Positions 1 to 38,989 of a stretch of 38,989 nucleotides of DNA are shown one piece after another. This stretch comes from Alphaproteobacteria bacterium (GTDB taxonomy: Bacteria > Pseudomonadota > Alphaproteobacteria > UBA6615): contig JAPUHN010000229.1 of assembly GCA_027297685.1 (NCBI GenBank), positions 1 through 38,989 of the forward strand, given 5' to 3'. A model generated the notes under the pieces. It worked only from the letters and a program-made list of their open reading frames with translations, did no database searches and was not told where the DNA came from. The position numbers and the translations under genes are program-made. The number at the start of each line of letters is the position of its first letter. Within the stretch, counting starts at the first letter, position 1.

Positions 1-321
1 AATCAGCGATACATTGTCGGCAAGTTTCAGATTTTCGGGTGTGATCGATACGCCTTGCCCCGACAAGGTTTCGATCTCCGCCAAGAGTGCCCAAGGATCG
101 ACGACGACACCGTTGCCGATAACGCCAACTTTGCCCGGACGCACAACACCCGAAGGTAGGAGGCTGAGCTTATAGACCCGCTCACCGATAACCAAGGTAT
201 GGCCAGCGTTATGGCCACCTTGAAACCGAACAACGACATCGGCACGCTCGGAAAGCCAGTCGACGATCTTACCTTTGCCTTCATCGCCCCACTGGGAGCC
301 CACGACAGCGACGTTCGCCAT
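1..321 (-). CDS. purA: Adenylosuccinate synthetase, N-terminal 107 residues (runs off left edge)
   Basis: PurA catalyses the GTP-dependent joining of IMP and aspartate to adenylosuccinate, the first committed step to AMP. The visible part begins [18 protein letters not shown], which contains the family's GTP-binding loop and the catalytic Asp at residue 13. It continues with GGHNAGHT, which places the catalytic His at residue 41. Both positions match the numbering of characterised PurA enzymes. The ATG at 321-319 follows the hisZ stop codon without any gap (TAA then ATG), so translation is probably coupled to hisZ. The frame is open to base 1, so the remaining roughly 320 residues lie outside the window. 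Identification is secure. Confidence 0.96.
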
Positions 322-1524
322 TTACTTCTCCGCCGGCGCGTTGCCGCCTCGATCGCTCAACGATAAAATTTCGCCATTGTGCCAACAGTGGCTGCAGCTC
401 AGCCGCAGCGCCTCCGCGCGCGCATCCTCCTCCGGCGCCAAACCGGCAACGGTAATCCAATCGTCGGCACGCAATTGGCCGGCGATGGCGGCAGGTGCGC
501 CAAAGGGCACGTACATTTTTTGCGCCACGGATGGCTCGGGCAACGCCCGCATAATCGAGTCGAGATAGAGAGAAAATCCCGTCGCCGCCTCGCCTGCAGT
601 GGTGATATAGCGCCCGCCGCGACCCAATTCACCGCGAACGCCGGCGGCGAAAACGGTAAAGCTGACCCCGGTATGATATTCGAAACCGCGGTATTCCACC
701 GGATCCAACGTAAGCGACAGTTCGGCGCGGGCTGCGCGAACGCCGGTAACAACCGCTTCAAGGCGAGCCAGCTCGGCTGAGGCAGAATCCGGCAACTCCA
801 GCGCATGGAGCTTCGGCAACACGTCCTCGGCGGTTCCCGATGCGCTCACCAATTCATCGAGCACGCGGGCCGCTGCGCCGAACGCCACGCCGTGAGTACG
901 GGTGATATCGCGAACGGACGCCGCATCCTTATGGTCTAAAGCCACGCGCAGTTGTGCCACAACCGCGTCCTCGACCCCGACATCGGCGAGCAGATGAGCA
1001 ACCAACGCTGGCGAATTTAAATCGATTGTCGGAGCGGCGATGCCGGCTGCGGCAAGCGCCTCGGCGGCGAGAACGACAACCTCAATGTCGGCCGAGACAT
1101 CGGCGGCGCCGATCAATTCGACGCCGGCCTGGGCGAACAGGCGTTCGGGCCGCAATTGGCTTCCGCGTACGCGCAATACTTCACCCGCATAAGACAGCCG
1201 CAACGGGCGCGCCGTGTCACGCAAACGCGTTTCCGCAATGCGCGCAACCTGCAGGGTAATATCCGCACGGACAGCCATCATTCGCTGGCTGGCGGGGTCC
1301 ATCAGCCGAAACATCTGTCCCGCCAGACTGCCGCCGCCATTCTCGGCCGCACCGATCAAGGTGGTTTCGAATTCAACCAAGGGCGGCTTGACCTGTTCAT
1401 AGCCGAAGGCGGCGAACGCGTCGGTTAGTGCGCTTACCGTTCCAGCTTCCTGCGCGGCGCGCGGCGGTAAAAGATCGTTCAGCCCAGATGGGAGCAACGC
1501 TCTGTTTTCGATATCAGAAGACAT
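322..1524 (-). CDS. hisZ: ATP phosphoribosyltransferase regulatory subunit HisZ
   Basis: HisZ is a catalytically inactive paralogue of class II histidyl-tRNA synthetase. It pairs with short-form HisG to make the first enzyme of histidine biosynthesis active and feedback-sensitive. The 400-residue product has the HisS/HisZ-type start (LLPSGLNDLLPPRAAQE), the motif 2-like segment around LRLSYAGEVLRVRGSQLRPE, and the late YHTGVSFTVFAAG segment. The C-terminal anticodon-binding domain of true HisRS is not evident, which argues for HisZ. The window shows no hisG, so the partner must lie elsewhere. The hisZ-purA adjacency is a familiar alphaproteobacterial arrangement. The ATG at 1524-1522 is the upstream-most plausible start and has no strong Shine-Dalgarno sequence. 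Confidence 0.92.
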   Translation of the reverse strand: MSSDIENRALLPSGLNDLLPPRAAQEAGTVSALTDAFAAFGYEQVKPPLVEFETTLIGAAENGGGSLAGQMFRLMDPASQRMMAVRADITLQVARIAETRLRDTARPLRLSYAGEVLRVRGSQLRPERLFAQAGVELIGAADVSADIEVVVLAAEALAAAGIAAPTIDLNSPALVAHLLADVGVEDAVVAQLRVALDHKDAASVRDITRTHGVAFGAAARVLDELVSASGTAEDVLPKLHALELPDSASAELARLEAVVTGVRAARAELSLTLDPVEYRGFEYHTGVSFTVFAAGVRGELGRGGRYITTAGEAATGFSLYLDSIMRALPEPSVAQKMYVPFGAPAAIAGQLRADDWITVAGLAPEEDARAEALRLSCSHCWHNGEILSLSDRGGNAPAEK

Positions 1525-1989
1525 GGCGAGCCGGATTTAGCGGGTTTGCCCCGCCACAGCAATGAAAATGGCGTACTTTCAAAATTTCGTTGATTGTGCC
1601 GTAGTTTGGCTACGTGGCGATGCGTTAAACGCTTGTATCAGGCATCACAAGTCGCCGGGGGACGCCCAGATATATGCATAACAAGGCAAAATACGGCTAC
1701 TTCTGACCCGGTCGGAACAAACCGCAGCCTATTGTGTCAATTAGCCTGCCGCAAAACACTTCATCATGATTTGATAGTTGCATTTATCACACAAGATAAC
1801 CCAGTCAAATATTGCCATATAAAAACATGTGTTAATTATGCCACAATCTGGGCGATTCTCACGCCGGTGTTACAGTCATGGTTATCACCATAGCAAAGCT
1901 ATGCTATTTGTTGCCGAATCGTTTGACAATTATGCTCGATCCACGAGTCTGTTTACACGGCTCGGTGGAATGATGAGAAGGTTTAGGTC
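1525..1989. promoter_or_regulatory. Divergent intergenic region between hisZ and the OmpA-family gene
   Basis: This 465-bp stretch is visibly more AT-rich than its flanks and separates two divergent genes, so it must hold both promoters. A possible promoter for the rightward gene is TTGTTG (1908-1913), a 17-bp spacer and TATGCT (1931-1936); this is a weak call. A small hairpin, CATAGC-AAA-GCTATG, lies at 1889-1903. Three GANTC sites, the CcrM methylation sequence, occur at 1854-1858, 1916-1920 and 1945-1949. A 99-codon open frame here (1594-1893) has no convincing protein character and is not called as a gene. Confidence 0.4.
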
Positions 1990-3093
1990 ATGATAAACAG
2001 CACGATTCTTCGTACGACTCTTTCGGCGGCCGCGGTTATCTTAGCTTTTGGCAGTAGCTCTGCGATGGCGCAGAAACCTGAAAGCAGTGGTACCCGGTTC
2101 TTCCAAGGGCTGTATCTGTCCGGCGCGGTTGGAGCGCACCGAACCGCTGACTCTAATGTTTCAGGCGGCAGCCTCGACGTCGAAGCTGAAACCGACTCGG
2201 GTTTGGCAGGACTAGTCGGACTTGGGCTCCAATTGGGCGCGACAAATTGGCGGGTGGAGCTCGAAGGCGGCTATCGAGAGTCCGATATCGATAATATTTC
2301 CGGCGTTGGGGCAACGGGAGATGTCGACGTACTGAGCATCATGGGCAACGTGTTTTATGATATTAGCCTAACCCAAAAATTGGATTTCTACCTCGGCGGT
2401 GGCCTGGGTTTGGCAGACGTTGACCTCAGTAATGCAGGCACGTTCGGGACGGCTACGATCGACGACAACGATATGGGGTGGGCCTGGCAACTGGGCGCCG
2501 GCGCCGCATTTGCCCTGAACGAACGGCTTAAGCTGACGCTCGATTATCGCTTCCTGAATATCGAGGACCTCGATTACCCCACCTCACCTGCCATCGGCGA
2601 GCTTGACGTCGAATACCGCGACCATGCCATATTCGTCGGCCTCCGCTTCGACTTGACCCCGGCGGCGAAACCGATGTTGCCACCGGCACCGAAGCCTGTT
2701 CCGCCGGCGCGCCAGACATACCGGTCGCCACCACCACCGCCGCCTCCGCCGGCACCGGAACCGCCGCGTAATTTCATCGTCTTCTTCGACTGGGATCGCT
2801 CAGACATTACGCCGGAAGCAGCGGCCATTCTGCGCGATGCCGCGGCAACTGCCCAACGAGGGGAGCCGGTTCGCATCGTCGCGACCGGCCACGCCGACCG
2901 GTCCGGTACGACCGTCTACAACCGAGCTCTCTCGGAACGCCGCGCACTGGCGGTGAGGGCCGAATTGCAGCGGCGCGGCATAAATCCCTCAACGGTTTCG
3001 ACATTTGCCCGCGGCGAGACTGATCCGCTTGTTGCGACGCCTGATGGCGTACGCGAGCCGCAAAACCGGCGCGTCGAGCTCGTTCTTCAGTAA
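1990..3093 (+). CDS. OmpA-family outer-membrane protein (beta-barrel plus peptidoglycan-binding domain)
   Basis: This 367-residue envelope protein is built like OmpA. A signal peptide covers about residues 1-27 and ends SSAMA before Gln28. An eight-strand-type beta-barrel with alternating Gly/aromatic strands spans about 35-222. A proline-rich linker lies at about 223-257 and includes a run of eight prolines. An OmpA C-terminal peptidoglycan-binding domain follows at about 260-367, with the family features FFDWDRSDIT, GHADRSGT, NRALSERRA and a terminal NRRVELVL. The last domain anchors the outer membrane to the cell wall. The start at 1990 is preceded by a weak AGAAGG element. The gene is monocistronic and ends in a strong terminator. 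The fold is secure; a specific transport or adhesion role cannot be read from the sequence. Confidence 0.9.
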   Translation: MINSTILRTTLSAAAVILAFGSSSAMAQKPESSGTRFFQGLYLSGAVGAHRTADSNVSGGSLDVEAETDSGLAGLVGLGLQLGATNWRVELEGGYRESDIDNISGVGATGDVDVLSIMGNVFYDISLTQKLDFYLGGGLGLADVDLSNAGTFGTATIDDNDMGWAWQLGAGAAFALNERLKLTLDYRFLNIEDLDYPTSPAIGELDVEYRDHAIFVGLRFDLTPAAKPMLPPAPKPVPPARQTYRSPPPPPPPPAPEPPRNFIVFFDWDRSDITPEAAAILRDAAATAQRGEPVRIVATGHADRSGTTVYNRALSERRALAVRAELQRRGINPSTVSTFARGETDPLVATPDGVREPQNRRVELVLQ

Positions 3094-3109
3094 CTTCAGT
3101 AACGTAAGC

Positions 3110-3158
3110 AGCCGACCCTGGAGTGCTAAGGCACTCCAGGGTCGGCTTTACTTTTTTT
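3110..3158 (+). terminator. Strong intrinsic terminator of the OmpA-family gene
   Basis: A perfect 17-bp stem pairs 3110-3126 with 3131-3147 around the 4-nt loop TAAG. It is followed by a T-rich tail (3147-3158) that includes seven consecutive T residues. It begins 17 nt after the stop codon of the gene at 1990-3093. On the opposite strand no comparable T-tract follows, so it acts rightward. Confidence 0.93.
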
Positions 3159-3395
3159 GCTTGCAGTTAAATTCGATGAAGGTGCGTTGCGTTCGCAATG
3201 CGCGCCGCCACGGTTGCGGCCTCCGAACATGGACTACCGTCAGCATCGGCACCTGGCCGGATCGAACCTGTTCGAGCGAGCGGTACTGCGTATTGACCAG
3301 CGCAATATCCGGCCAGAATGGTTCAGTCTGGTCGGATAATGATCTAGGGAATTAGCTTGTTTTGTGCAAGCCCTTCAGCACCCAGGCACGGCTGC
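3159..3395. other. Intergenic region with one weak 36-codon open frame
   Basis: No clear gene lies between the terminator and the downstream leftward gene. A 36-codon frame on the + strand (ATG 3229, stop ending at 3339; starting MDYRQHRHLAG and ending RPEWFSLVG) has a protein-like composition. However, it lacks a good Shine-Dalgarno sequence and a recognisable family, so I do not call it as a gene. Confidence 0.3.
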
Positions 3396-3857
3396 TTAGC
3401 GGGTCTTGATCGGCACGGCCGCTTCTTGGATCAGCTTCTTGGTCAACTGGTCGAACCCACTCGACGACGATGCAAGTACATCGTCGAACAACGAAGCAGC
3501 CGTCCGGCAATAGGACAGCCGGTCGTAGTTACTCCGGGCCGAAGCGTCGTTGGCCAGTTGCGTGATATATTTATCCAAGCGGCGCTGCGCCGAAGCGCCG
3601 TGATTGCGCCGAAAAATCTTGCGCAAAACTTTTCCGTGTCCAACCAGTTCTTTTTCGAACTTGCGAATCGCGTGGTTGTATTGCGGCCGTAGATCGCATG
3701 CCAGCGCCGCTACCATCATCTCCGTCTGCAAAAGTCTTGCGTTTACCGCAGCGGTTTCACTGGCGCCCTTAAGCTCGAAAGCGTTCGCCGCGCCGATATT
3801 GGCAACCGATACCAAACCGGCAACGACGACGACACAAGCCGCGTGTTTGAGTTTCAA
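3396..3857 (-). CDS. Small secreted protein of unknown function
   Basis: I do not recognise a named family. The preferred start is the TTG at 3857-3855, preceded by a GGAA Shine-Dalgarno-like element 8 nt upstream. This gives 153 residues beginning MKLKHAACVVVV and a textbook signal peptide cleaved near ANIGAANA. An ATG 21 codons upstream (3920) is open in frame but would put a hydrophilic extension before the signal peptide. The mature part is basic and helical. It contains the segments ALACDLRPQYN and YCRTAASLFDDVL, each with one Cys that could form a disulfide, plus a central RRLDKYITQLAN helix. From memory, similar small periplasmic proteins of unknown role occur in Rhodospirillales, but I cannot confirm this here. 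It appears monocistronic. Confidence 0.65.
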   Translation of the reverse strand: MKLKHAACVVVVAGLVSVANIGAANAFELKGASETAAVNARLLQTEMMVAALACDLRPQYNHAIRKFEKELVGHGKVLRKIFRRNHGASAQRRLDKYITQLANDASARSNYDRLSYCRTAASLFDDVLASSSSGFDQLTKKLIQEAAVPIKTR

Positions 3858-4016
3858 TACTTGATTTCCATCTAACAAGGCGAATTGCACGATGTTCCCC
3901 AATTTGGTTTGGTCACCCATTCGGACACCGAACCCATGAATAAAATCTTAAAGACAAACAATAACGGTTACGAGCTTAATTATCAGGCCCTTTTCTAAAT
4001 TTTGTATCAATTCAGA

Positions 4017-5051
4017 TCATCGGCTGGACGACGGCGAGATTACGATTAAGGTTCCGTCGGCCAATCCATACACGACGGCAACGCGATTAGACTGGTCAAT
4101 ACGCGCCGGCAGCACCGCGGTGACAATCCGCTGCGAATTTTCGATTCGCTCAAGCTCTTTAAATTTTCCGCCTGCGAATGTCACGATACGCAACGCCTGG
4201 CGCCGCGCATCGGGCACCAGCAGGTCGACGACGCCGTCGCCGTTCCAATCGACCACGGCAGCCTGACCCTGTTCGCGGCTGCCGATTGCGTGATTGGAGA
4301 AACCCGGTGCTGCACCATCAACAGTCAAACGCCGGTTTTTATATTCGTACAAAATCAGCGTGCCGCCGATATGCGGGGTTTCCACATACGCCACTTCCGT
4401 GCGGCCGTCGCCGTCGAAATCGCCGGCGCCCGCCGGATTGAGCCAGCGGTGCGTTAAACCGATCGGTTCGGCCTCGGCTGCGATTTCCAGAGTATCGCCA
4501 TTGGCTTCCAGCACCGTCAGCGCAGCGCCGCTTTTGAGATAGGTTTTGACGACGATGACTTCGTCGGCGCCGTCGTCGTCGAAATCATAGAGCCGCGCCC
4601 GGCGGTCCTCGAATACAGAATCGTCGGCCAGGTCGAAGTACAAGAATTTCCCGTCAGCGCGCTCGATCCCAACACCCGAAGCTTCAATACGGTCGCCCAA
4701 AATTCCGTGGTCATAGCGTTCGGTGGCACCAGTCAGCCACGCGCGGCGGATCTCGCCTTGGCCTTGCGTGACCTCACCGTCGGGCAACATATCTGGCGCC
4801 GGCGCAACAATGATGCGTTTGTCGCTGGGGCTTAAGATGAGTTTGCCATCTGCCGACGACAACCGAAATCGTTTGCCGTCCGGCCGAATCACGACCACCG
4901 GGCCCGCCGGTTGAGATATCCCACTTTCGATACCGCTCTCGCGCTCCAAGGCAGCAAGTCCGCCCGGCACCGCCAAGCTCAAGCGCTCGCTCGCACCGGC
5001 GCCCGATACCATCGCCAGTAACGAAAGCGTCGCTAAATAACCGGCACGCAT
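4017..5051 (-). CDS. Exported FG-GAP/VCBS-repeat-like protein coupled to serA
   Basis: This 344-residue protein has a signal peptide at about residues 1-20 (MRAGYLATLSLLAMVSGAGA). Its C-terminal half carries three DxDxDG-type calcium-binding loops at D156FDDDG, D211FDGDG and D268WNGDG. Their spacing of about 55-57 residues is typical of FG-GAP/VCBS beta-propeller blades. No enzymatic motif is visible. The ATG at 5051-5049 starts one base after the serA stop codon, so translation is probably coupled and the gene is the last of a serC-serA transcript. The frame extends upstream to 5267, but only inside serA and without a signal peptide, so that longer form is rejected. Its role is unknown; a calcium-dependent periplasmic or surface scaffold is an inference. 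Confidence 0.75.
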   Translation of the reverse strand: MRAGYLATLSLLAMVSGAGASERLSLAVPGGLAALERESGIESGISQPAGPVVVIRPDGKRFRLSSADGKLILSPSDKRIIVAPAPDMLPDGEVTQGQGEIRRAWLTGATERYDHGILGDRIEASGVGIERADGKFLYFDLADDSVFEDRRARLYDFDDDGADEVIVVKTYLKSGAALTVLEANGDTLEIAAEAEPIGLTHRWLNPAGAGDFDGDGRTEVAYVETPHIGGTLILYEYKNRRLTVDGAAPGFSNHAIGSREQGQAAVVDWNGDGVVDLLVPDARRQALRIVTFAGGKFKELERIENSQRIVTAVLPARIDQSNRVAVVYGLADGTLIVISPSSSR

Positions 5052-5052
5052 A

Positions 5053-6630
5053 TCAGAACGACAATGCCTTGGCTTGTACCACATTGGGCAGGTTCGCCAC
5101 CGCCTGTAGAACTTCACTGGGGATTTCGCCATCGACCTCGACCAGCGCAATCGCATCCCCGCCAGGTTCGGTACGGCCGAGATGGAACGTGCCAATATTG
5201 ACCCCGGCCTCACCCAACACAGTGCCGAGGCCACCAATAAGCCCGGGCCGGTCGTTGTTGTTGACATAGAGCATATGCGGACCGAGCTCGGCTTCCATCG
5301 GCACGCCTTTCACGTTGACCAGGCGCGGCTTATCGTCGCCGAACAAGGTACCGGCGACACTGCGTGTTTGATTTTCTGTCGTGATCGTCAGTCGAATCAG
5401 CGTTTGGTAGTCGGTCTGCCGGTTGTGCCGAATATCGGTCACGCCAATACCGCGTTGACTGGCGATAACCGGTGCGCTGACCATATTTACACCCTCCAGT
5501 AACGGTGACAGAAGACCCTTCAACACCGCGGCGTTCAAGGCTTTGGTGTTCAATTCAGCGGCATGACCTTCATATTCGATACTGACGGATTTGATGCCGG
5601 ACTCGGTCATCTGGCCGGCGAAACTGCCAAGTTGCTCGGCAAGGAGCAGATAGGGCCGCAGACGCGGCGCGTCTTCGGCCGATACCGACGGCATGTTGAG
5701 CGCATTGACGACGGCGCCGGTCAACAGATAGTCGGCCATCTGCTCAGCCACCTGGATCGCTACGTTGACTTGGGCTTCCGTCGTCGACGCCCCAAGATGG
5801 GGCGTGCAAATCAAATTGGCGGTTCCGAACAGCGGATTTTCGGTTGCCGGTTCAACTTCGTACACGTCCAACGCGGCGCCCACCACATGACCGGACTCGA
5901 GCGCCGCCTTCAAATCTTGCTCGACCACCAATCCGCCGCGGGCGCAATTGACGATACGCACGCCTTGTTTCGTCTTGGCGAGCGCGTCGGCATCGATAAT
6001 GCCGCGGGTCTGATCGGTCAGCGGCGTGTGCAAGCTGATGAAATCGGCCCGCGCGAGTAACGCGTCCAATTCCACTTTTTCGACGCTGATATCTTCCGCA
6101 TGTTCGGCGGTCAGATAGGGATCGTAGGCAATGACTTTCATTTTCAAGCCGAGCGCGCGGTCGGCGACAATCGAACCGATATTGCCGCAACCGATGATGC
6201 CCAACGTCTTGCCGGTGACCTCGACCCCAACAAATCGTGATTTTTCCCATTTGCCTGCCTGGGTCGACACGTCCGCCATGGGAAGTTGCCGCGCCAGCGC
6301 CATGATCATGGCAATCGTGTGCTCGGCCGTCGTTATGGCGTTACCGAACGGCGTATTCATCACCACAACGCCATTCGCGGTTGCATTTTCGAGATCGACA
6401 TTATCGACGCCGATACCCGCCCGGCCGACGACTTTCAAATTTTCCGCCGCAGCCAAAACCTTCGCTGTCACCTTGGTCGCCGAGCGAACCGCCAGCCCGT
6501 CATATTCGCCGACACAGGCGACGAGCTCATCCTCCGACAGGCCGACCTTGACGTCGACCTCGATGTCGCGGTTATCGAATATTTCCTTGGCCCGCGGGCT
6601 CATGGAATCGGAAATCAGTACTTTGACCAT
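5053..6630 (-). CDS. serA: D-3-phosphoglycerate dehydrogenase SerA (long, ACT-domain form)
   Basis: SerA oxidises 3-phosphoglycerate to 3-phosphohydroxypyruvate with NAD+, opening the phosphorylated serine pathway. The 525-residue product is the long form. It has a split substrate-binding domain, an NAD-binding Rossmann motif G147CGNIG152, and the catalytic set Arg231 (NCARGGLV), Glu260 (EVEPATENP) and His278 (CTPHLGAST). An intervening allosteric substrate-binding domain follows, then a C-terminal ACT domain from about residue 450 (NNDRPGLIGGLG), the usual serine feedback site. The ATG at 6630 is preceded by AAAGGTC with about 8 nt spacing. The gene lies 76 nt downstream of serC and probably shares its leader-controlled transcript. 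Confidence 0.97.
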   Translation of the reverse strand: MVKVLISDSMSPRAKEIFDNRDIEVDVKVGLSEDELVACVGEYDGLAVRSATKVTAKVLAAAENLKVVGRAGIGVDNVDLENATANGVVVMNTPFGNAITTAEHTIAMIMALARQLPMADVSTQAGKWEKSRFVGVEVTGKTLGIIGCGNIGSIVADRALGLKMKVIAYDPYLTAEHAEDISVEKVELDALLARADFISLHTPLTDQTRGIIDADALAKTKQGVRIVNCARGGLVVEQDLKAALESGHVVGAALDVYEVEPATENPLFGTANLICTPHLGASTTEAQVNVAIQVAEQMADYLLTGAVVNALNMPSVSAEDAPRLRPYLLLAEQLGSFAGQMTESGIKSVSIEYEGHAAELNTKALNAAVLKGLLSPLLEGVNMVSAPVIASQRGIGVTDIRHNRQTDYQTLIRLTITTENQTRSVAGTLFGDDKPRLVNVKGVPMEAELGPHMLYVNNNDRPGLIGGLGTVLGEAGVNIGTFHLGRTEPGGDAIALVEVDGEIPSEVLQAVANLPNVVQAKALSF

Positions 6631-6706
6631 TTGATTTGACCTTTGGCCGATTTGACGCCAGCGCGAAGCCGCACGTCCGTGTGAGATTGTGGAATGCCAG
6701 GCGCCG

Positions 6707-7888
6707 CTACCGGACCGCCGCCAGGGATAGCGATTTTACCGTTGTGTAGGCCCAATCGAGCCACGGGGTCAGCGCCGCCACGTTTTCCCTCTCGATGGTG
6801 GCGCCGGCCCAAATCCGCAAGCCCGGTGGCGCATCGCGGTAGGCGTTGATGTCGTAGGCGACACCCTCCGCTTCCAGCAGCGACGCGACGGCCTTCGACG
6901 TCGCAGCGCGTTCGGCTTCGGGCAAGTCGCGAAACCAGCGATCGACAATCTTAAGGCACACGCTCGTGCACGACCGGTTCGCCGGTTCTTCGGCCAAGAA
7001 TTCCGCCCAGTCGCTCGCCGCCACCCAGTCGGCGAGGACTTGGTAATTTTCCTCACTGCGGGCGATCAAGGCCGGCAGTCCGCCGACCCTGCGCGCCCAC
7101 GCGAGCGCATCCAACTGATCCTCGACGCACAGCATCGAGGGCGTGTTGATGGTGCTGCCGGTGAATATCTCTTCGTTCAGCTTGCCGCCCTTGGTGAGGC
7201 GAAAGATTTTCGGTAACGGCCAGGGCGGCGCATAGGATTCAAGCCGTTCGACGGCGCGCGGGCTTAAGACCAGCATGCCGTGTTGCGCCTCGCCGCCCAG
7301 AACCTTCTGCCACGACCAAGTGACCACATCGAGTTTGCGCCACGGCAAATCCATCGCGAACACCGCCGAAGTAGCATCGCAGACGGTAAGCCCGGTGCGA
7401 TCGTCGGCGATCCAGTCGCCGTCGGCTACGCGCACGCCAGATGTCGTGCCGTTCCAAGTGAAAACGCAGTCGCGCTCGGGTTCGGTTTGGCTCAGATCGA
7501 CCAGTTGGCCGTAGGGGGCTTCGAGAACCCGCACATCGGCCAGATTCAATTGTTTAACGATGTCGGTGACCCAGCCGCTGCCGAAGCTTTCCCAGGCCAG
7601 AACGTCGACACCGCGCGGACCTAGCAACGACCACAACGCCATTTCCACCGCACCGGTGTCGGATGCCGGCACGATGGCGATGCGATAATCGTCGGGGATG
7701 CCAAGAATATCTCGGCTTTCCTCAATCACCCGAACCAGCTTTGCCTTGGGGTCTTTCGCCCGGTGCGAGCGGCCTAGGGAGGCATCGGACAGCGCCGATA
7801 GATCCCATCCGGGGCGTTTCGCGCAGGGTCCTGACGAAAAATGTGGATTAGCCGGACGGAGGTCCGGCTTCGATAGAGTACGTGTCAT
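6707..7888 (-). CDS. serC: Phosphoserine aminotransferase SerC
   Basis: SerC transfers the amino group of glutamate to 3-phosphohydroxypyruvate to give phosphoserine, using pyridoxal phosphate. The 393-residue product starts with a basic stretch, then [15 protein letters not shown], the conserved substrate-binding N-terminus of the alphaproteobacterial form. [15 protein letters not shown] contains the PLP-binding Lys. [16 protein letters not shown] is also diagnostic. It is the first gene of the serC-serA unit. The ATG at 7888 sits immediately after a conserved-looking leader hairpin that holds the ribosome-binding site (separate entry). Identification is firm. Confidence 0.96.
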
Positions 7889-7893
7889 GTTAA

Positions 7894-7930
7894 GCGTTCC
7901 TTACAGAACGCCGCCCCTCGTTGGGGAGGG
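7894..7930 (-). ncRNA. serC leader RNA motif (candidate)
   Basis: The 5' UTR of serC folds into two consecutive hairpins. The upstream one pairs CCCTC with GAGGG (genomic 7926-7930 and 7915-7919, loop of 6). The downstream one pairs GCGTTC with GAACGC (7906-7911 and 7894-7899, loop of 6). The AAGGA ribosome-binding sequence lies in the loop and 3' arm of the second hairpin, 5 nt before the serC ATG. This arrangement, with the last stem covering the serC ribosome-binding site, is what I recall for the alphaproteobacterial serC RNA motif in Rfam. Sequestration of the ribosome-binding site would make it a translational control element. A covariance search would settle it. Confidence 0.75.
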
Positions 7931-8019
7931 ATGGCCCATCGCGGAAAGTAGGTATTTTCACGCTGGCGTCAATAGACGCATTGTCGCATGTCGTTCGAAC
8001 CCGCCCCGTGACCGAGCGA

Positions 8020-9891
8020 TCAAATGCCGTAATACCACGGCGCAACGAGGCTGAAGGTTAGCCACACGATTATCAGCAACGGCGTACCGACGCGTACAAA
8101 GTCGGCGAATCGATAGTTGCCCGGCGCCATTACCAGCAAATTGGTCTGATAACCGATCGGCGACGCGAACGAACAGTTGGCCGCGAACACCACGGCGACC
8201 ACGAAGGCCTCCGGCGGTACATTCAGGCCGTGCGCGATACTAACTGCGATCGGCGTGAACAATACCGCCGTCGCCTTCGTGCTGATGAGGTTTGCCAACA
8301 CCGCCACCAGCAGGAAAAACGCCGACAACACGACCGCCGGCGCAGCATCGCCCACGGCGGCTAGCATGGCGTCGGCCAAAAACTGTGCGCCCCCAGTCGC
8401 CTGAAGCGATACCCCAAGAGCAAGCGCCGCGGCGATCATCATGACAATGGTACGGTCGATCGCCCGGGCAGCTTGGCGGATATTCAAGACGCCGGTCGCC
8501 AACATCAATCCGGCGCCGCACAACGATGCCACCGCAATGGGAACGATGCCGGATGCCGCGGTGGCAATCACAGCCGCAAAAATCAACAATGTGCGTCGCG
8601 CGTGGTGCACTGCCGGAATATCAATGGCTGTCCATTCGACGAGCAGGATATCGGAATTGCCGCGCAACGCATCGATGTCTTCCTGGCGACCCTGCAACAG
8701 CAAAACGTCGCCCGGCTCGAGCCGTATTTCGGTGACCCTCGCGCGGATCATCTGCGACCGGCGTTGAATACCCAGTGCGACGCAATGGTATTGATAGCGA
8801 AAGCCGATCTGATCGAGATCCCGGCCGACCATCCGCGAGTCGGGTGTGATCATCGCCTCGGCGAGTACCTGATTGCCGACTTGCCAGCGTTGATGACCTT
8901 CTTCCGATTCAAACCGCTCCCAGTCCTGTCCCAGTTCGGGATGAAATTGAGCCGGTTCCCCCTTTAATGCCTCGGTCAACGCCGGCCGCGTGGCCGCCAC
9001 GACAATAGTATCGCCGGGCAATATCTGGAAACTGTCGTCGAAGGGGGCGCTGAAGAGCAAGCCTTCGCGGACAATGACGCGGAGCGTCATGTCCTTTAGA
9101 TCCGGGAAGAACCCGCCAACCGGCTTCATGCCGTCGAGTTTGGAACCTTCGTATACGTTTATTTCCGCCATGAACTGGCGGCCGCCGCCGGCGACGGCGC
9201 TGGTCAGAAGCGCGCGATCGGGCAACAGATGGCTGGCAAAAAAGATGACGTACAGCACGCCGACGAGCGCCAGGATGACACCAGGAACAAAAAATTGAAA
9301 AAAGCTGAATCCAGCTTCGCCGAGTCCCACCAGGGCGCCCGACACGAGAAGGTTCGTGCTCGAACCGATGAGCGTGGTCATGCCGCCGAGAATGGCGGCG
9401 AACGACAATGACATCAGGAGTTTCGACGAGGGCTGGCCAAGCCGGTCGGCCAGGGCTTGCATGATGGGAATGAAAATAACGACAACCGGCGTGTTGTTCA
9501 TAAATCCGCTAACGGCGAGCACCGCGATGAACGCGATTCCCGGCGCCACTGCCACGTGCCCCCGTCCATATCGAAACAGCAACCCGGCGCCGGCCTCGAG
9601 CACGCCGGTGCGTGCCAAGCCCGCGCCCATAACCAGCAGGGCCACCACGGTGAGCAACGCGGGATTGGCGAACCCCGCCAATAGGATCTCCGGTCCGAGC
9701 AGATTTTTACCGTCGGCGCCGATGACGGGATTGAAATGAAATAGCAACAGCAGGGCGCAAAGGATACCCAGCGACGTCAGCTCCAGCGTCACGCGCTCGG
9801 CGGCGTATAAGACCAACGCCGCCAGAATAACAGCGAAGGTTGCCCACATTCCAAACTCCGCCGGGCTCAACCCGGCGTCGATTACCGTCAT
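8020..9891 (-). CDS. SLC13-family permease with two RCK_C domains
   Basis: This is an inner-membrane transporter of about 623 residues in the divalent anion/sodium symporter (SLC13, CitT-like) superfamily. It has an N-terminal hydrophobic half with NTPVVVIFIPIMQ and GSSTNLLVSG. A hydrophilic centre of about 190 residues contains two TrkA-C/RCK_C-like repeats (SKLDGMKP..DLKDMTLRVIV and SRMVGRDLDQIGFR..LEPGDVLLLQG). The C-terminal half has ISTKATAVLFTP and SPIGYQTNLLVM. The repeated T/S-N-L segments mark the ion and substrate sites. Family members carry sulfate, phosphate-like or dicarboxylate anions; the substrate here cannot be assigned. I chose the ATG at 9891. A TTG at 9921 would add ten residues and is possible. 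Confidence 0.85.
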   Translation of the reverse strand: MTVIDAGLSPAEFGMWATFAVILAALVLYAAERVTLELTSLGILCALLLLFHFNPVIGADGKNLLGPEILLAGFANPALLTVVALLVMGAGLARTGVLEAGAGLLFRYGRGHVAVAPGIAFIAVLAVSGFMNNTPVVVIFIPIMQALADRLGQPSSKLLMSLSFAAILGGMTTLIGSSTNLLVSGALVGLGEAGFSFFQFFVPGVILALVGVLYVIFFASHLLPDRALLTSAVAGGGRQFMAEINVYEGSKLDGMKPVGGFFPDLKDMTLRVIVREGLLFSAPFDDSFQILPGDTIVVAATRPALTEALKGEPAQFHPELGQDWERFESEEGHQRWQVGNQVLAEAMITPDSRMVGRDLDQIGFRYQYHCVALGIQRRSQMIRARVTEIRLEPGDVLLLQGRQEDIDALRGNSDILLVEWTAIDIPAVHHARRTLLIFAAVIATAASGIVPIAVASLCGAGLMLATGVLNIRQAARAIDRTIVMMIAAALALGVSLQATGGAQFLADAMLAAVGDAAPAVVLSAFFLLVAVLANLISTKATAVLFTPIAVSIAHGLNVPPEAFVVAVVFAANCSFASPIGYQTNLLVMAPGNYRFADFVRVGTPLLIIVWLTFSLVAPWYYGI

Positions 9892-9970
9892 TACGCTATG
9901 ACCGCCAGTAAGTTGCTTCAATCGCCATTATTACCACGCGCCGGCAAAACGCGAATACGCTACGCCGCGC

Positions 9971-10426
9971 CTAATCTTCTTCGTCGGGGCGTCGTTTGAG
10001 AAAAATGATCGCGGTGAAGGTGGCGACAATTTCGGTGTCATTGCGCACGGTGTAGGCAAACTGGACGATTCCGCGATCCGGCTTGCTGCGTGATACACGG
10101 GTGTCGGCCACTTCGACTGTGGTGTGCAATACATCGCCGGGGCGTACCGGCGCCAACCATCTTATGTTGCGCAGACCCGGCCCGCCCAGGCCGGTCCCCT
10201 CTTGTTGGCCCGTGCGCAACCATTGTCCCGCAGCAATCGCAATCGTTTGAAAGCCGCTGGCGATCAAGCCGCCGTAAATCGACTTCTCCGCCGCCGCCTT
10301 GTCGGTATGGAGGGGCTGCGGATCGTATTTTTCCGCGAACGCGATTATTTCGCTTTCGCTCAAAACCACCGGCTCGGTGGTGAACCGCTGACCGACATAA
10401 AATTCCTCAAGATATAAACCAGGCAT
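9971..10426 (-). CDS. MaoC-like (R)-specific enoyl-CoA hydratase, copy 1
   Basis: This 151-residue single hot-dog domain protein of the MaoC dehydratase family typically acts on acyl-CoA thioesters. The hydratase-type motif is YDPQPLHTD, placing the putative catalytic Asp at 35 and His at 40 with the family's D-x4-H spacing. YGGLIASGFQT forms the following glycine-rich helix start. The usual Asn of the DxNPxH motif is Gln here, so catalytic activity is likely but not certain. It is a close paralogue of the gene 39 nt upstream (10466-10915), with which it is probably co-transcribed. The ATG start gives an N-terminus (MPGLYLEEFYVGQ) that aligns with the paralogue. Confidence 0.85.
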   Translation of the reverse strand: MPGLYLEEFYVGQRFTTEPVVLSESEIIAFAEKYDPQPLHTDKAAAEKSIYGGLIASGFQTIAIAAGQWLRTGQQEGTGLGGPGLRNIRWLAPVRPGDVLHTTVEVADTRVSRSKPDRGIVQFAYTVRNDTEIVATFTAIIFLKRRPDEED

Positions 10427-10465
10427 AGGTTCGATCCGTTTACCGATTGGCGCAGGCAGGGCGCA

Positions 10466-10915
10466 TCACGCCGCCGGGCGGCGAAGCAAGAAAAAAGTGC
10501 TGACAAACCGGACGACTATGGTGTCGCCCGCCGCCATGTTGAATTGCACACGCAGTACGCCGCGGTCGGGTTTCGATTTGGACGGCCGTACCTCCAATAC
10601 CTCGACCGTCGTGTTCAACTCAGCGTCCGGACGCACCGGCGCCGGCCACTCGACATCGTCTGCCGCCGGTCCACCCAGGGAACTTTCGACGATATGTCCC
10701 AACCGGATGAACTGTCCGAACGCGACGGCAATGGTCTGCAAGCCGCTGGCTATCAACCCGCCATAAGGGCCCGTTTTCGCCGCCTCGGGATCGGTGTGAA
10801 ACGCCTGCGGGTCGTACAGCTGGGCGAATTCGATGATGTCGTCGGCATGCAACGTAACCGGCGCCGTCTCCATCACTTCACCGACTTTAAAGTCTTCTAG
10901 ATATCGTGTGGTCAT
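10466..10915 (-). CDS. MaoC-like (R)-specific enoyl-CoA hydratase, copy 2
   Basis: This 149-residue hot-dog protein is paralogous over its full length to the next gene downstream. Shared landmarks are YLEDFKVGE (YLEEFYVGQ in the paralogue), YDPQAFHTD with putative catalytic Asp35 and His40, YGGLIASGLQTIAVA and the late SKPDRGVLRVQF. Tandem copies of this kind can form a heterodimer or diverge in chain-length preference; which applies here is not visible. The products end in similar basic tails (FFLLRRP and IIFLKRRP). No acyl-CoA dehydrogenase or ligase gene is adjacent, so the pathway is unknown. Confidence 0.84.
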   Translation of the reverse strand: MTTRYLEDFKVGEVMETAPVTLHADDIIEFAQLYDPQAFHTDPEAAKTGPYGGLIASGLQTIAVAFGQFIRLGHIVESSLGGPAADDVEWPAPVRPDAELNTTVEVLEVRPSKSKPDRGVLRVQFNMAAGDTIVVRFVSTFFLLRRPAA

Positions 10916-10998
10916 CGTCGCCCCGGCAGATCGTCGAACCAGGCGAAACTACCGGGCGCTGTGCCTCAGATAAAGCCGTTGCGGTGGGTTTTTGTCGG

Positions 10999-11883
10999 TT
11001 AGGCGGCGCTGTCGCGCTGGATCTGGGCGGCTTCCCAGGCCAATAGGGTACGTTTTTGCTCGGGCGACCAGCGATAGCCGGTTATCGAACCGTCGCTGCG
11101 CAAAACGCGGTGACACGGGATGAGCCAGGAAACGGGATTGGCGGCGAGCGCGCTGGCGACCGCGCGCGCGGCCGTGGGCTTACCGATCCGCGACGCGAGG
11201 TCTGTATAGCTGGTGGTCGCCCCCATCGGGATGCGCAACAAGGCTTCCCATACTTTGAGCTGAAACGGCGTGGCGCGCAGCAGCAAGTGAATATTGCCGT
11301 GTCCGCCAAACGCCAGCTCGGCGTATTCCGCCGTCGCCGGCGTATCCCAGGTCAGCTTCGCGCCGCCGAAACTGCGCGCCAGATTTTCAAACGCCCGGGT
11401 GCGGTCTTGCCGACCCCCGAAGGCCAGACCGCAAACCCCGCGCTCCGACGCGACGATCAGACAGTCGCCGAACGGGCTGTCGTGCCAACCATAGCGAAGA
11501 TCGAGACCCTCGGCTTGGGACTTCCATTCGCCCGGCGTCAGCGCTTCGTGGCTTACGAACAAATCGTGCAATCGCCCCGGCCCGGACAAGCCAGCGTCGA
11601 ACGCGGCATCCAATACGCTGGCTGAGTCCGCCAGGCTGCGTTTGGCGTGTTCGAGGGTAAGAAATTGCACGTACTTCTTCGGGCTGACCCCGACATAGCG
11701 GGTAAACAGCCGCTGGAAATGGTGCGGACCCAGGCCGATCACCGCGGCGGTGTCCTCGAGCGAGGGTTGATCGACGTAATGCTCGCTGAGCCAGCGCAGA
11801 ACGCGCTCCATCCGTCGCATGGTGCGCGCGTCTTCGCCGGGCTCGAAGCCGATCGTCGGGGATATCTCTTGCTGAACCGTCAT
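10999..11883 (-). CDS. AraC-type HTH fused to O6-alkylguanine-DNA alkyltransferase (Ada-like, no AdaA domain)
   Basis: This 294-residue protein has two domains. Residues about 20-120 form an AraC-family helix-turn-helix (LEDTAAVIGLGPHHFQRLF, then GVSPKKYVQFL). Residues about 130-285 form a methylguanine methyltransferase with the acceptor Cys257 in IPCHRVLRSDGSITGY. It repairs O6-alkylguanine by suicidal transfer of the alkyl group to Cys257. Unlike E. coli Ada, it lacks the N-terminal zinc domain whose Cys accepts methyl from phosphotriesters and switches Ada into an activator. How it senses damage, if it does, is therefore open. The start ATG at 11883 lies 4 nt after the stop of the DUF1127 gene, suggesting co-transcription. 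Confidence 0.9.
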   Translation of the reverse strand: MTVQQEISPTIGFEPGEDARTMRRMERVLRWLSEHYVDQPSLEDTAAVIGLGPHHFQRLFTRYVGVSPKKYVQFLTLEHAKRSLADSASVLDAAFDAGLSGPGRLHDLFVSHEALTPGEWKSQAEGLDLRYGWHDSPFGDCLIVASERGVCGLAFGGRQDRTRAFENLARSFGGAKLTWDTPATAEYAELAFGGHGNIHLLLRATPFQLKVWEALLRIPMGATTSYTDLASRIGKPTAARAVASALAANPVSWLIPCHRVLRSDGSITGYRWSPEQKRTLLAWEAAQIQRDSAA

Positions 11884-11887
11884 CGTT

Positions 11888-12073
11888 CTACTCGCGCCAG
11901 AACGGCTTATTTATCTCACGCCTGGCATCGAGACGCGATAGCCCGATGTCTCGCAACAGCCGGTCGTCCATGCGTGTCAAATACCAGCGCCCCCGTGCGC
12001 GATCTGACCGTACCGAGAAATTGCGGTCCCGGTTCCGGTGAAGATGCCGGCGAAGATGAATCTCGTGTTTCAT
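11888..12073 (-). CDS. DUF1127 small basic protein
   Basis: This 61-residue, Arg-rich protein has the C-terminal DUF1127 (YjiS-like) signature, MDDRLLRDIGLSRLDARREI. Members are short basic proteins common in Alphaproteobacteria. Some have been linked to RNA turnover and phosphate or carbon metabolism, but the role of this one is not inferable. It begins with a His/Arg-rich segment (MKHEIHLRRHLHRNRDR). It lies 4 nt upstream of the HTH-alkyltransferase gene and is divergent from the hydantoinase-like operon. Confidence 0.85.
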   Translation of the reverse strand: MKHEIHLRRHLHRNRDRNFSVRSDRARGRWYLTRMDDRLLRDIGLSRLDARREINKPFWRE

Positions 12074-12165
12074 GTCCGCAAAGCTAGGTGCAAGCGCCCT
12101 CGCCAGCCACCCGCTTCTTGCGGTCTGTCCCTCTTGTGGACAATCGCTAGTGCTTCACCCTTCAT

Positions 12166-12197
12166 TTTTTCAGTAAAATCTTTAAAATACTGAAAAA
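12166..12197 (+). promoter_or_regulatory. Perfect inverted repeat, candidate operator of the hyuAB-like operon
   Basis: TTTTTCAGTA (12166-12175) and TACTGAAAAA (12188-12197) form a perfect 10-bp inverted repeat with a 12-bp spacer. The half-sites are 22 bp apart, about two helical turns. A -10-like TAAAAT (12183-12188) lies between the arms. The repeat ends 24 bp before the start codon of the first gene. Its placement suggests repression by a dimeric regulator. The XRE-cupin protein encoded at the end of the same operon is the obvious candidate. Confidence 0.7.
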
Positions 12198-12203
12198 TCA
12201 TCC

Positions 12204-12209
12204 GGGAGG
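12204..12209 (+). promoter_or_regulatory. Ribosome-binding site GGGAGG of the HyuA-type gene
   Basis: GGGAGG lies 12 nt before the ATG at 12222, a slightly long spacing. An ATG at 12211 is too close and out of frame with the HyuA sequence, so 12222 is the start. Confidence 0.6.
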
Positions 12210-12221
12210 CATGACACGGCC

Positions 12222-14324
12222 ATGTACACGCTCTCAGTCGATATCGGTGGCACTTTTACCGATTGCGTCGCAATCGACGAGGCCGATGGCCATGTGACCA
12301 CCCGCAAGGTGCCGACGACACAAGACGATTTGCAGCGCGGCGTATTTGCAGGGGTCGACCAGATAGCCAGCGATCTCGATCTTTCCACCCCTGCCCTGCT
12401 AAGCGATGTCAGCCGGTTTGTTCACGCCACAACGCAATCGAGCAACGCCGTAATCGCTGGCACGGGCGCCCGTACCGCCGTTCTCACCACGCGTGGCTTT
12501 GGCGACACCCTGTTGATCATGCGCGCGACCGGCCGCGTTGCCGGGCTGAGCGTTTTTGAGCGCCACCACTACCGAAATACCCAAAAACCGGTGCCAATGG
12601 TCGACGAACGCGATATTTTCGAGGTCAGCGAACGTGTCGATTATAAGGGTTTGGTCCTGGTCCCTCTCGACGACGACGAGATACGCGCGATTGCAAAGAA
12701 AATCGGCGCGGCTGGATACGAAGCGGTCGCCGTTTGTTTTTTGTTCTCCCATAAGAACCCCACCCACGAAGCCCGTACCGGTGAAATTCTGCGTGAAGTA
12801 TTGCCCGATTTTTACGTCTCGCTGTCGGCCGATGTCGCACCGGTCATCGGCGAATACGAACGCTCGGCAACGGCCATGTTCAACGCTTATGTGGGCGAGC
12901 TCATCGAAGGCTATCTGTCGCGCCTGGAAGGGTCGCTGGGCGATCGAGGGTTGGCGCAAAAACTGTTGATCGTTCAGGCTAATGGCGGCGTTGCGACAAC
13001 CGCCCAAACGGTCCCCATCATGACCGTGGAATCGGGGCCCGCCGCCGGCGTCGTCGGCGCCGCCCGACTGGCCAAGCAACTGGGCTTGCCCAATGTGATC
13101 GCCACCGACGTCGGCGGCACCACCTTCAAGGTCGCCGTCATCGCCGATGGCGTCTGGTCCTACAGCCGCGAAACGGTGCTCAATCAATACCAATTGCGCC
13201 TGCCGATGATCGATATCGCCTCGATCGGCGCCGGCGGCGGATCGATCGCCCGGATCGACAGCGGACGCCTGCGCGTCGGCCCGCGCAGCGCCGCGGCTGA
13301 CCCCGGACCCGCGTGCTACGGGCTCGGTGGCACCGAACCCACGGTCACCGACGCCGACGTCGTGCTCGGCTACATATCGCCCGACCGTTTCCTCGGCGGC
13401 GACATGCTGCTCGATCCCGCGCGCGCGCATAGCGCCATCCGCGAGCATATCGCCGAACCGCTGTTTGGCGGCGATGCGCTGGCGGCAGCAGCGGGGGTTC
13501 GCCGCGTGGTCGACAGCCAGATGGCCGATTTGATCCGCAAGACAACGCTGGAGCGCGGCCATGACACCCGCAACTTCGTGATGATGGCCTATGGCGGCGC
13601 CGGACCAACCCATGCCTGCTCTTACGGGCCTGAGTCCGGTTGCAGCGAGATAATCATCCCGGCCGTGGCGACGGTGCATTCGGCCTTCGGCGCGGCGATG
13701 ACCGATGTGCGTTTCAGCCTGCGCTACTCCGACCCGCTGGTGCTGCCGGTGCCCGCCGAAACGTTGGAGAAATTCTTTGCCGATATGGATGCGCAGGGCC
13801 GTGAGTTGCTACAAAACGCCGACATCTCGGACGCTAACATGACGTTCCATCGCTGGGTCGAGGCGCGCTACCGCCGCCAGGTACACACAGTGCGCGTTGC
13901 CGCTCCCAAGTTTATCGACGATGCGGGTATCGAGATGATCGCCGAGGCGTTCCACCGCGAATACGAGCGGTTGTTCGGTGTCGGCACCGGACTGACCGAC
14001 GCCGGCATTGAACTCATCAATTACGGCGTCGACGCGGTGGGTCAGGTGCAGAAACACGCCCCTCACCGCTTGGAGCCGCAGCGCGGGACGCTGGAACCGC
14101 GCTTGCGCCGGCAGGCCTATTGCGCCGTCCTAGGCGCGATGGTGGACACCCCGGTTTATGACGGCGTTAGCCTGGGCGCCGGCGCCGCCATCGATGGCCC
14201 CGCCGTCATCGAACAACCCGGTACCACCATCGTCCTGTCGACCGATCAAGCGGCGCTGATCGACGATTTCGGCCACACCCATATAACCGGCAGTGACAGC
14301 AAAGAAAGCGATCGCCATGCCTGA
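12222..14324 (+). CDS. HyuA-type subunit (hydantoinase A / 5-oxoprolinase / acetone carboxylase family)
   Basis: This 700-residue member of the hydantoinase A superfamily binds ATP and usually phosphorylates its amide, imide or carbonyl substrate (or bicarbonate) before hydrolysis or carboxylation. The N-terminal phosphate loop is D7IGGTFTD. A second actin-like loop is D296VGGTTFKVAV. VESGPAAGVVGA, GAGGGSIA and ADPGPACYGLGG are the classic family segments. YGGAGPTHAC follows in the last third. The length fits the N-methylhydantoinase/acetophenone carboxylase branch rather than the 1,250-residue fused 5-oxoprolinases. It overlaps the next gene by 8 nt. The exact substrate cannot be assigned; hydantoins, oxoproline-like lactams and ketones are all possible. 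Confidence 0.88.
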   Translation: MYTLSVDIGGTFTDCVAIDEADGHVTTRKVPTTQDDLQRGVFAGVDQIASDLDLSTPALLSDVSRFVHATTQSSNAVIAGTGARTAVLTTRGFGDTLLIMRATGRVAGLSVFERHHYRNTQKPVPMVDERDIFEVSERVDYKGLVLVPLDDDEIRAIAKKIGAAGYEAVAVCFLFSHKNPTHEARTGEILREVLPDFYVSLSADVAPVIGEYERSATAMFNAYVGELIEGYLSRLEGSLGDRGLAQKLLIVQANGGVATTAQTVPIMTVESGPAAGVVGAARLAKQLGLPNVIATDVGGTTFKVAVIADGVWSYSRETVLNQYQLRLPMIDIASIGAGGGSIARIDSGRLRVGPRSAAADPGPACYGLGGTEPTVTDADVVLGYISPDRFLGGDMLLDPARAHSAIREHIAEPLFGGDALAAAAGVRRVVDSQMADLIRKTTLERGHDTRNFVMMAYGGAGPTHACSYGPESGCSEIIIPAVATVHSAFGAAMTDVRFSLRYSDPLVLPVPAETLEKFFADMDAQGRELLQNADISDANMTFHRWVEARYRRQVHTVRVAAPKFIDDAGIEMIAEAFHREYERLFGVGTGLTDAGIELINYGVDAVGQVQKHAPHRLEPQRGTLEPRLRRQAYCAVLGAMVDTPVYDGVSLGAGAAIDGPAVIEQPGTTIVLSTDQAALIDDFGHTHITGSDSKESDRHA

Positions 14325-16506
14325 CTCGCCGTCACCGGTGCTCGACCCGGTTTCCTTCGAGGTTTTGAACCACCGCTTGCTGTGCATTGCCGAAGAAATG
14401 GGCATCCTCTACATGCGTTGTTCCGGTTCGAATGTTTTGATAACAGGCAACGACGCCGCCTCGGCGATCATGGACGCGCAAGGCGCTCTGGTCGCCGTCG
14501 GTCCCTACATCGTGACCCAGGGCAATGTGTTGCCGCTGATCGTACAAGCGACGATCGACAGCGCGACGCGTCACGGCGGCTTCGAGGACGGCGATATTTT
14601 CATCTGCAACGACCCCTATCTAGGCGCCATTCACGCCCCTGATTTCGCCACCGTGGCGCCGATATTCCACAACGGCGAACTGGTCGCCTGGGTCGGCGCG
14701 TCGGGCCACCAACTCGATACCGGCGGCATGGATCCCGGCGGCTTCTCGGTCAAGGCCGTGGATATTCACCAGGAAGGGTTGCGAATGCCGCCGATAAAAC
14801 TGGTCGAGCGCGGTGAAGTGCGCGGCGACATCCTCGACTGGATCATCAATCAGGTGCGCGACCCGCTGGTCGGCCTCGACGTCAAAGGGCAGATCGCCTG
14901 CCTGATGGCCGGTCGAGAACGCATCGACGAACTGATCGGACACTGGGGGGTCGAGACCTTCAAGGAGGCGATGGCGCGCTCGGTCGCATTCGCCGCCGAC
15001 AAGCTGGGCGCCCGCCTCGACGACCTGCCCGACGGCAAATGGCGTGAAGTGCAATATATCGACCATGATGGGCACGAATCGCGCATCTATCAGATCGTCT
15101 GCACCCTGACCAAACGCGGCCAGCACATGACTTTCGATTTTACCGGCACCAGCGCCAACGCGCGCGGTCTTATCAATTGCACCTATTCCGGCTTACAGGC
15201 CGCCGTCCTCTCGGCGGTCTACATCAATCTGTGCTGGGATATTCCGTGGAACCGCGGTGTGCGCGACTGTCTCGACATTATCTCCGAAGAGGGGACGGTA
15301 AATAATTGCGCCTACCCGGCGCCGTGCGCGATGGCAACCATTTCAGGGGTCATCGTGACCATCGACGCGGCCTGGCGCTGTCTGTCGCAAATGCTGTTAG
15401 CCAGCGAGACCTACCGCGACGAGGCGATGGCCGTCTGGTCGGGCACCTCGTTAGCGCCGATCTTCGCCGGCACCAGCCAACATGGCTTTCCCTTCGCCGC
15501 CACCGAGATGAGCCATTTCGGCGGCGGCGGCGGCGCGCGAACCTATGCCGACGGCGTCGATACCGCGGGTATCGTGTTCAACACCACACCCAACATGCCC
15601 AACATCGAAGACCAGGAAAGCGAATATCCGGTGCTTTACCTGTATCGCCGCCACCTCCGCGATTCGGGTGGACCCGGACGGTTCCGCGGCGGCCGTTCCG
15701 GCGAATTGGCCTACACGGTTTATGACGCGCCCAATGACGATCTGGTGGGCCTGTTCGCCGGCACCGGGGCGGAAATGCCGAACGGGATCGGCATCGCCGG
15801 TGGTATGCCGGGCAACGCCATTCGTATCGGACGCTTTCTCGGCACCGACGTACCCAAACGCCTGGCCAATGGCACGCCGCTCCCCGAGGCACTTGAGGAA
15901 ATCAACGGCCGCCACGAGATTATGGCCAGCAAGCACGAACGCGGGCCGATCGACGCCGGCGACGTGTGGCACCATTGCTGGCAGGCGGGGGGAGGCTACG
16001 GCGACCCGCTGCTGCGCGACAGCGGGGCATGCGCCCGCGACGTGGCGCGCGGGGCGGTGTCGCGCGAGGCCGCCCATGATATCTACGGCATTGTGCTGAC
16101 CGACGAGGGCGCCGTTGATGTCGGGTCGACCGATGCGCAACGCCAGAAAATTCGGCAAGACCGGCTGGCTGCCGCGGTCGCCATCGACCCGGGCGATGCG
16201 GTGGTATCCTTCCCGGGCGCGGGGCAACTGCAATTCGGCGATGCGCTGCTTGTGGATGGCGATGCCGACTCGGTCGCCTGCGCCCAATGCGGACAGCGCC
16301 ACTGCGGCACCCACGACAATCTGCTCGATCATTTGCGTGAAGTACGCTCACCGCTCACCGCCGCCGGGCCGGTGCGCGGCGAAGACTACGATGTCGGGCG
16401 GTTCCACCTGCGCCAGCTCTGCTGCGCCAATTGCGGTGCCCTGGTCGATGTTCAAGTGGCGCTCGAAGGTGCGCCACGGCCGTTCATGCAGATCGGCACC
16501 CCATGA
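14317..16506 (+). CDS. HyuB-type subunit fused to an acetone-carboxylase-gamma-like Cys-rich domain
   Basis: This 729-residue protein is the partner of the upstream HyuA subunit. Residues about 10-580 are a hydantoinase B domain with CNDPYLGAIHAPDFATVAPI, GHQLDTGGMDPGG and FDFTGTSANARGLIN. A Gly-rich C-terminal part includes GGPGRFRGGRSGEL and AGGGYGDPL. About 150 further residues form an unusual tail with Cys655-x2-Cys658, Cys663 and a second knuckle, Cys703-x2-Cys706, in CCANCGALVDVQV. Two CxxC knuckles about 45 residues apart, the later one followed by a (T/A)L(L/V)-x-V strand, resemble the small gamma subunit of acetone carboxylase as I recall it. This suggests a gamma-like zinc domain fused in cis. 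The ATG at 14317 is preferred over a GTG at 14293; both overlap hyuA. Confidence 0.85.
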   Translation: MPDSPSPVLDPVSFEVLNHRLLCIAEEMGILYMRCSGSNVLITGNDAASAIMDAQGALVAVGPYIVTQGNVLPLIVQATIDSATRHGGFEDGDIFICNDPYLGAIHAPDFATVAPIFHNGELVAWVGASGHQLDTGGMDPGGFSVKAVDIHQEGLRMPPIKLVERGEVRGDILDWIINQVRDPLVGLDVKGQIACLMAGRERIDELIGHWGVETFKEAMARSVAFAADKLGARLDDLPDGKWREVQYIDHDGHESRIYQIVCTLTKRGQHMTFDFTGTSANARGLINCTYSGLQAAVLSAVYINLCWDIPWNRGVRDCLDIISEEGTVNNCAYPAPCAMATISGVIVTIDAAWRCLSQMLLASETYRDEAMAVWSGTSLAPIFAGTSQHGFPFAATEMSHFGGGGGARTYADGVDTAGIVFNTTPNMPNIEDQESEYPVLYLYRRHLRDSGGPGRFRGGRSGELAYTVYDAPNDDLVGLFAGTGAEMPNGIGIAGGMPGNAIRIGRFLGTDVPKRLANGTPLPEALEEINGRHEIMASKHERGPIDAGDVWHHCWQAGGGYGDPLLRDSGACARDVARGAVSREAAHDIYGIVLTDEGAVDVGSTDAQRQKIRQDRLAAAVAIDPGDAVVSFPGAGQLQFGDALLVDGDADSVACAQCGQRHCGTHDNLLDHLREVRSPLTAAGPVRGEDYDVGRFHLRQLCCANCGALVDVQVALEGAPRPFMQIGTP

Positions 16507-17105
16507 GTACGGCGAGCGCAAATCACCCCGAGAGCGAAACCGGCGCGGAGATGGCGAGCCTGGGCGCGAGCATCCGCACCGGCCGCCGCGACGCCGGGCT
16601 AAAGCTACGCGAAGTGGCGGCAGCCACAGGCCTATCGATAAGTTACCTGAGCCAGATCGAACGCGATCTGTTGACGCCGTCGGTCGACGCCCTGCGGCGG
16701 ATCGCCAACGCCGTCGACATTTCCGCCGGCGCCTTGGCGTTTGCCGCCGGATCGCGCCGCGGCAAGGCAAGTGTGAGCATTGTCCGGCGGGAGGCGCGAA
16801 AACGCGTCGCCTTTGCCGACGCCAACATCGCCTACGAGCTACTGACACCGGACGTCCAGGGCCGCGTTTCCGTGTTGGCCCTAAGCGTTCCGCCGGGCGC
16901 GGAAAGCGGCGCTGCCTTCACCCATCCCGGTGAGGATATCGTCATCGTCCAGCACGGCGCGCTGATGGTCGAAGTGGGTGGGCTATGGCACGAGATCCTG
17001 GCCGGCGACAGCATCCGCTTCAGCAGCGAAATACCGCACCGTTGGCGCAACGGTGCAAACGCACCAGCGCAAGCCCTTTGGATCAGCTCGCCACCTTGGC
17101 TGTAG
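16503..17105 (+). CDS. XRE-cupin transcriptional regulator
   Basis: This 200-residue regulator has two domains. The helix-turn-helix spans about residues 20-75 (LREVAAATGLSISYLSQIERD, then PSVDALRRIANAV). A C-terminal cupin spans about 115-195 (THPGEDIVIVQHGALMVEVG and AGDSIRFSSEIPHRWRN). Such proteins bind short inverted repeats as dimers and sense a small-molecule ligand, often a substrate of the neighbouring genes. The ATG at 16503 overlaps the stop of the HyuB-type gene by 4 nt (ATGA), so the regulator is made from the same transcript, and autoregulation through the repeat at 12166-12197 is plausible. An in-frame extension upstream to 16431 lies wholly within hyuB and is rejected. Confidence 0.88.
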   Translation: MSTASANHPESETGAEMASLGASIRTGRRDAGLKLREVAAATGLSISYLSQIERDLLTPSVDALRRIANAVDISAGALAFAAGSRRGKASVSIVRREARKRVAFADANIAYELLTPDVQGRVSVLALSVPPGAESGAAFTHPGEDIVIVQHGALMVEVGGLWHEILAGDSIRFSSEIPHRWRNGANAPAQALWISSPPWL

Positions 17106-17122
17106 CGAGGGTTATCCCCGCT
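17104..17122. terminator. Short hairpin at a convergent gene junction (weak terminator candidate)
   Basis: AGCG-(A)-GGG and CCC-CGCT pair around a TTAT loop with one bulged A. The stop codons of both converging genes (17103-17105 on +, 17112-17114 on -) fall at or inside the hairpin. There is no T-tract on either strand, so intrinsic termination is doubtful. Confidence 0.3.
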
Positions 17123-17993
17123 GCACGAGCACTACGCCGACGAGCGTGACCGCCGTCGCAACCGCAAGCGGCACTGTAAACGGCTCGCTGAGCAGCACCG
17201 GAGCAACGCCGATACCGATGACCGGCTGCAACAGTTGCAACGAGCCGATGCGGGCGACGCCGCCATCGGCCACCGCCCGATTCCACAGAATATAGGCGCC
17301 AATCGTGGTGCCCCAGGCCAGCGCGCAGACCGCCGCCCAACCGGACAGGTCGATGGCGGCGAGCCCCGCTGCCCCGGAATGCCACGCCAAAACCGGCAAG
17401 ACCAGGATCGCTGCAATACAAACGCTCCACATGGTCACCGCGATCGCGCCAACTGTGTGAGTCAGCCGCGCACCGGCGATATAGCCGACAACACCGGCGA
17501 ACATACCCGCGAATACCAATGCATCGCCTTGCCACGTCACCCCCTCGACGTCCAATCCGATCGCTTCCCAAATCAGCAATAGCGCGCCCGCCATGCCCAC
17601 CGCGATCCCGATCCACCAATACGATGTGGGCCAGCGCCGGTTGAGCAAGGCGCTGAACACGCCAGCCATGACCGCGCCAGAGGCGGTTCCGGCCGCGGCG
17701 TGACCGGCGGTGGTCAGTTGTACGCCCCAGCTAAACAGTAGCGGAAACACGGCAAGACTTCCGACGCCAGAAGTGATCAGCAGCCATTTGGCGTTGCCGG
17801 CCCACGGCAACCGCATTCGCCACGCGAGGATGACTGCGACGGCCAGTGGCGAGGCGACGATTGCGCGCAGGGCGCCGACAGTAATGCCATCGGTGGACCC
17901 GACGGCGATTTTGGTGAAAAGCGGCGTCAATCCATAGAGCAACACCGCGATGAGCGCGATTGTGTAGAGACGGACTGTCTTATTGTCTTGCAT
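17112..17993 (-). CDS. EamA/DMT-superfamily transporter
   Basis: This inner-membrane protein of about 293 residues has roughly ten hydrophobic segments in two EamA repeats. The first repeat carries TPLFTKIAVGSTDGITVGALRAIVASPL, and the second starts near VGYIAGARLTHTVGAIAV and ends WGTTIGAYILWNRAVADGG. Family members export or import amino acids, nucleobases or other metabolites. It converges with the regulator gene, leaving only 6 nt between stop codons. Functional linkage to the hyuAB-like operon is suggested by position but not shown. The chosen start is ATG 17993; a GTG at 18002 would add three residues. Confidence 0.85.
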   Translation of the reverse strand: MQDNKTVRLYTIALIAVLLYGLTPLFTKIAVGSTDGITVGALRAIVASPLAVAVILAWRMRLPWAGNAKWLLITSGVGSLAVFPLLFSWGVQLTTAGHAAAGTASGAVMAGVFSALLNRRWPTSYWWIGIAVGMAGALLLIWEAIGLDVEGVTWQGDALVFAGMFAGVVGYIAGARLTHTVGAIAVTMWSVCIAAILVLPVLAWHSGAAGLAAIDLSGWAAVCALAWGTTIGAYILWNRAVADGGVARIGSLQLLQPVIGIGVAPVLLSEPFTVPLAVATAVTLVGVVLVQRG

Positions 17994-18122
17994 CTTGCCC
18001 ACGAGCGGATCAGCGCGATTAACGCCATTGTACCGGGGCGATACCCGAGGCGAGCGAAATTAGACTAGCGGATCCGGCCGGCATACCGCCGGAGACTGGC
18101 TGGAGTTGTCGCCATACGAGGG

Positions 18123-18932
18123 TCATTTATCGATGCGTCCAGGATCGACGGTCACCGTATGGTCGATCGGCCCGTGGCCGGCGCCAAACCCGGGCGCTGC
18201 GGCAATCGCCGCAATTACGAAGTCGCGTGCGCGCGAAACCGCCGACGGCAGATCCATTCCCTGCGCCAGGCCGGTGGCAATCGCCGAAGCCAGCGTACAC
18301 CCGGTGCCGTGGGTGTGGACAGTCTCGAGTCGCGGGTTCTCGAAGCGGACGACACCGTCGCCGGTGACCAACAGATCGACGATCTGCGGTCCGTCGATAT
18401 GGCCGCCCTTGACCAAAACGGCACGGGCGCCCATCGCGCGCAGAGCTTCGCCTGCCGCCTGCTGACTCGGCTCATCGCCAACTTCGATGCCGGTCAAAGC
18501 TGCCGCTTCGGGCGCGTTGGGGGTCAGCACCGCTGCCAACGGCACAATCCGTTCGATCAGCGCCGAATGGGCTGCCACGTCGAGCAGGCTGGCGCCGCCC
18601 TTCGCCACCATCACCGGGTCGGCGACAAGGGGCAGTCCGGCAGCCTTACGCGCGATCATGTCGGCGACTACCTCGATCACCTCCACATTGTGCAGCATGC
18701 CGGTTTTCAGGCAGTCGGCACCGATATCGTCAAGCACCACGGCCATCTGTTGGGCGATAAAATCGGCGTCGACCGGATGGATGGCGTGAACTCCGAGGGT
18801 GTTCTGCGCCGTCAACGCCGTGATCGCGGTCATGGCAAAGCCGCCCAGCGCGCTTACCGACTTGATATCCGCCTGGATACCGGCGCCACCGCCCGAATCA
18901 GAGCCGGCGATGATCAAAACCCGCCCGTTCAT
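18123..18932 (-). CDS. thiD: Hydroxymethylpyrimidine/phosphomethylpyrimidine kinase ThiD
   Basis: ThiD phosphorylates HMP and then HMP-phosphate to make the pyrimidine half of thiamine. The 269-residue ribokinase-fold protein begins [19 protein letters not shown], the diagnostic substrate- and ATP-binding start. It contains DPVMVAKGG and ends with the anion-hole motif [16 protein letters not shown]. No other thiamine gene is nearby. Its start codon is 34 nt from the left end of a MITE-like element, which may have displaced or supplied its promoter. A short leftward frame overlapping its start region is judged spurious. Confidence 0.95.
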
Positions 18933-18965
18933 CGATATGCGTCTGTTCGGCGAGCAGCTTCGGGG

Positions 18966-19242
18966 CTAGAGCTGTATCCAGCTAGATTGAACCATTCTGG
19001 CGGTGCGGATTTGTGACCAGACCAAGGGGTTCGGTGAAGAGCATAGCTTAAGCTATGGTCGAGCCGAAGCTCGCCGGCATTGGCGCAAAGTCGCCCCCCC
19101 CTTAAGGGTTGGCGATCGGCGGGCATCCACTTTGTCAGATGACTTGCCCGATGCCACCGCATCGCGCTGCGCCGTCTTCCGCGTGGACCGCCGCTCCGAA
19201 TCGACAACAGAATAGATTCCATCTAGCTGGATACTGCTCTAG
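18966..19242. mobile_element. 277-bp MITE-like element with terminal inverted repeats
   Basis: Between thiD and glmM lie two inverted repeats of about 35 nt, 18966-18999 and 19208-19242. They match at 31 of 35 aligned positions, with three mismatches and one gap. Both outer ends are CTAG, so a TA duplication within CTAG is possible, as favoured by IS630/Tc1-like transposases. The interior has no credible gene. It holds an imperfect hairpin (19030-19068) centred on the perfect palindrome CATAGCTTAAGCTATG (19042-19057). The right end overlaps the last codons of glmM, including its TAG stop (19241-19239). The size and lack of a transposase fit a non-autonomous element; the family assignment is inference. 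Confidence 0.72.
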
Positions 19243-20591
19243 TGCGCCGCACCGGCTTGCTCAATGGCGCCGACAATGGTGTCGACGACAGCGTCAACCT
19301 TGGCTTTGTCACGGCCCTCGGCCATGACCCGGATAACCGGTTCGGTCCCCGAAGGCCGGATCAGCACGCGCCCATCGTCGCCGAGGCTGGCTTCGCCATC
19401 GGCGATCGCCCGCTTCACATCGTCGTTCTCCAGCGGCGCGCCGCCATTCACCGGCACACTGCGCAAGACTTGCGGATAGGGCGTGAACGCGCGACCGATC
19501 TCGCTCAACGGTTCGCCGCCCTCGACGCGCGCCGCCAACACCTGTAAAGCGGCGATTAATCCATCGCCGGTGGTGGCGTATTCGCTCAGGATTATATGGC
19601 CCGATTGTTCGCCGCCAACGTTGTAGCCATATTTTCGCATATGCTCCAAAACGTAGCGGTCGCCAACTTGGGTCCGCACTAATTCAAGCCCGATCCCCTC
19701 GAGGTAGCGTTCGAAACCCAAATTCGACATGACCGTGGCGACGACACCGCCACCGGTTAATTTCTGGCGCGCGTGCCAGGTGCGGGCAACCAGCGCCATC
19801 ACTTGGTCACCATCGAGGATCGCACCGGTTTGGTCGGCAATGATGACGCGGTCTGCGTCGCCATCGAGCGCGATGCCGAGATCGGCCCCATGGGCGGTTA
19901 CTTGCTGCTGCATCGCCGCCGGTGAGGTCGCACCGCAATCGCGGTTGATGTTGGTGCCGTCGGGATCGACCGCCATGGCTACAACATCGGCGCCCAGCTC
20001 GTGCAAGACCCTGGGCGCCACCTTGTAGGCGGCGCCGTGGGCGCAATCAACGACGATTTTCAAACCCTCTAGGCTGAGCCCGCGTGGAAAGGTGTGTTTG
20101 ACGAACTCGATGTAACGGCCCGGTGCGTCTTCGAGCCGCCAGGCACGGCCCAAATGATGCGACCCCGCAAGATGATCGCCGAGGCCGTTCTCCATCAGAG
20201 TTTCGATCTTTTCCTCGACCTCATCGGACAGTTTATAGCCATCGGGGCCGAACAATTTGATCCCGTTGTCTTCATAGAGGTTATGCGAGGCGGAAATCAT
20301 GACGCCGACATCGGCGCGCAGCGAGCGCGTCAACATGGCGACGGCGGGCGTGGGCATCGGACCGACAAGGACAACATCCATGCCCATGGAGATAAAGCCC
20401 GACTGCATGGCGGGCTCGAGCATATAGTTGCTGAGCCGTGTGTCTTTACCGATGACAGCCAAATGGCGATGGTCGCCACGGGTGAAATGACGCCCTGCCG
20501 CCATGGCGACACGCAGCGCGGTTTCCGCCGTCATGGGTTCGACGTTTGCTTTCCCCCGAATACCATCGGTGCCAAAGAGCTTGCGCGTCAT
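19239..20591 (-). CDS. glmM: Phosphoglucosamine mutase GlmM
   Basis: GlmM converts glucosamine-6-phosphate to glucosamine-1-phosphate on the way to UDP-GlcNAc for peptidoglycan and lipopolysaccharide. The 450-residue product begins [16 protein letters not shown]. It has the phosphoserine loop [13 protein letters not shown] (catalytic Ser102), the metal-binding loop LDGDADR, and the C-terminal phosphate-binding [13 protein letters not shown] chose the ATG at 20591, which has GGACAGG upstream, over a GTG seven codons earlier. The stop codon lies within the terminal repeat of the adjacent mobile element, yet the C-terminus has normal length. Confidence 0.96.
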
Positions 20592-20657
20592 TATGCCTGT
20601 CCGAGTCGCCACGTCAGTGCCTTATAGCAAAGTGCCACTAATTTATCATTTCTAAGT

Positions 20658-21770
20658 CTAGGGGCGGTAAATACCGTCTTGGGCCTGGCGCCACATGGCG
20701 ACTGCCTGCGCCGTTTCGGCAACGTCGTGGACCCGTACGATATGCGCGCCCTGGTCGAGCGCCACCAGCATCGCGGCCAACGATCCCGCCAACCGGTTCT
20801 CCGCTGCGGCGGGCCCGACAACGGCATCGATAAAACTCTTCCGCGAGACCCCGATTGCAACCGCGCAGCCGAGACCCTGAAAGATCGCCAGCGCGGAAAT
20901 TAGCGCCAGGTTATGGTCCACCGTCTTGCCGAACCCAATTCCCGGATCGACGCAGATCCGCGACCGTGCCATGCCGGCCGCCTCGCACGCCGCCACCCGG
21001 CGCGCCAGCATGTCATACACATCGAGCACCACATCGTCGTAGCGCGGCTCATCCTGCATGGTCTCCGGCAAACCCTGCATATGCATCAAAATAACGCTGG
21101 CATCGTCAGCGGCAACGACATCGAGGGCGTCGGGATCGGCCTGCAACGCCGACACGTCGTTAACGATACGCGCGCCAGCGGCGATCGCCTCGCGCATCAC
21201 CGTGGCGCTTCGGGTGTCGATGGAAACCGGAACGCCATCGCCGGCTAGCCCGGTGACCACCGGCATCACCCGCGCGAGTTCTTCATCCACGCACACCGGT
21301 TCGGCGCCCGGCCGGGTCGATTCACCGCCGATGTCGATTAGATCGGCACCGGCCGCGTATAACGCGCGGCCATGAGTAACAGCGGCATCCGCGTCGGCGT
21401 AGTCGCCGCCGTCAGAGAAGCTGTCGGGGGTCACATTCACAATTCCCATCACCCGCGGCTGCCCGCCTGCGCCCGACACCGCGATGCCGGCGAATAACCC
21501 ACGCGTCTCGCGGAGACGCGTGAGACAAGCGCTGACCGCCGCGGTTTTCGTGTCGGCAGTCTCGGAATTCCGTTTGTTTAAGTCTGAAACGGGGCGTATC
21601 GATCGTTGCATTTTTCCCGATTCACCGCGGGTGATCACCTCGCCATGGGTAAATGCCAACGGGCCACCGGCTAACGGGACCGCCTGGCCAACCTCATACA
21701 TCGATTGGGCGGCGGCGCCCGAAATCAGGCCGAGCGGCCGAACATAAGTCGTTTCATCATGGCGAGACAT
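20658..21770 (-). CDS. folP: Dihydropteroate synthase FolP with N-terminal extension
   Basis: FolP condenses p-aminobenzoate with the pterin pyrophosphate in folate synthesis and is the sulfonamide target. The core starts at residue 108 with MGIVNVTPDSFSDGG and contains IDIGGESTRPGA, SIDTRSATVM, VNDVSAL, DPGIGFGKT and the C-terminal GVSRKSF and VRVHDVAET. About 105 residues precede the core, making the protein 370 residues against about 280 for the usual enzyme. This extension has no motif I recognise. Its internal ATG and GTG codons leave room for a shorter product. No canonical Shine-Dalgarno sequence is seen upstream of the ATG at 21770. It sits between ftsH and glmM, a common alphaproteobacterial order. 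Confidence 0.94.
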   Translation of the reverse strand: MSRHDETTYVRPLGLISGAAAQSMYEVGQAVPLAGGPLAFTHGEVITRGESGKMQRSIRPVSDLNKRNSETADTKTAAVSACLTRLRETRGLFAGIAVSGAGGQPRVMGIVNVTPDSFSDGGDYADADAAVTHGRALYAAGADLIDIGGESTRPGAEPVCVDEELARVMPVVTGLAGDGVPVSIDTRSATVMREAIAAGARIVNDVSALQADPDALDVVAADDASVILMHMQGLPETMQDEPRYDDVVLDVYDMLARRVAACEAAGMARSRICVDPGIGFGKTVDHNLALISALAIFQGLGCAVAIGVSRKSFIDAVVGPAAAENRLAGSLAAMLVALDQGAHIVRVHDVAETAQAVAMWRQAQDGIYRP

Positions 21771-21845
21771 TAGGAGGTCGGGACGTGTGATAGGGGGCGC
21801 GCTTTTGCTAACCGTCTCCGCTTCGGCAGCTCCCGGCCGCAGGTA

Positions 21846-23783
21846 TTAACTCTGCGGCTGCGGTTCCGGCTCGAAACCACCGCTGGGCCGGTCCTTTTTA
21901 CCGGCGGCGCCGCTCGAGGGTACCGACGAACGCGCACCCTCGCCCGCCGCATCGTCTTCGGGGTCGGGGCGATCGATCTGGCCGCCGTCAAGTAATTGTT
22001 GGACTTCGTCGCCCGACAGGGTCTCGTATTCCAAAAGCCCTTTGCTCAGAAGATGGAGGTCGTCCATGTTCTCTTTGAGAATGCGGCGAGCACTGTCTTC
22101 GCCAGCTTCGATCAATTCCCGGATTTCCTCATCGATCAATTTCGCCGTCGCATCGGAGACATTCTTATGCTGCGACACCGAATGGCCGAGGAAGATTTCT
22201 TCCTGATTGTCTTCGTAGCGCAGCGGTCCCAATTTCTCGCTGAAGCCGTATTCGGTGACCATGCGGCGCGCCAGGCTCGTCGCACTCTTGATGTCGCTCG
22301 CCGCCCCGGTCGTTACCTTGTCCTTGCCGAATATAAGCTCTTCGGCGATGCGGCCGCCGAACATCATGGCGATTTTGGCTTTCAGCTCGTACAGCGAATA
22401 AGAATAGCGATCGCGCTCAGGCAACGACATGGTCATACCCAAGGCGAGCCCGCGCGGAATAATGGTAACCTTGTGCAGCGGGTCGCAACCGTCCATGTGC
22501 AGACCGACCAGCGCGTGGCCGGCCTCGTGATAAGCGGTCAAGCGCTTCTCTTCTTCGCTCATCACCATCGAGCGCCGTTCGGCGCCCATCATGACCTTGT
22601 CCTTGGATTCCTCGAACTCGGCCATGGTTACCATGCGGCGGCCCTTGCGGGCGGCCAGCAGCGCCGCTTCGTTGACCAAGTTGGCAAGGTCGGCGCCAGA
22701 AAACCCGGGGGTGCCGCGGGCGATAATTTTAGGCTCGACGTCGGGCGCCAGCGGCACTTTGCGCATATGCACTTTGAGGATTTTTTCGCGGCCTATGATA
22801 TCGGGGTTCGGCACAACGACCTGACGGTCGAAGCGGCCCGGACGCAATAGGGCGGGGTCGAGAACATCGGGGCGGTTTGTCGCGGCGACCAAAATGACGC
22901 CTTCGTTGCTTTCGAAACCATCCATTTCGACCAGCAACTGATTGAGGGTCTGCTCGCGTTCGTCATTGCCGCCGCCAAGCCCAGCTCCCCGATGGCGGCC
23001 AACGGCATCGAGCTCGTCGACGAATATAATGCACGGCGCATTCTTTTTGCCCTGTTCAAACATGTCGCGCACGCGGCTGGCGCCGACACCGACGAACATT
23101 TCAACAAAGTCTGAACCCGAAATCGTGAAGAAGGGAACGTTCGCTTCACCGGCGATCGCGCGCGCCAGCAAGGTTTTACCCGTTCCCGGCGGTCCAATAA
23201 GGAGAACGCCTTTGGGAATTTTGCCGCCAAGGCGTTGAAACTTCTGTGGATCGCGCAAAAATTCGACGACTTCTTCAACTTCCTGTTTGGCCTCTTCCAC
23301 CCCGGCGACGTCGTCAAACGTTATGCGTACGGAATGTTCGGTCATCAATTTAGCGCGCGATTTGCCAAAACCCATGGCACCGCGGCCAGCACCACCGCCC
23401 TGCATTTGCCGCATAAAGATGATCCACACGGCAACGATTACAATGAAAGGCAGAAAATTCAGCAGCATACCGAGAACCGGATGCATCGATTTCTCCGGCG
23501 CCGCGGTGATATGTACTCCCTGGTCGGTCAGGCGTTGCACCAACTGCGGGTCATCGGGCGTATAGGTCTTGAACGGCGTCCCGTTTCGCAGGGTTCCCGA
23601 CACGTCGTTGCCTTCAATGGTAACGTCCGCGACCTGACCGCCGTTGACTTGATCGAGGAAATCGGAAAATGCCAGCTTCTGCTCGGCCCCGTTGCGACTC
23701 GAACTTTGAAACAGGTTAAACAACGCCACAACCAGCAAGGCGATGATAACCCACAGGGCCAAATTTTTGCCGAAGTTATTCAA
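21846..23783 (-). CDS. ftsH: ATP-dependent zinc metalloprotease FtsH
   Basis: FtsH is a membrane-anchored hexameric AAA+ protease that degrades misfolded membrane proteins and regulators. The 645-residue product has transmembrane helices at about 8-25 and 104-124 flanking a periplasmic domain. The AAA module follows with Walker A G197PPGTGKT, Walker B 252-257 (IIFVDE) and the second region of homology ([20 protein letters not shown]). The zinc motif is H419EAGH. The start is a TTG at 23783-23781, supported by GGAG with 7 nt spacing and by the conserved N-terminus [11 protein letters not shown]. The acidic, low-complexity tail after about residue 605 is typical. Confidence 0.97.
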
Positions 23784-23911
23784 CAGCTTACTCCGTTGAC
23801 CGAAACGTTATACCTTAAGAACCGGCACACTACCACTGAACGTGCAACGACGCGCCGCATTGGCCGCCGTACCCCTGTTCACACATGGTGATGGAACAAC
23901 GCCGAGACAAT

Positions 23912-23925
23912 GGGCATGCATGCCC
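23912..23925. other. Perfect 14-bp palindrome between tilS and ftsH
   Basis: GGGCATGCATGCCC is self-complementary and lies 22 nt beyond the tilS stop codon, upstream of ftsH's neighbouring region. It has no T-tract. It could mark a transcript end or a protein-binding site, but neither is supported further. Confidence 0.3.
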
Positions 23926-23947
23926 TATGGTAGGCCTAATTTCATAA

Positions 23948-25333
23948 TCAGACCTTACCAAACGGTGCTGGCGCAACCGCGAGCGGCGGCAGCCATTTCA
24001 GCCGCAATCCAGCGGTGACAGACGGTCTACCGGCGTTAACGTAGCCCAAATGGGGCACCGCCATTACGTCTTTCGCGTGCCAGATGGCAGGCAACACCGT
24101 TCGCGCCGCATAGGGCATAGAGGTGTCCCGCAACAGCGGATCGGCCGCGACGATCTGGTACCAACCACGCTCTGTCAGCGCTGCCAATCGGGCCTCTCCG
24201 TCTAAATTCTTCGTGACCGACGCCGTAAACCGGTTGTCCCAGACTTCGGCGCCCATTGGGGTCAAGCGCACGGGGGGGCCGATAAGGGCAGCCTCACGGC
24301 ATACATGGACCAGATTTTCATGCCCGATCAGCCGGCAGCCAGCCAACGTGCGGCCACGAAACCGACCGGTGTTTGCAATCGCCTGCCGCAATCGGCGCGT
24401 GCGCTCGCCACGCGGTGGGTAGGGGCGGCCAGCGACGGCCATCACCGTCCGGGCCAGCAACCGTTCGACGATATCGAACGTTGCGGTTGCAAGTTGGGTG
24501 CGGTCGATTGTGGCAAAGCCGGCCGGGTCGAACCGGAGCGCTCGCGCGGCCAGACTAGCCACCGCACGCTCAGTCAAAATACGCTCTTGTGCGCACGTTT
24601 GCGCGGTGGCTAGTGCCTCGACCAGCGTATCGGGCTGAGATAACTCGCCGCCCTGTGAACGCAGGCGACCGCGGGCCATTTCGGTGTTGGTATTGCTTGG
24701 GTCGTCGATCCAGTTCTGTCCAACCGCGTCGAGAGTGGCCGTTAGACGCTCGCGCGGCACGTCCAGTAACGGCCGCAATAACCGTAAGTGCGTTTGTTCG
24801 CGAACCGACGCCATGGCCGCCAAACCATCGCGGCCGCTGAAACGTTCACTGCGAATCAACACGGTTTCGGCTTGATCTTCGCGGTGGTGGCCGACCAGCA
24901 AGTGCAAAATTGCGTTGTCACGGCAATAATCCGTCAGCAAACGGTACCGCGCCTGGCGCGCGGCGGCTTGAATTCCACTTGCCGGATAGGGTCCCTGCCA
25001 GCGCAGAACCCGATGGCGAATGCCATGTTCGCTGAGCCACTCACCGACTTGCCACGCCTCGGCCGCCGAGTCCGGACGCAAACAATGATCGACCGTAATG
25101 GCGACCAAGTAACCGCCCAGCTTCACCGCCCAGCGAGACGCCAATAGTGCCAGGCTCATGCTGTCGCGCCCCCCCGACACAGCGGCGGCGATCGTTGGTG
25201 CGCCTTCGAAAGGAGCAAAACGCGCCATCGTAGCAGAAAATTCATCGTCCGATAACGGCATCAGGCAGGCCGGCGATAGCGGTACCGCGGGTAAAATGGT
25301 CGGTGTCGGTAGCGCGGCGGCGGGCCGAGCCAT
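23948..25333 (-). CDS. tilS: tRNA(Ile)-lysidine synthetase TilS
   Basis: TilS converts C34 of the CAU-anticodon tRNA-Ile to lysidine, allowing AUA decoding. The 461-residue protein has the PP-loop S53GGRDSM for ATP and downstream segments typical of TilS (VDHCLRPDSAAEA, LLVGHHREDQAETVLIR, WIDDPSNTNTEMARGRLR). The ATG at 25333-25331 overlaps the cpoB stop codon by one base (TGATG). Another ATG three codons upstream (25342) lies inside cpoB. It is placed between cpoB and ftsH, as in many Alphaproteobacteria. Confidence 0.93.
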   Translation of the reverse strand: MARPAAALPTPTILPAVPLSPACLMPLSDDEFSATMARFAPFEGAPTIAAAVSGGRDSMSLALLASRWAVKLGGYLVAITVDHCLRPDSAAEAWQVGEWLSEHGIRHRVLRWQGPYPASGIQAAARQARYRLLTDYCRDNAILHLLVGHHREDQAETVLIRSERFSGRDGLAAMASVREQTHLRLLRPLLDVPRERLTATLDAVGQNWIDDPSNTNTEMARGRLRSQGGELSQPDTLVEALATAQTCAQERILTERAVASLAARALRFDPAGFATIDRTQLATATFDIVERLLARTVMAVAGRPYPPRGERTRRLRQAIANTGRFRGRTLAGCRLIGHENLVHVCREAALIGPPVRLTPMGAEVWDNRFTASVTKNLDGEARLAALTERGWYQIVAADPLLRDTSMPYAARTVLPAIWHAKDVMAVPHLGYVNAGRPSVTAGLRLKWLPPLAVAPAPFGKV

Positions 25334-26421
25334 CACTTGCATTTTAGCTTGGTGCGTACTGTTTGCGCGCGCTGCTTTATGCTCGCCGAAGACTTCGGGT
25401 ATTCATCGGCTAATTTTTTCAATGTGATACAGGCATCCTCGGTACGGTCGAGCGCCGCCAGCGACATGCCGAGTTTGAGCAGGTTATCCGGCGCCTTGCC
25501 GCTGTCGGGATAGCGCTGGAATCCGTTCGCGAACGTACGCGCGGCGGTGCCGAAATCGTTGCGGACATAAAAGGTTTCGCCGAGCCAATATTGCGCGTTA
25601 CCGGCCAGATCGTTTTCCGGATAAGTATCGACAAAAGCCCGCAACGCCTGTTCGGCGCCCGCGAAGTCGCGCCGCATCAGAAAACCGCGGGCATAGTTAT
25701 AGCGATCTTTCGGCGACCCCGGCGGTAGGACCGATGCCTCGCCGGCGCTCGCGGTCGCTTGTTGGGCGCCAGAGCTCGCACCGGCTCCCCCATCGACGCT
25801 CGGCGGTTTAATGCCCGCGGCCTTGATCTGGCTCTCGGTCAGTGTGCCAAACACGCGCGACGAGCCAGGCACGCCTTTGGGATTGACGACCACGCCACCG
25901 ACCGTCGGCGCCGTGCGCGGTGCCACCGGCGGGCCCGACGGCGTGCGCACCGCCGGCGCGGTAGCGTTGGCGACGGCGTTGGTCTGGCCATTTGAGCCTT
26001 CCAGCTCGCGCAAACGGAAGTCCACATCGGCGACCAACCGATCGAGCCGAGCGCTGATCTGATTGATCTTGAATCCCAATTCCTCGATCTGCCCGGTCAA
26101 CCCGCGCATTTGTTCTTCGAGTTGGCTTGTTTTGAACTGCAATTGCGAAACCGCGGCCGGCGGCACCGAGCCCGCGGTCGCCGAAGTTGCACCCGACGTC
26201 CCGGCAGGCCGCGCGCCGCCGCGATATACCGCGCGCTCGAGCGCCTGCAACTGCCGCTCCAGGCGATTGATTGTATTGATCAGCGGCGCTACGTCGCGCG
26301 ACTGCGCGAACACCGGCGCTACCGCCAGCATCGGCGCGGCGGCAAAAACACCGATCGCGAGCGCCGGGCCCAGCCAACGGCGGTTCAACACGGAAATGAG
26401 CTGGCGGTAAGGTGCAATCAT
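25333..26421 (-). CDS. cpoB: Tol-Pal associated periplasmic protein CpoB (YbgF)
   Basis: CpoB couples peptidoglycan synthesis to outer-membrane constriction through the Tol-Pal system. The 362-residue protein has a signal peptide ending near PVFAQ (residue 40). A coiled-coil segment at about 45-130 contains leucine-heptad stretches (INRLERQLQALERAV), and a disordered Pro/Ala/Thr-rich linker follows. C-terminal TPR repeats begin near RYNYARGFLMRRDFAGAEQAL and include NDLAGNAQYWLGETFYVRNDF, the YbgF hallmark. The ATG at 26421 has AAGGA 7 nt upstream, which decides against an upstream frame extension. It is the last gene of the tol-pal cluster and overlaps tilS. Confidence 0.93.
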   Translation of the reverse strand: MIAPYRQLISVLNRRWLGPALAIGVFAAAPMLAVAPVFAQSRDVAPLINTINRLERQLQALERAVYRGGARPAGTSGATSATAGSVPPAAVSQLQFKTSQLEEQMRGLTGQIEELGFKINQISARLDRLVADVDFRLRELEGSNGQTNAVANATAPAVRTPSGPPVAPRTAPTVGGVVVNPKGVPGSSRVFGTLTESQIKAAGIKPPSVDGGAGASSGAQQATASAGEASVLPPGSPKDRYNYARGFLMRRDFAGAEQALRAFVDTYPENDLAGNAQYWLGETFYVRNDFGTAARTFANGFQRYPDSGKAPDNLLKLGMSLAALDRTEDACITLKKLADEYPKSSASIKQRAQTVRTKLKCK

Positions 26422-26613
26422 GGCACCGTCCTTAAGTTGGTTCGATTTCAGAATCCCGATATGCGCAAGATCGACCGCAACGTCAATCACGCACGCACAG
26501 CCTGCTTGGGCAATTCGGCGAAACTATGGCGACAAAACAATACAACCCCGGGCCCGCGGTCACGGTCGAGGTTGTCATTGCAGGCACGAATTAGCGCACG
26601 CGGTGATGGTCGT

Positions 26614-26635
26614 TCGCCCCGGCGAACCGGGGCGA
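26614..26635 (-). other. Hairpin between pal and cpoB
   Basis: A perfect 9-bp GC-rich stem (26614-26622 with 26627-26635) closes a four-base loop that reads UUCG on the gene strand. It lies 25 nt after the pal stop codon. No T-tract follows, so it may attenuate or stabilise the pal transcript rather than terminate it. Confidence 0.4.
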
Positions 26636-26659
26636 CACAGCCAATACCAATCGGCAAAT

Positions 26660-27181
26660 CTAATTGGCGTCGATAACGGCGACGCCGCGGCGGTTCTGGG
26701 TGTAAGCGTTCTCGTTCGAACCCGGAATTGCCGGCCGTTCCTTACCATAGCTGATCGTTTTTACCCGGTTGGGAGCGACTCCCAACGAGACCAAATACTC
26801 GCGCGACGCGTTGGCCCGGCGCTCGCCTAAGGCGAGGTTGTATTCGCGGGTGCCGCGCTCATCGGCATGACCCTCGATCTTGAGCTTGTTGGCCGGATAC
26901 GTCTTGAGCCAGGCCGCCCATCTTTCGACGGTGGTGCGTCCATTGGAGCTTAGGGTTGATTTATCGTAAGCGAAAAATACCCGGTCACCGACATTGATTT
27001 CCAAATCGAGTTGTGAGCCGGGCTTCGCACCAGTTGGGGTGGCCGCCACCTTGGTGCTCGAGCTTTGCGCCGGTGCTGCTGAATCGCCACCGCTACTCGA
27101 ATCCGCTGCGTCATCCGACGCGCTTGTACACGCCGCTAGAAGAAACGCCGAAGCGACAACCACTGGTAGATTTATTCTCAT
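26660..27181 (-). CDS. pal: Peptidoglycan-associated lipoprotein Pal
   Basis: Pal is an outer-membrane lipoprotein that binds peptidoglycan and TolB and stabilises the envelope during division. The 173-residue protein has a lipobox LLAAC with lipidated Cys18. A Ser/Ala/Asp-rich tether follows to about residue 60. The OmpA-like domain contains VFFAYDKSTLS, KIEGHADERGTREYNLALGERRA and RVKTISYGKERP. The ATG at 27181 has GGGAG 7 nt upstream. A 237-nt gap separates it from tolB, so it may have its own promoter. Confidence 0.96.
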   Translation of the reverse strand: MRINLPVVVASAFLLAACTSASDDAADSSSGGDSAAPAQSSSTKVAATPTGAKPGSQLDLEINVGDRVFFAYDKSTLSSNGRTTVERWAAWLKTYPANKLKIEGHADERGTREYNLALGERRANASREYLVSLGVAPNRVKTISYGKERPAIPGSNENAYTQNRRGVAVIDAN

Positions 27182-27418
27182 CGAAGACTCCCTAAAGCCG
27201 TTGCTGTCCGACGCTACCCGGTTCGGACATATACTCGAATATCATACAAAATTGCGCCGCCTAAACCCGCGCAGCGCGGCGCCCCGAATCACTGTCTCCG
27301 GCCGCTTGATGGCGCACGGACTATACTGTGGGGTCTGAGTCGAATCAAGCGAAGCATCGATCCAAGCATCGGAAAATAGTAGTATTTTCAGCATCTTTTT
27401 TTGAATATTGTTTCGATT
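27182..27418 (-). promoter_or_regulatory. tolB-pal intergenic region, probable pal promoter
   Basis: This 237-bp gap is AT-rich near the tolB end. It includes a hairpin, GAAAATA-GTAG-TATTTTC (27372-27389). The adjacent run of seven T residues (27395-27401) follows it only on the + strand, so it is not a terminator for tolB. No clear -35/-10 pair was identified. The GGGAG Shine-Dalgarno of pal is at the lower end. Confidence 0.35.
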
Positions 27419-28774
27419 TCAGCGTGAACTGGCCGGTGACCAGGCGGGGTCCGAGGCCTCCACCGGGGTAATGATCTCGCGTTCGTTATGGCCGGTCAGA
27501 TCGATCGAGTAGAGCCGCGAATTACGTCCTCGCCCCTGCGCATCCGACCTGTTCTGCTTGTAGAACATCAGCACCCGCCCATTCGGCGCCCAGGTCGGAC
27601 TCTCGACCAAAAAACCCTTTGCCAGCAGACGCTCGCCGCTGCCATCCGGCTTCATGACACCGATATGAAATAAGCCGCTTTGGATCTTGGTGAAAGCAAT
27701 CAGGTCGCCGCGCGGCGACCATACCGGCGTGCCATAGCGTCCCCCCGATTTGAAGCTAATCCGGTGCTGGTTACCACCGTCGGCGTTCATGACATAGAGC
27801 TGTTGGCTACCGCCACGGTCGGATTCAAACACGACCTGACGACCATCCGGCGAGTAGCTCGGCGAGGTATCGATCGCCGGATGCGTGGTCAACCGTTTCA
27901 CCTGGCGCGTACGTAAATCCATACTGTGAATGTCCGAATTGCCGTTCTCGGCCAAACTCATAATCACTTTGTTGCCGTCCGGCGAAAATCGCGGCGCGAA
28001 GGTCATACCGGGAAAGTCGCCGAGCACTTCCTGTTCGCCGGTATCGATATTGAACAGGTATACCCTCGGTTGATCGTTGAAATAGGCGAGGTAGGTGATC
28101 TCTTGCTGGGTCGGCGAGAATCTCGGCGTTAGCACCAACGCATCGCCGTTCGACAAAAACCGATGATTGGCGCCATCCTGGTCCATAATCGACAGCCGTT
28201 TGATCCGGCGTTCGGCCGGGCCGGTCTCGGAAATATAGACGATCCTTGTGTCGAAATAGCCGCGCTCGCCGGTCATTCGCTCGTATATGGCGTCGGCGAC
28301 AATATGCGCCACACGACGCCAGTTGGACGGCGAGGTCGATAGGCTGAGGCCGGTCATCGGCTGTTCGGCAAACACATCCCAGAGACGAAAATCAGTAGTT
28401 AGCTGACCGTCCGCCGCTAATTTCACTTCGCCGACGATCAAGGCCTGGGCATTCAGCGGTTTCCAATTGACGAAGTTGGGCCGCACTGCAAGAGCCGCCG
28501 GCTGGGACAGGAAGGCGCGCTTATCGATCGGCGCAAACAACCCCGAACGCTCCAAATCGTTCGCGATCACCGTCGCTATATCGACGGCCACCTTTTGCGC
28601 CTGTGGGCTTTGCGCGAGGAAATCGGGGACCGCGATTGGTAACGGCTTGATGGTGCCCGTAACGATATCAATATTCAGCTGTGCTCGAGCGACTGTTGAC
28701 AGCGCCAACGCCGCAACAACCGTCATCAACACAAACCCCGCTCGGCGTATAATATTCTCAGTATGTAACAGCAT
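27419..28774 (-). CDS. tolB: Tol-Pal system beta-propeller protein TolB
   Basis: TolB is the periplasmic partner of Pal and TolA in outer-membrane constriction. The 451-residue protein has a signal peptide ([17 protein letters not shown] to TVARAQ). An N-terminal domain begins [21 protein letters not shown] six-bladed propeller is built from repeated (F/Y)SPDG..V.F.S blocks, for example [13 protein letters not shown] and [17 protein letters not shown]. The ATG at 28774 is 2 nt beyond the tolA stop, so translation is probably coupled. An in-frame extension into tolA is rejected because it would bury the signal peptide. Confidence 0.96.
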
Positions 28775-28776
28775 GG

Positions 28777-29637
28777 CTAACCCAACATCTCCCTCGGATC
28801 GAAATTGAACCTTATCTCTTTCCACAGATCATAGCGATTTTGCGGCAGGTTGAAGGGCTGACACTGCTGATTGAGCACCGCCCGCCGCGCCGCATCGGCC
28901 GCGGCTTGAACAAAGCTATCCAGCGCCATCCGCTCGGCGTCGATTACCCGCGCCTCCCGCACAAATCCCTGCCGGTCGACGCGGATGAAGATCGTTATCG
29001 CCAGATTCTCGGCTCCCTGCGCTCCGATCGGCGGGTTCCAACAGGGCTCGATCTGCTGGCGGATCATCTGCTTCAGGCGTTCGATTTCCGTAATCGAAGC
29101 CCGGTCGTTGATCCTCGGCTGCGACGGTGACGGCTTGCCGTCATCCTTTGGCGCTGCCGGCTTTTTCGTTTTTGGTGGCGTCTTCTCGGGCGGAAGGTCC
29201 TTTAAAATCGAGGCGAAATCGCGCAGCGGCTTGGGCGGTTTGGGCTTTGACTGCGGCTTCGCCCGCGCCAAGGTCGTCGGTTTCGGCTTTACTTTCTCAG
29301 GTTCCTTCGGCGGTTGCTTCTTCGGCGGCTTCGGCTTGGCGACCGGTGGCGGTGGCGGCGCCTCGACTACTTCCGGCTCGGCCGGTGGCTCCGGTGGTGG
29401 CGCGGGCGGCGGCGGGGGCGGTGCAGCGGCCTCGGGTTCCGGCTCGGGCTCTGGCGTCGTCGGGGGCGGCGGCGCATCAAGATCGTCGACGAAGACAAGG
29501 TCGACCGGAATTATGGTGACCGCAACCGGCGGTTGCGTGAACAACTCGGGCAATCCGAACAGCGCAAACAGCACCAACACCAGGTGGACGCTGACGGAAG
29601 CGAAAACACCGCTGCGCATGTTGGCAAAACCCATCAT
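28777..29637 (-). CDS. tolA: Energy-transducing protein TolA
   Basis: TolA spans the periplasm and transmits proton-motive force from TolQR to TolB-Pal. The 286-residue protein has an N-terminal transmembrane helix at about 12-30 with the SVHL element that contacts TolQ. A long proline-, glutamate- and lysine-rich segment covers about 50-175 (first acidic, then basic). A C-terminal TolA/TonB-like domain contains [20 protein letters not shown]-like strands (actual [12 protein letters not shown]) and [11 protein letters not shown], whose two Cys probably form a disulfide. It lies 21 nt after tolR and 2 nt before tolB. Confidence 0.93.
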
Positions 29638-29658
29638 CCCAATGCCATCCGCCTCAGC

Positions 29659-30102
29659 TCACTTCGCGGTGTCGCCGGGAAGCGGTGCTTCGGCGATCAG
29701 CGCGACTTTCGAAAATCCGGCCTGGGAAACCAGTCCCATGACCTGAATGATCCGGCCATAGCTGATGGTGCGGTCGCCGCGCACGAAAATGCGCAGATCA
29801 GGGTTGGCCTGCGACACCGCCCGTAGGCGCGGCGCCAAGGCCTCTTCGGTGATCTCGGCCTCCTGGATGAATATATTGCCATCGGCGTCGACCGTGATTA
29901 CCAGCGGATCCTGGTTTTCGTTGAGCGGTTTAAGGGTCGCCTTCGGCAGATCGACCGGAACTCCAATGTTCACGAGCGGCGCGGCGACCATGAAAATAAT
30001 CACCAGCACCAACATGACGTCGACGAACGGCGCGACGTTAATGTCGGTCACCGGTCCGCGGTGCGGCCGGCGTAGGTTGGACCTGATGTACCGGCGTGCC
30101 AT
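29659..30102 (-). CDS. tolR: Tol-Pal proton-channel subunit TolR (ExbD family)
   Basis: TolR forms the proton pathway with TolQ. The 147-residue protein has a single transmembrane helix at about 24-42 containing Asp28 (INVAPFVDVMLVLVIIFMV), the residue corresponding to the proton-carrying Asp of the ExbD/TolR family. The periplasmic domain includes VDLPKATLKPLNENQDPLVITVDADG and RIFVRGDRTISYGRI. It starts three bases after the tolQ stop. Confidence 0.97.
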   Translation of the reverse strand: MARRYIRSNLRRPHRGPVTDINVAPFVDVMLVLVIIFMVAAPLVNIGVPVDLPKATLKPLNENQDPLVITVDADGNIFIQEAEITEEALAPRLRAVSQANPDLRIFVRGDRTISYGRIIQVMGLVSQAGFSKVALIAEAPLPGDTAK

Positions 30103-30105
30103 CGC

Positions 30106-30837
30106 CTATTTCGCCTCTTCGAGTTGGCGCGACAAGATGGCCGTGAATTCGGCGGCGAAGCCATCGAGCCTTTGGGCGTAACGGTTCATGTCGGTACTGA
30201 ATTTATTGTAGGCGGCCACCGCCGGTATCGCGACGATGAGACCCATGGCGGTGGTGAACAAGGCTTCCGACATACCCGGCGCAATAACGGCAATGCTGGT
30301 GTCCTTGGCCAACGCAATCGCCTGAAAACTGTTCATGATGCCCCACACAGTGCCGAACAGCCCAATGAAAGGCGCCGTCGCACCGGCCGACGCGAGAAAC
30401 ACCATGTATCGTTCGAGGCGCTCCATTTCGCGGCCCAGGGTCACGTCCATCACCCGCTCGATGCGATCTTGCAAATTGGTGCGCAACGCTACCGTCGACG
30501 ACAAACCACGTTCCGTCGAACGCCGCCACTCCTGCATCGCGGCGGCGAACACCGCCGACATGGGATCGCCGGGTCTTGTGCCGTAGCTCTCGTAAAGCTC
30601 GTCGAGCGACCCGCCCGACCAGAAGCTCTCCTCGAAGCGGCGGGCTTCCCGCTCGAGGCGGCGCACCCGTAGCCATTTGTCGATAATGATCGTCCACGAC
30701 CAGAACGACGCGACGAACAATACCAACATCACCAACTTGATGACGATGTCCGACCGCAGAAACAACGCCCACACCGAAAAATCGGTGATGTTGACGCCCC
30801 CTGTCACCGCAACCGTTTCAATGATATTCGATTCCAT
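30106..30837 (-). CDS. tolQ: Tol-Pal proton-channel subunit TolQ
   Basis: TolQ is the three-helix inner-membrane subunit that surrounds TolR and contacts TolA. The 243-residue product has helix 1 at about 30-50 (IVIKLVMLVLFVASFWSW) and a cytoplasmic loop with MSAVFAAAMQEWRRS. Helices 2 and 3 carry FIGLFGTVWGIMNSFQAIA and ALFTTAMGLIVAIPAVAAYN, the signature of the MotA/TolQ/ExbB family. It is preceded by ybgC with a 70-nt gap. Confidence 0.97.
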   Translation of the reverse strand: MESNIIETVAVTGGVNITDFSVWALFLRSDIVIKLVMLVLFVASFWSWTIIIDKWLRVRRLEREARRFEESFWSGGSLDELYESYGTRPGDPMSAVFAAAMQEWRRSTERGLSSTVALRTNLQDRIERVMDVTLGREMERLERYMVFLASAGATAPFIGLFGTVWGIMNSFQAIALAKDTSIAVIAPGMSEALFTTAMGLIVAIPAVAAYNKFSTDMNRYAQRLDGFAAEFTAILSRQLEEAK

Positions 30838-30907
30838 CCTGAGAGTTTGTCCTTTGCTGAAGCGCTAGCTGAAGTCGTTGTGGCGATCTGTTTCCGATGG
30901 GTACGCG

Positions 30908-31411
30908 CTAGGCCGCGATAAGCGTGGCAATCGCACCGCGAATGCCTACCGGCATACGCGCCGGCCGTTGAGCGTTATCAAGACAGGCCAAGCGGATTTT
31001 AAGTTCGACGAGTTCGGTTTCATTGCCGTTGTCGTCCAGGCGCATGACACGCTGGGTCGCCCTAAGGCTGGCGCCGCCGACCGCATCGATACGCGTGCGG
31101 ACGGCGATTTTATCGTCGAGGCGGGCCGGTTGTAGATACTCCGCGGCACAGCTGCGCACGGCAAACGCCACTCCAGCTTCGGCCATCAACCGCCGATGTT
31201 CGACACCCAGGCAGCGGATCATTTCGGTGCGCGCCCGTTCGGCAAATTTAAGGTAATTGGCGTAGTAGACGATTCCGGCGGCATCGGTGTCTTCATAATA
31301 GACCCGCATCGGTAAAACGTGTTCGCCATTGTCGAACCACCCGCGTGGGCTTTCCCGCTCTGAAACTTGCTCGCCATCCGCCACCATATTTCGGCCGTCA
31401 GTCGACGCCAT
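30908..31411 (-). CDS. ybgC: Tol-Pal associated acyl-CoA thioesterase YbgC
   Basis: YbgC is a hot-dog-fold thioesterase that hydrolyses acyl-CoA and is regularly encoded ahead of tolQ. The 167-residue form has [28 protein letters not shown], including the catalytic Asp region (EDTDAAG) and the [10 protein letters not shown] signature. The start at 31411 (MASTDGRNM) overlaps the 3' end of ruvB by 14 bases. Later in-frame starts (for example an ATG 8 codons on) are possible. The frame extends further upstream only inside ruvB. Confidence 0.93.
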
Positions 31412-32501
31412 CGTCGCCTGAACTGAAATTATGAGAATCATTTGTGGCAACGGTGTGGCCGTCCAAAAGTTCACCTTGGGTGCGCTTCGGGGGTTCCATG
31501 CCGAGATGCCGATAAGCCCCGGCAGTTATTAGCCGCCCCCGCGGCGAGCGTTGCAGGAACCCCTGCTGCATTAAAAACGGCTCGACGACGTCTTCAATGG
31601 TATCGCGTTCTTCCGACAAGGCGGCGGCGATGGTCTCGATACCGACCGGGCCGCCGGCGTAATTCTCGACGATAAGGCGTAAGTACCGGCGATCCATCGA
31701 ATCGAGGCCGCGAGCGTCGACTTCCAGGCGCGTCAGCGCCCGGTCGGCCACCGCCTCATCGACCGGTAGACTGGCCTCGACAACGGCGAAGTCGCGTACC
31801 CGGCGCAGCAAACGGCCGGCCACGCGGGGCGTTCCGCGCGCACGTTTGGCGATTTCGACGGCGCCGGTATCGGTTATCGGAAGGTCGAGCAATGCAGCGT
31901 TACGCTGGACTATCGAGATCAATTCGTCGGCCGAATAAAATTCGAGCCGCATGCCAATGCCGAAACGTTCGCGCAGCGGCCCCGTCAACAAGCCTAACCG
32001 GGTGGTCGCGCCGACCAGCGTGAACGGTTGCAACTCGATGCGCACCGAGCGTGCGGCCGGCCCCTCGCCGATCATAAGATCGAGTTCGCCGTCTTCCATC
32101 GCCGGGTACAGAACCTCTTCAACAGCCGGGTTGAGGCGGTGAATTTCGTCGATGAACAGAACGTCGCGGGGTTGCAGATTGGTCAGAACCGCCGCCAGGT
32201 CGCCTGCCTTGGTGATAATCGGCCCCGACGTCGCGCGAAAGCCAACGCCGAGTTCCTGGGCGACGATGCGCGCCAGCGTTGTCTTTCCCAACCCTGGCGG
32301 TCCGTGCAGCAGCACATGGTCGATCGGTTCGCCACGCTGGCGCGCCGCGGCGACAAACACCGCCAAATTATCGCACAGCGCGCGCTGGCCGACGAACTCG
32401 GCCAGGGTCTGCGGCCGCAGATTGATTTCGGCGCCATCGTCCGACGCCACCTTAGCGTCGACCAACCGGCCCGATTTGCCGTCGGCGACCGCATCGCTCA
32501 T
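31398..32501 (-). CDS. ruvB: Holliday junction branch migration helicase RuvB
   Basis: RuvB is the AAA+ motor that, on RuvA-bound junctions, drives branch migration. The 367-residue protein has Walker [10 protein letters not shown], Walker [27 protein letters not shown], the [18 protein letters not shown] sensor region and a C-terminal winged-helix domain ([18 protein letters not shown]). The ATG at 32501 overlaps the ruvA stop by four bases (ATGA). Confidence 0.97.
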
Positions 32502-33133
32502 TGACCGAGCTCCTTCAAGGCCGCCGGAATAAGCGCTTCGAGCGAGCTGGCCTCACCCGGTGCGCCGATGGCCCGCGTCACCGCGCCAAATGCCTCTGCC
32601 CTGCCGTAGCCCAAATTTACCAGCGCGGAAATGGCGTCGGCGGTGACGCCCTCCGGGCCCGCGGTGGCAGCCGCTGGCGCGGTCGCCGGCGATTGCCGAT
32701 CGGCCGCGACGACGTGTAATCCGCCAGCAACGGTCAGGATTCGATCCTTGAGCTCGGTTAGCAGGCGGGCCGCCAGCCGAGGTCCGACACCGTCGGCACG
32801 CGACATCAGCGCCTTGTCCTGGGCCAGAATGGCCTCAACCAATTGATCGGGCGACAGGGTTCCCAGGATAGCCAGCGCCACCTTGGCGCCGACGCCCTGG
32901 ACCGTCGTCAGCAGGCGAAAGCACTCGCGCTGGCGTACATCGGAGAAACCGTACAACGAGATTTGAGATTCGCGTACGTGGGTTTCGATGTGCAGATCGG
33001 TGGGCGTACCCAGGCCCGGTAGCGCATTTATGGTTCGCGCCGGACAGTGAACCAGATAGCCGACACCCGATACATCGATCACCAGCCAGTCGGGCCCTAA
33101 GTCGTCGATTATGCCTTTTAGGCGCGCGATCAT
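32498..33133 (-). CDS. ruvA: Holliday junction binding protein RuvA
   Basis: RuvA tetramers bind four-way junctions and load RuvB. The 211-residue product begins [20 protein letters not shown], the conserved OB-fold start. It contains two helix-hairpin-helix-like segments ([17 protein letters not shown] and [17 protein letters not shown]). A low-complexity Ala-rich linker precedes the C-terminal RuvB-contact domain ([18 protein letters not shown]). The ATG at 33133 overlaps the ruvC stop by four bases, which decides against the longer upstream frame. Confidence 0.96.
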
Positions 33134-33621
33134 TGGGCAGCTTCGAGGCGTTGCGACGTCGCCATATGGTGAGCATGGCAAACCGCCACCGCCAGCGCGT
33201 CGGCGGCGTCGGCCGTCGTCACGTCGGCGCCCGGCAGCAACACCGAAATCATGTGGCCGATTTGCGTTTTGTCGGCGTGGCCGTACCCAACGACGCTTTT
33301 TTTAATTGTATTGGCGGCGTACTCGGCGACCGGTAAACCGGCTTGCGCGGGAACCAGCATGACGATGCCGCGCGCCTGGCCCAATTTCAGTGTCGCCTGT
33401 CCATCCCTATTCATGAATGTCTCCTCGACGGCCGCACCGTCGAGCCGATACTCGCCGATGACCCTCGTCAAACCCTGGTGCAACCGCAATAGCCGTTCGG
33501 CCAGCGGACCGGCGCCGGAACGCACCACACCATTGGCAACGTGGCGCAATCGATTGGATTCGGCTTCGATCACGCCCCAACCCGTATTGCGCAGCCCCGG
33601 GTCCAAGCCCAGCAACAGCAT
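33130..33621 (-). CDS. ruvC: Crossover junction endodeoxyribonuclease RuvC
   Basis: RuvC resolves Holliday junctions by symmetric nicking. The 163-residue protein has all four acidic catalytic residues at the numbering of the E. coli enzyme: Asp7 ([13 protein letters not shown]), Glu66 ([11 protein letters not shown]), Asp138 and Asp141 ([16 protein letters not shown]). It heads the ruvC-ruvA-ruvB unit with 4-nt overlaps. Its start is 44 nt after the stop of the YebC-family gene. Confidence 0.97.
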
Positions 33622-33665
33622 TGATTCGCCTCCGCGTGCTCGCGCACGGTGTTCGCCGCCGACAC

Positions 33666-34415
33666 CTAGTCGGCGAGCTGTGCCATTACCTCGTCGCTCA
33701 TCTCGAAGTTGGCCGACACGTTCTGCACATCGTCACCGTCTTCCAGCGCATCGATCAATTTAACGAGCGTTTGCGCAGCGTTGACGTCGACATCGACGGT
33801 TGTCTGCGGCTGCCATGTCAGGGCGGCTGATTCCGGCACGCCAAAATTTGCTTCCAGGGTCTCGACAACCTGGCCAAAATCATTGGGATCGCAGCTTATT
33901 TCGTGGCCGTTCGCCGAGCTGCTGACATCTTGGGCGCCGGCCTCAAGCGCCGCTTCAAACATGGTATCTGCATCGGCCACGTCCGGCCCATACGTGATCT
34001 GGCCGACCCGGTCGAACAAGAACGCCACGCTGTTGGTCTCGCCGAGATTGCCGCCGAATTTCGAAAACGCCGAGCGGACTTCCGACGCCGTCCGGTTGCG
34101 GTTATCGGTCAGGGCGTCGACGATCACCGCAACGCCGGCCGGCCCGTAGCCCTCGTAGCGAATCTCTTCGTAGTTCGCGCCCTCGTCGCCGCCGGCCGCT
34201 TTGTTGACCGCCCGCTCGATGCGGTCCTTCGGCATGTTGGCGCTACGCCCTGCCGCGACCGCCGAGCGCAAGCGCGGGTTTTGCGCCGGATCGGGCGCGC
34301 CCATGCGGGCCGCCACCTCGATTTCGCGCGCCAATTTGGCGAATAACTTGGCCCGCTTTTTATCCTGCGCACCCTTACGGTGCATGATGTTCTTAAATTG
34401 GGAATGGCCAGCCAT
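33666..34415 (-). CDS. YebC/PmpR-family protein
   Basis: Members are described as DNA-binding regulators or, in some cases, translation factors for proline stretches. The 249-residue product begins [25 protein letters not shown], the defining family start. It contains [48 protein letters not shown] and a C-terminal acidic end. It is usually found upstream of ruvC, as here. Whether it regulates ruvCAB is unknown. Confidence 0.93.
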
Positions 34416-34552
34416 GGCCCGTACACTCTCTAAGTTATGCGCATTTCTTACGCGTTTATACCATATATGGTAGCCGGTGCGAGCACTACGCTCTTATCAT
34501 CGTTTGAAAATCCAGCAGCGCCGAGGCGCTTCTACACGCAAATACAAACCGG

Positions 34553-35398
34553 CTATTGCACCGCATCACCGTGTCGATCTCCAGCGTCGGTCGGCCATGC
34601 CGGCGCCAAACGTCCACCGATGCGCAGCGGCGCCACATAACGCGCCAAGCCGCTGCTGTCGTCGGTTTCAACATAAACCGCGCAAAGATCTGCTTGTCCG
34701 GACGCCGGACTCAACCGTTCGCCCGGCATTTTCCGGCGAAATCGCGCGATTGCAGGTTCCTTCAGCATGCCGATGACCGAATCGTAATCGCCACACATGC
34801 CGGCATCGGTCTGATAGGCGGTGCCGCCGCCGAGAATTTGCGCGTCGGCGGTGGGCACGTGGGTATGGGTGCCGACGATCAGACTGGCGCGGCCATCAAA
34901 GGCATGACCCATCGCCATTTTTTCCGACGAGGCCTCGCCATGAACGTCGATGACGATGGCGTCGACCGCGCTGCCGAGCGGGTGGAGGCGCACGGCTTCT
35001 TCGAGCGCCGGGAAGGGATCGTCGAGTGGGTCCATGAACAGCCGGCACATCACATTGACGACCAGAACCCGGCGGCCGCGCGAAGCCTCGAAGACGCCGA
35101 CGCCGCGCCCCGGCGTACCGGCCGGATAATTCACCGGCCGCAACAGCCGCGGGTCGTTGTCGATTTGGCCAATGATGTCGCGCTGATCCCAAACATGGTT
35201 GCCGGTCGTAATCACATCGGCGCCAGCGTCATACAGGTCACTGCAAATCTTATCGGTAATGCCGAACCCGTGGGCTGCGTTCTCGCCATTGACGATGACG
35301 AAGTCGAGCGCCAACCGGCGCCGCAAATCCGGCAAGTGTTCGATAACAACATCGCGCCCGGCCCGGCCCACCACGTCTCCGCAAAACAGGATATTCAT
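34553..35398 (-). CDS. YmdB-like calcineurin-fold phosphoesterase
   Basis: This 281-residue metallophosphoesterase of the TIGR00282/YmdB group has characterised members that hydrolyse cyclic nucleotides. Metal-site motifs are visible in order: FCGDVVGRAG with the first Asp, NGENAAHGFGI, TTGNHVWDQRD, VDVHGEASSEK and GTHTHVPTADAQ. DAGMCGDYDSVIGM is the family's conserved C-terminal segment. The ATG at 35398 is followed directly by this canonical start; an in-frame extension to 35482 lies in the cyclo-ligase gene and is rejected. The 18-nt gap to the cyclo-ligase stop suggests co-transcription. Confidence 0.92.
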   Translation of the reverse strand: MNILFCGDVVGRAGRDVVIEHLPDLRRRLALDFVIVNGENAAHGFGITDKICSDLYDAGADVITTGNHVWDQRDIIGQIDNDPRLLRPVNYPAGTPGRGVGVFEASRGRRVLVVNVMCRLFMDPLDDPFPALEEAVRLHPLGSAVDAIVIDVHGEASSEKMAMGHAFDGRASLIVGTHTHVPTADAQILGGGTAYQTDAGMCGDYDSVIGMLKEPAIARFRRKMPGERLSPASGQADLCAVYVETDDSSGLARYVAPLRIGGRLAPAWPTDAGDRHGDAVQ

Positions 35399-35415
35399 GC
35401 TGGCATCTCTAGAGC

Positions 35416-35982
35416 TTAGTTCAATCGTGCGCCGGTGGATCGGTCGGCTATAAAAGTGGCGCCAACCTCGGTCAGGATCCAATCGAGAGGCTGGTCGGTT
35501 TCGGCGACAGGCACCTTGTCACGAAGCTGTCCGGCAAAAGCAACCCCAATCGCGACAATGTCACCGCCCCGATCGCTTGCGGCGCGCAACGCCTTGAGGG
35601 TGCGGTCATAGTAACCACCGCCATAGCCGAGCCGGTGGCCTTGCCGGTCGAAGGCCAGCAGGGGCACCAACAGCACCTGTGGCGATACTTCCGGCGCCAC
35701 GGCGGCCGGTTCGGAAATTCCAAACGAGCCCGTCACCACCGGGTCGCCTGGCAACCAGCGGCGAAACACCAACGGTGCATCAGGCGCGATAACCACGGGC
35801 AGTGCTAGCGGGACACCTGCCGCGTCCATTCGGTTCAACAATGGACGGCAATCGATTTCGCTCCCGATCGGCATATAACCGGCAATGATATTGGTGGGCG
35901 TCATCAAGGCGCGAAGCGACGGCGTATTGGCAAACCGCGCGACCAGCCCGGTGGCAGACGCCGCCCCGAGACCCGACTGCAA
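35416..35982 (-). CDS. fau: 5-formyltetrahydrofolate cyclo-ligase (start codon anomalous)
   Basis: This enzyme converts 5-formyl-THF to 5,10-methenyl-THF with ATP. The visible 188 residues include GSEIDCRPLLNRM, LPVVIAPDAPLVFRRW and the ATP- and substrate-binding loop RLGYGGGYYDRTL. The listed start, TTG 35982, is the first conventional one, but it removes the basic N-terminal helix of the family. That helix is encoded just upstream in the same frame (SEKAELRRAARADRDALQS). The frame stays open back to a TGA at 36078-36076 with no ATG, GTG or TTG. An in-frame ATG at 36093 sits five codons before that TGA. An ATC at 36060 has AGGA 5 nt upstream. The true start is unresolved (see findings). It lies immediately downstream of 6S RNA. 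Confidence 0.88.
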   Translation of the reverse strand: MQSGLGAASATGLVARFANTPSLRALMTPTNIIAGYMPIGSEIDCRPLLNRMDAAGVPLALPVVIAPDAPLVFRRWLPGDPVVTGSFGISEPAAVAPEVSPQVLLVPLLAFDRQGHRLGYGGGYYDRTLKALRAASDRGGDIVAIGVAFAGQLRDKVPVAETDQPLDWILTEVGATFIADRSTGARLN

Positions 35983-36106
35983 GGCATCCCTATCGGCCCG
36001 CGCCGCGCGGCGCAGTTCGGCCTTCTCGCTTCGTGTATTAGAATCGGACGTTTGGTCGATAGGGGTCCTGTGCTTTCATCGAGACAGGTTCATGGAACAG
36101 GGTCGG

Positions 36107-36274
36107 GTGGGCGGCCCCGATACAGCCGTCGGCAAGACGAGTCCACCGAGACCTGCTTCAAGCAGGTGGGCGCCATGTGTCCGAGACCTCGATCTCAGCA
36201 GGGACAGCTCCCTATTCGATGATTAAGGTCCCCGGGACAAGATGTACCTAACGCACCGTCCAGAGACCGCCCAC
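36107..36274 (-). ncRNA. ssrS: 6S RNA
   Basis: 6S RNA mimics an open promoter and binds RNA polymerase holoenzyme in stationary phase. The region lies between zapA and the 5-formyl-THF cyclo-ligase gene, the conserved location. A 10-bp closing stem pairs GTGGGCGGTC (36274-36265) with GGCCGCCCAC (36116-36107). The inner strand carries GGGGACCTTAATC and GGGAGCTGTCCC, resembling the 6S consensus as I recall it. A second GACCT/AGGTC pairing brackets the upper stem, and the 3' side of the presumed bubble has a hairpin ACCTGC-TTGAA-GCAGGT (36167-36151). The length of about 168 nt is within the known range. The exact ends are estimated. Confidence 0.85.
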
Positions 36275-36327
36275 AGCCAAAGTAAGTGCCCGTCTCGCCA
36301 ACCGCAAGTAGGGCGCTCTGCGAGAGG

Positions 36328-36636
36328 TTAATCTGCGCTGAGCGAATCGGCCAGATTCTCGATTTGCTCCGCGAGGGCGGTGATTTTACCCGCATAATCG
36401 GAATCGGCGACGCCGCGCACATCGGCCAGTTCCTGGTTTGCGTCGGATAACTCGTCGGCAATGAGCAATCCGGCCATCACCATCAAGCTGGTATCGCCGA
36501 TCTGGCCGACTTCGTCGATCAACGACGTCATCTTGCCATCGAAATAATTCGCTAGATTGGTTAGATGCGATTCCTGGCCATCTTCGCAGGCAACGCGATA
36601 CTGACGGCCGTTGATGGTGATTTCCACTTGCGACAC
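36328..36636 (-). CDS. zapA: Cell division protein ZapA
   Basis: ZapA binds FtsZ and promotes Z-ring bundling. The 102-residue protein begins MSQVEITINGRQYRVACEDGQESHL, the family's N-terminal beta domain. It continues into DTSLMVMAGLLIADELSDANQEL and a C-terminal coiled coil (AGKITALAEQIENLADSLS). The chosen start is the GTG at 36636, with GGGA 6 nt upstream. A GTG four codons earlier has no ribosome-binding site. It is co-oriented with 6S RNA. Confidence 0.92.
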   Translation of the reverse strand: MSQVEITINGRQYRVACEDGQESHLTNLANYFDGKMTSLIDEVGQIGDTSLMVMAGLLIADELSDANQELADVRGVADSDYAGKITALAEQIENLADSLSAD

Positions 36637-36683
36637 TGATTTTCCCACTCGCTAGTTTTAGGTATCGTGCCAGCCGCGCAATA

Positions 36684-36926
36684 TTATTCGGCGAGCATTC
36701 TCTTTACGTTGCCGATTGCTGCATCGAGTCGTTGCGATACTGCAGCGGACGTTTCCTTCAAGTTGGCGAATTCACTGCGGACCGCCGTCATTTCCTGTTC
36801 GAGCCGCGCCCGCTCCGTTTCTGCGGCGACCGCCGTGTCTTGGCCTGCAAGGCGCGTCTGCAGTACCGACTCGAGACGCGATAGCGCTGCATCGAGCCTT
36901 AGGTTTGCATCGTCGACAGCAGACAT
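36684..36926 (-). CDS. Small coiled-coil protein next to zapA (DUF4164-like)
   Basis: This 80-residue, almost entirely helical protein has heptad-rich sequence (LRLDAALSRLESVLQTRL, later RLEQEMTAVRSEFANLKE) and is predicted to form a coiled coil. It has no signal peptide or catalytic motif. The ATG at 36926 has AAGGA 8 nt upstream, which decides it over earlier in-frame ATGs. Small coiled-coil proteins are commonly found upstream of zapA in Alphaproteobacteria, and a role in division-ring assembly is plausible by association only. The DUF4164 label is from memory and unverified. Confidence 0.75.
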   Translation of the reverse strand: MSAVDDANLRLDAALSRLESVLQTRLAGQDTAVAAETERARLEQEMTAVRSEFANLKETSAAVSQRLDAAIGNVKRMLAE

Positions 36927-37238
36927 GGGCATCTTCCTTTGCAGCATGCAATCTAAAAGCGACAGCCGGTTTAGGTCACGCGGTCATTGTCCGGTCTGTT
37001 GCGAACGCCGCGTATTTATCGACCAAACCCATGGTACTTCCGCGCACTTCGAAGGGTCAACCGAACGCATTCAAGGTTTGTGCGTTGGCGCAATAAACTC
37101 CGTGCTGGCAAAACGTGGATAAGCCGCCGACGAATCCGTTGACGGCGACTTGTCAGATGGGCATGTTGCGGCGCTCACCAGTGGCCGTTGCAACTACGTT
37201 TCAGCCACTCTCCGTTATCGAAAGCCTTGTAATCACCC
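36927..37238. promoter_or_regulatory. Divergent intergenic region before transketolase
   Basis: This is about 310 bp between the leftward zapA-side operon and the rightward tkt gene, so it should carry both promoters. A TTGACG (37139-37144) followed 17 bp later by CATGTT (37162-37167) is the only promoter-like pair seen, and it is weak. No gene or terminator is visible. Confidence 0.3.
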
Positions 37239-38989
37239 ATGAGCACCGAGTCACCAACGGGCGCCGTAGCCGTCGGCTTTAATGAGATGGCAAACGCCAT
37301 CCGAGCGCTGGCTATGGATGCGGTCCAGACGGCGAGTTCCGGCCATCCCGGAGCGCCCATGGGCATGGCCGACATCGCCACGGTGTTGTTCACCCGGCAC
37401 CTGAAATTCGATTCCGCCGACCCGCAATGGCCCGACCGCGATCGATTTGTTCTCTCTAACGGTCACGCCTCGATGTTGCTCTATGCCGTCCTCTATTTGA
37501 CCGGCTACAGCGACATGACGATCGACGAAATTAAAAATTTTCGCCAGCTCGGCAGCCGCACCGCCGGCCACCCGGAGTACGGTCACGCGGCCGGAATCGA
37601 AACCACCACGGGGCCGCTCGGCCAAGGCTTGGCGAACGCGGTTGGTATGGCGCTGGCCGAACGCATGATGAACGCGCGCTTCGGCGACGCGCTGGTCGAT
37701 CACTTTACCTACGTGTTCACCGGCGACGGCTGCCTGATGGAAGGCATCAGCCACGAGGCGATATCGCTGGCCGGCCACCTGCAACTGGCACGGCTGATCG
37801 TTTTGTTCGACGACAACAGTATTTCAATCGACGGCGAAACCAGTTTATCGGTATCCGACGACCAGATAGCGCGATTCGCGGCCTGTGGCTGGGACGTCGA
37901 CAGCGTCGATGGTCACGACCCGGAAGCCATCGACCAGGCGATTACCGCCGCCAAGAAAAGCGATCGGCCGTCGCTCATCGCCTGCCGCACGGTGATCGGT
38001 TTTGGCGCTCCCAATAAACAGGGCACCGCCGCCACCCATGGCGCACCGCTCGGCGCCGACGAAATTGCTGCCGCGCGCGAAAAACTCGGCTGGCCTTATC
38101 CGGCGTTCGAAGTGCCCGAGGCGATCCTCGGCCCGTGGCGCGCGGCAGGACAGGCCGGCGGACCTGCACGGCGCGCGTGGCAAAAGAATTTAGCGGCGCT
38201 CGACGACGGGGTCCGCGCGAACTTCGAACAGATTCTTTCAGGCGACCTGCCGGCCGATGTTGTGGCTGCCGTTAACGCGCACAAACGCCAGCTTTCCGCC
38301 GACGCTCCGGCATGGGCAACGCGCAAAGCAAGCCAGGAAGCGCTCGAAATCTTGACCGAACGCGTGCCGGCAATGATCGGCGGCTCGGCGGACCTCACCG
38401 GATCGAACAACACAAAAACCGCCGCGACCGCGCCGCTCTCGGCCGCCGACTATAGCGGACGCTACATTTATTACGGGGTGCGCGAACACGCCATGGCCGC
38501 CGTCATGAATGGCCTCGCGTTGCACGGCGGATTTATGCCCTATGGCGGAACGTTCCTGACGTTCACCGACTACTGCCGTCCCGCGATCCGTCTGGCTGCG
38601 TTGATGGGCCTGCGGGTCGTCTACGTCATGACCCACGATTCGATCGGCCTCGGAGAGGACGGCCCGACTCATCAAGCGGTCGAGCACATCGCCTCCTTGC
38701 GGGCCATTCCCAATTTGAATGTGTTCCGTCCCGCCGACGCAGTGGAGACCGCGGAGTGCTGGCTGTTGGCGCTCGAGAACACCTCCACTCCATCGGTGCT
38801 GGCGCTAACCCGCCAGGGCGTGGCGACAGTGCGCAGCGAACATACCGACGAAAACCTTAGCGCGCGCGGCGCCTATGTGTTGGCCGAAGCCGGCGGGGGC
38901 GGCGGCACCCGGAAGGCAACCATCTTGGCGACCGGTTCGGAGGTCGAAATCGCACTGGCGGCACGCGAATTGTTGCAGGCGGACGGTAT
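37239..38989 (+). CDS. tkt: Transketolase, N-terminal 583 residues (runs off right edge)
   Basis: Transketolase moves two-carbon units between sugar phosphates with thiamine diphosphate, serving the pentose phosphate pathway and, where present, the Calvin cycle. The ATG at 37239 gives [20 protein letters not shown], then [15 protein letters not shown] (catalytic His region), the ThDP-binding [18 protein letters not shown], and the second-domain motifs [15 protein letters not shown] and [15 protein letters not shown]. The frame is open to the window's end, and about 80 C-terminal residues are missing. No strong ribosome-binding site precedes the start. A gapA/pgk/fba cluster often follows tkt in this group but is outside the window. 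Confidence 0.95.

Follow-up and report, generated by a model that had tools for sequence, protein, structure and literature searches.

A HyuA-HyuB gene pair with a predicted acetone carboxylase gamma-type zinc domain fused in cis to HyuB

The gamma protein of acetone (Acx) and acetophenone (Apc) carboxylases is known so far as a separate subunit. Its zinc site is regarded as structural in both enzymes, being remote from the active site (PMC5214803, PMC5543143), and the authors of the Acx structure called the role of gamma unclear (PMC5543143). The published gamma cysteines are 22/25/75/78 in Apc and 74/76/124/127 in Acx (PMC5214803, PMC5543143). The metal residues are Asp65/His123/Asp126/His148 in Apc-beta and Asp41/His99/Asp102/His124 in the caprolactamase subunit CapB (PMC5214803, PMC8453981), and a tunnel of ~40 Å has been described for the superfamily (PMC8453981, PMC5543143). 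Across this superfamily, genes receive the blanket annotation hydantoinase or 5-oxoprolinase.

The window analyzed here, a stretch of 38,989 nucleotides, spans one entire contig (G000:C145) from a 3.84-Mb assembly with 97.85% completeness. It contains a HyuA-HyuB pair, the features of which are as follows.

12166 to 12197, no strand: perfect inverted repeat TTTTTCAGTA-12 nt-TACTGAAAAA upstream of hyuA, candidate operator
12222 to 14324, plus strand: hyuA, ATP-binding (ASKHA-type) subunit, 700 aa (Pfam PF05378, PF01968, and PF19278)
14317 to 16506, plus strand: hyuB-gamma, ATG at 14317, metal-site subunit with a C-terminal gamma-type zinc domain, 729 aa (PF02538)
14452 to 14709, plus strand: predicted HyuB active-site metal tetrad D46, H106, D109, and H131, from alignment with Apc and CapB
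16153 to 16503, plus strand: gamma-like tail, residues 613 to 729, with one predicted Zn site, from hhalign, a reverse genome search, and AlphaFold2 with Foldseek
16503 to 17105, plus strand: XRE/cupin transcription regulator, PuuR-like (Pfam HTH_3 and Cupin_2; NCBIfam PuuR-like)

Both ORFs of the pair are intact and were confirmed at the positions first assigned to them. HyuA has the three Pfam domains Hydant_A_N, Hydantoinase_A, and Hydant_A_C, and residues 10 to 564 of HyuB match Hydantoinase_B (E value of 5e-119). The gene overlaps are also as first described: hyuA and hyuB share 8 nt at the stop of the former and the start of the latter, and the regulator ATG (16503) overlaps the hyuB stop. 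HyuB is, as predicted, about 150 residues longer than a plain HyuB (729 aa versus 581 aa in CapB). A scan of genome contigs identified 18 full-length relatives with 66 to 74% identity, originating from Alpha- and Betaproteobacteria and from one Acidimicrobiaceae MAG, all of which have the same C-terminal extension.

Homologues of the XRE/cupin regulator were found near hyuAB in 12 of the 18 relatives. The inverted repeat has perfect 10-bp arms and is located 25 to 56 nt upstream of hyuA, and TTTCAG/CTGAAA half-sites are found in the ~100 nt preceding hyuA in many of the relatives (L002, L003, L006, L008, L009, L010, L012, L013, and L015). Judged from its sequence, the repeat is a candidate operator of the XRE/cupin regulator. 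No sigma-70-type promoter-like site was found at the locus. Divergent from hyuA, an ORF at 10999 to 11883 (minus strand) encodes a fusion of an AraC-type HTH and an O6-methylguanine methyltransferase DNA-binding domain (Ada-like), and the region from 8020 to 10915 (minus strand) encodes a CitMHS-type transporter with a TrkA_C domain, adjoining two tandem MaoC-like dehydratase genes.

The pair has the features that define the hydantoinase/ketone-carboxylase superfamily, namely Hydantoinase_A and Hydantoinase_B domains, ATP motifs, and an Asp-His-Asp-His metal set. In HyuA, the motif table of which was compared against Acx, Apc, and Cap, the phosphate motifs are DIGGTFTD (residues 7 to 14) and DVGGT (residues 296 to 300), and the adenosine motif PGPACYG starts at residue 353. 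HyuB residues D46, H106, D109, and H131 are conserved in the 19 aligned HyuBs, except for one ambiguous X in L004. The best PDB matches were the acetophenone carboxylase subunits ApcD for HyuB (E value of 6e-56) and ApcC for HyuA (E value of 6e-115); N-methylhydantoinase, caprolactamase, and acetone carboxylase ranked next. The same genome has eleven Hydantoinase_B loci; in one of them (L066, contig C56), HyuA is followed by two tandem HyuB genes grouping near CapB.

All cysteine positions given for the tail in the original prediction were right. C655, C658, C703, and C706 are invariant in the 19 aligned members (the window protein and its 18 relatives). The fifth cysteine, C663, is replaced by Gly in L010, L012, L013, L016, and L017, so that a five-Cys site was rejected and the pattern is a four-Cys pair, C-x2-C ... 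C-x2-C. The spacing of these four residues, two knuckles ~45 to 50 residues apart, is nearly equal to that of the published Apc and Acx gamma sets.

The Pfam gamma model PF08882 (Acetone_carb_G) scored 12.5 bits on residues 637 to 729 (E value of 0.17), below its gathering cut-off of 21, and therefore a standard Pfam scan would miss the gamma tail; the best E value among the 19 tail members was 0.0014. This absence of a Pfam call, together with the similar scores of short zinc-ribbon models, could be read as pointing to an unrelated zinc ribbon, with the two Cys knuckles as its sole resemblance to gamma. However, profile-profile comparison against a gamma reference set gave a different picture. 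The set was made of stand-alone gamma proteins from genomes of the class, and it represents real gammas, because its profile recovers the PDB gamma chains 5m45_C, 5svb_C, and 5l9w_C (E values of 4e-44 to 3e-29). The tail profile matched this reference with 98% probability (hhalign score of 76.9 over 89 columns), whereas the best of 100 column shuffles reached 13% (score of 23.7) and the reversed profile 0.1%. The tail also matched, at 97.9%, the HyuB tails of other clades (L040/L059, L042/L061, and L046/L060), intermediates that pass the PF08882 cut-off and carry the domain at the same C-terminal position. Used to search 385 genomes of the class in reverse, the tail profile recovered gamma proteins from other organisms (G007, G025, and G157) as well as a fused HyuB from G027.

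The predicted fold points in the same direction. When the AlphaFold2 model of the tail (pLDDT of 88) was compared with 350,542 PDB chains by Foldseek, the top five matches were all gamma chains (5l9w_C and those of 5svb, 5svc, and 5m45), with a probability of 1.00, E values of 8e-4 to 6e-3, and TM scores of 0.50 to 0.62 on the query; the next match had a probability of 0.21 and an E value of 0.28. By sequence, the tail profile found gamma among the PDB chains only at E values of 1.3 to 1.7, so a sequence search against the PDB alone is insufficient for the gamma call. The full-length model was only moderate (pLDDT of 68), and the geometry of the tail relative to the core was therefore not interpreted. 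The homology of the tail to the gamma subunit of acetone/acetophenone carboxylase, first proposed together with a profile and structure comparison to check it, is thus well supported by controlled profile matching, the reverse genome search, the predicted fold, and the conserved Cys spacing, and the reading as an unrelated zinc ribbon is largely refuted; we consider it hardly credible.

It had also been predicted that no separate gamma gene lies beside hyuAB. This holds for the locus and can be extended to the whole assembly (97.85% complete), in which PF08882 has no matches at E values of ≤10 and the tail profile finds only the window locus. As the window tail itself also stays under the PF08882 search, a second gamma of equal divergence might in principle be overlooked.

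Contrary to what might have been assumed at first, this HyuB is not the only fusion of its kind. HyuB-gamma fusions adjoining HyuA were also found in Niveispirillum, haloarchaea, Rhodococcus, and Mycobacterium. These records are labeled only "hydantoinase B/oxoprolinase family protein," while separate haloarchaeal gammas are labeled as such by PGAP. Since Pfam calls gamma in some of the fused cousins, the architecture is already present in databases, and the window family represents a divergent example of it that has escaped annotation; a gamma fusion was not described in the open-access literature searched. Two haloarchaeal plasmids (L130 and L133) carry HyuA-HyuB-gamma operons among fatty-acid-type CoA genes, and their gammas are annotated as acetone carboxylase subunit gamma, yet these operons fall outside the Acx clade. 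In L051, a gamma homologue (8421 to 8942, minus strand) beside an Acx-like HyuB has its zinc cysteines replaced (KSTSGFEF ... FYDPIDGTL) and, by its sequence, is presumably zinc free; the same contig has an Apc-like cluster with its own Cys-bearing gamma.

The HyuB trees were constructed from the HyuB core alone, with the tail removed. The careful tree of 54 rows, which included six added plasmid-borne cousins, separates 37 gamma-bearing rows (Acx, Apc, separate-gamma, fused, and the window family) from 17 gamma-less ones (hydantoinase, oxoprolinase, caprolactamase, and unnamed relatives) by one branch with a support of 100/99, and a smaller careful tree gave the same split (100/100); some long rows were left out of the careful trees. 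Gamma presence needs one change in the 54-row tree, and the fused and separate states need at least four, so fusion is recurrent, made or undone at least four times. For instance, the alphaproteobacterial separate-gamma clade has as its sister a fused HyuB from haloarchaea (L131), whereas the haloarchaeal separate-gamma HyuBs L130 and L133 are placed among fused ones. In a larger, quick HyuB tree, the fused L062, on a long branch, lies at the base of the gamma-less side. L111 was considered as a gamma-less member and rejected, its tail holding CPHC...CAQC. In 190 genomes of the class, gamma accompanies, in cis or in trans, every HyuB with a score of more than 262 bits against the window protein, and the HyuBs sampled below 251 bits carry none.

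The HyuA phylogeny proposed in the original prediction likewise placed the gamma-less enzymes in one clade (100/98) with the window family outside it, the gamma-bearing lineages being unresolved. In AU tests, forcing the window family together with the gamma-less clade was not rejected at the 5% level (P values of 0.25 and 0.063). The HyuB and HyuA trees bear on the possibility that the locus is an ordinary 5-oxoprolinase/hydantoinase pair in which the tail is a normal feature of the group, as the PGAP name of the cousins, "hydantoinase B/oxoprolinase family protein," would imply. However, the oxoprolinase, hydantoinase, and caprolactamase HyuBs form their own tail-less clade (100/100 and 100/99), the corresponding HyuAs likewise group by themselves, and neither the tail nor the gamma profile matches the 1,215-aa fused oxoprolinase-like protein that the same genome encodes elsewhere. 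We therefore regard an ordinary pair as quite improbable. A grouping with plain 5-oxoprolinases had been named at the outset as the result that would speak against the prediction; it was not seen, because HyuB does not lie inside the plain oxoprolinases or hydantoinases.

The gene neighborhoods of the gamma-bearing pairs give mixed evidence on the substrate. An FAH-family hydrolase gene is located close downstream of hyuB in 11 of the 18 relatives and an SDR gene near hyuAB in 9 of them; several relatives have TRAP genes and a Liv-type ABC transporter, and DUF3830 is also among the neighbors. The complete operon is present in Reyranella massiliensis and R. soli (L003 and L005). These FAH, SDR, and transporter genes are absent from the window, and no amidase or carbamoylase neighbor was found in the annotated loci of the window family. 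Enzymes of the FAH family typically cleave C-C bonds adjacent to a 1,3-dicarbonyl, and this chemistry makes a coherent route conceivable, from an alcohol to a ketone (SDR), to a beta-keto acid (HyuAB-gamma), and to two acids (FAH). The haloarchaeal and actinobacterial gamma-bearing pairs have AMP-binding ligases, acyl-CoA dehydrogenases, enoyl-CoA hydratase, CoA transferase, thiolase, HMG-CoA lyase, and acetoacetate decarboxylase nearby, a context as expected for the steps after carboxylation of a ketone to a beta-keto acid. One relative (L017, 3 to 9652) combines a pair lacking gamma with a gamma-bearing one in a tandem cluster, HyuA-HyuB(plain)-SDR-DUF3830-HyuA-HyuB(gamma-fused).

The alphaproteobacterial separate-gamma HyuAB operons (L055, L057, L058, and L063), which form a sister clade, have a different context. 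An isochorismatase-family hydrolase is encoded downstream in L055, L058, and L063; in L058, an XRE/cupin gene lies between the operon and this hydrolase gene, and a BMP-type ABC transporter follows. The isochorismatase family includes N-carbamoyl-amide hydrolases, and its presence together with the BMP-type transporter suggests amide or imide substrates, which fits the opening of a cyclic amide ring followed by amide cleavage. The window pair could thus be a gamma-bearing ATP-dependent hydrolase of a cyclic amide (lactam, hydantoin, or imide), in which the HyuA kinase and the HyuB metal site serve as in a carboxylase, with water in place of an enolate attacking the activated carbonyl, and with gamma retained as a structural domain that is no predictor of carboxylation. 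The presence of just one HyuA gene, a feature shared with two-gene Hyd clusters (PMC5214803), would agree with this, as would the Liv-type and TRAP transporters, which suggest a polar substrate. By NCBIfam score, HyuA is also nearest to CapA (523.6 bits, versus 411.5 for ApcC), both scores being under the curated cut-offs. On the other hand, the hydrolases of the superfamily have been reported without gamma (PMC5214803) and form a separate clade in both the HyuB and HyuA trees, and the annotated loci of the window family have FAH and SDR genes instead of an amidase or carbamoylase. Weighing the CoA-gene, FAH, and SDR context against the isochorismatase neighbors, the CapA score, and a window without FAH, SDR, or transporter genes, we favor ketone-type carboxylation, to which we give about an even chance, over cyclic-amide hydrolysis, a serious contender whose chances we put somewhat short of even.

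On the favored reading, the window pair would be a two-polypeptide ATP-dependent enzyme of the ketone carboxylase type, with gamma fused in cis to a HyuB of the Acx-alpha/Apc-beta type. HyuA would phosphorylate the substrate carbonyl and/or bicarbonate; because its PGP motif is kept, whereas it is lost (RVG) in Acx, an ADP-forming kinase step is likelier than an AMP-forming one. The activated species would then travel through the HyuA-HyuB tunnel to a divalent metal at D46/H106/D109/H131 of HyuB, where carboxylation alpha to the ketone would most likely yield a beta-keto acid, which in the relatives could pass to the FAH-family hydrolase. The tail would hold one structural Zn and brace the contact between HyuB and HyuA, taking no part in the chemistry, and the fusion in cis would fix the gamma:HyuB stoichiometry. 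A bolder extension, which we offer as speculative and on balance unlikely, is that gamma in cis or in trans is the hallmark of a large, for the most part uncharacterized side of the HyuAB enzymes, in Proteobacteria, Actinobacteria, and haloarchaea, that carboxylates ketones or other enolizable carbonyls. The window family would in that case be a compact carboxylase made of two polypeptides and acting on a new, polar substrate, with an FAH-family hydrolase splitting the resulting beta-keto acid.

In the sample tested, a gamma domain fused to HyuB and missed by annotation pipelines sets the ketone-carboxylase side of the HyuB tree apart from that of the hydrolases at a single branch. If gamma predicts the chemistry, it would provide a simple sequence rule to tell ATP-dependent carboxylases from amide hydrolases; if it does not, gamma has another role. 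That role becomes testable here, as the tail can be deleted from a single polypeptide.

Among the described systems, ApcABCDE of A. aromaticum (PDB 5l9w) is the best PDB match for HyuB, HyuA, and the tail (Foldseek rank 1), and it shares with the window pair the Asp-His-Asp-His metal set and the gamma Cys spacing. However, Apc has two HyuA-type subunits, a separate gamma, and an epsilon subunit, whereas the window encodes a single HyuA, and its gamma is in cis. The pair also scores far below the Apc NCBIfam models (411.5 bits for ApcC and 217.9 for ApcD, with cut-offs of 1500), and it is thus not an Apc by subunit number, gamma arrangement, or model score.

AcxABC of X. autotrophicus (PDB 5svb, 5svc, and 5m45) resembles the window in having one HyuA-type and one HyuB-type protein and a gamma Zn domain, in the order A, B, and gamma, as well as a HyuB metal site, and the gamma chains of 5svb and 5m45 match the fold of the tail. 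In Acx, however, gamma is encoded by a separate gene and has a longer N terminus, Glu89 takes the place of Asp46 in the metal site (PMC8453981), and HyuA is AMP forming, with RVG for the PGP adenosine motif, whereas the window HyuA keeps PGPACYG. The three genes acxABC, the separate gamma, and the HyuA without PGP that characterize Acx are therefore not those of the window pair.

CapAB and N-methylhydantoinase (PDB 6yra and 7hk5) have the same HyuA-plus-HyuB layout, and the DxGGTxTD, DxGGT, and PGP motifs are intact in CapA as in the window HyuA. These enzymes lack the gamma domain and fall in another clade of the trees. CapB Tyr136, a proposed acid/base (PMC8453981), corresponds to Phe143 in the window family; this position was rejected as a discriminator between hydrolases and carboxylases, since several residues occur there across both groups. 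With its gamma tail, its position outside the Hyd clade in both trees, and scores of 523.6 and 181.5 bits against the caprolactamase NCBIfam models (cut-offs of 1000), the pair differs from the hydantoinases, oxoprolinases, and caprolactamases.

The fusions of Niveispirillum, haloarchaea, Rhodococcus, and Mycobacterium are like the window protein in carrying a C-terminal CxxC...CxxC gamma tail on HyuB, but they share only ~30 to 35% whole-protein identity with it and have other gene neighbors, and some of them pass the Pfam gamma cut-off, whereas the window family does not. The window pair marks an uncharacterized branch of a widespread HyuAB enzyme family.
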